Source: Methylobacter sp. (GTDB lineage Bacteria > Pseudomonadota > Gammaproteobacteria > Methylococcales > Methylomonadaceae). From it: a stretch of DNA of 41,882 nt. Positions 1 to 41,882 of this stretch are shown in pieces. Location of the stretch: NCBI GenBank assembly GCA_030653175.1, contig JAURZV010000071.1:1-41882 (forward strand), read 5' to 3'. The notes beneath the pieces were generated by a model, which saw nothing but the letters and a program-made list of their open reading frames with translations, did no database searches and was not told the DNA's origin. A program made the position numbers and the translations under genes. Within the stretch, counting starts at the first letter, position 1; each line of letters opens with the position of its first letter.

Positions 1-209
1 ACAGGTATTAAAAAGCGCGAATAAATTCGCGCCCACGGCATTCAACCATAACTATTTTCGGCTTAACTTAATGGCAGTGACGCGCTGCGTGGGAACCGGG
101 TAAAAAGCAATCTGTTTAATCTGTGGCTGAATAGTTACATATTTTTTAGCATAAAAAATCCAATCTCGTCAATCAATAAGCAGTATGCCTGGCCCGCAAA
201 ATCTTAGAG
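1..209. other. Gene-free edge with a short palindromic repeat
   Basis: No coding sequence is supported here. Positions 15-32 form a palindrome-like repeat with arms gcgcgaat and attcgcgc, followed by cccac. A copy in the opposite orientation lies at 7293-7313. The segment lies downstream of the permease gene, so it may hold its transcript end, but no clear hairpin followed by a T run was seen. Confidence 0.5.
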
Positions 210-2747
210 CTATAGCTCTCTTAAAACCTGGAGCGGCGATTTATTAACCACATTTCTTACGCCCCAGCAGCCCGCCAAGCCCACGAATAAAGCGCCGGTT
301 AGCGGCACAATTCCCCACAAATAAAAATTAGCCCTGTACTCCATATGCATAACGTAAGTGTACAAAGCGTAGAGCATGGCTTCCGAGATGACGACTGCTA
401 ACACACCGGAAATCAGCCCGAGCAGGCTAAACTCGATAATGTGGGTTTTTCTTAAAAACGCGCGATTGGCGCCCAGCGTTCGCATCAATGCACCCTCATG
501 GATACGGCTGTCCAAAGTGGCATAAACAGCGGCGAACAACACTGTAAAACCGGCCATCAGCGCAAAATACAACAGATAATTAATTGCTTCAGTCAATTGG
601 CTCAGTATGGTTTGAAATTGGCGCAGAATTAAATCGACTTCCAGGAGAGTGGTGCTGGGGTATTTTTTTAGCAGTGCGTTTAAAAAATCTTTTTGGCTCT
701 CAGGCAAATAAAAGCTGGTGATAAAAGTGCTGGGAAAAGCATCCAGCGTACCGGGCGAGAAGATCATATAAAAATTCGGCTTCATGGTATCCCACCGAAG
801 TTCGCGAATGCCGGCAACGGTGGCTGTAAACTGCCGGCTGCCGACGGTAAAGGTTAACTGGTCGCCCAGTTTTATTTTCAAGCTGTCGGCCAATTTTTGC
901 TCGACAGAAACCTGCCCGGTTTGTGCATCTTGCCACCAGCTTCCGGCGGTGATTTTATTATCCGCAGGCAGCTCTTTGGTCCAGGTAAGGCTTAATTCGC
1001 GATGCGTGGCGCTTTCGCCCTGGGTGTCCTTGCTGACGATTTGTTGCACCGGCGTATTATTGATGGCTACCAGACGCCCTCTGATGACCGGATAAAACCG
1101 GCTGCCGTTGATTTGTTGCTGTTGCAGGTCTTGTTGAAAGTTTTGTTGCTGATCGGGAAAAATATTCAGCGCGAAATGATTGGGTGCATTTTCGGGCAAC
1201 TGTTTGTGCCAGTCATCGATTAAATCGGTACGCACGGTAAAACTGAGCACCATCGCCACCAGCGTAATGCAAAAAGCCAGTATTTGACCGACGCTGCCCC
1301 GGCTGTTTTTTAACAAGCCCTGCAAGCCGAAACGCCAGGTCAGGCTGATATGAGGCAACAGTCTCCGGCTAAACCGCAGCAAGGCATAAACCAGCGAACC
1401 GAGCAGCAACAATGCGCCCAAACCGACACCGATAATGGCCGCGGTCATTTTAAGATCATCGGTATAGCGCCAGATCAATACGCCGATAATGCCGATTGCC
1501 AAACCGTAAATCAGCCATGCGCTGCCGGGCAAAGGTTCCAGTTCGCGGCGCAATACCCGTAAAGGTGAAACTTTTTTAAGGCGCAATAACGGCGGCAGCG
1601 CGAAACCCAACAAAATAGCCATGCCGATGATAAACCCGAAAAAAACCGCCAACAAACCGGGATCGGCGACCTGCTGAGGCAATAGCGATCTTAATAAATG
1701 GAACAACGCTTCCTGCGCAAACCAGCCCAACAAACAACCTATGGCGCTGGCTAATAAACCCAAAACGACAAACTGACTGCCATAAAGCCAGAGTATTTCG
1801 TTCTGTTTACAGCCCAGACAGCGCAGGATGGCGGTGGCGTTAAAGTGCCGTTCGGTATAACGCCGGGTCGCCATCGCAATCGCCACGCCGGAAATCAAAA
1901 TGACGATAATACTGGATAAGCCCAGATAACGTTCCGCGCGTTCCAGTGCCGAACCCAGCTCCGGTCGGTCTTCATGTATATCCATGATGCGCTGGGACGG
2001 ATTCAACTGCGGTTTTATCCAATGATTGAATTCGGTTAACCCTTTAGTTTCGCCACTGAATTGAAAGAAATAATGCACACGGCTGCCCGGCTGCAAAATG
2101 CCGGTAGCTTGCAAATCGTCCGCATTAATCATCACGCGCGGGGAGAAACTGTAAAAATCGCTGCGTTTGTCGGGTTCGTAAGTAATGATATTGCTGACGG
2201 TCAGTTTTTTTTCTCCGACCTGTAACGCATCGCCCAGGTTAAGTTTAAGCGCCGACAGGATGCGTTTTTCAACCCAGGCGGTTCCGGGTTTTGGGCCGGT
2301 GTGTTGTTCGACAGTTTCAGCCGACGCCGCGCCGGTTCCCGACCGACCTGCGGCATACACACCATCCCTGGCGATATAATCCGAGGTAGTGATTTTTAAA
2401 AACCCGCGCAACGGATAAGCGGAACTGACCGCTTTAATGCCCGCCAGCAAGAGCTCGTCGTGCTCAATCAACACACTGGAAAATTCAACCGTTTGCGCCT
2501 GAGCAAGATTGAGCTGCGTTGCCTTGGACAACCATTCGGCAGGAATCGCAGCCGGGCCTGCGATCACCAAATCGGCCGCCATAAATTCCGCCGCCTGAGT
2601 GGTCATGGTGCGTTGCAGGCGGTCTGCAAACAGCGATATGGCGGTCGAGCTGGTAACTGCAATAATCAAAGCCAGCGTCAGTATGGTTAACTCGCCGGAA
2701 CGGCTGTCGCGCCATAACAGTCGCAATGCCAAATTGAAACGTGTCAT
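210..2747 (-). CDS. ybbP: FtsX-like ABC transporter permease (YbbP-type)
   Basis: This is the membrane component of an ABC system of the MacB/FtsX superfamily, probably acting on a substrate at the outer face of the inner membrane. The 845-residue protein has an N-terminal transmembrane helix, a large periplasmic domain, a cluster of three helices around residues 270-400, a further helix pair, a second periplasmic domain and a last group of three helices. That is the duplicated FtsX layout of E. coli YbbP. I chose the ATG at 2747, which gives the usual MTRFNLALRLLWRDSRSGE start; a GTG four codons upstream is also possible. The partner ATPase lies upstream on the same strand and a TesA-like esterase diverges from it, the arrangement seen around ybbA-ybbP-tesA. 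A 51-bp repeat is inserted in frame at codons 125-141, in the first periplasmic domain. The transported substrate is unknown. Confidence 0.9.
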   Translation of the reverse strand: MTRFNLALRLLWRDSRSGELTILTLALIIAVTSSTAISLFADRLQRTMTTQAAEFMAADLVIAGPAAIPAEWLSKATQLNLAQAQTVEFSSVLIEHDELLLAGIKAVSSAYPLRGFLKITTSDYIARDGVYAAGRSGTGAASAETVEQHTGPKPGTAWVEKRILSALKLNLGDALQVGEKKLTVSNIITYEPDKRSDFYSFSPRVMINADDLQATGILQPGSRVHYFFQFSGETKGLTEFNHWIKPQLNPSQRIMDIHEDRPELGSALERAERYLGLSSIIVILISGVAIAMATRRYTERHFNATAILRCLGCKQNEILWLYGSQFVVLGLLASAIGCLLGWFAQEALFHLLRSLLPQQVADPGLLAVFFGFIIGMAILLGFALPPLLRLKKVSPLRVLRRELEPLPGSAWLIYGLAIGIIGVLIWRYTDDLKMTAAIIGVGLGALLLLGSLVYALLRFSRRLLPHISLTWRFGLQGLLKNSRGSVGQILAFCITLVAMVLSFTVRTDLIDDWHKQLPENAPNHFALNIFPDQQQNFQQDLQQQQINGSRFYPVIRGRLVAINNTPVQQIVSKDTQGESATHRELSLTWTKELPADNKITAGSWWQDAQTGQVSVEQKLADSLKIKLGDQLTFTVGSRQFTATVAGIRELRWDTMKPNFYMIFSPGTLDAFPSTFITSFYLPESQKDFLNALLKKYPSTTLLEVDLILRQFQTILSQLTEAINYLLYFALMAGFTVLFAAVYATLDSRIHEGALMRTLGANRAFLRKTHIIEFSLLGLISGVLAVVISEAMLYALYTYVMHMEYRANFYLWGIVPLTGALFVGLAGCWGVRNVVNKSPLQVLREL
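2325..2375 (-). repeat. 51-bp in-frame protein-invading repeat, copy 1
   Basis: Read on the minus strand, this 51-bp unit starts atcgccagggatggtgtgta. It shares its first 27 bases exactly with the two tandem units at 3622-3723. It occupies exactly 17 codons of the permease gene and encodes IARDGVYAAGRSGTGAA. The other copies lie in the ATPase gene in the opposite orientation relative to translation. Confidence 0.85.
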
Positions 2748-2790
2748 AAGTGTGTCCACAAAATTAATATCAAGTTAGTTATTACTCAAT

Positions 2791-2933
2791 GTCCACGAAA
2801 GGCACGAAAGGCACGAAAAAATGAATAATACGCCTGGGTTTGCTAATCGACTTCGGTTGCTATCCGAAAGCATCAGTCGAACAGGTTGTGCTATAAAAAA
2901 TCCTTTTCGTGTTTTTCGTGTTTTTTCGTGGAC
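2791..2933. repeat. Interspersed element with 30-bp inverted ends (cacgaaa family)
   Basis: The left arm (2791-2820) begins gtccacgaaaggcacgaaag. The right arm (2904-2933) ends ttttttcgtggac and is its inverted copy with only a few gg/aa differences. The element fills most of the gap between the ATPase and permease genes, so a joint transcript would have to pass through it. Related ends occur around 19008 and at 32035-32155. Confidence 0.7.
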
Positions 2934-2961
2934 TATGCTTTTTCATTGGGCGTGAGTAACA

Positions 2962-3750
2962 TCAGCTAGCTACTATGTGCCCTGAATCCAGTTTAATGGT
3001 GCGTTGGCAGCGAGCCGCCAGTACCTGATCATGCGTCACCAAAATTAACGTAGTCTTGTTTTCCAGGTTAAGCTCGAACAGCAAATCGATAATATGCGCA
3101 CCGGTTTTGCTGTCCAGATTGCCGGTCGGCTCGTCGGCAAACAAAATCGCGGGCTTGGTCACAAAGGCTCTGGCCAGGGCCACACGCTGTTGCTCGCCAC
3201 CGGAAAGTTTCTGGGGCGTATGCGATAAACGATGCGACAGGCCGACTCTATCCAATAACGCGGCAGCTGAAGCCTTGGCATTTTTATCGCCGCTTAATTC
3301 CAACGGCAGCATCACGTTTTCCAGCGCGGTCAGTCCTTGCAGCAATTGAAAGGACTGAAATACAAAGCCTATCAGCTCATTGCGCATCGCCGCCCTGCCG
3401 TCTTCGTTCATCGCGGTTAATAATTTTCCATTCAAACTGATAGTCCCGGAAGTCGGCGTGTCCAATCCGGCCAGCAGGCTGATTAAGGTGGATTTGCCTG
3501 AACCGGATTCGCCGACGATCGCAATACTTTCACCGGATTTGATTATCAAATCTATGGATGACAAGATATGCAATATTCCATCGGACGTAGTAACCGATTT
3601 ACTCAGGTTTTCCGTTACTATATCGCCAGGGATGGTGTGTATGCCGCAATCCTGTCGGGAACAGGAGCGGCGATCGCCAGGGATGGTGTGTATGCCGCAA
3701 TCCTGCCGGGAGCGGGTGCGGCGAATATTGTTTAATGATTGAGTTTTCAT
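2962..3750 (-). CDS. ybbA: ABC transporter ATP-binding protein (YbbA-type)
   Basis: This is the ATPase that energises the adjacent FtsX-like permease. From the ATG at 3750 it has 262 residues, against about 228 for E. coli YbbA. Walker A (GESGSGKST) is near residue 80, the signature LSGGEQQRV near 182, Walker B with ILFADEPT near 203, and the H-loop in LILVTHD. The excess length is explained by two tandem 17-residue units at codons 10-43, each ending RQDCGIHTIPGD and encoded by the 51-bp repeat. No ATG, GTG or TTG in frame between the repeats and the first beta strand would give a plausible shorter protein, so the repeat peptide is probably translated. A start 22 codons further upstream is possible but would overlap the divergent esterase gene. 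Confidence 0.9.
   Translation of the reverse strand: MKTQSLNNIRRTRSRQDCGIHTIPGDRRSCSRQDCGIHTIPGDIVTENLSKSVTTSDGILHILSSIDLIIKSGESIAIVGESGSGKSTLISLLAGLDTPTSGTISLNGKLLTAMNEDGRAAMRNELIGFVFQSFQLLQGLTALENVMLPLELSGDKNAKASAAALLDRVGLSHRLSHTPQKLSGGEQQRVALARAFVTKPAILFADEPTGNLDSKTGAHIIDLLFELNLENKTTLILVTHDQVLAARCQRTIKLDSGHIVAS
3622..3723 (+). repeat. Two tandem 51-bp protein-invading repeat units
   Basis: Units 3622-3672 and 3673-3723 differ at about four positions and both start atcgccagggatggtgtgta. They lie at the 5' end of the ATPase gene, antisense to the reading of copy 1 in the permease gene, and are open in that frame too. Being multiples of three and frame-aligned, they lengthen the protein without disrupting it. 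They end 28 bp before the divergent esterase start, so they also sit in its promoter region. Confidence 0.88.
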
Positions 3751-3751
3751 A

Positions 3752-4354
3752 ATGACCAGATTCTTATTTGCCGTGATTGTTTCGTTAATGTCGATGACCG
3801 CTACGGCCAAATCCATTGTTGTATTGGGAGATAGTATCAGTGCCGGTTACGGAATTGAAGTTTCGCAAGGCTGGGTGACGTTATTGCAGAAAAAACTGAA
3901 TGAAAAAGGCAAGAGCCATATCATCCACAATGAAAGCGTCAGCGGCGATACTACGGCCGGCGGTTTGGCGCGCATAGACCGGGCCTTGACCTTGCACAAA
4001 CCCGATGTAGTCATCATTGAGCTGGGCGCTAATGACGGCTTGCGCGGCTTGCCGCCGGCTTTGATAAAAAGCAATCTTGCCGAAATTGCCCATCGTGCGA
4101 AGCTTGCCGGTGCAAAGGTATTGTTGCTGAGCATGAAAATTCCGCCCAATTACGGTAAGCGCTACATCGATCTTTTTTATAATATTTACCCGCAGTTAGC
4201 TACGGAGCTGGGCGTTCCGTATGTGCCTTTTATCATGGAAGATGTCGCACTGGACAAGGATATGATGCAAGCGGACCGCGTGCATCCCAATTCCAAAGGA
4301 CAGCCGGTCATTGCAGATAAAGTATGGCCGCAGTTGCTGCCGCTATTAAAATAA
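3752..4354 (+). CDS. tesA: TesA-like SGNH esterase/lysophospholipase, exported
   Basis: This is a hydrolase of the SGNH/GDSL family that cleaves esters or thioesters (arylesterase, lysophospholipase or acyl-CoA thioesterase activity), probably in the periplasm. The 200-residue protein starts with a signal peptide cleaved after about residue 19 (MTATAKS). Block I is LGDSISAGYG with the nucleophile at Ser28. The oxyanion Asn is in ELGANDG near residue 91, and the catalytic Asp175 and His178 are in DRVHPN. Length and motifs match TesA. Its ATG lies one base beyond the start codon of the divergent ATPase gene, so each gene's promoter must lie within the other's coding region. Confidence 0.92.
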   Translation: MTRFLFAVIVSLMSMTATAKSIVVLGDSISAGYGIEVSQGWVTLLQKKLNEKGKSHIIHNESVSGDTTAGGLARIDRALTLHKPDVVIIELGANDGLRGLPPALIKSNLAEIAHRAKLAGAKVLLLSMKIPPNYGKRYIDLFYNIYPQLATELGVPYVPFIMEDVALDKDMMQADRVHPNSKGQPVIADKVWPQLLPLLK

Positions 4355-4395
4355 CGCTTGATTATCAAGATGCTTCAACAAAAAGAGAACGATAG

Positions 4396-4824
4396 ATGAA
4401 ATCACTAACACTTGAAAAAGCTAACCTCATTATTAATACCGCAACCAACAAGGCCCGTAAATTAAACATGGAGCCGATTACCGTGGTAGTTTTGGATGCG
4501 GCGGGTCATTTAAAAGCCATGCAACGGGAAGACGGCGCAACGATGATCAGGGAGCAGATTGCCACCGCAAAAGCCTGGGGTGCGGTCAGTATGGGCATAT
4601 CATCCCGCAGCCTGGCCGGCGTGGCGGAAAAGAGGCCCGACTTTATGAATGCCCTGTTAAATATGGCAGATGGAAAAATAATGCCGGTTCCGGGCGGCGT
4701 TCTAATTCGCGATACCAAAAACAATCTGATCGGCGCAGTCGGCATCAGCGGCGATATTTCCGACCAGGACGAGCGTTGCGCGATTGCGGGCATTGAGGCA
4801 GTGGGCTTTATTGCGGGGGTTTGA
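4396..4824 (+). CDS. GlcG/HbpS-like (DUF336) protein
   Basis: The 142-residue protein has the GlcG/HbpS fold signature: an N-terminal helix, VVVLDAAGHLKAMQREDG, a middle helix, then GGVLIRD and GAVGISGD before a last helix with DERCAIAGI. Some family members bind heme or cobalamin; others are accessory proteins of small-molecule oxidation pathways. The sequence alone does not show which applies here. It follows the esterase gene by about 40 bp on the same strand with AGAG-like spacing before the ATG, so co-transcription is possible. No signal peptide is seen, which suggests a cytoplasmic protein. Confidence 0.85.
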   Translation: MKSLTLEKANLIINTATNKARKLNMEPITVVVLDAAGHLKAMQREDGATMIREQIATAKAWGAVSMGISSRSLAGVAEKRPDFMNALLNMADGKIMPVPGGVLIRDTKNNLIGAVGISGDISDQDERCAIAGIEAVGFIAGV

Positions 4825-4874
4825 GATTAGGTAGACCACCTGAATATTCTCAAACCTCCCTTTGATGTCATTTT

Positions 4875-4897
4875 TTGACTTTAGATGTAATATATTA
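4875..4897 (+). promoter_or_regulatory. Candidate promoter/operator of the first HicBA locus
   Basis: A TTGACT hexamer at 4875-4880 is followed by the AT-rich palindrome taatatatta (4888-4897), about 23 bp before the strong ribosome-binding site AAGGAG of hicB. TA loci are usually autoregulated at such palindromes. The -10 spacing is not ideal, so this is tentative. Confidence 0.35.
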
Positions 4898-4920
4898 TCG
4901 GATCAACACAAGGAGCTATT

Positions 4921-5142
4921 ATGTTATTCAATGCCATCATCGAAAAAGACGAATTCGGGTATTTTGCTCAGATACCTGAATTAAAAGGCTGCGTCACCCA
5001 AGGCAAGACTTATGAAGAAGCGCTTTTTAATATCAAAGAGGCGGCTGAACTTTACCTCGAAAGCCTTAAAGTCGAAGAGCTGAAAGCGTTTCAAAATCGC
5101 ACATTTTCTATTACCCCTATTGAAATCGCGCTGAATGCCTGA
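4921..5142 (+). CDS. hicB: HicB-type antitoxin
   Basis: This 73-residue protein has the HicB partial-RNase-H fold signature: FNAIIEKDEFGYFAQIPEL, then GCVTQGKTYEEALFNIKEAA. HicB antitoxins bind and neutralise the HicA mRNA interferase and often repress their own operon. No C-terminal DNA-binding domain is evident, as in the short HicB subfamily. The start follows AAGGAG by six bases. The last 8 bp overlap the hicA gene, giving the antitoxin-first order and translational coupling. Confidence 0.9.
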   Translation: MLFNAIIEKDEFGYFAQIPELKGCVTQGKTYEEALFNIKEAAELYLESLKVEELKAFQNRTFSITPIEIALNA

Positions 5143-5368
5143 ATATCCTAAACTTACCGCAAAATCTGCTGAAAGGCTCCTTTTGCAAAATGGTTTTACG
5201 CTTGAAAGGCAAAAGGGAAGTCATCGAATCTATATCAAAAACATCTATCGGATGGTCGTACCGCATCATCCTGGAGAGATACTGCATCCTAAAATTATCA
5301 AGCAACTTTTCGAAGTAATTGATGAAGCTGAGCTAGTGCGTCGTTCGAAAGAACATCCGCACTTCTGA
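5135..5368 (+). CDS. hicA: HicA/YcfA-type toxin (mRNA interferase)
   Basis: This 77-residue HicA-family protein has a double-stranded-RNA-binding-like fold. It keeps the family core: LLLQNGFTLERQKGSHRIY with the catalytic His in GSHR, then VVPHHPGEILHPKIIKQL. HicA toxins cleave mRNA and tmRNA and are held by HicB. The gene overlaps hicB by 8 bp and looks intact, so this locus is probably functional. Confidence 0.9.
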   Translation: MPEYPKLTAKSAERLLLQNGFTLERQKGSHRIYIKNIYRMVVPHHPGEILHPKIIKQLFEVIDEAELVRRSKEHPHF

Positions 5369-5393
5369 AGCCAAATAAACCAACGGAAAAACT

Positions 5394-6131
5394 ATGTGCT
5401 GGAGTGGGGAAGCGTCAACCGTATTAGCGACCATCGGATTATCGAGTACCGCTTATTTTTATTATAAAAAAGAACCGGCTCCGCTTTGTTATGCCTTGGG
5501 CTTCTTTTCGTTGATGGAAGCCTTGCAGGCCTATACCTATACGGTGATTGACGATTGTGCCAATCCCGGCAATCAGGTGGCAACCTTGCTGGGCTATATC
5601 CATATCGCTTTCCAGCCGTTTTTTGTCAACGCGGTGTCGATGTATTTTATCCCCGAAAAAGTTAGGGACAAGATTTCCGCATCGGTTTATTTTATCTGTC
5701 TGGTGACGACGGTCTGCTTGCTGATACGCCTGTATCCGTTCGAATGGGCGCCGTTCTGTTACGAAGTTAAAACCCGGTTTATCCTGTATGCCGAGTCGTT
5801 CAATGTACCGTTTTGCGGCAGGCGGATCTGCTCTACGTCCGGCGACTGGCATATCGCTTGGGAAATCCCGGCGACGGCAAACTTGGTGCTGTTCAATATG
5901 TACGTTGTCGCGGCATTTATCATGCCTATTTTCTACGGCTCCTGGAAAATGACGACCTACCACATTATTACCGGGCCATTGCTGGCTTGGCTGACCACCA
6001 CTAATCCCAACGAATGGGCGGCGGTTTGGTGCTTGTATTCAATAGGCTTGTTGCTGTTGCTGGTCAAAACACCAATACGCAATTATTTGCATGTGCGCAG
6101 CTGGTTTTGGTGGAAATATCTGAAAGTCTGA
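5394..6131 (+). CDS. DUF5765-like multi-spanning membrane protein
   Basis: This 245-residue protein is almost entirely hydrophobic, with about seven predicted helices. It begins MCWSGEASTVLATIG, the N-terminal CWS signature of DUF5765. It has several Cys residues (for example near positions 2, 54, 122 and 140) and many Trp residues near the C-terminus, ending VRSWFWWKYLKV. No catalytic motif is visible and its function is unknown. It starts 25 bp after hicA, but the association may be chance. A repeat element follows directly downstream. Confidence 0.75.
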   Translation: MCWSGEASTVLATIGLSSTAYFYYKKEPAPLCYALGFFSLMEALQAYTYTVIDDCANPGNQVATLLGYIHIAFQPFFVNAVSMYFIPEKVRDKISASVYFICLVTTVCLLIRLYPFEWAPFCYEVKTRFILYAESFNVPFCGRRICSTSGDWHIAWEIPATANLVLFNMYVVAAFIMPIFYGSWKMTTYHIITGPLLAWLTTTNPNEWAAVWCLYSIGLLLLLVKTPIRNYLHVRSWFWWKYLKV

Positions 6132-6150
6132 AAAAAACCATATCCGATGA

Positions 6151-6275
6151 TGTGCAGGCCGGAATAAGCCGGTTCGAGCATCAGCGAGAACTGGTGTTTC
6201 CGGCCTGCACCCCCGGATTTGCCGGAAACGCCACCTCGCGCTACGCGCTTGGATGGCCTTATTCCGGCCTACACA
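6151..6275. repeat. Inverted-repeat element (GTAGGCCGGAATAAG family)
   Basis: The left arm, tgtgcaggccggaataagcc (6151-6170), is mirrored by ggccttattccggcctacac (6255-6274). The arms enclose a stretch that itself contains gccggaaac and ctacgcgcttgg. This resembles REP-like interspersed elements of Proteobacteria. The right arm overlaps the 3' end of the methyltransferase gene and supplies its stop codon. Confidence 0.75.
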
Positions 6276-7020
6276 ATCGGTAGCAAAAAAGCTTAGTCCT
6301 GCGTCGGTCTGCAATATCTACTATCGATTCCGGCGGCCAATCCGGTATCGGAAAAGATGAAGAGATAAACAAGCTGCCGGGACGCATTTCACGCCTGACT
6401 TTCTCGCCCAACTCCGCCATGACTGCCGGAGAAAGAAACGCAAACACCACCTCATAACGGGAGAGATTGCAACCCCATAAGCTGGCGCGTTTTGCGGTCG
6501 CATTCGGCAGTTTGCGGCAGCGCCAAGCGGTAATGAGCCACGGTAGCGGCGCGCGTTCCCATGCATCGACCTTGAGAGCTGGATGCTGCGCCAGCGGTAC
6601 TGCCACTGAGCCGATTCCCGCACCAAGATCGGCAAACCCATTGGCATTTTCCCGTTCAACAATTGCCGTTACCGCATCCGCTACGGAAGTAGAGGACAAG
6701 AACAGCGGTACATCGCCCTTGATCGTACCCCAGAACACCAGCGCCAGCAGCAGCACGATCAACAGATACGACCAGGAAGGCAACTGCAAGGTGAGCATGG
6801 CGATTGCCGTAGGCAGAAACAGTAAATGAATCGGAGCCCACCAGTACGGCTGGCGAAATGCGCCTGACCACAAGGCGGCAGCAACGCCTTGTACCAGCGC
6901 CAAACGCCATGCGCCGTAAAACAGCGCAGGCGACATCCAGGCAAGGGCGATTGTAAGCGCCAGACCCAGCGCCTGTGCGGCAAGCGCTTTGAATAATGTC
7001 ATTAGCCGAAGCTCAAGCAC
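6259..7020 (-). CDS. Membrane-anchored class I SAM-dependent methyltransferase-like protein
   Basis: The 253-residue protein joins three or four N-terminal transmembrane helices (residues about 10-110) to a Rossmann methyltransferase-like domain. Motif I is FADLGAGIGSVAVPLAQ near residue 130, followed by an acidic motif II (KVDAWERAP) and VVFAFLSP in the motif IV position. It may modify a membrane-associated substrate; the substrate is unknown. The last residues CRPE and the TAA stop are encoded by the repeat element at 6151-6275, so the original C-terminus may have been replaced. It is the last gene of a minus-strand run, 9 bp after the SemiSWEET gene. Confidence 0.75.
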   Translation of the reverse strand: MLELRLMTLFKALAAQALGLALTIALAWMSPALFYGAWRLALVQGVAAALWSGAFRQPYWWAPIHLLFLPTAIAMLTLQLPSWSYLLIVLLLALVFWGTIKGDVPLFLSSTSVADAVTAIVERENANGFADLGAGIGSVAVPLAQHPALKVDAWERAPLPWLITAWRCRKLPNATAKRASLWGCNLSRYEVVFAFLSPAVMAELGEKVRREMRPGSLFISSSFPIPDWPPESIVDIADRRRTKLFCYRLCRPE

Positions 7021-7029
7021 AGTAATACG

Positions 7030-7290
7030 CTATCTTTTTTCAAAAACGATTTTCATCGCTGCAATAACGCTCGAGAACACTATCATTATTGTATTGGCAA
7101 CGATCAGCGGTACATCGCCTTTGAGGATGCCATAAAGCAACCATAGCGCGAGGGCAATTGTCAGTATAACGTAGGTTGACAGCGATATTCCGCTTACGTC
7201 ACGTGTCTTCCATGTGCGCCATATCTGCGGCATGAATGAAGACGTGGAGAAGCCTGTGGCTATCAAACCTAAAATATCCAATTCGCTCAT
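7030..7290 (-). CDS. SemiSWEET-family small sugar transporter
   Basis: This 86-residue protein has three helices and the PQ-loop motif in STSSFMPQIWRTWKTRDVSG, typical of SemiSWEET proteins. Those dimerise to move sugars across the inner membrane; the substrate here cannot be read from the sequence. I chose the ATG at 7290 (MSELDILG) because it matches the family length. The longer open frame upstream would overlap the preceding gene. The bases just before this ATG belong to a repeat (gtgggcgcgaattt family), so no normal ribosome-binding site is seen. Confidence 0.88.
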   Translation of the reverse strand: MSELDILGLIATGFSTSSFMPQIWRTWKTRDVSGISLSTYVILTIALALWLLYGILKGDVPLIVANTIMIVFSSVIAAMKIVFEKR

Positions 7291-7292
7291 GT

Positions 7293-7313
7293 GTGGGCGC
7301 GAATTTATTCGCG
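7293..7313 (-). repeat. Copy of the gcgcgaat/attcgcgc repeat before the SemiSWEET start
   Basis: Reads gtgggcgcgaatttattcgc on the plus strand and is the inverted copy of the sequence near 14-36. It lies two bases upstream of the SemiSWEET start codon, where a ribosome-binding site would be expected. Confidence 0.7.
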
Positions 7314-7324
7314 TTGCCGCCGCG

Positions 7325-7621
7325 TTAAATCTTCGGAGAACTGGGTTTGGACGCGGGAACCTCAGGTACTGGAACCGGCGCGGAAGACGGATCAAGGATT
7401 TTGGATACAGTTTCTTTAGAAGCCTTTTCCTCTAAAGCTCTTTGCCGGTTACCTTCGCCATAAAGCGTAGCGGAAATCATAAACAAGACAGTCGATATAA
7501 TCAGAATTAAAAATCTGTCCGGTTTTTTCAAAAAAAATAAAGGCCATTTCGGCTTAATCATTCCGACAATAAAAAAAAGCAGGGCCCAGATCCCTGTGTG
7601 AAAGGCGGCGGTTATCAGCAT
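7325..7621 (-). CDS. Small hypothetical membrane protein
   Basis: This 98-residue protein has two predicted transmembrane segments (residues about 5-22 and 37-55), a charged stretch and a proline-rich tail (PVPVPEVPASKPSSP). I do not recognise the family. It is the first gene of the minus-strand run that continues with the SemiSWEET and methyltransferase genes, about 34 bp before the SemiSWEET start. The hydrophobic pattern and position support a real gene; nothing indicates a function. Confidence 0.6.
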   Translation of the reverse strand: MLITAAFHTGIWALLFFIVGMIKPKWPLFFLKKPDRFLILIISTVLFMISATLYGEGNRQRALEEKASKETVSKILDPSSAPVPVPEVPASKPSSPKI

Positions 7622-7780
7622 TATAATTACTCGTTAACTTACATTTAGATAGATTTATATTATTATTAGTTGGGCGGCCGTTTGCAACACGCACGATGTT
7701 ATTTTAACGGTTTTACTTTAATTGTTAGCATTGCTTTTTTAAGTCGGCTAACAAAACAGGCTTTATAAGCGGTTGAAGGT

Positions 7781-7822
7781 TGACACATCCCGTGTCAAAA
7801 AACTCTCATCTATAGAGTTTTT
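7781..7822 (+). promoter_or_regulatory. Two consecutive hairpins in the qmcA-like leader
   Basis: Hairpin one is tgacac-atccc-gtgtca (7781-7797). Hairpin two has a 9-bp stem aaaaactct/agagttttt (7798-7822) followed by more T-rich sequence. They sit just before the AGGAGG ribosome-binding site at about 7836-7841. They could act as an upstream terminator or a transcript stabiliser. Confidence 0.45.
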
Positions 7823-7844
7823 GTATAAAAAATCAGGAGGTTCT

Positions 7845-8756
7845 ATGGGTGGTTTTGTTTTAGCATTATTGATTTTCGCCGTCTTGATGGTTTTTATGAG
7901 CGTCAAGTCGGTTCCCCAGGGCATGGAATACACGGTCGAGCGCTTCGGAAAATATACCAACACGCTGACGCCCGGCTTGAATATTATCGTGCCGATTATT
8001 GACCGTATCGGCAAAAAGATGGTGATGATGGAACAGGTGATGGACGTGCCGTCGCAGGAAGTTATCACCAAAGATAATGCGATGGTTACCGTGGACGGGG
8101 TGATTTTCTACCAGGTTATGGATGCCGCCAAAGCCGCTTATGAAGTCAGCCAGCTGGGCTGGGCCATCCTGAATCTGGTGATGACCAATATCCGTACCGT
8201 GATGGGCTCGATGGATCTGGACGAACTGTTGTCGCGCCGGGATGACATCAATGCACGACTGCTGTCCGTTGTCGACGATGCCACGACCCCGTGGGGCATC
8301 AAAGTCACCCGTATCGAAATAAAAGACATCGCCCCGCCCAAAGATTTGGTTGAAGCGATGGGCCGACAAATGAAAGCCGAGCGCTTGAAACGCGCCTCCA
8401 TTCTTGAGGCCGAAGGTCTACGGCAGTCCGAGATTTTGCGCGCAGAAGGTGCGCAACAGGCGGCCATTCTGGAAGCGGAAGGCCGCAAAGAAGCCTCTTA
8501 CCGCGATGCCGATGCCCGCGAACGCTTGGCTCAAGCTGAAGCCAGAGCGACGTTGATGGTGTCGGAAGCAATCGGCAAAGGCGATGTCCAGGCCATCAAC
8601 TATTTTGTCGCGCAAAAATACATAGAGGCGTTAAAAGATATTGGCGCCTCTAACAACAGTAAACTGGTTTTCATGCCGCTGGACTCTTCAAGCGTGATTG
8701 GCGCCCTCGGCGGTATTGGCGAACTGGCGAAAGAAGCCATGGCTAAAAAGAGCTGA
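7845..8756 (+). CDS. qmcA: SPFH/stomatin-family membrane protein (QmcA-like)
   Basis: This is an SPFH (band 7) protein of the QmcA/paraslipin type, which forms large cage-like oligomers on the inner membrane and influences proteases and membrane domains. From the ATG at 7845, placed 4-5 bases after a perfect AGGAGG, it has 303 residues, the usual length. An N-terminal helix ([16 protein letters not shown]) is followed by [18 protein letters not shown], the SPFH domain, and a long Ala/Glu-rich coiled coil with repeated ILEAEG and ILRAEG (residues about 195-260). The NfeD-like partner gene follows after one base, the conserved qmcA-ybbK pairing. Confidence 0.93.
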
Positions 8757-8757
8757 T

Positions 8758-9201
8758 ATGGCTGAACTGGAGATTGTTTTTTGGAACTGGTGGGTATTAG
8801 CCCTCATTCTGTTAGTAGTCGAGCTACTGGTTCCCGGCTTTTTCTTTCTGTGGATGGCTGCATCAGGCTTTGTAATCGGATGTCTGCTTTTACTGATACC
8901 TGCAATCGGCACGGAATTGCAGGTAGCTATTTTTTCCGTACTGTCCGTTGTTTTGATTACCGTATGGAAGCTTTACGGCAAAAGACATCCCATAGCAACT
9001 GATCATCCCTTATTAAACAAACGCGGCCAGCAATACATCGGCAGAGTCTTTAGCCTGTACAAGCCGATAGAAAACGGCGAGGGCAAAATAAAAGTAGACG
9101 ATTCCATCTGGAAGGTTCACGGGGAAGATTGCAATATTAACGCCAAGGTAAAAGTCATCGCGGTTCGCGGCACGGTGTTCGATGTGGAAAGGGTTGAGTA
9201 G
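8758..9201 (+). CDS. NfeD-family membrane protein (YbbK-like)
   Basis: This 147-residue protein has an N-terminal pair of hydrophobic segments (WVLALILLVVELLVPGFFFL, then GTELQVAIFSVLSVVLITVW). A C-terminal OB-fold NfeD domain follows, with HPLLNKRGQQYIGRVFSL, GEGKIKVDDSIWKV and a terminal KVIAVRGTVFDVE. NfeD proteins pair with stomatin/SPFH proteins. The ATG at 8758 follows the qmcA stop by one base, so the two are almost certainly translated from one mRNA. Confidence 0.92.
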   Translation: MAELEIVFWNWWVLALILLVVELLVPGFFFLWMAASGFVIGCLLLLIPAIGTELQVAIFSVLSVVLITVWKLYGKRHPIATDHPLLNKRGQQYIGRVFSLYKPIENGEGKIKVDDSIWKVHGEDCNINAKVKVIAVRGTVFDVERVE

Positions 9202-9241
9202 CGGCATCGTACGAAAGTATAACTTGTGGAGGACAAATACT

Positions 9242-9439
9242 ATGACAACTAACCTTGCTATTGATGACGATTTAATTAATGAAGCGTTAACACTGGGGCA
9301 CTTTAAAACCAAGGAAGATACGGTTGTTACTGCGTTAAGAGAGTTTATTAATCGTCGTAAGCAATCTGAAATTATTGATTTATTTGGCAAACTCGATCCT
9401 GACCCGGATTATGATTATAAGCAGGGACGCCATTCTTGA
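9242..9439 (+). CDS. vapB: VapB-type antitoxin
   Basis: This 65-residue protein begins with an N-terminal ribbon-helix-helix-like segment (MTTNLAIDDDLINEALTLG) and has KEDTVVTALREFINRRKQ in the second half. It matches the short VapB antitoxin group that has an N-terminal DNA-binding fold and a toxin-binding tail (DPDYDYKQGR). The start follows GGAGG at 9228-9232. The 3' end overlaps a VapC start by four bases (TTGA), but the toxin is only a 14-codon stub, so this antitoxin is now orphaned. Confidence 0.85.
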   Translation: MTTNLAIDDDLINEALTLGHFKTKEDTVVTALREFINRRKQSEIIDLFGKLDPDPDYDYKQGRHS

Positions 9440-9480
9440 AAGTATTGGTCGATACCCGCATCTGGTCGCATGCACACTAG
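9436..9480 (+). pseudogene. vapC: Truncated VapC toxin stub (PIN domain start only)
   Basis: From a TTG overlapping the vapB stop, the frame encodes LKVLVDTRIWSHAH and then a TAG. This matches the first strand of VapC PIN domains, including the first catalytic Asp. The other acidic residues and about 110 downstream residues are absent, and the following sequence does not resemble a PIN domain in any frame. The toxin has been lost by truncation or replacement. Confidence 0.7.
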
Positions 9481-9703
9481 GGCCGGATGGGGCATGTTGT
9501 CCCGCTTGGGAGGTTCAAAATTGCATGGGTCAGAGCGGTGTAAATTATGCAAGAATGAAATCAATGTTGATGTATAACGTAAAGCTAACCGGGCGCCGCA
9601 CGGAAGGCTGAAAAATAAAACCGCATTGTAACCGCGCTCCGGTTGAGCGCACAAGGTTAGCTAATGTTGGAATGTAGAACTAACCTCGCGTTTCCTACCG
9701 CGC
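9481..9703. other. Non-coding stretch after the vapC stub
   Basis: No gene is recognised. The segment contains an 8-bp inverted repeat, agctaacc (9583-9590) and ggttagct (9655-9662), and a further ctaacc at 9679-9684. The origin of the sequence that replaced vapC is not visible. Confidence 0.4.
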
Positions 9704-10006
9704 TCAAAGCAGCTTGACCAGAGCGGCAACTATGCCAATGGATAAAGCCATGAGACCGCCCAGTTTGATGATCAGACGTTGCTCAAGCTGGACAAAACGC
9801 GAATCCACCTGAACAAAACGGGCATCCATATCACGGCGCAAAGATTCCATTTCACGGTGCAAATCTTCCTTGGTGACCAACTCCTTGAGATTGACTTCAA
9901 GTGCTTCGGACAGCACCTCGGCCTCGGCCTCTGCTTGTTTGTCAGGAACGCCGGCAGCCTTAAGCCTGTTGGCATATTTTAAAGTATCAAATGTAATCGC
10001 TGCCAT
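9704..10006 (-). CDS. DUF1640-like coiled-coil membrane protein
   Basis: This 100-residue protein starts MAAITFDTLKYANRLKAAG, typical of the DUF1640/CCDC90-like family. A charged coiled coil follows (residues about 25-75, with the repeat ARFVQVDSRFVQLEQR), then one C-terminal transmembrane helix (LGGLMALSIGIVAALVKLL). It is probably anchored in the inner membrane with the coiled coil in the cytoplasm. An AGGCGG ribosome-binding site precedes the ATG. The function of bacterial members is unknown. Confidence 0.8.
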   Translation of the reverse strand: MAAITFDTLKYANRLKAAGVPDKQAEAEAEVLSEALEVNLKELVTKEDLHREMESLRRDMDARFVQVDSRFVQLEQRLIIKLGGLMALSIGIVAALVKLL

Positions 10007-10104
10007 GATATTACCGCCTGTTTTTATTTGATGTTCAGTTTACCACGCTTGACAGCCAAGACAAACCTGGACTCGGTTTCCCAGTAGGCGCGATTTATTA
10101 CGAC

Positions 10105-10152
10105 ATGGATGCAGGAGGTAGAGCAATGCAGGAGCAGCGTAGCGGTGTGCCG
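10105..10152 (+). repeat. Module B repeat copy (atggatgcaggaggtagagc)
   Basis: It shares atggatgcaggaggtagagc and aatgcaggagca with the copy at 27198-27242, and is partly shared by 32047-32110 and 19160-19207. This copy continues gcgtagcggtgtgccgagg. It is open in one frame as MDAGGRAMQEQ but has no gene-like context. Confidence 0.75.
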
Positions 10153-10242
10153 AGGCGACGCACAATATCAAAAAAGATCGGACATAAAAAAATCCGCGAC
10201 TGGAAAAGTCTGGGCAGGGGGCAGGTTCAGAGCTCCGTTCGT

Positions 10243-10269
10243 GGCGGATTGCCTAAAGGCGAATCCGCC
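10243..10269. repeat. Hairpin repeat ggcggatt...aatccgcc
   Basis: An 8-bp stem ggcggatt/aatccgcc encloses an inner gcc-taaa-ggc stem with one unpaired base. No T run follows, so it is more likely a dispersed palindromic repeat than a terminator. Confidence 0.55.
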
Positions 10270-10529
10270 TTACAGCTTTTAAAAACTCTACCGTAGCTTG
10301 GTCTCCTTGTTCAAACGAGGATTGCGCCGCTTGATGCGCTGCCTCCAAAATGACCTGCCTTTGCCGGTATTTTGCGAAGTTATGAGAAACTGATAGGTGG
10401 TGTAAGGCGGCTGAATTGCATTTTGCATGGGGAGTGATACGATGTTGTATTGTAAATGTATTGAAATTCGACTTTATTATAAAGCAAGATTCAAGCGCAC
10501 ACAGGCCGAACCGAAAAGAGGGATTTGCT

Positions 10530-10859
10530 ATGAAAGAATATGAAGAAGTACGCAACAGTTTAATCGAAATGCTGGAAGATCTTGATGATCGACTGGCTAA
10601 AATTACTCATGATGTCAAAGAACCTTTAGACAAAGACTTTGAAGAACAGGCGACCCAAGCTGAGAATGACGAAGTTCTGGATAGCTTGGGCAATGCGGCC
10701 AGAACGGAAATAGAAATGGTCAAACAAGCTATCGCCAGAATAGATAAAGGCCAGTACGGACTGTGTCAGGTTTGCGGCAAACCGATCGGCAAGGAACGTT
10801 TAAAAATCATCCCTTATTCCAGCATGTGTATAAAGTGCGCCAGTCAGACAGGCTGTTAA
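10530..10859 (+). CDS. DksA/TraR-family zinc-finger protein
   Basis: This 109-residue protein of the DksA/TraR group has an N-terminal helical coiled coil (residues about 1-75, rich in Glu and Asp) and a C-terminal C4 zinc finger: CQVCGKPIGKERL, then CIKC. Members bind the RNA polymerase secondary channel and alter initiation; short ones like this are often called YbiI/TraR-like. It lacks the longer N-terminus of true DksA. The ATG at 10530 is preceded by an AGAGGGA Shine-Dalgarno sequence. It appears to be a single gene, with a palindrome about 30 bp downstream. Confidence 0.88.
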   Translation: MKEYEEVRNSLIEMLEDLDDRLAKITHDVKEPLDKDFEEQATQAENDEVLDSLGNAARTEIEMVKQAIARIDKGQYGLCQVCGKPIGKERLKIIPYSSMCIKCASQTGC

Positions 10860-10891
10860 GAAAATCTCAATAATCTGAACAAACGATGCCC

Positions 10892-10907
10892 TTGCCCTAT
10901 AGGGCAA
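10892..10907. terminator. Palindrome downstream of the DksA-like gene
   Basis: A perfect 16-bp palindrome, ttgccctatagggcaa, lies 32 bp after the stop codon. It is followed by ccggtcggtcgccc rather than a T run, so its role as a terminator is uncertain. Confidence 0.35.
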
Positions 10908-11094
10908 CCGGTCGGTCGCCCATTAGTTTGATAAAGCCTATATAACTAAAACTTCTCAAGATAAAATTAGAGATTACAAGACAATTTGCTCAAATCTTTT
11001 GTTTAATAAGCTTACCCCCCTTATAATCCAACAAAACTTCCAAGTTTTTTTCCATTCCCTATTTATTTCACTACAACCAGAGACTTGTTTAACG

Positions 11095-11595
11095 ATGAAA
11101 ATGAAAATTGCCCTATTTTTAGGACTGCTACTTATTACTAATGTGAGCTTTGCTGAATTAAAGATTGGCTTTGTCAATATACCCGCCGTTCTTGAAAAAG
11201 CCCCCCAAGCTGAAAAAGCCAAAAAACGTCTGGAACAAGAGTTTTCGCCACGCGATAAGCAATTAGTTGCTCAACAAAAAGAAATTCAAAGCATGGATGA
11301 AAAAATGACCCGTGATGCAGCGGTGATGGGTGAGTCAGCCCGATCTAACATGGAAAAAGACATTCTGAACAAGAAAAGAGATGCAAAAAGAGCTCAACAA
11401 GAATTTAGCGAAGACTTTAATGTTCGTCGTAATGAGGAATTGGGTAAATTGCAAAGCCGTATCGTTGAAGTTATTCGGGATATAGCCAAAACTCAAAATT
11501 TTGATTTGCTGCTTACCGATGGCGTTATTTATGCCAGCGAACAGATTGATGTTACAGCTCAAGTTCAACAAAAATTATCAGCTTTGCCAAATTAA
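11095..11595 (+). CDS. skp: OmpH/Skp-family periplasmic chaperone
   Basis: This 166-residue exported protein has a signal peptide (MKMKIALFLGLLLITNVSFA) cut before ELKIGFVNIPAVLEKAPQA. A long charged alpha-helical arm (residues about 45-130) is followed by the C-terminal strand motif FDLLLTDGVIYASEQIDVT. Skp forms a jellyfish-shaped trimer that carries unfolded outer-membrane proteins through the periplasm. Here it stands alone, not between bamA and lpxD as in E. coli, so it may be a second or relocated copy. A strong hairpin follows about 50 bp after the stop. Confidence 0.88.
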   Translation: MKMKIALFLGLLLITNVSFAELKIGFVNIPAVLEKAPQAEKAKKRLEQEFSPRDKQLVAQQKEIQSMDEKMTRDAAVMGESARSNMEKDILNKKRDAKRAQQEFSEDFNVRRNEELGKLQSRIVEVIRDIAKTQNFDLLLTDGVIYASEQIDVTAQVQQKLSALPN

Positions 11596-11645
11596 TTGAT
11601 GTTAACCGTCAGTCCTGAATCGGCTGACGGCGCACCAAGTCCCAT

Positions 11646-11675
11646 TGTAAAGGCGGCCAATCGGCCGCCTTTACA
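11646..11675 (+). terminator. Strong hairpin terminator after skp
   Basis: A perfect 13-bp stem, tgtaaaggcggcc/ggccgcctttaca, encloses the 4-base loop aatc, 50 bp after the skp stop. It lacks a long T tract but is otherwise terminator-like. It could also be a dispersed repeat. Confidence 0.65.
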
Positions 11676-11775
11676 ACATAGAACAATCCCCTTTCCAGTC
11701 GTTTTTTCCCATTAGTCAGCGGCTAATGATAGATATTTTCGCCGCCTCATTACAGTTTGCATTAGGCAGGATGAC

Positions 11776-12261
11776 ATGAATAAGCGGCAGCTTATCGAAA
11801 AGCTATCATTGGCACCCCATATTGAGGGCGGCTATTTTTCCAGAACCTATAGTTCCGACCTAAAAACCGACATACCTGCCGATTCGAAACCGAGATGTTT
11901 GCTGTCCTCCATTTTCTACATGCTGACTGACGACAGCCCAATAGGTTATTTGCATAAGAATAAATCGGATATCATCCATTACTTTCACGGCGGCTCCCCT
12001 TTAACTTATTTAGTCCTCCATCCTGACGGCAATCTTGAGACGAAGATACTTGGCGTTGATCTTGATAAAGGGCAACAACTGCAATTAATTGTCCGCGGAG
12101 GTTGCTGGAAAGCAACCGAGTTAAAGACGGGCGAGTTCGGCTTAATCAGTGAAGCGGTATCGCCTGGATTTGAATATGAAGATATGGAATTGGCGGAAGA
12201 AAAGATCATAAAAAATCGATTTCCATATTTATGGGATCGAATTTCAAAATATGTCAGGTAG
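11776..12261 (+). CDS. DUF985 cupin-like protein
   Basis: This 161-residue protein of the DUF985/YML079-like cupin family opens LIEKLSLAPHIEGGYFSRTY. It has the cupin core KSDIIHYFHGGSPLTYLVLHPDG, GCWKATELKTGEFGLISEAVSPGFEYEDMELA in separated strands, and a C-terminal FPYLWDRISKY. The fold suggests a small-molecule or sugar-nucleotide binding protein; no reaction is established for the family from sequence alone. It follows the skp hairpin and is not obviously part of an operon. A repeat of the gtgggcaagcaaaaagacgc type begins 15 bp after its stop. Confidence 0.85.
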   Translation: MNKRQLIEKLSLAPHIEGGYFSRTYSSDLKTDIPADSKPRCLLSSIFYMLTDDSPIGYLHKNKSDIIHYFHGGSPLTYLVLHPDGNLETKILGVDLDKGQQLQLIVRGGCWKATELKTGEFGLISEAVSPGFEYEDMELAEEKIIKNRFPYLWDRISKYVR

Positions 12262-12275
12262 AATCGGCGTATTCG

Positions 12276-12306
12276 GTGGGCAAGCAAAAAGACGCTTGCT
12301 CACCCT
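12276..12306 (+). repeat. Direct repeat, left copy flanking hicAB
   Basis: It starts gtgggcaagcaaaaagacgc and is identical to the copy at 12798-12828 over the first 24 bases. It lies between the cupin gene and the second hicA gene and contains a small self-complementary ggcaagc/gcttgc stem. Confidence 0.8.
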
Positions 12307-12332
12307 GCTTAACTTTAACAAGTAAATTATTA

Positions 12333-12530
12333 ATGCCCAAGAAAATCAGGGAATTGATCAGCGAGCTTGAAAAAGCTGGTTTTGTTAACCGAGGTGGGAA
12401 AGGAAGTCACAGAAATTTTGTACATCCGACTTTGATGAAACCGGTTGTAATTTCCGGGCAATTGGGTGCTGATGTCCAGAAATATCAAGAAAGAGCTGTT
12501 AAGGCGGCAATAGAGGAGTCAAAGAAATGA
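12333..12530 (+). CDS. hicA: HicA-type toxin, second locus
   Basis: This 65-residue HicA-family protein has IRELISELEKAGFVNRGGKG, then SHRNFVHPTLMKPVVISGQ and a C-terminal helix. The catalytic His lies in GSHRNF. I chose the ATG at 12333 because it gives the family length; the longer open frame runs back into the repeat. Its last four bases overlap the hicB start (ATGA), giving toxin-first order, opposite to the locus at 4.9 kb. It appears intact. Confidence 0.85.
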   Translation: MPKKIRELISELEKAGFVNRGGKGSHRNFVHPTLMKPVVISGQLGADVQKYQERAVKAAIEESKK

Positions 12531-12766
12531 ACGAAAAAAACCGTTATGTAAAAATTGTAGAATGGTCAGAAGAAGATCAATGTTTTGTAGGTAGTTGCCC
12601 CGGTCTTTTTTATGGGGGCTGTCACGGCAGCGATGAAAAACAGGTTTTCGCAGAACTGTGCGAAATAGTCGAGGAAACTATCGAGTTATACAAACAAGAT
12701 GGCAGTTTTTTGCCTCCTGCAACATCAGGTAAAGACTACGCTAACAAAATGCTCAGTGTTGCTTAA
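12527..12766 (+). CDS. hicB: HicB-type antitoxin, second locus
   Basis: This 79-residue protein has the HicB core: YVKIVEWSEEDQCFVGSCPG, then LFYGGCHGSDEKQVFAELCE, an acidic helix and a short tail. It starts inside the hicA stop (ATGA overlap), so the two are translationally coupled. It probably neutralises the adjacent HicA. It differs clearly from the antitoxin at 4921-5142, so the two loci were probably acquired separately. Confidence 0.85.
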   Translation: MNEKNRYVKIVEWSEEDQCFVGSCPGLFYGGCHGSDEKQVFAELCEIVEETIELYKQDGSFLPPATSGKDYANKMLSVA

Positions 12767-12797
12767 CCAGGCTTTGGTTTATAAGCCGTTCCGCCGC

Positions 12798-12828
12798 GTG
12801 GGCAAGCAAAAAGACGCTTGCCCATCCT
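12798..12828 (+). repeat. Direct repeat, right copy flanking hicAB
   Basis: It shares the gtgggcaagcaaaaagacgc core with 12276-12306 in the same orientation, 32 bp after the hicB stop. Together the two copies bracket the hicAB pair almost exactly. Confidence 0.8.
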
Positions 12829-12862
12829 ACTTTGCCAATCGCCAAATCTCCAGCCCTTTGAG

Positions 12863-14215
12863 TCACTCCCAGTCATTTTTTCCCAGCCGTTTTTGTCGAT
12901 TTATTAGCATCGAACGCAGCCGTTGCAATAGTGTTTTACAGCCTTTTATAACCTGTGGCGCATAGTGTTTCGCCTTTTGCAGCAGCAAAACGGTCAGCCT
13001 AAAAAACACCAACCCGGCGCGATAACCCATTTCTTGCAACCGGTAAAATAGCGATCGTAACGCCGAAAAATTCACTTCCCGATCCTTGACCTTGCCGTGC
13101 CGATGCAGCCAGTGCAGCAAGCCGCTGACGTAGAGAACGAACAATCCTATACCGGTAAGAAACCAGGTAAACCGACCAGTAGCGCCAAACGCCTCGCCGG
13201 TATGCATAGGCCATATCCAGGTCGAAAAAGTTTCACCCTGCGTAAATGCGGACGGGTCGCGCACCTCTTTGACTTGGCCGCTCCATCTATCCACCCAAAC
13301 CGTGGTATAGGGATGCCGCTGATTGACTTCACTGCCTTGGCGCAAATTAATGCGATAAATCCCGCTGTCACCGGCGGGCGTGGTAACCCGCCTGAGTTCG
13401 GCGCGGGGAAACGAGCCGCGCGCGACAAATTCCGCCGACTCCAGGCCGACCGGATGATTGTTGGGAATCGCCGTGCTGATGATATTGCGCCCCGTTTCGC
13501 CGTGTTCCATGCCGGACGAGCCGACCAGCGTTTCAAGCACCGAAGGATAACTCAGGTGAAAACCGGTGAACGCCAGCAGCAATAAGATCGATGCGCTAAG
13601 CAGCCCGATCAGGCGGTGCAGGTCGAAGGCAAACCGTATCATACCGGCATTATGGCGAATCCGTAACGCATCCCGAATTCCTCTGATACCCGGCCACCAC
13701 AAATAAACACCGGTACCGATAGAAACCATCAGCAATAATCCCAAAATACCCACCGTATTCCAGCCGACGCGGTCAAGCCGAAGCTGGGTGTGCAGATCAA
13801 GCAACCAGGTGGTCGCGGTTTGCCCCCAGAATCGACTGGCAACAACCTCGCCGGTATAGGGATTTACCGACACCATCAGCGGCGCATACAGCTCAAAGAA
13901 AGTCTCTCTGGGTTTATCGTACCAGACGGTAATCATGCCATGCGAAAACCTGGGCAGCTCCAACGTCCAGGAGCCGTAGCGGTTGGGATGTGCAGCCTGC
14001 ACCGCCGCCATAATTTTATCCAGCGACTGACGCTTGCCCTCCGGCTGCTCGATAACCAGCTTTGGATTCAACAGCTCGTCCAGTTCTTCGCGGTAAACGC
14101 TGATACTGCCGGTCAGTCCCATCAGCGCAAAAAAGAATCCGGCGATTAATGCCAGATAAAGATGAATCTTAAGCCAGGTTGCCCGGTTAAGCAGGCGTTG
14201 AGTGGGAAATTGCAT
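12863..14215 (-). CDS. PepSY-associated transmembrane protein (PiuB-like)
   Basis: This 450-residue inner-membrane protein of the PepSY_TM family has an N-terminal helix with KIHLYLALIAGFFFALMGLT and a periplasmic PepSY-like region (SLDKIMAAVQAAHPNRYG). Further helices (LGLLLMVSIGTGVYLWWPG and LHRLIGLLSASILLLLAFTG), a second PepSY-like section and a last helix FTWFLTGIGLFVLYVSGLLH follow. The His residues in the helices resemble those proposed to bind heme in ferric or cupric reductases of this family. The family is often next to TonB receptors and thought to reduce or handle imported metal. It is divergent from the sigma factor/receptor genes, which supports a role in the same uptake system; that role is inferred. 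Confidence 0.88.
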   Translation of the reverse strand: MQFPTQRLLNRATWLKIHLYLALIAGFFFALMGLTGSISVYREELDELLNPKLVIEQPEGKRQSLDKIMAAVQAAHPNRYGSWTLELPRFSHGMITVWYDKPRETFFELYAPLMVSVNPYTGEVVASRFWGQTATTWLLDLHTQLRLDRVGWNTVGILGLLLMVSIGTGVYLWWPGIRGIRDALRIRHNAGMIRFAFDLHRLIGLLSASILLLLAFTGFHLSYPSVLETLVGSSGMEHGETGRNIISTAIPNNHPVGLESAEFVARGSFPRAELRRVTTPAGDSGIYRINLRQGSEVNQRHPYTTVWVDRWSGQVKEVRDPSAFTQGETFSTWIWPMHTGEAFGATGRFTWFLTGIGLFVLYVSGLLHWLHRHGKVKDREVNFSALRSLFYRLQEMGYRAGLVFFRLTVLLLQKAKHYAPQVIKGCKTLLQRLRSMLINRQKRLGKNDWE

Positions 14216-14583
14216 GGCGTTGTTGTGAGCTTAAAAAGCGATCATTATCCCATATGGGATTATGCGCTGTTTATTTTTGTCCGACGCGCCGACAAGTAAA
14301 ATCAGCAATACCAACAGACTAACCATACTCAACGCGGTCAAAAAAACCGTACGTGATATGCCTTATTACACTGTGTCATATCACACAGTTTTACGAGCTA
14401 TACCAATCCCTTCCTACCCCAACCAATAGCTAAAAATCTTGTTCGATACAGCGCAAGCCCTGTCAGCACTGGTTTCCGAGCACTCGCACGCAAGGCATAT
14501 CCAATTGTGGCATGGATACTGCTTTTTTTTGTTAAATACTTGTCAATCATAGCCTGACTCCCGACTTTAACAGCTGCCCAACA
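14216..14583. other. Divergent intergenic region between PepSY and sigma-factor genes
   Basis: It holds a candidate operator at 14353-14389. A minus-strand open frame (14398-14601) contains MIDKYLTKKSSIHATIGYAL, which I do not recognise and which overlaps the sigma-factor start. The promoters of both flanking genes should lie here, but no convincing -35/-10 pair was identified. Confidence 0.4.
14353..14389. promoter_or_regulatory. Overlapping inverted repeats, candidate operator
   Basis: Two interlocked inverted repeats occur: gtgatatg (14353-14360) with catatcac (14377-14384), and actgtgt (14370-14376) with acacagt (14383-14389). They lie in the divergent region between the PepSY gene and the sigma factor gene, where a metal-responsive regulator could act. 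No known binding-site consensus was matched. Confidence 0.4.
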
Positions 14584-15099
14584 ATGCCTAAATCCAAACA
14601 CGATCTACTCAACAGCCTGTTCCATCACCACAACAAAGAGCTGTTGGCCTTCGCCGGTTGGCGGGTGGGCGACTTCGCGGCCGAAGATCTGGTGCAGGAA
14701 ACCTATCTGCGCTTGCTACAGCATCCCGAACCCGCATCTATCAGTAATCCACGCGCTTATCTTTACCAGGTGATGGCCAATCTCGGCTTCGATCATCATC
14801 GCAAGGAGAACGTTCGCAGCAAGTACACCAAAACCGATGAAGTCGAACCGGATGACCTGATTTCGCCGCTGCCGGGACCGGAGGCGCTAATGGAAGGAGA
14901 GCTCCTGCTTAGGAACTGCCTGGCGGCGCTGAAAACATTGCCCGAAGTATACCGTCATGTTTTTTTCCTGAACCGGATTGACGGCTTGACCCACCTCGAA
15001 ATCGCCGATGCCTTGCAGCTTCCCCGGCGAACCGTGGAACGCTATTGCGCCAAGGCGCTTGCCCTCTGTTTTACCCATACTATGCGTAATCAGGGCTAA
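14584..15099 (+). CDS. FecI-type ECF sigma factor
   Basis: This 171-residue ECF sigma factor has region 2 at residues about 10-75 (LAFAGWRVGDFAAEDLVQET, then YLRLLQHPEPASISNPRAYL) and region 4 at about 110-160 (LPEVYRHVFFLNRIDGLTHL, then EIADALQLPRRTVERYCAKA). FecI-type factors are released by a signal from an STN-bearing TonB receptor through a FecR anti-sigma and then transcribe the receptor gene. The next genes are exactly a FecR and such a receptor. Length and motifs are complete, and the ATG at 14584 is consistent with the family. Confidence 0.93.
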   Translation: MPKSKHDLLNSLFHHHNKELLAFAGWRVGDFAAEDLVQETYLRLLQHPEPASISNPRAYLYQVMANLGFDHHRKENVRSKYTKTDEVEPDDLISPLPGPEALMEGELLLRNCLAALKTLPEVYRHVFFLNRIDGLTHLEIADALQLPRRTVERYCAKALALCFTHTMRNQG

Positions 15100-15161
15100 A
15101 TCGGCGCACACCGGCAGCCGCTATTGTTTTATACTGCGCCATTCACGACACCCCTTATTCT

Positions 15162-16142
15162 ATGACTGATACTCACAACACACCATCAGGCTCCCTCCAT
15201 GAACTAGCCGTTTTTTGGGTAACGCGGCTCCATTCCGGCGATTGTACCGACGAAGAACGGCATGATTTCGAAGCTTGGCTGGCGCAAAGCGAGGCTCATC
15301 GCATCGCTCACCAGGAAGTTGCAGCGTTTTGGGAAGGATTAAGTCAAATTGAGCCACTTGCCGCTCCCCAGCTTGCGGCCGCACGCGCCTATCTGCGCAA
15401 GACCCGGCAGTCTCGGCGCACATTGACTAAAAAACGTCTGGCGGGAGTCTTGTCTCTTATCCTTATAACGGGTTTCAGTCCGCTTTGGTGGTCATGGCTT
15501 AGCACCGACATTTACCGCACCGCCAAAAGCGAGTCCACCAGTATCCAGCTTAGCGACGGCTCGCGCATCGACCTCAATACCGATACCGAACTGAGCGTAC
15601 AGTACACATGGACAACGCGCAGCGTGAAACTGGAACGCGGCGAGGCTCTGTTTTCAATCGTTCACAACCCGGAACAGCCTTTTGAAGTCATCGCCGCAGG
15701 CGGCCGCATTCAGGACATAGGCACTCGCTTCAATATTTATCGGCAAGCCGATCGCGTATCGGTAACGGTGCTGGAGGGCGAGGTCAGCGTTGCAGCAAGC
15801 CAAAGTTCCACAGTGCAAAACCTGATTCCCGGCCAACAGATCAGTTACGACTCGACCGGGCAAACATCCTTGGTTTCACCTGTTGATATTGATGCCGTCA
15901 CCGCCTGGCAAAAAGGACAACTGGTATTCAAAGGCCGGCCCTTGAGCATAGTGCTGGAGCAGCTGGGTCGCTATCACGATACCTTGCTGCAAGTGCCCGA
16001 TTCACGCTTGCAGTCGCTTAAGGTCAGCGGAGTATTTCCCACCAACAATCTAAGCCTTGCACTCAATACCATTGCCGGCGCCTTGCCGATCAAAGTAACC
16101 CAAACCGCAACAAATACCTTCGTCATAGCCCCGGCTGATTAG
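15162..16142 (+). CDS. FecR-type anti-sigma factor/signal transducer
   Basis: This 326-residue inner-membrane protein has a cytoplasmic N-terminal DUF4880 domain (AVFWVTRLHSGDCTDEERHD, then WLAQSEAHRIAHQEVAAFW) and one transmembrane helix near residue 95 (GVLSLILITGFSPLWWSWL). The periplasmic FecR domain has IQLSDGSRIDLNTDTELSV, VKLERGEALFSIVHN and VSVTVLEGEVSVA. A C-terminal secretin/STN-like domain carries VFKGRPLSIVLEQLGRY. It receives the signal from the receptor's STN domain and controls the sigma factor. It starts 62 bp after the sigma gene stop on the same strand. The receptor gene follows after 325 bp that contain a repeat. Confidence 0.93.
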   Translation: MTDTHNTPSGSLHELAVFWVTRLHSGDCTDEERHDFEAWLAQSEAHRIAHQEVAAFWEGLSQIEPLAAPQLAAARAYLRKTRQSRRTLTKKRLAGVLSLILITGFSPLWWSWLSTDIYRTAKSESTSIQLSDGSRIDLNTDTELSVQYTWTTRSVKLERGEALFSIVHNPEQPFEVIAAGGRIQDIGTRFNIYRQADRVSVTVLEGEVSVAASQSSTVQNLIPGQQISYDSTGQTSLVSPVDIDAVTAWQKGQLVFKGRPLSIVLEQLGRYHDTLLQVPDSRLQSLKVSGVFPTNNLSLALNTIAGALPIKVTQTATNTFVIAPAD

Positions 16143-16467
16143 CCATCGACTGGCTCCAAATCTCCAACTTGGAAACCCGCGCAAAAAATTACTGATAGCT
16201 GGAGTGCAGGCTTTGCCTGCAAGCGCAAGCAAAGCTTGCACTCCCATTGCAATAAATCGTCTTCAATACGTAATGATGGACATAGGCTTGCGCCAGGGAA
16301 ATACGACCAGGCCATCCTTGCCGGAATCCCGCAGACACTTATGTATAACGATCAGAGCTCCAGCTTGGGAGTCGGCATAAATATTTTTCAAAAAAAGTGG
16401 CGGTCTAAATCCTCCAAATCAGTCTTATAAGTTAGTGTCACAACAAAACAAACTTAAAGGAGAACTG
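16143..16467. other. Gap between FecR and receptor genes
   Basis: It contains the 47-bp repeat at 16199-16245 and then about 200 bp without a recognised gene. A promoter for the receptor, perhaps read by the adjacent sigma factor, should lie between 16250 and 16455. No clear FecI-type promoter was identified by eye. The receptor start is fixed by the AAAGGAGA ribosome-binding site at about 16456. Confidence 0.5.
16199..16245 (+). repeat. 47-bp hairpin repeat (ctggagtgcaggctttgcct family), copy 1
   Basis: It starts ctggagtgcaggctttgcct and ends agcaaagcttgcactccc; the ends are inverted copies and fold into a hairpin. A near-identical copy is at 23318-23364, both preceded by atag. A third, interrupted, inverted copy is at 27144-27283. 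Confidence 0.85.
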
Positions 16468-18969
16468 ATGCGCACACTACCCAAACTGATAGCAACCCTG
16501 CCGATGGCGATGGTCATGGGAGCTGCCGTAGCCGAAGAAAGCACTTTCAACCTCAACATCCCTGCGCAACCGCTAGCCGCAGCGATAGAGGCTATGAGCA
16601 AACAAACAGGATTGCAACCCTTTTACGCGGACGGCGCTTTAATCGGCAAACAAAGCCCCGCGCTGAAAGGAAACTACAGTAAACGCGAGGCAGTGGAAAA
16701 ACTGCTGGCGCAAAGCGGGCTGGACTATACGTTCACCGGGGACAACACTGTGGCGGTTAAGGCGGCTGAAGCTCCTGTCGCCGTCGCCGAATCCGATCAA
16801 AAAGAAAAAAGTACAAAAAAAACAGAGGAGCCGCTGGTTTTGGATACGCTAACCATCAAAGCCCAAAAATCCAATATCGATCAGCCGTTCGGCACCTATC
16901 TCGACCATTCCAAAATAGCCCTCGCCAGAACCGCTACCAGCGATACCGCCCAAATGCTTAAAGATACGCCCGGCATAAGCTTCTCCGGCGGCGGCGGCAT
17001 TTCCAGCCGACCCGTTATCCACGGCATGGCGGACGACCGTTTGCGGGTTCAAGTCGATGGCATGAACCTGATTTCGGCTTGCGCCAATCACATGAATCCT
17101 GCGCTCTCTTACGTTGCCCCCTCCAGCGTACTGAGCGCCCAGGTGCTTGCCGGAATCACGCCGGTCAGCATGGGCGGCGACAGTATCGGCGGCACCATTC
17201 GCGTTCACTCGGCCGATCCCGAATTTGCCGAGGATGGCAAGGCTCCGTTGATAAAAGGTCAGGCCTCGACCTTTTATCGCACCAACGGCGATGCCCGAGG
17301 CGGCAATATTTCCGCTTCGATAGCGAATGAGCATGCCGAGCTTAAGTACACGGGTTCAACGGTACAGTCCCGCAATTACAAAGCGGGTGGAAATTTCACT
17401 ACCCGAAATACAAAAAACGGCAATGATGTGGTGAGTTCTTCAGCCTATAAATCGGAGAACCAATCGCTGTCGCTGGCCTTGCGTAACGACGACCATCTTG
17501 CCGTCATCAAGGTCGGGCAGCAAAACATCCCTTATCAAGCCTTCCCCAACGTGCGCATGGACATGACCGGCGATGACAGTTGGTTTGCCAATGTCTTCAC
17601 CAAGAGCAAGTTTCAGTGGGGAAATATTGAAACTCGCGCTTATCACGAAGATGCTCAACATAAAATGAACTTCCTGGCGGATAAAATGACTACGCCAACC
17701 CGTACCATGCCGATGGATACGAATGGCGTTAACCAGGGCCTGTCGGTAAAAGCCAATATCGATATGACCGACAAGCACTTGCTTACTGTGGGCAGTGAGT
17801 ATCAGCGTTATCGTTTAGACGACTGGTGGGATCCGATCGGCCCCAACCCCATGATAATGATGCAAGGACCGGGGGCATTCCAGAATATCAATCAAGGAAA
17901 ACGCGATCGCATCGATCTTTTTACTGAATGGGAAGGCCGCTGGAATCAGCAATGGCTTACTCAGCTCGGCGCCCGTGTCGGTGTCGTGGAAATGAATGCC
18001 GGCAATGTGATGGATTATGGCGTAATCACACCGGAAGCGCGGATTGTTAACAGTCAAAATAAAAAACAAACCGACGTGAATATTGACTGGACGGCATTGG
18101 CGCGCTACACCCCGAATGATATGCAGACTTACGAATTAGGGGCTGCCAGAAAGACCCGTTCGCCCAACCTTTACGAGCGCTTTGCCTGGTCTCGCGGACG
18201 TGTTATGGGTGTGAGCACCATGCCTATGGCGATGTTGATGAATAACTGGGTCGGCGATGGCAACGGCTATGTAGGCGATATTAATCTTAAGCCGGAAGTC
18301 GCCCACACGGTCAGTGCTACAGCCAATTGGCATGATGCCGATCAGGAAGACTGGGAGGCTAAAATCACTCCCTTTTACACTCATGTTGAAAACTATATTG
18401 ATGCCGAATTCTGTCGGCCGGCCAACGGTGTGACATGTGCCAACTCAGCACCAGGCAAAACAACAACGCATGGCGGCGGCGGTTTTAGGCTGCTGCAACT
18501 GGCTAATTTCGATGCGCATCTGTTCGGCGTCGATGTTTCCGGATCTAAACGGTTATTGGAAAACGTCAAATACGGCAGCTTCACCGGTAAAGTCGGTATG
18601 AATTATGTAAGAGGACAGAACAACGACACCGGCGACAACCTGTACCAACAGATGCCATTTAATACGACGGTAGCGCTTGAGCATCAACGCGGAGGCTGGA
18701 CCAACACTATCGAAACGCAAATAGTGGCGCCTAAAACAGACGTGCAAGCCATCCGTTTAGAGCCTAGAACCGCAGGTTATGCACTGCTCAACCTGCGCAG
18801 CAGTTATACCTGGAAACATTTGCGAATCGATGGCGGCATAGATAACCTTCTCGACAAGAATTACGCCCTGCCTCTCGGCGGTACTTATATAGGGGAAACG
18901 AACATCCAGGGAATTGCTGTTCCCGGCATGGGACGCTCATTCAATGTCGGGATGACTGTAAATTATTAG
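16468..18969 (+). CDS. TonB-dependent outer-membrane copper receptor with STN domain (OprC-like)
   Basis: This 833-residue TonB-dependent receptor has a signal peptide (TLPMAMVMGAAVAEE), then a periplasmic STN domain (residues about 28-95, FNLNIPAQPLAAAIEAMSKQ). A plug follows with DTPGISFSGGGGISSRPVIH, and the protein ends in the beta barrel with a final GRSFNVGMTVNY. The plug contains CANHM (Cys205, Met209) and the barrel contains HKM (His398, Met400). This matches the CxxxM plus HxM copper site of Pseudomonas OprC, with similar spacing (193 versus about 180 residues). Barrel loops are Met-rich (NPMIMMQGPG, GVSTMPMAMLMNNW). It probably imports copper. The STN domain implies signalling through the upstream FecR and sigma factor. 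The ATG at 16468 follows AAAGGAGA. Confidence 0.92.
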   Translation: MRTLPKLIATLPMAMVMGAAVAEESTFNLNIPAQPLAAAIEAMSKQTGLQPFYADGALIGKQSPALKGNYSKREAVEKLLAQSGLDYTFTGDNTVAVKAAEAPVAVAESDQKEKSTKKTEEPLVLDTLTIKAQKSNIDQPFGTYLDHSKIALARTATSDTAQMLKDTPGISFSGGGGISSRPVIHGMADDRLRVQVDGMNLISACANHMNPALSYVAPSSVLSAQVLAGITPVSMGGDSIGGTIRVHSADPEFAEDGKAPLIKGQASTFYRTNGDARGGNISASIANEHAELKYTGSTVQSRNYKAGGNFTTRNTKNGNDVVSSSAYKSENQSLSLALRNDDHLAVIKVGQQNIPYQAFPNVRMDMTGDDSWFANVFTKSKFQWGNIETRAYHEDAQHKMNFLADKMTTPTRTMPMDTNGVNQGLSVKANIDMTDKHLLTVGSEYQRYRLDDWWDPIGPNPMIMMQGPGAFQNINQGKRDRIDLFTEWEGRWNQQWLTQLGARVGVVEMNAGNVMDYGVITPEARIVNSQNKKQTDVNIDWTALARYTPNDMQTYELGAARKTRSPNLYERFAWSRGRVMGVSTMPMAMLMNNWVGDGNGYVGDINLKPEVAHTVSATANWHDADQEDWEAKITPFYTHVENYIDAEFCRPANGVTCANSAPGKTTTHGGGGFRLLQLANFDAHLFGVDVSGSKRLLENVKYGSFTGKVGMNYVRGQNNDTGDNLYQQMPFNTTVALEHQRGGWTNTIETQIVAPKTDVQAIRLEPRTAGYALLNLRSSYTWKHLRIDGGIDNLLDKNYALPLGGTYIGETNIQGIAVPGMGRSFNVGMTVNY

Positions 18970-19007
18970 GCATTTTTTATAGCTGACGTTGCGCAAGTTA
19001 CATAAAG

Positions 19008-19207
19008 TCACCGCGAAGGCACTAAGAAAAAACATAAAACTTCGTACTCTTCGTATCTCGGCAATAGCTCCTGCATTGCTGTCGATCGCTGTTCCAGACG
19101 CGATTCTACCACCTGCATTCCCCACATCCATGTGGGGAATGCAGGTATTGCATAACGCCATGGATGGCGTGTAGTAGAGTAATGCAGGAGCAATTACCGA
19201 GGAGCAA
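19008..19207. repeat. Nested inverted-repeat mosaic
   Basis: The core is a perfect 17-bp stem (19111-19127 with 19130-19146, arm acctgcattccccacat, 2-base loop). Outside it, ctcggcaatagctcctgcat near 19055 pairs with an inverted atgcaggagcaattaccgag near 19180. The left end, tcaccgcgaaggcac, resembles the ends of the cacgaa-family elements at 2791 and 32035. It also carries a diverged module B copy (about 19160-19207). Confidence 0.7.
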
Positions 19208-19293
19208 ATATCTGTCCATGCAGTCATTCGCGGTGAAAATTTATTAGCTATTGCATAACATCAGTAAATAACAATTACCTCCTTGTAATAAAC

Positions 19294-19396
19294 TATAGGT
19301 AACCAAGCTGATTAAACAACATTCCGGCCCTCTTTCCTCTCGAAGAGAATTTGATTGAAAAGAGCAAATGAATCTTTATAACCTCGGTTACCTATA
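19294..19396. promoter_or_regulatory. Long-spaced inverted repeat upstream of the kinase
   Basis: The arm tataggtaacc (19294-19304) is exactly inverted as ggttacctata (19386-19396), 81 bp apart, about 95 bp before the kinase start. It could be ends of a small degraded element or paired regulator sites. No known motif was matched. Confidence 0.45.
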
Positions 19397-19490
19397 ACAT
19401 GGCAAGAAGCGCTACAAAGCAACTTTATTGTCGTCAAAATCCGGAATTACGATAATATAGGGAAACTTTATAATCATTGATTAGGCCTCT

Positions 19491-22400
19491 ATGTCCGAAC
19501 ACGACAAATGGGAGCGGTTGTTTGACCTTTTTGGTATTAAAGACTTCATTCCTCATGGCTATTGCCTATCGTGGAGTCCTTTATTACTTTGGCTACATGT
19601 CATCTCAGATCTACTGATCACTCTAGCCTATTATTCCATTCCCCTGATGCTCGTCTATTTTATCCGGCGGCGTAAGGATTTTCCCTATTCGTGGCTGGCG
19701 ATCATATTTGCCGGATTTATTGTCGCCTGCGGCACCACGCATTTGCTGTCGGCTGTCACGATCTGGATACCTTTATATTGGCTGGACGGCGTGCTTAAAG
19801 CCTTTACGGCAATTATTTCGATCGCCACCGCCGTGCTGATGCTAAGAGTTATTCCCAGCGCCTTGTCTGCACCCAGCGCCACACAACTGCAAGCGGAGAT
19901 AGAACAAAGAAAAACCGCCGAGAAAGCACTACTTGTCGCTAATGTTACGCTACAAAAAAATATCGCTCGCACCCAGCTATTGCTGGATTCAGCGTTAGAC
20001 GGAATCGTCAATATGGATCATAACGGTAAAGTAATAGGCTGGAATGTCCAAGCCGAACATATTTTCGGTTACTCAAGCGAACAAGCATTAGGACGCAAGA
20101 TAGCAGAATTAATCATTCCGCCGGCTTATCGGGAAAGGCATCGGCAAGGCCTATCACGATTTATGGAGACAGATACATCGAATTTTATCGGTAAGCGTTT
20201 GGAGCTTACCGGTTTGCGCGCCGACGCTTCGGAATTTCCGATGGAACTGACTATCGGCGCGCTGAAACAAAACGGCAACTATTTTTTCAGTGCCTATATT
20301 CGTGATATTAGCGAGCGCAGAATAGCCGAAGATGCGTTGCGTGAAAGCGAATATCGCTGGAAATTTGCCATTGAGGGTTCCGGCGACGGCGTATGGGACA
20401 GGGACATTCAGACCGACGAAGTCAAGTATTCCAGCCGCTGGAAAGAAATGTTAGGGTATGCCGAAGACGACATCCTGCCTACTCGCCAAGATTGGCTGAA
20501 GCGAATTCATCCCGATGACCAGTCATATGTTGCAGGAGTGGTACAAGCATACCTGGAAGGAAATCAGGCAACTTACGTCGTTGAACATCGCTTGCGCTGC
20601 AAGGATGGAAGCTACAAATGGATTCTGGCTAGAGGCTCGGTGGTCAGCCGGAGCGAAGACGGCAAGCCCTTGCGCATGATCGGCACGCATACCGATATTT
20701 CGGAGCGCAAACAGGCGGAACAGGCTCTACGACAAAGCCGGAAAGAACTGCAAGAAGCTCAGCGAATCGCCCATATGGGCAGCTGGCAGCTGGACATTGC
20801 GACTCATCATGTCGCTTGGTCGGAAGAACTTTACCGCATATTGGGTTTGAACCCCGAATTGCCGGCGCCTGATTACACTGAGTACCGCCGGTTGTTCACT
20901 CCTGAGAGCTGGGAACGATTGAGTACCGCTCTGCCCCACACACAGGAAACAGGGGCTCCTTATGAGCTGGAACTTGAAATGGTCAGAGCTGACGGGGCAC
21001 ACGGCTGGATGTTGGCACGGGGGGAAGCCATACAGGACAGCAGTGGCGCCATTGTCGGACTCCATGGCGTGGCGCTGGACATCACTGAGCGCAAAGTAAT
21101 GGAAGATGAGCTGAAAACCAGTGAAACAAAATTCCGCTCGATTATTGAAGTTTCCCCGGTACCGATGGCGTTGCACGATGAGCAGTTAAATATTACCTTC
21201 CTTAATCCGGCGTTTGTGCAAACCTTTGGTTACAGCATAGATGATATCCCCACTCTGGCAGACTGGTGGACGAAAGCCTACCCTGACCCGGACTTTCGGG
21301 ATTGGGTCGCGATAACCTGGCAAACGACACTGGAAAAAGCCAAACAGGAACAGACCGAATGCCCACCTATGGAAGTGGACATTCACTGCAAGAACAACAG
21401 CATTAAAACCGTGTTGGTGACTGCCGCTGCGATTCATCACGATTTTACGGGTATGCATTTGGTGATGCTGTACGACATTACCCAGCGCAAACAAATTGAA
21501 GCCCGCCTCAACTCCATTTTTAATGCCTCGGTGGAGGGCATTATCACCACTGATACGGCCGACATCATCGTGTCCGCGAATGCCGCAGTAGAAACTATGT
21601 TCGGCTATAAACCGGAACAGCTGGTTGGTTGCAGTATTAACAAACTCATACAATCATCGCCAAAAGACATAAATGATTATAATTTTCCCCATGCGGTAAA
21701 AGGTCAAATTCAGGAGGTTGAAGGTATTCACAACAACGGTTCTGTGGTGCCTTTGGATCTGTCCGTAGCGAAGTTTTCAATCGATAATGCGCACTATTTT
21801 ACCCATATTGTGCGTGATGTGAGTTTGCGCAAATATCGGGAACAGCAAGACAAGGAACATCTGGACGAGCTCGCCCATGTCACTCGCCTTGGGCTGATGG
21901 GTGAGATGGCTTCCGGCATTGCCCATGAAGTCAACCAGCCTCTGGCTGCGATTTCCAGCTATACGCAAGTCAGCATAAACCTTATTCACACTGAAAATCC
22001 CGACCTGTTCAAGCTGACCGAGATCTTATACAAAACGCAGCAACAGGCTTTACGAGCGGGACGGATAATTCATCGCATGAGGGAATTTGTCAAATCCCAT
22101 TCAATACATCGTTCAAGCGCCGATCTTAATACGTTGATTCATGACGCTATCGGTCTGTGTATTGCCGAACTTAAACAAAACGACATAAGACTGACATTTG
22201 AACTGGAAAACAATCTGCCGCCTCTCTATGTTGATCACATACAAATTGAACAGGTCATCATAAACCTGATCCGAAACAGCGTTGAAGCCTTGCAAAATTT
22301 ACCCCCGGAACGGCAACGCCACTTAACCATCCATAGCCACTTGATTCCCAATAATGTCATACGGGTCAGGGTGAAGGATAATGGGCCGGGTCTTGATGAA

Positions 22401-22574
22401 GACCAACAACAGAAAATATTGACGCCTTTTTACACCACAAAGGCAGACGGCATGGGACTATCCATCAGTCGTTCACTAATCGAAGCTCACGAAGGCACGT
22501 TACATTTCAATAGCAAACCAGGAAAAGGCACCACTTTTTATTTCACCCTGCCAATGCAGAAAAAATCTGAATGA
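19491..22574 (+). CDS. Ethylene-binding-domain PAS sensor histidine kinase
   Basis: The 1027-residue kinase begins with a three-helix membrane domain (residues about 30-125) like plant ETR1 and cyanobacterial SynEtr1. All seven residues essential for ETR1 ethylene binding are present at a constant offset of 15: Asp40, Tyr47, Ile50, Pro51, Ile77, Cys80 and His84. In ETR1 the Cys and His hold the copper ion. Five PAS domains follow (about 158-275, 286-405, 420-530, 543-660 and 668-785). Then come HisKA with GIAHEVNQPLAAISSYTQ (phospho-acceptor His812) and an ATPase domain with INLIRNSVEAL, DNGPGL and GKGTTFYFTLP. No response regulator is adjacent, so it is an orphan. The signal may be ethylene, another small ligand or copper status; that is inferred from family knowledge. 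Confidence 0.95.
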   Translation: MSEHDKWERLFDLFGIKDFIPHGYCLSWSPLLLWLHVISDLLITLAYYSIPLMLVYFIRRRKDFPYSWLAIIFAGFIVACGTTHLLSAVTIWIPLYWLDGVLKAFTAIISIATAVLMLRVIPSALSAPSATQLQAEIEQRKTAEKALLVANVTLQKNIARTQLLLDSALDGIVNMDHNGKVIGWNVQAEHIFGYSSEQALGRKIAELIIPPAYRERHRQGLSRFMETDTSNFIGKRLELTGLRADASEFPMELTIGALKQNGNYFFSAYIRDISERRIAEDALRESEYRWKFAIEGSGDGVWDRDIQTDEVKYSSRWKEMLGYAEDDILPTRQDWLKRIHPDDQSYVAGVVQAYLEGNQATYVVEHRLRCKDGSYKWILARGSVVSRSEDGKPLRMIGTHTDISERKQAEQALRQSRKELQEAQRIAHMGSWQLDIATHHVAWSEELYRILGLNPELPAPDYTEYRRLFTPESWERLSTALPHTQETGAPYELELEMVRADGAHGWMLARGEAIQDSSGAIVGLHGVALDITERKVMEDELKTSETKFRSIIEVSPVPMALHDEQLNITFLNPAFVQTFGYSIDDIPTLADWWTKAYPDPDFRDWVAITWQTTLEKAKQEQTECPPMEVDIHCKNNSIKTVLVTAAAIHHDFTGMHLVMLYDITQRKQIEARLNSIFNASVEGIITTDTADIIVSANAAVETMFGYKPEQLVGCSINKLIQSSPKDINDYNFPHAVKGQIQEVEGIHNNGSVVPLDLSVAKFSIDNAHYFTHIVRDVSLRKYREQQDKEHLDELAHVTRLGLMGEMASGIAHEVNQPLAAISSYTQVSINLIHTENPDLFKLTEILYKTQQQALRAGRIIHRMREFVKSHSIHRSSADLNTLIHDAIGLCIAELKQNDIRLTFELENNLPPLYVDHIQIEQVIINLIRNSVEALQNLPPERQRHLTIHSHLIPNNVIRVRVKDNGPGLDEDQQQKILTPFYTTKADGMGLSISRSLIEAHEGTLHFNSKPGKGTTFYFTLPMQKKSE

Positions 22575-22749
22575 GCCTTAACGTACATCTCCAGGCAAAT
22601 TTTGGTGGCAACCAGCACGGTAGAAAGATGGATACAGAAAAAGCCCCAACGCTCGGTTCATGCCGGAGTTATTTCGTGAATCCCAATCTACCGCGCCAAG
22701 GTCCGGACTTGAGGAGCGATTTGACAGTTCTCCTCCTGTTTATCAGTGC

Positions 22750-23076
22750 CTAAAAATCAAAGCTTTCAACTTCCGCAATTAAAAATACCGGCGCGCCCCC
22801 CGTTGAAATTTCAACCGCGTGTCCCGCTGTTTCTTGTCCTCCTGCTGAATTCAAACAATCTTGCAATGCTTGCATGGACGGAAAATAAACTTCCGCAATG
22901 CGATGAAAAGGCGCGGGGGCATTGCCTGCGCTGCCGGTTATTAGAGACGCAACAAAGCGGGTTTTTCCTGCCAGCTTTTCTACAGCCATCGGAACGTGCT
23001 CATTCGCATAGCGTTGCTCAAACGTATCAAGGTTGGTCGGATGTGGATACATGACAATCAGTTTTGCAGTTTTCAT
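22750..23076 (-). CDS. EthD-family small protein
   Basis: This 108-residue protein has the dimeric alpha/beta-barrel EthD pattern: AKLIVMYPHPTNLDTFEQRY, ANEHVPMAVEKLAG, then APFHRIAEVYFPSMQALQDC and a final VFLIAEVESFDF. EthD-like proteins occur next to oxidative degradation genes and in unrelated contexts, and the reaction of this subgroup is unknown. A GAGA-type ribosome-binding site precedes the ATG at 23076. It is convergent with the kinase gene, separated by about 175 bp, and has no evident operon partner. Confidence 0.85.
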   Translation of the reverse strand: MKTAKLIVMYPHPTNLDTFEQRYANEHVPMAVEKLAGKTRFVASLITGSAGNAPAPFHRIAEVYFPSMQALQDCLNSAGGQETAGHAVEISTGGAPVFLIAEVESFDF

Positions 23077-23459
23077 AGCTTTCTCATAGGGTCTTGTTAA
23101 TGGAGACCTGATCTTATAAGCAATACAAGGTATTTGTATAATACCGGCTTGCTATGAAGCAATAGGCTTTGCCTATAAAGCCCGTCCCATGGAAATGCGC
23201 TTTCGGCTATTTGTGATCGGCAAGCATCGGAAGCGGAACGTTTGGATTTAACCTTGATGCTTGACGGGCGTCAGGGCAAGGAACGTGCACAAAATAACTT
23301 GAGCAAGTTGCCAATAGCTGGAGTGCAGGCTTCGCCTGCAAGCGCAAGCAAAGCTTGCACTCCCGCTGAAAACTTACGCCGCGAGTTGTTCAAATTGTTT
23401 CATGCTCATTCCTAAGTAATGCTTACCCTGACGCTTGGCTTAAAGACTATCAATCGCAC
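23077..23459. other. Intergenic region with hairpin repeat
   Basis: No gene was recognised on either strand. It contains the 47-bp hairpin repeat at 23318-23364 and a short ggctttgcctataaagcc segment near 23165. The L,D-transpeptidase gene ends just to the right, so the hairpin may lie in its 3' untranslated region. Confidence 0.5.
23318..23364 (+). repeat. 47-bp hairpin repeat, copy 2
   Basis: It starts ctggagtgcaggcttcgcct and ends agcaaagcttgcactccc, identical to 16199-16245 except for one t-to-c change visible in the left arm. It lies downstream of the L,D-transpeptidase gene. Confidence 0.85.
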
Positions 23460-24818
23460 TTAATTAATTGAAGTTAATCGGGGCTTTAACGGCTCGCTAT
23501 TAATTTCAAAATCCATTTTGATGCGTTTTACGGCCGCGTTCATTTCCGTTTTGCTCTTAAAAGGCCCGGCGATAACCTGATAGGCATCGTTTTTTGAGAC
23601 TTTACGGGCAGGTATGATCGGCCCCTGATGGTTAAGCATGGTTGCCAGTTGTTGCGCCTTTGTTTCGTCATTAAAGCTGGCCACCAAAATGGACCAGTCG
23701 CTATCTTTTAACTCCTCAATGACAGGTTGGTCGTAGAACTGCTCCGGATGTTTCAGCTGCACAGCGTTTGCCGATATTTCCGCCACATCGGGGCTTTGCA
23801 TCAGTATCGGCGTGGGAATGCCGTCTGAACGCTGGAGTATGCGTTCGACCTTTTCCCAATCGACCGCCACGCCTTTTTTGGCACTGACTTCATGCAATTT
23901 CTTCACTACCTGTTTTCTTAAACCGGCTTTCTCCTTGGCCCATTTCGACAAGGGTTCATGCGCCTCAAGGTATAACATGTCCTGATGCCACGCGGTCAGA
24001 TAGGGCTGATGAATGATGCGCACCGGCATGCCGACCGTCGCTTTTTTGAACAGCACTTCAATGTCCTCCGGGTAAAGCTGCACACAGCCATGACTGATCT
24101 GCATGCCGATACCGTAGGGTTTGTTGGTGCCGTGGATTAAATAACCGGGGATACCCAGACGCATCGCGTAAAGTCCCAGCGGGTTATCAGGTCCCGCGCC
24201 GACAACCTTGGGCAATGAATCGCCTTTTTCGGCGTGTTCGCGATGAATGGACGCGGGGACATTCCAGCTTGGATTGGCGTCTTTGGCGACGATGCTGGTT
24301 TGCCCCATCGGCGTATTCCATCCCTGGCGACCAATGCCGACCGGATACGTGTAAACTTTGTTCGGCTGTTTTTTGGGATAGTAAAACAGTCGCATATTCG
24401 CCAGATTCAGGGCTATGCCTTTATGAGGCGAATCGGGAAGTATAAATTGCAAAGGCAACAGAACGCGACTGCCCGGCTTGGGTGTCCAGGGGGAGACGGC
24501 GGAATTGGCTATGCTGATGTCGTTATAGCCGAGGCCGAAATGCCGGGCAATATCCGGCAGGGCATCATTTTCGCGGGTATCGATGGCGGCAAGGGCGCCT
24601 ACCATGTTTTCACCGTCGGACAGTTCGAATTCGTGGGTGACTACGGTTTCCGGTTGAGGCTCAGGAAGCTCGATGGTTACCGTTTTTTCATCCTCGGGGA
24701 AAAGTGACGACAACGTCTGACAGCCGCTGAGCAGCATTAATCCAATCGCCAAACCGAGAGACAGGGCTGACTTTTTAATTTTGAACAGGTCAATTCTAAA
24801 TTTTTCTTGGCTGGTCAT
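23460..24818 (-). CDS. L,D-transpeptidase lipoprotein with SPOR domain
   Basis: This is a cell-wall enzyme of the ErfK/YbiS/YkuD family, which cross-links peptidoglycan or attaches Braun-type lipoproteins. From the ATG at 24818 it has 452 residues with a lipobox (GLAIGLMLLSGC), so it is probably a lipoprotein. A LysM-like region (LPDIARHFGLGYNDISIANS) is followed by the YkuD domain with HGTNKPYGIGMQISHGCVQL, active-site Cys245. The usual motif is HGC(I/V)R; here the Arg is replaced by Gln. A C-terminal SPOR domain (WSILVASFNDETKAQQLATM, then AYQVIAGPFKSKTEM) would target denuded septal glycan. The fusion of YkuD with SPOR is less common than the plain enzyme. A start 17 codons upstream is also open. 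Confidence 0.9.
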   Translation of the reverse strand: MTSQEKFRIDLFKIKKSALSLGLAIGLMLLSGCQTLSSLFPEDEKTVTIELPEPQPETVVTHEFELSDGENMVGALAAIDTRENDALPDIARHFGLGYNDISIANSAVSPWTPKPGSRVLLPLQFILPDSPHKGIALNLANMRLFYYPKKQPNKVYTYPVGIGRQGWNTPMGQTSIVAKDANPSWNVPASIHREHAEKGDSLPKVVGAGPDNPLGLYAMRLGIPGYLIHGTNKPYGIGMQISHGCVQLYPEDIEVLFKKATVGMPVRIIHQPYLTAWHQDMLYLEAHEPLSKWAKEKAGLRKQVVKKLHEVSAKKGVAVDWEKVERILQRSDGIPTPILMQSPDVAEISANAVQLKHPEQFYDQPVIEELKDSDWSILVASFNDETKAQQLATMLNHQGPIIPARKVSKNDAYQVIAGPFKSKTEMNAAVKRIKMDFEINSEPLKPRLTSIN

Positions 24819-25016
24819 AGCGGTAAGCGCGAGTAGAGTTACAAACGCTAAGTATAGCCAAGGAAACATTAAGATATGCCGAAGTAAACATTAAGAAATG
24901 ATTAAATTCGGGTTAAAAAACACCGTATTGAAGAACTATTAGTTTCATTCTGCCGGCGCTGAACCACCGACAGGCCAATGTCGATGATTGGCCCTTGGTG
25001 TTTATGGCGCAGCTAA

Positions 25017-25373
25017 TTAGTCATTAACCGGCCGATCAGAAGCCAACGCATACCATCCGACTACAATCCTGTATACCATCAGCATTACTGTTGCAATCAG
25101 GATAAAAAACCCGATACCGAACTCAAAAGTCAATCCGGACAATGCAAGACCGGCCAGAGCTATCCAAACGGTCTTGATCTGCCAGTCAAAATGGGATTCC
25201 AAAAAGGTTCCCTTAACTTCACCCCGCTTCATGAAGTTAATCGCCACACCCACCAGCAACGGCACCCCGGCAAGTGCAAAGGCCAGCACCTGACACAGAT
25301 ACACGGCCGTCGCCAGCCGCTTTAATGAGTGCAATCTTTCAATATCGTTTTGATCGGTCGAGCTTTCATTCAT
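25017..25373 (-). CDS. DUF4870-like inner-membrane protein
   Basis: This 118-residue protein has about three hydrophobic helices (VYLCQVLAFALAGVPLLVGV, TVWIALAGLALSGLTFEFG and FFILIATVMLMVYRIVVGW). The family pattern MKRGEVKGTFLESHFDWQIK lies between the first two. I chose the ATG at 25373 because AGGTGGG precedes it at a good distance; the longer frame adds 13 residues. The function is unknown. It is the middle of three minus-strand genes separated by about 130-150 bp, not a tight operon. Confidence 0.78.
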   Translation of the reverse strand: MNESSTDQNDIERLHSLKRLATAVYLCQVLAFALAGVPLLVGVAINFMKRGEVKGTFLESHFDWQIKTVWIALAGLALSGLTFEFGIGFFILIATVMLMVYRIVVGWYALASDRPVND

Positions 25374-25500
25374 AACCCACCTGCCTGTTGATTTTTCTGT
25401 TATGACAACCACAAAAAATGCGTTGTCTCTCCTCTTTGGATATAGGCGTTATCGCAGATAAATCAACTGGCGCCACACTCATTTTATGCTTTAAATAACC

Positions 25501-25974
25501 TCAAAATCCGAGCTCGGACAGACCGGGGTGGTTGTCGGGCCTCGGCCCCAGCGGCCAATGAAATTTTCGCTCGGCTTCGTTAATCGACAAGTCGTTGATG
25601 CTCGCTATGCGACGCTTCATCAGCCCGTTTTGGTCGAATTCCCAATTTTCATTGCCGTAAGAGCGAAACCAGTTGTTTGAGGCATCATGCCATTCATAAG
25701 CGAACCGCACCGCAATACGCGCATCATGAAAAGCCCATAACTCTTTTATAAGGCGGTATTCCAATTCCTTAGCCCATTTTTGCTGTAGAAATTGCACAAT
25801 CTCTTCGCGTCCGGCAAGGAATTCAGTCCGGTTGCGCCATTGGCTATCAACGGTATAAGCCAATGCTATTTTTTCCGGGTCATGAGTATTCCATGCATTT
25901 TCGGCGGCACGGACCTTCTGCGCTGCCGTTTCGGCAGTGAATGGCGGCAGCGGTGGACGGATATTTTCAGTCAT
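25501..25974 (-). CDS. DUF1348/SnoaL-like (NTF2-fold) protein
   Basis: This 157-residue cytoplasmic protein has the DUF1348 signature: [66 protein letters not shown] and the C-terminal [15 protein letters not shown]. The NTF2-like cone fold is used by varied enzymes and binding proteins; no specific reaction is known for this family. An AGAGGG ribosome-binding site precedes the ATG at 25974. It seems to be a stand-alone gene. Confidence 0.87.
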
Positions 25975-26132
25975 GTTCTGACCCTCTTGTAACTACTCAG
26001 CAGTTAAAAAAATGGAGCGCTGATGACGCTGATAATTATGATTAAATAGGATTTAATCTGTGTTCATCATATTCATCCGCGTCATCTGCGTTCCATTGTG
26101 TTTGAGAACGCTTCTATTATTGGCGGCGGGTT

Positions 26133-26942
26133 TTATTGCAGTACGAATTTAAGCCCGATTAGCATCAGAATACAAGCCAAAATCGGCCGTAAAAATTTTT
26201 CAGGAATCTTTGCGCTTAGGTGGCTGCCAATCCAGATGCCGGGCAAAGAGCCTATCAGCAGGCTGCCCAATAAAACCAGATCCACGTTACCCAGACTGAG
26301 GTGACCCAACCCGGCAACTGCGGTAAGCGGAATGGCATGAGCCAAATCAGTGCCGACAATTTTCAGCGTGGTCATTCTGGGATAAAGAAATAACAGCGCG
26401 ACAGTGCCCAGCGCACCGGCCCCGACAGACGACAACGTCACCAATACGCCCAGCACCGCGCCGATCAATACGGTGGCGGGTATTTGCAGATGCTTGAAGC
26501 GACCGGCATTTTGGGGCGTGCTATGCTCATCATCAATAGGCTTAATTTTCGCCGCCCGGTTTAATAACATACTGCGTACTATCAGCGAAAAAGCGGTCAG
26601 CAGCAGCGCAACACCCAGCGTAAAAGTAATCGCCCCCGTGGTTTCCTTGCCGACTTCCATAAAATGTTTGAGTACAAACAAGGTAGCCAGGGCAAAAGGT
26701 ATGCTGCCCAGCGCCAGCCAGCCGACGATTTTCCAGTCTACCGAACTATGTTTGTTGTGATGCACCCACACGCCGCCGGTTTTAGTGATGGCGGCAAACA
26801 GAAGATCTGTCCCCACCGCGACGGCAGGTTTGAATCCGAACAGAAAGACCAGTAATGGCGTCATCAGCGACCCGCCGCCCACGCCGGTCAAACCCACCAG
26901 CAGACCTACGGCAAGACCGGAAAAAGTGTATCCCCAATTCAT
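26133..26942 (-). CDS. TauE/SafE-family anion permease
   Basis: This membrane permease of the TauE/SafE (sulfite exporter) family has about eight helices in two similar halves. The first half has LLVGLTGVGGGSLMTPLLVF and VAVGTDLLFAAITKTGGVWV; the second has VLVTLSSVGAGALGTVALLF and KIVGTDLAHAIPLTAVAGLG. Family members move sulfite, sulfoacetate or related anions. The gene lies about 0.9 kb from cysI on the same strand, so export of excess sulfite is a plausible but unproven role. I chose the ATG at 26942 (269 residues) because an AAGGG lies upstream; an ATG 14 codons earlier (26984) is the alternative. Confidence 0.88.
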   Translation of the reverse strand: MNWGYTFSGLAVGLLVGLTGVGGGSLMTPLLVFLFGFKPAVAVGTDLLFAAITKTGGVWVHHNKHSSVDWKIVGWLALGSIPFALATLFVLKHFMEVGKETTGAITFTLGVALLLTAFSLIVRSMLLNRAAKIKPIDDEHSTPQNAGRFKHLQIPATVLIGAVLGVLVTLSSVGAGALGTVALLFLYPRMTTLKIVGTDLAHAIPLTAVAGLGHLSLGNVDLVLLGSLLIGSLPGIWIGSHLSAKIPEKFLRPILACILMLIGLKFVLQ

Positions 26943-27853
26943 AAAAACTAGCCCTTGTTTTAATGCGTCTAAAAAACCGAACATTATAACAGGCGAGTGG
27001 TTCTATTTTTTTAAGAGTTGTCGTTCTCAGCAATTCTCATTATGGCAATATCAATAAAATCAAAAGGACAAAATACATACAGCGTTTTCAAATTCAGTTA
27101 ATTACTAAAATAACCACTATGCCTATTGAAATTATGGTGTGACGGGAGTGCAAGCTTTGCCTACATGGATGCAGGTAAGGGGCGAGAGCACGACTGCATG
27201 GATGCAGGAGGTAGAGCAATGCAGGAGCAATTGCCGAGGAGCGGAAGCTTTGCTTGCCAATGCAGGCGAAGCCTGCACTCCAGCGACAATGTTGTTTTAT
27301 TACTTAATTGAGCAATCGATCTGTTATTTTTGATTTACCCACATTCAAGCGCTGATATTTATCTTTTAAAAACCGGCATCAGCGGTTACCAATTAAGCTT
27401 TATTCTTATTATTGAATGAGGAATAAGTCGATAAGAGCTGCCTGAATTACCGCGCGACAATTTGCCCCTACAAATGGCGCTAATTGCTTTGCATCTAAGT
27501 TTGTACGATGCAAATGGCGTGGCTGCTGAGCTTCAGCAGGCGGGCAAAGTATCCTGCAACAAATCGATCAAAAAAAGTCCGGGCTGCTCTCGCAATACCG
27601 GTTTTGATCTGGTGCAGGGCGGTTATTATGAACGATACTCGGCGCCGGTATTTTTGCCTAAATCATCCGATGTCGAAGTAAGCGCCAGTGGCTAGTCCTT
27701 TGATTTTATTATAGGCTCAGTGCAGTGCCGCTAACCGGCAACGAACAATGGCATAGGCTCTTATCTGTTGTTTCATAATGGCGAATGCGTTGGCGGCAAA
27801 TAATTCGGCTTGCAGGTGCGCTTCGCCTAATGCCGCTCCCGCCGAGTGAATCG
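26943..27853. other. Gene-poor region between TauE and cysI
   Basis: About 0.9 kb without a recognised gene. It contains the composite repeat at 27144-27283. A plus-strand open frame at about 27462-27695, with GKVSCNKSIKKSPGCSRNTG, has no recognised relatives or ribosome-binding site and is not called. Near 27820 there is a further short cttgcaggtgcgcttcgcct segment that recalls the hairpin repeats. Confidence 0.5.
27144..27283 (-). repeat. Composite repeat: hairpin element interrupted by module B
   Basis: The outer ends, gggagtgcaagctttgcct on the left and aggcgaagcctgcactccag on the right, are the ends of the 47-bp hairpin element in inverted orientation. Between them lies an atggatgcaggaggtagagc module B copy (27198-27242) preceded by a partial duplicate (atggatgcaggtaagg). 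Module B therefore appears inserted in the loop of the older element. Confidence 0.75.
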
Positions 27854-29563
27854 TCACGAGTGGAAATCTTTGCCCGCCAACACTTCCTTGACATAACCGG
27901 CCTTGATCACAAAATCGCCGAATCGTTGACCCGGTTCCCGCTCACGGGCATAGCGGTTAAGAATAGGAGTTAGTTCGGCAAGAATCTGTTCCTCGTTGAT
28001 ATTCTCGCGGTACAGTTTATTCAGACGTTGACCGTAAAAACCTGCGCCCAGATACAGGTTATACTTGCCCGGCGCTTTGCCGATAAAACCGATTTCCGCC
28101 AGCGATGAACGTGCGCACCCGTTCGGGCAGCCGGTCATGCGGATCAGGATCGGATCGCTTTCAAGTCCGGCCTGTTTGATAATCGCATCGAGCTTATCGA
28201 GCAGCGACGGCAAGTAGCGTTCGCTTTCAGCCATGGCCAAACCGCAGGTGGGAAACGCCACACAGGCCATCGAATTCAGGCGCAACCCGGTCTGATGATG
28301 GGAATTAACCAGTCGATATTTTTCCAGCAACGCATCAATGACCGGTCTGCGTTTGCTGCTGACTTGCCCGATAAGCAAATTCTGGTTGGCGGTGAGCCTG
28401 AAGTCGCCGTCATGCACTTTGGCAATCTCGCGCAGTCCGGTCATCATCGGGTAATCCCCGGTGTCGAGAATGCGACCGTTCGGGATAAACAAAGTGTGAT
28501 GCCAGGTATCGTTAGCGCCCTCGACCCAGCCGTAGCGATCGCCGGAATGTTCGAAGACAAAAGGCCGGGGCGGCTCCATGTTCCATCCCAAGCGCCGGTT
28601 GAGCTCGAACTTTAACCAGTCGACGCCCCGATCCTCGATGGTGTATTTAAAACGCGCATGTTTGCGATGGGTTCTATCGCCAAAATCGCGCTGAATCTTG
28701 ACGATCTCCTCAGCGACTTGCAGCGTCTTGTTCTTGGGGCAATAACCGATCACGTCGGCCAGGCGCGGGTAGGTTTCCGGCTCGCCGTGGGTCATGCTCA
28801 ATCCGCCGCCGACGGTGACATTAAATCCGAGCAGATGATCATCCTCGGCGATGGCGATAAAGCCGAGATCGTTGGCAAATAGATCGACATCATTGCTCGG
28901 CGGAATGGCGATGGCTATTTTGAATTTGCGCGGCAGGTAGTGTTTACCGTAGATCGGCTCTTCGTCCTGTCGGGTCGAGGACAGCAGTTCCTCGTCCAGC
29001 CAGATTTCATGGTAGGCGGTGGTCCGGGGCGTCAAATGTTCATTGATGCGCCGTGCATATTCGTAGACTTCCGCATGCAGCCGCGATTGATAGGGGTTGG
29101 GATTGCACATGACGTTGCGGTTCACGTCTCCGCAGGCGGCAATGGTATCGAGCAATGCGGCGTTGATTTCCGCAATGGTTTTTTTCAGGTCGCGCTTGAC
29201 GATGCCGTGCAGCTGGAAAGCCTGCCTTGAGGTCAGCCGGATGGCAGGGTTGCACCAGGTGTTGGCGATGCGGTCCACTTCCAGCCATTGCGTCGGCGTA
29301 CATACCCCGCCCGGTACGCGGATACGCACCAAAAACTGGTAATGAGGCTCCAGCTTTTGCCTGCGCCGTTCGTCCCGCAAGTCGCGGTCATCCTGTTGAT
29401 AAATGCCGTGATACTTGGACAGCTGTGTGTCGTCCTCGGCCAGTGCGCCGGTCAGCGGGTCTTGCAGACTCTTGACCAGCGTGCCGCGCAGGTAATTGCT
29501 CGCATCCTTGATCCGCTCGACTTCAGCCCGTTTCGCCAATTCTTCCGGAGTTAGTTCGGTCAT
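27854..29563 (-). CDS. cysI: Sulfite reductase (NADPH) hemoprotein beta subunit CysI
   Basis: CysI reduces sulfite to sulfide in assimilatory sulfate reduction, using a coupled siroheme and [4Fe-4S] cluster in the cytoplasm. The 569-residue length matches E. coli CysI. The cluster cysteines are in [16 protein letters not shown] and [10 protein letters not shown] near residues 430-480. Substrate and siroheme-binding arginines fall in [13 protein letters not shown] and [12 protein letters not shown]. The GAGGG ribosome-binding site lies a few bases before the ATG. It is downstream of cysJ on the same strand, but a 345-bp repeat-bearing insert separates the two. The gene itself looks intact. Confidence 0.96.
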
Positions 29564-29576
29564 CGTTTAACCCTCA

Positions 29577-29613
29577 CATTTAATACACATCCCGCTGATA
29601 GCGTTTTGCCTTT
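29577..29613 (-). repeat. Duplicate of the cysJ 3' end (orphan copy)
   Basis: These 37 bp match 29906-29942, the real end of cysJ, at 35 positions. Both differences are synonymous in the RYQRDVY codons (CGT/CGC and CAA/CAG). With this copy as the end of cysJ, the gap to cysI would be only about 16 bp. Confidence 0.85.
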
Positions 29614-29615
29614 AC

Positions 29616-29724
29616 GCTGGTTCCCAAGCTCCTGCTTGGGAACCCTGTAGGCGAAGCTCCAGCTTCGCGAGACAGGAGGCTAGAGCTTCCAAAACCGAAT
29701 TCCCAAGCTGGAAGCTTGGGAATT
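29616..29724 (+). repeat. Three-hairpin structured repeat (module C), copy 1
   Basis: Three consecutive hairpins: ggttcccaagc/gcttgggaacc (29619-29644, loop tcct), gcgaagct/agcttcgc (29651-29668) and a 12-bp stem aattcccaagct/agcttgggaatt (29698-29724). A second copy is at 33548-33650. The remaining spacer to cysJ (29725-29908) holds further palindromic fragments such as cccacgcgctgcgtggg. Confidence 0.82.
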
Positions 29725-29905
29725 TCATACATTCGTGTAATGGGCGCCCGGCCGGTCGTCCCTACGGTTTATAGTGCGTCCAAGTTGCCCTCGTTCCCAC
29801 GCGCTGCGTGGGAATGCGATATGGGACGCGCTGCGTCCTACGTTGATATACTCCACATTTCGACACGTTGCCCGCGACTCGCGGCGCAGCGCGCCTTGAA
29901 ATCAT

Positions 29906-29942
29906 CATTTAATACACATCCCGTTGATAACGTTTTGCCTTT
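29906..29942 (-). repeat. Duplicated segment at the cysJ end (in-gene copy)
   Basis: The in-gene member of the 37-bp direct repeat pair with 29577-29613. It includes the stop codon and the last eleven codons or so of cysJ. Confidence 0.85.
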
Positions 29943-31687
29943 TGCAGATTCGCCACATAGTCTTGCGCATTGTCCGAACCTATTTCAGACGCCACAATCC
30001 TCAGCAACGCCTGATGCACATCATGCGCCATGCGTTTTTCGTCGCCGCAGACATAAAGATGAGCGCCCTCCTGCAACCACGCGTACAGTTCCTTGCCGTG
30101 TTCGGCCATCAGATGCTGAACGTAGATTTTTTGTTGCCGGTCTCGGGAGAAGGCGACGTTCATGCGGGTCAACACGCCGCTTTTCAGGTAACGCAGCCAT
30201 TCGGCCTGATACAGAAAATCGGTCTCGAAATGCTGGTCGCCGAAAAACAGCCAGCTTTTACCCGAAGCGCCCACGGCTTCACGCTCTTCGACAAAAGCGC
30301 GAAAAGGCGCAATGCCGGTACCGGGACCGATCATAATAATCGGCGTGGAAGGGTCAGCCGGAAGCTTGAAATTAGTGTTGCGATCGATATAAACCGGAAT
30401 GGTTGCGTCCTCGCCGATGCGGTCGGCCAGAAACGTCGAGCCAACCCCTTTACGATCCCGACCGTGCGACGGGTAACGCACCGCAGCCACGGTTATATGT
30501 ACTTCGTCGGGATGCTGTTTCAGGCTGGAGGCAATCGAGTACAAACGGGGCGGCAGTTTGCGCAGACAGTCGACAAACGCCTGTGCCGATAGCTGATCGG
30601 ATGGAAAATCCGCTACCAGGTCAATAATTTCACGGCCATGCAGATAATCGTTCAGTTTGTGCCTGTCGTGCAGCAACTGATCCAACTTTCGATTATTTGC
30701 TAATAAGGCGTACTTCTGCATCATGGGGCGGGTAATGGCAGTAGCTTCATAATGACTAAACAGCGCGTCATAAAGGAAGCTTTCCTTATTATCAAGCGTA
30801 ATCCGTTCCGTACCGTCAAAGTGCAGTGTCTGCAACAGGGCATCGATCACGTCGGGCGCATTGGTCGGATAAACACCGAGTACATCGCCGGGCTCGTAAG
30901 TCAGGCCGGAACCTTCCAGCGATAACTCCAGATGATGGGTTTCCTTGAGCGAGCCTCGCCCATTCAGCACGATATTTTCCAGCAAAAGCGCAGGAAACGG
31001 ATGCTTACGGGAATAGGCGGATGTGCTTGCAAGGGACGATAACGACAGGTCTGCCGTTTGGGGTTTTGTTTCCAGCCGGATGGACAGTTCATTTAACACC
31101 GCATTCATCCAGGCTTCGGCGCTGGACTCGTAGTCCACATCGCAATCAACCCTGGGATGAATTCGCGTCGCCCCCAACTCTTCCAAACGGCGATCAAAAT
31201 CAACGCCGGTTTTGCAGAAAAACTCATAACCGGAATCGCCCAAGCCAAGCACGGCGAACTGCATTTGCTTTAGCGACGGAGCACGCTTGCTGAATAAATA
31301 CTCGACCAATTCCCTGGCATTGTCAGGCGGTTCGCCTTCACCGTAAGTGCTGACGATAACCAGCAGGTTTTTCTCGGCCTTCAATTGCAACAACTTATAA
31401 TCGCCCATTTTCTTGATGACCGTTTTTAAGCCGCGACCGGCGGCCAAGCTGTGCATTTGTTCGGACAACGCTTCACTGTTGCCGGTTTGCGAACCGACCA
31501 GAATGGTAATATCGATAATATCGTCGGTGCTTGGGACGGAGATTAAATTGTTGGCAATCAATCCGGTCAAATATCCCCCAACCCAGGCGGCTTGCTCCGG
31601 CGATAACACGGCAATAAATTGCTGGAGAAGATGATGCTGATCGTCGCTTAATGGCGTCAGACTGCGTTCAGGTAATAATATCTGCAT
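29909..31687 (-). CDS. cysJ: Sulfite reductase (NADPH) flavoprotein alpha subunit CysJ
   Basis: CysJ carries electrons from NADPH through FAD and FMN to CysI. The 592-residue protein has a flavodoxin domain (residues about 60-205, ITILVGSQTGNSEALSEQ and FAVLGLGDSGYEFFCKTG). The connecting and FAD-binding domain has YEPGDVLGVYPTN, RLYSIASS and GVGSTFLADR. The NADPH domain has IIMIGPGTGIAPFRAFVEER and YVCGDEKRMAHDVHQAL, ending RYQRDVY. The ATG at 31687 gives the family length; the longer frame adds 13 residues. Its last 37 bp are duplicated before cysI with a repeat between, so the cysJI operon has been interrupted in this genome. Confidence 0.96.
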   Translation of the reverse strand: MQILLPERSLTPLSDDQHHLLQQFIAVLSPEQAAWVGGYLTGLIANNLISVPSTDDIIDITILVGSQTGNSEALSEQMHSLAAGRGLKTVIKKMGDYKLLQLKAEKNLLVIVSTYGEGEPPDNARELVEYLFSKRAPSLKQMQFAVLGLGDSGYEFFCKTGVDFDRRLEELGATRIHPRVDCDVDYESSAEAWMNAVLNELSIRLETKPQTADLSLSSLASTSAYSRKHPFPALLLENIVLNGRGSLKETHHLELSLEGSGLTYEPGDVLGVYPTNAPDVIDALLQTLHFDGTERITLDNKESFLYDALFSHYEATAITRPMMQKYALLANNRKLDQLLHDRHKLNDYLHGREIIDLVADFPSDQLSAQAFVDCLRKLPPRLYSIASSLKQHPDEVHITVAAVRYPSHGRDRKGVGSTFLADRIGEDATIPVYIDRNTNFKLPADPSTPIIMIGPGTGIAPFRAFVEEREAVGASGKSWLFFGDQHFETDFLYQAEWLRYLKSGVLTRMNVAFSRDRQQKIYVQHLMAEHGKELYAWLQEGAHLYVCGDEKRMAHDVHQALLRIVASEIGSDNAQDYVANLQKAKRYQRDVY

Positions 31688-32351
31688 ATAAATACCCTGG
31701 TTCTTAAGGGATGAAGAATAACGCAATATTTTGCAACTTTATTTATTAGGTTACGCTAAGCCGACCAGACCTACAATACCGGCCATTACGTAAATTTTAG
31801 CCAAAAAACCGGCAAGCCCTTAAGATCAGAGGCTTCCGGTTATCCGGTCAGCTTATTTTTTAAAAAACTTTAACTCGTCAGGCTCTGTCAAGACTCATAT
31901 AATTTTTACTAAAATAAACGCTGCATCATCTATTTATCTCAGTATTTAGTAACTTGTCATTACCCACAGGCAACATTAGGAATCAAATCGGCTACGCACG
32001 GAATGCTAGCAAACAGGTAATTAAAAGCCTTTATTCACCACGAACGATGGATGCAGGAGGTAGAGCACCAACAGTAGGCGCTTTAGGCGACGCAGGAGCA
32101 GTTGCCGAGAGACACGAAGTTTTATTTCTTCGTGTCTCTCGTGTCTTCGTGGTGATAATCTTTTTAAGTTTTTTAACCTGTTATTAATGAGAAGTTACAG
32201 TATTTATAACTAATTATATTGATTTATTAAACCGGAAAATCGCACTAATCTGTAATTCGAATTATGCTACGCTTTTGTGTCCTTGCGGATAAATTGGACC
32301 TGCAAGGCTTTTATTACCGCGTATTACATTCCACTAATCAGGAGTCAAACC
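31688..32351. other. Divergent region between cysJ and ald
   Basis: No gene was recognised. It should carry the promoters of the divergent cysJ and ald genes. An AT-rich stretch spans about 31840-31940, and a composite repeat fills 32035-32155. The remaining sequence before ald ends with a CAGGAGT ribosome-binding site at about 32340. Confidence 0.5.
32035..32155. repeat. Composite cacgaa-family element carrying module B
   Basis: The ends tcaccacgaa (32035-32044) and ttcgtggtga (32146-32155) are exact inverted copies. Inside are a module B copy (from 32047, with an extra segment gtaggcgctttaggcgacg) and a perfect 11-bp hairpin gagacacgaag/cttcgtgtctc (32109-32138). Confidence 0.78.
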
Positions 32352-33467
32352 ATGCTAATCGGACTACCCAAAGAAATTAAGGACAACGAGAACCGAGTCG
32401 GTCTGACGCCGGGCTCAGTCAAGGCGTTAACGCGCCGGGGTCATCAGGTGCTGGTACAAAGCGGTGCGGGGGAAGGCAGCTCGCTTTCGGACGAAGAATA
32501 TCAGTCTGCCGGCGCTCAAATCGTTCCTTATGCAGAAGATGCTTGGGCGGCAGACATGGTGATTAAGGTAAAAGAACCGATTGCATCGGAATATCGCTAT
32601 CTGCGTCAGGACTTGTTGCTGTTTACCTATCTGCATTTGGCTTCGGATAAACCGCTGACCGAGGCCCTGTTAGCCAGCGGAACCACCGGCATCGCTTACG
32701 AGACCGTACAAACCGAAGACGGTAGTTTGCCTTTATTGATTCCGATGAGCGAAGTTGCAGGCCGCATGGCGACTCAAGCGGGCGCAACCTACCTACAAAA
32801 ATCGCACGGCGGTCGCGGTGTCTTAATAGGCGGTGTGCCGGGCGTCGCTTCCGCTAATGTCGTCATTCTGGGCGGCGGCATCGTCGGTACAAACGCCGCG
32901 CGGGTCGCCGTCGGCTTGGGCGCGCAAGTCACGGTACTGGACATCAGCCATGCCCGCTTAAAATATCTGGATGACATTTACCGCGGGCAACTGCAAACGC
33001 GTATCAGCAATGAATCGACTATCGAAGAGGTCATCGACACTGCCGACCTGGTCATCGGCGCGATTTTAATCCCCGGTGGACGAGCGCCCTGGCTGATTAC
33101 CCGTAACATGCTGCCGACTATGCGCAAAGGCTCGGTAATCGTGGATGTGGCCGTTGATCAGGGCGGCTGCGTGGAGACCACGCGCCCTACCACCCACAGC
33201 AATCCGACTTATGTAATCGACGGCGTGGTGCATTATTGCGTCGCCAACATGCCGGGGGCCGTGCCGCGTACCAGTACCTTCGCGCTGAACAACCAAACGG
33301 CCAGGTATGCCCTACACCTCGCAAACGAAGGCCTGGACGCTGTACGTAAAGATACGGCGTTGCAATACGGACTCAACACCTATCGCGGAGCCGTGACTTA
33401 TCCCGCCGTGGCGGAAACGTTCGGATTGAAACATACCGATCCGATGCAGGCATTGGGTGATTCTTAG
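32352..33467 (+). CDS. ald: Alanine dehydrogenase
   Basis: Ald interconverts L-alanine with pyruvate, ammonia and NADH. The 371-residue length is exact for the family. The N-terminus MLIGLPKEIKDNENRVGLTP is the family signature. VIKVKEP and YLHLASD carry the catalytic Lys and His, VVILGGGIVGTNAARVAVGL is the NAD-binding loop, and HYCVANMPGAVPRTSTFALN is the second signature. The start is fixed by a CAGGAGT ribosome-binding site. In methane or methanol users Ald can serve ammonium assimilation; that role is only inferred here. Confidence 0.96.
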   Translation: MLIGLPKEIKDNENRVGLTPGSVKALTRRGHQVLVQSGAGEGSSLSDEEYQSAGAQIVPYAEDAWAADMVIKVKEPIASEYRYLRQDLLLFTYLHLASDKPLTEALLASGTTGIAYETVQTEDGSLPLLIPMSEVAGRMATQAGATYLQKSHGGRGVLIGGVPGVASANVVILGGGIVGTNAARVAVGLGAQVTVLDISHARLKYLDDIYRGQLQTRISNESTIEEVIDTADLVIGAILIPGGRAPWLITRNMLPTMRKGSVIVDVAVDQGGCVETTRPTTHSNPTYVIDGVVHYCVANMPGAVPRTSTFALNNQTARYALHLANEGLDAVRKDTALQYGLNTYRGAVTYPAVAETFGLKHTDPMQALGDS

Positions 33468-33471
33468 GAAA

Positions 33472-33567
33472 ATGAATATGGCAAAAAGCCTGCGCATCAA
33501 AACAGTAGTCGAAGAACAATTGAATTATCGTAGAAAAGATAGTGTTCGCTGGTTCCCAATCTCCTGA
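33472..33567 (+). pseudogene. Short ORF truncated by the module C repeat
   Basis: Starting four bases after ald behind an AGGAAA, a frame encodes MNMAKSLRIKTVVEEQLNYR and a few more residues. It then runs into the repeat at 33548, where WFPIS and a TGA end it. It may be the 5' remnant of a gene that followed ald. I do not recognise the family. Confidence 0.35.
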
Positions 33568-33650
33568 TTGGGAACCCAGAAAGCGAAGCTCTAGCTTCGC
33601 GAGACAGGAAGTTGGGGCTTTCGTAACCGAATTCCCAAGTGGAGCTTGGG
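33548..33650 (+). repeat. Three-hairpin structured repeat (module C), copy 2
   Basis: It aligns with 29616-29724 along its length. Hairpin one is ggttcccaatc/gattgggaacc, hairpin two gcgaagct/agcttcgc, hairpin three cccaag/cttggg. A base-pair change in hairpin one relative to copy 1 is compensated on both sides of the stem. Confidence 0.82.
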
Positions 33651-33790
33651 AGCCGGCATAAGGATTTCATTTCAGCCCGGCAGTCAGTTACGGAATGCTC
33701 AGCCGATTATTGGACAAGTGATGTTGTATATATTATGTTGGACGGAGCCAGGAATTTTTGTACCCGATCTTATTCGAAAGGAGAATCCAG

Positions 33791-34174
33791 ATGCCGTCAT
33801 GGCTCATATTCGTGATTATCGGTATTCTCGGCGGCATCGCGGCAGGCTTCTTCGGCATCGGTGGAGGCATCATCATCGTACCGGCGCTTATTTATTGGGC
33901 CGGTTTCTCTCAGCACATGGCAACCGGAACAACCCTTGCAGTATTGCTTCCGCCCGTCGGTCTCGCCGCGGCATTCGAATATTACCGGCACGGAAACGTA
34001 GATATTAAGGCGGCCGTCATACTGGCCGCGACCATGTTCCTAGGCTCGTGGATTGGCGCATACTTCGCAAACCAAATGGAGGGGCCGCAGCTTCGTCTCA
34101 TCTTCGGCCTTTTTGTTTGCGGTCTTGGAGTGTACCTTGTCTATGGTGCTTGCAAGCGTCTTGGCTGGCTTTGA
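33791..34174 (+). CDS. Half-length TauE/SafE-family membrane protein
   Basis: This 127-residue membrane protein matches one repeat half of the TauE/SafE family: four helices, GGIAAGFFGIGGGIIIVPAL, then HMATGTTLAVLLPPVGLAAA and a final IFGLFVCGLGVYLVYGA. The full family has two such halves; proteins of this length would have to dimerise. The ATG at 33791 follows AAAGGAGA, so it is a genuine start rather than a 5' truncation. Export of an anion such as sulfite is possible given the nearby cys genes, but not shown. Confidence 0.82.
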   Translation: MPSWLIFVIIGILGGIAAGFFGIGGGIIIVPALIYWAGFSQHMATGTTLAVLLPPVGLAAAFEYYRHGNVDIKAAVILAATMFLGSWIGAYFANQMEGPQLRLIFGLFVCGLGVYLVYGACKRLGWL

Positions 34175-34277
34175 ACGGGGTTTATCCGAGTCAGCACATC
34201 AATTGCGCAATAACATTAAGCGTTGGTAGTTATCTGTAAGAATTGCGTGTCGCGCAATAGTGGATATAATCGCTCTT

Positions 34278-34556
34278 ATGATAAAGTCATTCAAACATAA
34301 AGGATTGCGAGATTTTTACGAGAAGGGTAATTCGTCAGGTATTCAAGCTCAGCACAAGCAAAAAATCAGAATGCAATTGGTTGCATTGGATACCGCAACA
34401 GTGATTGATGACATTGACTTACCTGGATTCCGTTTACATCCCCTAAAGGGCAATATGAAAGAATTATGATCAATAGATGTAAACAAAAACTGGCGTATTA
34501 CCTTCGAGTTCAAGGCTGGCGATGTTTATGTTGTTAATTATGAGGACTACCACTAA
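34278..34556 (+). pseudogene. higB: HigB-type toxin gene with premature stop
   Basis: The frame encodes MIKSFKHKGLRDFYEKGNSS, a middle section with LDTATVIDDIDLPGFRLHPL and KGNMKEL. It then has TGA at 34467-34469 (codon 64) and continues SIDVNKNWRITFEFKAGDVY to VVNYEDYH. HigB homologues normally have Trp at the stop position (for example ...WSI or WAV), so a TGG to TGA change is likely. The 92-codon gene is otherwise full length and overlaps the antitoxin start (TAATG). Toxin activity is probably lost. Confidence 0.85.
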
Positions 34557-34843
34557 TGAGTATGCACAACCCACCACACCCCGGTGAATTTATACGGGAA
34601 GTTTATTTAGAGCCTTTGAATGTCAGCTTCCGTCTTGTAGCGGAAAAATTAAAGGTATCTCCCTCGACATTTCATAGGCTGATTAAAGGTCAGAGCAATA
34701 TCAGTTCTGAAATGGCTTTACGCTTATCTAAAACATTAGGGCGTACGCCTGAAAGCTGGTTAGCTATGCAAGATAACTATAATCTTTGGCAAGCAAAACA
34801 ACGGGTAAATCTTGATGAAGTTGAGAAGTTGATAATCGCCTGA
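34556..34843 (+). CDS. higA: HigA-type antitoxin (XRE family)
   Basis: This 95-residue antitoxin has an N-terminal MSMHNPPHPGEFIREVYLEP and an HTH of the XRE type (FRLVAEKLKVSPSTFHRLIK). GQSNISSEMALRLSKTLGRT and SWLAMQDNYNLWQAK follow, the standard HigA/VapI pattern. It binds HigB and represses the operon. Its start overlaps the higB stop by one base (TAATG). It is intact although its toxin is interrupted. Confidence 0.9.
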   Translation: MSMHNPPHPGEFIREVYLEPLNVSFRLVAEKLKVSPSTFHRLIKGQSNISSEMALRLSKTLGRTPESWLAMQDNYNLWQAKQRVNLDEVEKLIIA

Positions 34844-34867
34844 CATTGCTCTCAAGCAGTCGCGTAG

Positions 34868-34895
34868 GTTGGGCAACAGCTTTTCGTTGCCCAAC
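34868..34895. repeat. Inverted repeat gttgggcaac/gttgcccaac
   Basis: A perfect 10-bp stem with loop agcttttc lies between the convergent higA and FAD/Fe-S oxidase genes. It can serve as a terminator for either gene; it is also a common dispersed repeat type (gtaggttgggcaa). Confidence 0.6.
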
Positions 34896-34913
34896 ATTTC
34901 GGCTAAAACCGCC

Positions 34914-37900
34914 TCAAAAATTAAACGCCCTAGCCTTACCTGCCTGCACCTTAAACTGCTTCAACCAGGATTTCCCGGACAATTTCTCAGCCAACGCCAC
35001 GGCAAGATGCTGCGGATCAACGCCCATGCCCTTGTTCCGGCCCAAGCCCTGCATACAGGACGGGCAGTTGGTCAGTATGGTGGTTCGGCCCTTTTCCTGC
35101 ATGGCTTCCGCCAACGACTCGCGTTTACGATGCAGCATCGCGGCGGAAATGTCGGGACGGGACAAGGACAGCGTTCCCGCCTCTGAACAGCAATTGGGCA
35201 CGGGCGTAACGCTGCCGAATCCGCCGAGCTGGTCAAGCACATCCAGCGCCTTGCCGTCGAGCGAGTCGTGGCAGGGTGCGTGATAAAGATAGCTCTCACT
35301 GCCGGTGCCTGCCAATTGCAAGTCCCGCTCCAGCGCATAGCGGGTTATATCGACCAGTCTGCCGCCGAACAATTTGGCCGCTTCCATTTCATTCAAGCCC
35401 TCGCGGCAGGTTCCGCAGCTCACAACGCAGCCGTCGAACTCCAGATGGGTGAACATGTCCCGGATTTGATTGAGCAGGATGGTCACGCGCAAACCGTTTT
35501 GCGAATGCATTTCGGCCTGGCCGTTGGCGTAGGCCGGGAATCCGCAGCACAGGAACGGCGGCGGCAAAACTACCCTGGTTTTTAAGCCCATCAAGACATG
35601 GAGGGCGGCCATCGATATGTCGGACACCATGCGCTCTGAGCCGCAACCCGGAAAATAGAACACGGTGCGCTCGGCTTCCTGATCGGGTTCAAACACCAAG
35701 ACCTGATCGTTCTTGCAGTCAGGCAACAAATCGCGCAACGTAAGTGCCGGCACGGTCGGCATCGGCGAATGCAGCAATTGCAACGGATAATGCTTGGAAT
35801 GGCCTTTTTTCGGTTGCAGCGGCTTGGCTAATGCCGCGCCCAACTGCTGACCTACAAAACCGGCCCGAAGAACGCCGAAACGGAAAACTTTATTGAACAT
35901 CGGCGAGTCGCTGTGCAAATAGCGCAGCGTCATCTTGGTCGCCGCGGCCGTATGCTTATAACCCCAGTCGGCCAGAATCCGGCGCTCCAGCACCGATACG
36001 TCGGCGGAATCTATATCGACCGGACAGGGTTTGGCGCATTTGTGACAGGTGGTGCAATGATCCGACACTTCTTCCAGCCATTGCAGCAATTCAAATTTTG
36101 TTGAATATTCGCGCTGTGCGTCGAACAACAAGGCTTCGATAATCGCGCCGATCGCCAGATTCTTGTTACGCGGATGATAAAACAGGCTGCCCGCAGGATG
36201 AAAAACGCCGCAATCGGGCTTGCATTTTCCGCAACGCACGCAATGGGCGATTTTGTTCGCCAACTCTTCCAGCTGGCCGTGACGGAGTATGCGCGCTTCC
36301 AGCCCCAACAGGTTGAACGATGGCGTGAAGATATGTTCAAGCACGCCGAAGTCTTCCAGCTTGCCGGGATTCATCAGCCCGGCCGGATCGACTTCGCTGC
36401 GATAGGCGCTGAGTTCGTCTATGCGCTCTTTTTCCAGGTACTTGAGTTTGGTGACGCCGATGCCGTGTTCGCCCGAAACCACGCCACCCAATTCCACCAC
36501 TTTAAACATGACTTGGTCGATGACTTCGCCGGACCGCTCCAGCATATCCCGGTCGTTGGACAGCACCGGCAGGTTCACATGCACGTTGCCGTCCCCGGCG
36601 TGCATGTGGGTCGCCAGCACGATGCGCCGGTCGCGCACCTCCTGATGGGCAAGGTCTACGGCGGCGATAATCTTGGGGAATCCGCGAGCCAGCTCGGCGA
36701 ACTCCTGCCTGAACTCGTTGATGATCGACAGGCTGCGCAATGTTTTTTCGTCGGCTGTCGCCAGCGCGTTTCTGGCGGTTGCATCAAGCTCCAGCGCAAC
36801 AGTTGATCGGGCGTCGAATGAATCGTTATTGTCTTCAACCGGCGGTTCGCGGAATAACGCCGCCGCCCGGTCCAGGAACTTCAGCTGGGCATAGCGCTCT
36901 TCTTCCACGTTGACCTCGTCGATAAAGCGGGCAAATTCGGCCAGCGTTTCCAGCGGAATAACGACGTCCTCGTTCAGCTTGAAGGCATTGGTGCGCCTTG
37001 CAATCGCGCCGAATTTCTTGCGGTCCGCCCAGTACCGCTCGGCCTCGGCGGCATCGTGCGCTTCGAACAGTTCGCTGTTCGGGTGCTGATCCAGAATCGC
37101 GCGTATTTTGTCGATACCGCGCTGAGCCTGATCTAAAGAATGCCCCGCAACATCGATCAGCAGCACGGCTTTCGGCGTTTTAAACCGGCTCGATTTGACC
37201 TGATAGTCGATAGCCCGCACATACTCGTCATCGAAATGCTCCAGCGCCACCAGAGTATCTTCGCCTTGGTCGGGAAACGGGAATGCCTTGGACAGTTCGA
37301 CAATCACGCGGCTGGCTTCTTCCATGTCCTGCCCGAAAAACTCCAGACAGATCGTGCGCGTGGCTTCAAACTTCGGATAAAGAATAAATTCCGCCGAGGT
37401 GATAATGCCGTCGGTGCCTTCCTTTTGTAAACCGGGAACGCCGCCCAACGCCTTGTTGGTGATGTCTTTCCACAGGCCTTTCTTCCTGATCTCGTCGCCC
37501 TTTAAAACAATGATTTTAATCGACTCGCCGTTCTTTTCGTCAGACACTTCGAAAGTCACTTGATCTTCCGGCAATATTTTTCGTAGCTGATGGTCGATTC
37601 TGCGCACCACCCAACGTTTGCCGCCGGGCATCGCCATCCGCCATGAAATCAGGTTATCGATGCAGGTGCCCCAGCGCACCGCGCATTTTCCGCCGGCGTT
37701 TTCGGATATGTTGCCGCCTATCGAGGACGCCCAGGCGCTGGTGGGATCGGTTGCAAATACCAGCCCTCGGCTGCTTGCGTATTGGTGTGCTTTTTCGGTA
37801 ATGACGCCGACTTCAAGTTCAAGCACCTGAGCCACGGCGATCTGTCCATCCTGAAGCTTAAATTCCATGTCGCGCGTGCCGCGAATGCGGTCAAGCTTTT

Positions 37901-38588
37901 CGGTGTTAATCACCACGCAATCTGAACGTAGCGGAATCGCTCCACCGGTGAGTCCGGTACCACCGCCGCGCGGCACGGCTTTTAATCCCATTTTGGCAAT
38001 GGCAGTCAACAGCGGTGCCAACTGTTCTTCCTTGTCAGGCATCACTACCGCTACCGGCAGAAACAAACGCCAGTCGGTCGCATCGGTGGCATGGGAGACC
38101 AGCGTGAACGGGTCGAACAATACGTTACTGACACCCGTAACAGCGCCCAGCTCTTTTTTCATGCGGCGACGCAAGCCCGGCACTTTTTCGACATCCTTGC
38201 GAAAATCGTTCAGCAGTTGGTGGGAAGCAACCAGCACTTTATGCACCCTGGCTTCGGTTCCGATATTTTGTTCGATAATGCCAAGATGCTTTTCGGCATT
38301 GTCAAACATGCGCTTGCGCCTGCTTGCCGAGCTAACCAGCTCCTGGAACAGATAAGGGTTGCGGCGATAAATCATAATCTCCCCGAAAAACCGCATCAGC
38401 AACCGGGCGGAGCGTCCGGTTACGCGGCGGTCGCGTAATTCCTCCAATATGAGCGCGACATCCGACCCCAGCAGGAAAGACACGACCTGCCAATCGTCCG
38501 CCGAGGTGTAGTTGAACGGAATTTCCCGGTAGCCTCTGGGAATGGTTATCGTAGCGTTGGATTCAGTTTTTAATGTAGTGGGCGACAT
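34914..38588 (-). CDS. DUF3683/FAD-linked oxidase/Fe-S/CCG fusion oxidoreductase
   Basis: This 1224-residue fusion protein is probably a D-lactate or D-2-hydroxyacid dehydrogenase. N-terminal DUF3683 (residues about 15-170, PFNYTSADDWQVVSFLLG). An FAD-binding domain with AVPRGGGTGLTGGAIPL near 208 is followed by the FAD-oxidase C-terminal domain (HMHAGDGNVHVNLP, SGEHGIG). Two [4Fe-4S] motifs come next, CVRCGKCKPDC near 785 and CTTCHKCAKPCP near 850, and then CCG domains (FPGCGSERM, CCGFPAYANGQ, CGTCREG, APCHDSL, CCSEAGT, about 975-1140). The CCG part resembles GlpC/LldE-type subunits. The enzyme would pass electrons from a hydroxyacid to a quinone or cytochrome. The ATG is preceded by AGGAT. 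It appears to be a single-gene unit. Confidence 0.9.
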   Translation of the reverse strand: MSPTTLKTESNATITIPRGYREIPFNYTSADDWQVVSFLLGSDVALILEELRDRRVTGRSARLLMRFFGEIMIYRRNPYLFQELVSSASRRKRMFDNAEKHLGIIEQNIGTEARVHKVLVASHQLLNDFRKDVEKVPGLRRRMKKELGAVTGVSNVLFDPFTLVSHATDATDWRLFLPVAVVMPDKEEQLAPLLTAIAKMGLKAVPRGGGTGLTGGAIPLRSDCVVINTEKLDRIRGTRDMEFKLQDGQIAVAQVLELEVGVITEKAHQYASSRGLVFATDPTSAWASSIGGNISENAGGKCAVRWGTCIDNLISWRMAMPGGKRWVVRRIDHQLRKILPEDQVTFEVSDEKNGESIKIIVLKGDEIRKKGLWKDITNKALGGVPGLQKEGTDGIITSAEFILYPKFEATRTICLEFFGQDMEEASRVIVELSKAFPFPDQGEDTLVALEHFDDEYVRAIDYQVKSSRFKTPKAVLLIDVAGHSLDQAQRGIDKIRAILDQHPNSELFEAHDAAEAERYWADRKKFGAIARRTNAFKLNEDVVIPLETLAEFARFIDEVNVEEERYAQLKFLDRAAALFREPPVEDNNDSFDARSTVALELDATARNALATADEKTLRSLSIINEFRQEFAELARGFPKIIAAVDLAHQEVRDRRIVLATHMHAGDGNVHVNLPVLSNDRDMLERSGEVIDQVMFKVVELGGVVSGEHGIGVTKLKYLEKERIDELSAYRSEVDPAGLMNPGKLEDFGVLEHIFTPSFNLLGLEARILRHGQLEELANKIAHCVRCGKCKPDCGVFHPAGSLFYHPRNKNLAIGAIIEALLFDAQREYSTKFELLQWLEEVSDHCTTCHKCAKPCPVDIDSADVSVLERRILADWGYKHTAAATKMTLRYLHSDSPMFNKVFRFGVLRAGFVGQQLGAALAKPLQPKKGHSKHYPLQLLHSPMPTVPALTLRDLLPDCKNDQVLVFEPDQEAERTVFYFPGCGSERMVSDISMAALHVLMGLKTRVVLPPPFLCCGFPAYANGQAEMHSQNGLRVTILLNQIRDMFTHLEFDGCVVSCGTCREGLNEMEAAKLFGGRLVDITRYALERDLQLAGTGSESYLYHAPCHDSLDGKALDVLDQLGGFGSVTPVPNCCSEAGTLSLSRPDISAAMLHRKRESLAEAMQEKGRTTILTNCPSCMQGLGRNKGMGVDPQHLAVALAEKLSGKSWLKQFKVQAGKARAFNF

Positions 38589-38748
38589 AGTTAATCCTAT
38601 CCGGGGTAGTCAGCATAACGTATTGTCTCTTAAATGATTGAGACGGTGAAAGTATTCGTTTTTCTGGAGCCGTATCCATACAGTTATACAGATAAATTAT
38701 GACGAATATTCGGAGTGCTGTGTGCAGCGACAGGTTGTAAACGAATAG

Positions 38749-38847
38749 CCCGGATGGAGCTTACCGCAACATTTGCCGGACTCTATCATTAAGGCCGCGG
38801 CCAATTCGCGTGATGTACCCTATCAATCATTGATTAAAGTCTGGTAA
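38749..38847 (+). pseudogene. Remnant of a BrnA/CopG-like antitoxin
   Basis: A frame after a TAG encodes LPQHLPDSIIKAAANSRDVP and then YQSLIKVW followed by TAA. The LP..I..A......VPYQSLIK.WL pattern is the C-terminal ribbon-helix-helix part of BrnA/CopG-type antitoxins. The N-terminus, any start codon and the last few residues are missing, so it is a fragment. No toxin partner is present. Confidence 0.5.
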
Positions 38848-38860
38848 CAAGAGAAGGTAC

Positions 38861-39055
38861 ATGATCATTAAGCGGACACATAGGCTTTGTGAGCAAGCCG
38901 CAACCCGATTCACCAAACGCCGGATAAAAGACACCTTGGTTGCAGAAGGCTTGTTGGAAAAGGTCTGTACAGCTAATGAGTTGAATGCCGAAATTGAAGC
39001 GAAAATAAAAGAGCCCATAGGAAAACCGGAAGCCATGGATAAATACAAGGCGTAG
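38861..39055 (+). CDS. Small hypothetical protein
   Basis: This 64-residue charged protein (MIIKRTHRLCEQAATRFTKR at the start; Lys/Glu-rich tail with ELNAEIEAKIKEPIGKPE) is mostly helical by appearance. GAGAAGG precedes the ATG by about four bases, which supports translation. I do not recognise a family and no neighbour suggests a role. The overlapping minus-strand frame looks less likely. Confidence 0.55.
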   Translation: MIIKRTHRLCEQAATRFTKRRIKDTLVAEGLLEKVCTANELNAEIEAKIKEPIGKPEAMDKYKA

Positions 39056-39299
39056 GGCTTAAGTAAGGGAGACCAGACAGCCCCCCTTTTTTAATGATCT
39101 GCAAAGCGCTCTTATCTTAGCTGCCTCATAATTCGCAGGTAGTGGATTGCCTATCGGCAAACCACCTTACGAGTTATTTTTAATGGCATTTATCTAACTT
39201 ATTGACAGTGATGCGCTGCGTCACAACGCGCAATGACCGGAACCGCAGATTAATTTATGTGGGCAGTTACTCCGCTTGGAACGGGATAAGGCCGAATAG
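39056..39299. other. Gap downstream of siaC
   Basis: No gene. A gcccccctttttt stretch lies near 39080. Near 39209 atgcgctgcgtcacaacgcg resembles the gacgcgctgcgtggg fragment near 78, suggesting a diverged repeat. A siaD-type diguanylate cyclase is absent at this position. Confidence 0.45.
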
Positions 39300-39686
39300 T
39301 TACGCTACCACTATCGCGTTGAAATCAATCCAGGTAAAGTCTTCCCGGACATCCTGACCCAACTCTAAAATCGTATCGTCTTCTTCATCATGATGCCAGT
39401 TCAATAAAACACAATTTGGATGGGCTTTGGCATATTCGTTTAATAATTCAAACATGCTATAAAAAATTTTAGTGCTGACACTGTTGAAATAAGTGAGCTG
39501 AAAATTAAATTCAATAGCATCGCCATTGAGTGCTTTTAAATGGCTTTGCAATTGCCGAAGGATAGGGCGGAAAAATTCAACGCCGTTTTCAGGGTACGCT
39601 TCACCGGACATGCTCAGCGTGTTGCTTGAAAACTTAAAGTCGATTTCAGGTGTGTCGGAAGTGGCTGGAAGGTATATGTCGGTCAT
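39300..39686 (-). CDS. siaC: SiaC-like regulatory phosphoprotein (DUF1987)
   Basis: This 128-residue protein of the SiaC/DUF1987 family has IDFKFSSNTLSMSGEAYPEN, FFRPILRQLQSHL and FNFQLTYFNSVSTKIFYSMF. In Pseudomonas, SiaC is phosphorylated by SiaB and dephosphorylated by SiaA, and unphosphorylated SiaC activates the diguanylate cyclase SiaD. The phospho-site region aligns with YFNSVST (residues 66-72). It starts 9 bp after the siaB stop with a strong AAGGAG. It is the last gene of the siaABC run here. Confidence 0.88.
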   Translation of the reverse strand: MTDIYLPATSDTPEIDFKFSSNTLSMSGEAYPENGVEFFRPILRQLQSHLKALNGDAIEFNFQLTYFNSVSTKIFYSMFELLNEYAKAHPNCVLLNWHHDEEDDTILELGQDVREDFTWIDFNAIVVA

Positions 39687-39695
39687 GATAGCTCC

Positions 39696-40250
39696 TTAGA
39701 TAGTAGCTTTGAGATAAAAGCAAGACAGTTCATCTTCATATCCTATCGCCTCTCTGATGGCGTATTGGATAGGTTCGACTGAATCTCTTGCAAGTGTTAA
39801 GAACCCAAGACCCGCACCTTTGCTGATCGTATCGTCGCTGTGTTGATCATTTTTCAATTGGGTGCGATAAGCTTGCCTGATTTCGTCGGCGCTCATTTCC
39901 AGAATCGGATCAATTTTGTCGCGTATGCGCGTTTCATGCTGCTTTTGAATAAAATTTGCACAGATAATAAAATATTTATCTTCTTTTTTGCCGACAATGA
40001 TAGAACCTTCCTTGGTATCGTCAGAATCAGGCGTACCGGGTGAGTAATGCAGCGCATTCTGTATCATTTCGATAAAAGTGGAGAATACTTTGCGGGATCG
40101 GGCCCCTTTTTCATCCTGAATTTGCAGTTTTTGTTTTAAAGAGTCACTCATGGTTGTAATGACATTTTGTGAAAGAATACCGCTGTAATAAAAAACAATC
40201 CCGTTGGCATCGGCCTCTTCGCGGAAGACGGTAAACAAATCGATAAGCAT
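39696..40250 (-). CDS. siaB: SiaB-like protein kinase (GHKL fold)
   Basis: This 184-residue protein of the SiaB family (DUF6272) has MLIDLFTVFREEADANGIVF, then the N-box-like FSTFIEMIQNALHYSPG near residue 65 and the ATP-lid motif KGAGLGFLTLARDS near 145. SiaB phosphorylates SiaC in the Pseudomonas SiaABCD pathway, which sets c-di-GMP output and biofilm behaviour. It lies 16 bp after siaA and 9 bp before siaC on the same strand, so the three are probably one operon. Confidence 0.88.
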   Translation of the reverse strand: MLIDLFTVFREEADANGIVFYYSGILSQNVITTMSDSLKQKLQIQDEKGARSRKVFSTFIEMIQNALHYSPGTPDSDDTKEGSIIVGKKEDKYFIICANFIQKQHETRIRDKIDPILEMSADEIRQAYRTQLKNDQHSDDTISKGAGLGFLTLARDSVEPIQYAIREAIGYEDELSCFYLKATI

Positions 40251-40266
40251 AAAATTTCCCGGTTAA

Positions 40267-41547
40267 TTAAAATCTGAATCCCATCAGGCATACATCGTCG
40301 CGCCGCTTCTGTTTTCCCTGATAGTCATAATAGGCTTGCATGAAAATAGATTCCTGCTCCGGCATGGGTTTGAGATAATTTTCCTGAAGCAACGTCGAAA
40401 AGCGTTTTTTGCCGAAAGCGATTTTCTTTAATCCGCCAATCTGATCGATAATGCCGTCGGTGGTCAGGTAGATGCACATCCCTTTTGTTAACGGGAGTTG
40501 TTGATTAGTCCATTCATAATCCATCGGCGTGTCAATGTAGCCTACGCCTTTGCGATCCGGCTCCAGCAACTGTACCTCGGATGATGCGTTGCCTATATAA
40601 AATAAGGGTGTTTTGGCGCCTGCATAAGTGAGGGTGTTGTTTTGCGTATTGACCCAGCAGAAAGCCGTATCCATGCCGTCATCGGATTGCCCGTTCTGTG
40701 CCGATGAAAACCTGTCGATATCAAAGCCGTCAGTGGCCGACTCATTGATCTGACCAAGCGCCATCTTGACCTTTTTATTCATTATCGCCAGCGCACCGGC
40801 AGGGTCGTGACGATTATCTTCGACCAGAACGTGGTCGAGAAAGGAGGCCATGATCAGTGTCATAAATGCACCGGGAACACCATGTCCCGTGCAATCGATC
40901 AACGCGAGAAAGAAACCGTCATCGAATTTTTTGCAGAAATAATAATCGCCGCCTACTTTGTCGCGCGGTTCCCAGTGCATGAAATAGTCCTGCAATTCAG
41001 CGCTCATGTCTTCTCTTGACGAACGCAGGAAGGATTTTTGGATGATGCTTGCGTAATTAATGCTTTCGGTTACCAGCCGGTTTTTTTCCGCTTGCAAGAA
41101 AGAAACCACCCTGACCAAATCCTCGCCGTTACCAAGGCCCAGATAATCGCCATTTTCGTCGGTGATAATAAATCCGTCATTGAGCGTTTTGCGGCCGGAA
41201 CCCAACACCTTAAAACTGAGTGTTTGAATGCTCATGTTTTGATCAACAACAAGCGGGTCTTTGTCCATGAAAGCAATGCAGCTTTTTCGGTCGAATAAAT
41301 CATGGTGAAAGGGTTTGGCCAAACCTTCCATAAAAACATTACGGGTGATCAAACCAATCGGCTTGTCATTTTCTACGACAGCAACAGAAATCAGGTCCGA
41401 GTGCTCATTCAGCAGCTTGGTAACATCTAAATTAGTTTGTTGGGGCGATACCGGAGGACAAATTCTTAGAAGACTACTGGCAATATATTCTGCCTCAATT
41501 TCGGACAGGCCTGCTCTTGATTGGTTTAACAATGATTGATCTAACAT
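40267..41547 (-). CDS. siaA: SiaA-like PP2C/SpoIIE phosphatase with CBS pair
   Basis: From the ATG at 41547 this protein has 426 residues. The C-terminal SpoIIE/PP2C domain has DKVGGDYYFC, ALIDCTGHGVPGAFMTLIMA, DDGMDTAFCW, YLTTDGIIDQIGG and RRDDVCLMG, the Asp residues that bind the two metals. It would dephosphorylate SiaC. Pseudomonas SiaA has a membrane sensor and HAMP domain; here residues about 40-160 look like a CBS-domain pair instead (LISVAVVENDKPIGLITRNV and DGFIITDENGDYLGLGNGED). A soluble, nucleotide-binding input is therefore suggested. The longer frame adds 26 residues; the AAGGG before 41547 supports the shorter one. It heads the siaA-siaB-siaC operon. Confidence 0.88.
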   Translation of the reverse strand: MLDQSLLNQSRAGLSEIEAEYIASSLLRICPPVSPQQTNLDVTKLLNEHSDLISVAVVENDKPIGLITRNVFMEGLAKPFHHDLFDRKSCIAFMDKDPLVVDQNMSIQTLSFKVLGSGRKTLNDGFIITDENGDYLGLGNGEDLVRVVSFLQAEKNRLVTESINYASIIQKSFLRSSREDMSAELQDYFMHWEPRDKVGGDYYFCKKFDDGFFLALIDCTGHGVPGAFMTLIMASFLDHVLVEDNRHDPAGALAIMNKKVKMALGQINESATDGFDIDRFSSAQNGQSDDGMDTAFCWVNTQNNTLTYAGAKTPLFYIGNASSEVQLLEPDRKGVGYIDTPMDYEWTNQQLPLTKGMCIYLTTDGIIDQIGGLKKIAFGKKRFSTLLQENYLKPMPEQESIFMQAYYDYQGKQKRRDDVCLMGFRF

Positions 41548-41824
41548 TAATTTGCCCTTGTGCTGGAAATTGGGCAACGATAAATTACTTTTATTACAAT
41601 ATGATGAATCAGAACGTTGTTGCAACTATCCGATCAAAAGTGCCAAACAGTTCATATTTTTGACTGCCTTGGCGTGTCAATAGGTTGCAATGGAAACACA
41701 AGCCAATCAATGTCATGTCAAAGAAGAATGACGGCGTAATAACTTAGGCCGATCTATTACAACCAATTGATCATAAAAAGATATAAAAACGATCATTGCC
41801 ACTGCGGTTTCGATTATCGCTTTC
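41548..41824. other. Upstream region of siaA
   Basis: No gene was recognised. The siaA promoter should lie here. The sequence is AT-rich around 41575-41620 and 41755-41800, with no clear -35/-10 pair called. The far end is occupied by the palindrome at 41825-41882. Confidence 0.45.
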
Positions 41825-41882
41825 GAATGACCGCAAAGGGTCGCTATGGATAGCTATCCATAGCGACCCTTTGCGGTCATTC
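41825..41882. repeat. Perfect 58-bp palindrome at the window edge
   Basis: The arm gaatgaccgcaaagggtcgc plus tatggatag is followed immediately, without a loop, by its exact reverse complement up to the last base of the window. The gaccgcaaagggtcgc core resembles REP-like elements. Because it stops exactly at the end, a fold-back assembly artefact cannot be excluded. Confidence 0.85.

Follow-up and report, generated by a model that had tools for sequence, protein, structure and literature searches.

The gene at 19491..22574 on the forward strand of the window, meaning the whole stretch of 41,882 nucleotides of Methylobacter DNA analysed here, encodes a sensor histidine kinase whose N-terminal domain is supported by sequence comparison as a member of the ethylene-receptor N-terminal family. 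With a rough probability of two thirds, the kinase is a bacterial, Cu(I)-dependent ethylene receptor of the ETR1/AzoEtr1 type, here in a methanotroph. This reading is favoured because of homology to AzoEtr1 of Azospirillum brasilense and to ETR1 of Arabidopsis. Since domains of this kind have already been reviewed and AzoEtr1 is a proven ethylene binder, the window protein adds a member to a known kind.

The N-terminal domain and its conserved residues

The kinase has 1027 aa and an ATG start. Its residues 1-125 are encoded by 19491-19865, and a Pfam scan places PF25487 (ETR1_N) at residues 32-126 with an E-value of 8.6e-38 and 129 bits, against a curated cut-off of 27. The same model gives no match in 14 control genomes. 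The domain is followed by five PAS stretches (TIGR00229), by HisKA at residues 803-869 (21897..22097, forward strand), and by HATPase_c at residues 915-1023 (22233..22559, forward strand), the last two found by Pfam scan. The phospho-acceptor His812 lies within the HisKA stretch GIAHEVNQPL, and the N, G1 and G2 boxes are present in HATPase_c. The Pfam scan of the 1027-aa kinase gave no match to a receiver domain. The original prediction of an ethylene-receptor-type domain attached to a kinase with five PAS domains and HisKA is therefore borne out, both by the score of the ETR1_N match and by the binding residues that the domain has kept.

These residues are D40, Y47, I50, P51, I77, C80 and H84, which align with ETR1 D25, Y32, I35, P36, I62, C65 and H69. 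The constant offset of 15 that had been claimed for all seven agrees with the alignment to the AtETR1 N-terminus. K103 of the kinase aligns with K91, the output lysine of ETR1. Of the ETR1 residues, Y32, I35, P36 and I62 are taken here to be binding residues. D25, C65, H69 and K91 are named in PMC11819568, which also mentions seven binding residues.

The alignment comprises 109 rows, namely the window domain, AtETR1 and 107 relatives selected because they resemble the window or other members of the family. All seven residues are kept in 92 rows, and nine of the 17 deviating rows differ at Ile50, where they have Met or Leu. His84 is present in every row and Cys80 in 108. Because the rows had been chosen by similarity, they were thinned for the ranking of columns to 38, dropping those that had over 15 gaps among the columns compared or were at least 70% identical to a row already kept. 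For trees and column rankings alike, columns gapped in the window were removed from every row. Among the 38 rows, which are less than 70% identical to one another, the seven residues take conservation ranks 4, 6, 9, 10, 19, 20 and 26 of 113 columns. Several non-ligand columns, for example P122, S110, T106 and F76, are equally conserved in these rows, so rank alone is no proof of a ligand role.

Such columns, like the exchanges at Ile50, would also be expected if the domain were only a membrane anchor and dimeriser, with its residues kept for packing and the signal coming from the PAS domains. Packing hardly explains, however, a histidine found in all rows and a cysteine missing from a single one, even in rows picked by similarity to the window, and a role as mere anchor is very improbable. 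The domain is under purifying selection, with a dN/dS of 0.15-0.33 in eight comparisons of the window with close relatives over 105 codons.

A second conserved element lies just before helix 1. It is a bacterial N-terminal motif, P-H-G-Y-C-L-S-W, at residues 21-28 (19551..19574, forward strand). This PHGxCxxW motif is conserved like the ethylene-binding residues, yet it stands outside, and ahead of, the ETR1_N match. Of the 109 rows, 105 have His22, and Cys25 and Trp28 are each found in 107; in the 38 non-redundant rows His22, Cys25 and Trp28 rank 21, 7 and 12 of 113 columns. It may be guessed that His22 and Cys25 are extra copper or redox residues, which would serve copper loading or form a disulphide.

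The domain was modelled with AlphaFold from 66 aligned domains (the window domain and 65 of 79 rows). The model has a mean pLDDT of 85.7 and a pTM of 0.69, and the pLDDT per ten-residue block is 86-97 over residues 31-130. The predicted helix 1, residues 30-60 (19578..19670, forward strand), holds Asp40, Tyr47, Ile50 and Pro51. The predicted helix 2, residues 67-90 (19689..19760, forward strand), holds Ile77 and the putative copper-ligand pair Cys80/His84 within CGTTH, and the predicted helix 3, residues 96-126 (19776..19868, forward strand), carries Lys103, the equivalent of ETR1 Lys91. Hydropathy peaks agree with these modelled helices and indicate that all three are transmembrane. Residues 11-30 are poorly modelled, with block means of 55 and 61, and the pLDDT is below 50 at residues 19-21 in the PHGxC region. 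A phmmer search of the PDB gave no credible homologue of the domain (best E 0.067), and Foldseek against the PDB gave no match at E ≤0.001 (best E 0.45).

Relationship to known receptors

In the midpoint-rooted tree, built from 109 rows over 114 columns, the window domain falls within a clade of 60 rows (99/99), 54 of which are from Methylococcales, one from Nitrosomonadales and five unlabelled, including three from the host's own genome. The window's side of the tree has 79 rows and contains AzoEtr1, some rows from beta- and gammaproteobacteria, and rows that belong to other classes. The opposite side of 30 rows (95/88) contains AtETR1, cyanobacteria and others, among them one further domain of the host genome (C5). 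With AzoEtr1 on the window's side and AtETR1 on the other, proven binders flank the window clade on both sides. The tree is limited to this claim, because its bootstrap is not settled, its root is the midpoint and AtETR1 sits on a long branch. A placement far from ethylene receptors, which the original prediction had named as the outcome that would speak against it, was not found, since AzoEtr1 lies on the same side. The kinase had further been described as an unusually long sensor. This does not hold, as 23 of the 60 clade rows, incomplete proteins included, have at least 1000 aa.

A specialised ligand site in the clade was considered and rejected, the clade-specific columns being only four (29, 62, 87 and 117) and none of them belonging to the seven binding residues. 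The same four positions, together with the long branch of the 60-row clade (0.51), speak for the possibility that the copper site has been kept but receives another small pi-ligand or gas encountered by methanotrophs, such as CO, acetylene or propylene, with PAS1 perhaps adding an oxygen signal. PAS1 (19950..20360, forward strand) has the FixL haem PAS as its closest relative in the PDB (phmmer E 4e-18), and its His217 aligns with the FixL histidine that we take to be haem-proximal. By this resemblance an oxygen input is possible. The FixL arginine presumed to contact oxygen is, however, shifted by one position in the PAS1 alignment, and with the seven binding residues free of clade-specific change, such another pi-ligand or gas as the natural signal is improbable. 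The FixL equivalog model reaches 463 bits on the kinase against a cut-off of 850, with its best stretch on the C-terminal part.

AzoEtr1 was taken from plasmid ABSP7_p1 of A. brasilense Sp7 as a 525-aa ORF starting MFGGVEAF. The ORF has D35, C75, H79 and K98, and it agrees with the length, primer and residue numbers given in PMC11819568. According to the same source, residues 1-130 of AzoEtr1 show saturable 14C-ethylene binding. As this work was published in 2025, the earlier statement that such receptors are little studied outside cyanobacteria is partly out of date. Like the window kinase, AzoEtr1 joins an ETR1_N domain that has all seven residues and the lysine to PAS, HisKA and HATPase_c, and the two ETR1_N domains are about 48% identical. 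AzoEtr1 has one PAS region within its 525 aa, whereas the window kinase has five within 1027 aa. In addition, a response regulator gene overlaps the stop codon of AzoEtr1 (PMC11819568), whereas the Pfam scan of the seven ORFs flanking the window kinase found no response regulator and no evident ethylene or epoxide enzyme.

Arabidopsis ETR1 shares the seven residues and the helix-3 lysine with the window domain and is 41% identical to it over the compared columns. It lacks the PHGxCxxW motif except for one aligned Cys. Its N-terminal domain is followed by GAF and not by PAS. The Synechocystis protein SynEtr1 (slr1212) is described as a receptor kinase, likewise bacterial, that has a domain of this type, and its ethylene binding is reported in PMC11819568. 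It also senses light via a GAF domain, according to the review PMC7700396. The same review reports domains of this type, coupled to various outputs, from many proteobacteria and cyanobacteria. Closer to the host, four proteins of M. tundripaludum SV96 (two at locus L013, one each at L014 and L035) fall into the same domain clade as the window. A phage origin of the domain was rejected, with 0 matches in 50,697 phage records. On plasmids the domain occurs in 19 records, all below 60% identity to the window domain.

Distribution and proposed role in methanotrophs

The host genome (4.0 Mb, 109 contigs) has one gene of PF02461, the AMO/pMMO subunit family, and the original prediction had not noticed that the host is a methanotroph. 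Among named genomes, those of Methylobacter come closest, and M. tundripaludum SV96 stands at 88%. The genome encodes four ETR1_N proteins, namely the window kinase, another kinase (C47), a GGDEF protein (C21) and a GGDEF-EAL protein (C5). In the latter two, ethylene-type sensing appears to be wired to c-di-GMP enzymes.

The domain is concentrated in methanotroph families. At an E-value of 0.001, ETR1_N is found in 119 of the 201 genomes of the host's own family and in 23 of its 29 genera, and 82 genomes are without a match; PF02461 occurs in 167 of these genomes, covering all 29 genera. A second family of the order has ETR1_N in 21 and PF02461 in 23 of 38 genomes. For a genus that belongs to a different class within the phylum, and whose members we take to be alphaproteobacterial methanotrophs, the counts are 14 and 31 of 39. 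By comparison, ETR1_N is present in 10 of 274 genomes of a class sample, which includes the host genome and two others of the order, and in 28 of 398 genomes of a phylum sample, which includes the host genome. Fisher tests, none of them corrected for shared ancestry or habitat, give p 1e-42 for the own family and p 3e-15 for the second family against the class sample, p 1.8e-6 for the genus of the other class against the phylum sample, and p 9e-18 for the own family at genus level (23/29 vs 14/222). A pMMO-wide link of the domain is nevertheless not universal and was rejected, because G563 and G647, two genomes of the phylum sample that are AMO-positive and belong to other families, have no ETR1_N. 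The 82 genomes of the own family without a match likewise speak against a strict link. The domain is also present outside methanotrophs, and its role therefore need not be tied to methane.

No published account was found of this setting, in which a Methylobacter-type methanotroph encodes four ETR1_N proteins and 116 of 201 genomes of its family carry the domain over the cut-off. Within one open-licence library, no paper joining ethylene receptors and methanotrophs was found; earlier surveys may list methanotrophs in subscription papers or supplements. The words "receptor" and "kinase" are absent from the available main text of PMC11507031, a source on ethylene and methanotrophs.

If the kinase is an ethylene receptor, it could work as follows. 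The three-helix N-terminal domain would form a dimer in which Cys80 and His84 hold Cu(I), positioned by Asp40. The arrival of ethylene, or of a similar pi-ligand, on the copper would shift helix 3 with its Lys103, and this change would travel through the PAS chain and set the autophosphorylation of His812. From there, the phosphate would pass to a response regulator encoded elsewhere. Its purpose may be to warn the cell of ethylene, which methane monooxygenase accepts as a co-substrate and converts to toxic epoxyethane. We infer this purpose, as well as the loading with copper, the identity of the natural ligand as ethylene and the direction in which the kinase responds.

An ethylene alarm is plausible because methane monooxygenase makes a toxic epoxide from ethylene. 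PMC11507031 reports that methane oxidation is inhibited by ethylene both in soils and in cultures, that a methanotroph is strongly inhibited, and that Methylohalobius crimeensis exposed to ethylene induces an epoxide detoxification cluster; induction of etnE by ethylene in a methanotroph is reported as well. A link between the kinase and these genes would be conjectural. A broader suggestion is that the methanotroph guild has multiplied ethylene-receptor domains, on histidine kinases and on c-di-GMP enzymes, so as to sense ethylene, a co-substrate of methane monooxygenase that is hazardous to them, and that in several Methylobacter genomes the gene right after such a kinase encodes a CHASE (cytokinin-receptor-type) kinase, which would bring two plant-hormone-receptor-type sensors side by side in a free-living methane oxidiser. 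This suggestion is tentative and rather doubtful than probable. If the domains do bind ethylene, candidate receptors are at hand in methanotrophs, and mutants would allow a direct test of how ethylene from plants or soil is linked to the biological methane sink. At least one sensor of this type is carried by many relatives of the host, and this would matter because ethylene poisons methane eaters.

Gene neighbourhood and copper as an alternative signal

Upstream of the kinase, and on the same strand, are genes for an ECF sigma factor (14584..15099) and a FecR-type anti-sigma regulator (15162..16142), both recognised by Pfam and NCBIfam, and for an OprC-like TonB-dependent receptor with STN and plug domains (16435..18969), which ends 521 bp before the kinase. 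The stretch 14584-18969 thus forms a cassette of ECF sigma factor, FecR and STN TonB receptor, a candidate surface-signalling system for copper or haem. In the PDB, the receptor is best matched by OprC (phmmer E 1.8e-19). The C-x-x-x-M of the OprC plug is kept as SACANHM, with OprC ACPNRM aligned to ACANHM, and this CxxxM is presumably the copper site of OprC.

The main enzyme of methanotrophs is copper-dependent, and copper is the chief rival of ethylene as the signal. The domain may report the availability of Cu(I) at the membrane, and the kinase would then adjust pMMO or the uptake of copper. The cassette with its kept plug motif agrees with such a role, as do the occurrence of the same cassette beside the kinase at L032 and the additional conserved His/Cys motif PHGxC before helix 1. 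However, among five other loci that share the downstream Ldt gene, only L032 keeps the cassette, and L013, L015, L017 and L026 do not, so the copper neighbour is suggestive and not conserved. On this ground a copper-operon reading of the upstream cassette was rejected, but it is retained as a rival. The receptor also stays below the TonB-copper cut-off of NCBIfam TIGR01778 (103 vs 472 bits). Two haem/transferrin receptor models give it higher scores (133 and 115 bits), though these too are under the respective cut-offs. The host's own paralogues on C21, C47 and C5 are without such a neighbour by eye.

Neighbours of the clade relatives are of little help to the copper reading. Proteins of at least 900 aa were left out, which kept 229, and 68 were hand-picked from 150 of these. 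Among the 25 commonest of 92 families in the 68 proteins, which include the L032 receptor, there is no copper or AMO family; the 68 contain eight with HATPase_c, eight with a receiver domain and four with CHASE. Moreover, the residues in question serve ethylene binding in AzoEtr1 (PMC11819568). Copper as the signal is hence unlikely, and an ethylene receptor kinase remains the favoured reading.

At locus L013 of M. tundripaludum SV96, EthD and Ldt genes adjoin the kinase genes, as they do at the window gene. L013 differs in having two tandem kinases and no match to sigma factor, FecR or TonB receptor in the fetched stretch. The name EthD presumably goes back to ethyl tert-butyl ether degradation, and for this reason no ethylene link is drawn from this neighbour.

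A different arrangement is found at five loci of Methylobacter relatives (L014, L018, L019, L039 and L053), where dsbB, an ETR1_N kinase and a CHASE kinase follow one another on one strand. The gaps between the kinase and the CHASE gene are 76-199 bp, and dsbB lies no more than 0.9 kb upstream at all five. In the host genome, dsbB stands beside the GGDEF paralogue (L010), where no CHASE gene was seen, and two CHASE proteins are encoded elsewhere. CHASE is present in 19 of the 23 genomes of the genus.

The DNA between the TonB receptor gene and the kinase gene contains repeats. At 19057-19201 there is a nested palindrome, MITE- or REP-like by its look, with a core at 19111-19146 of perfect 17-nt arms around a 2-nt loop and with outer arms of 24 nt (19057-19080 and 19178-19201) at 88% complementarity. 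A further inverted repeat at 19294-19396, about 100 bp before the kinase start, has 22-nt arms (82%) that are 59 nt apart.
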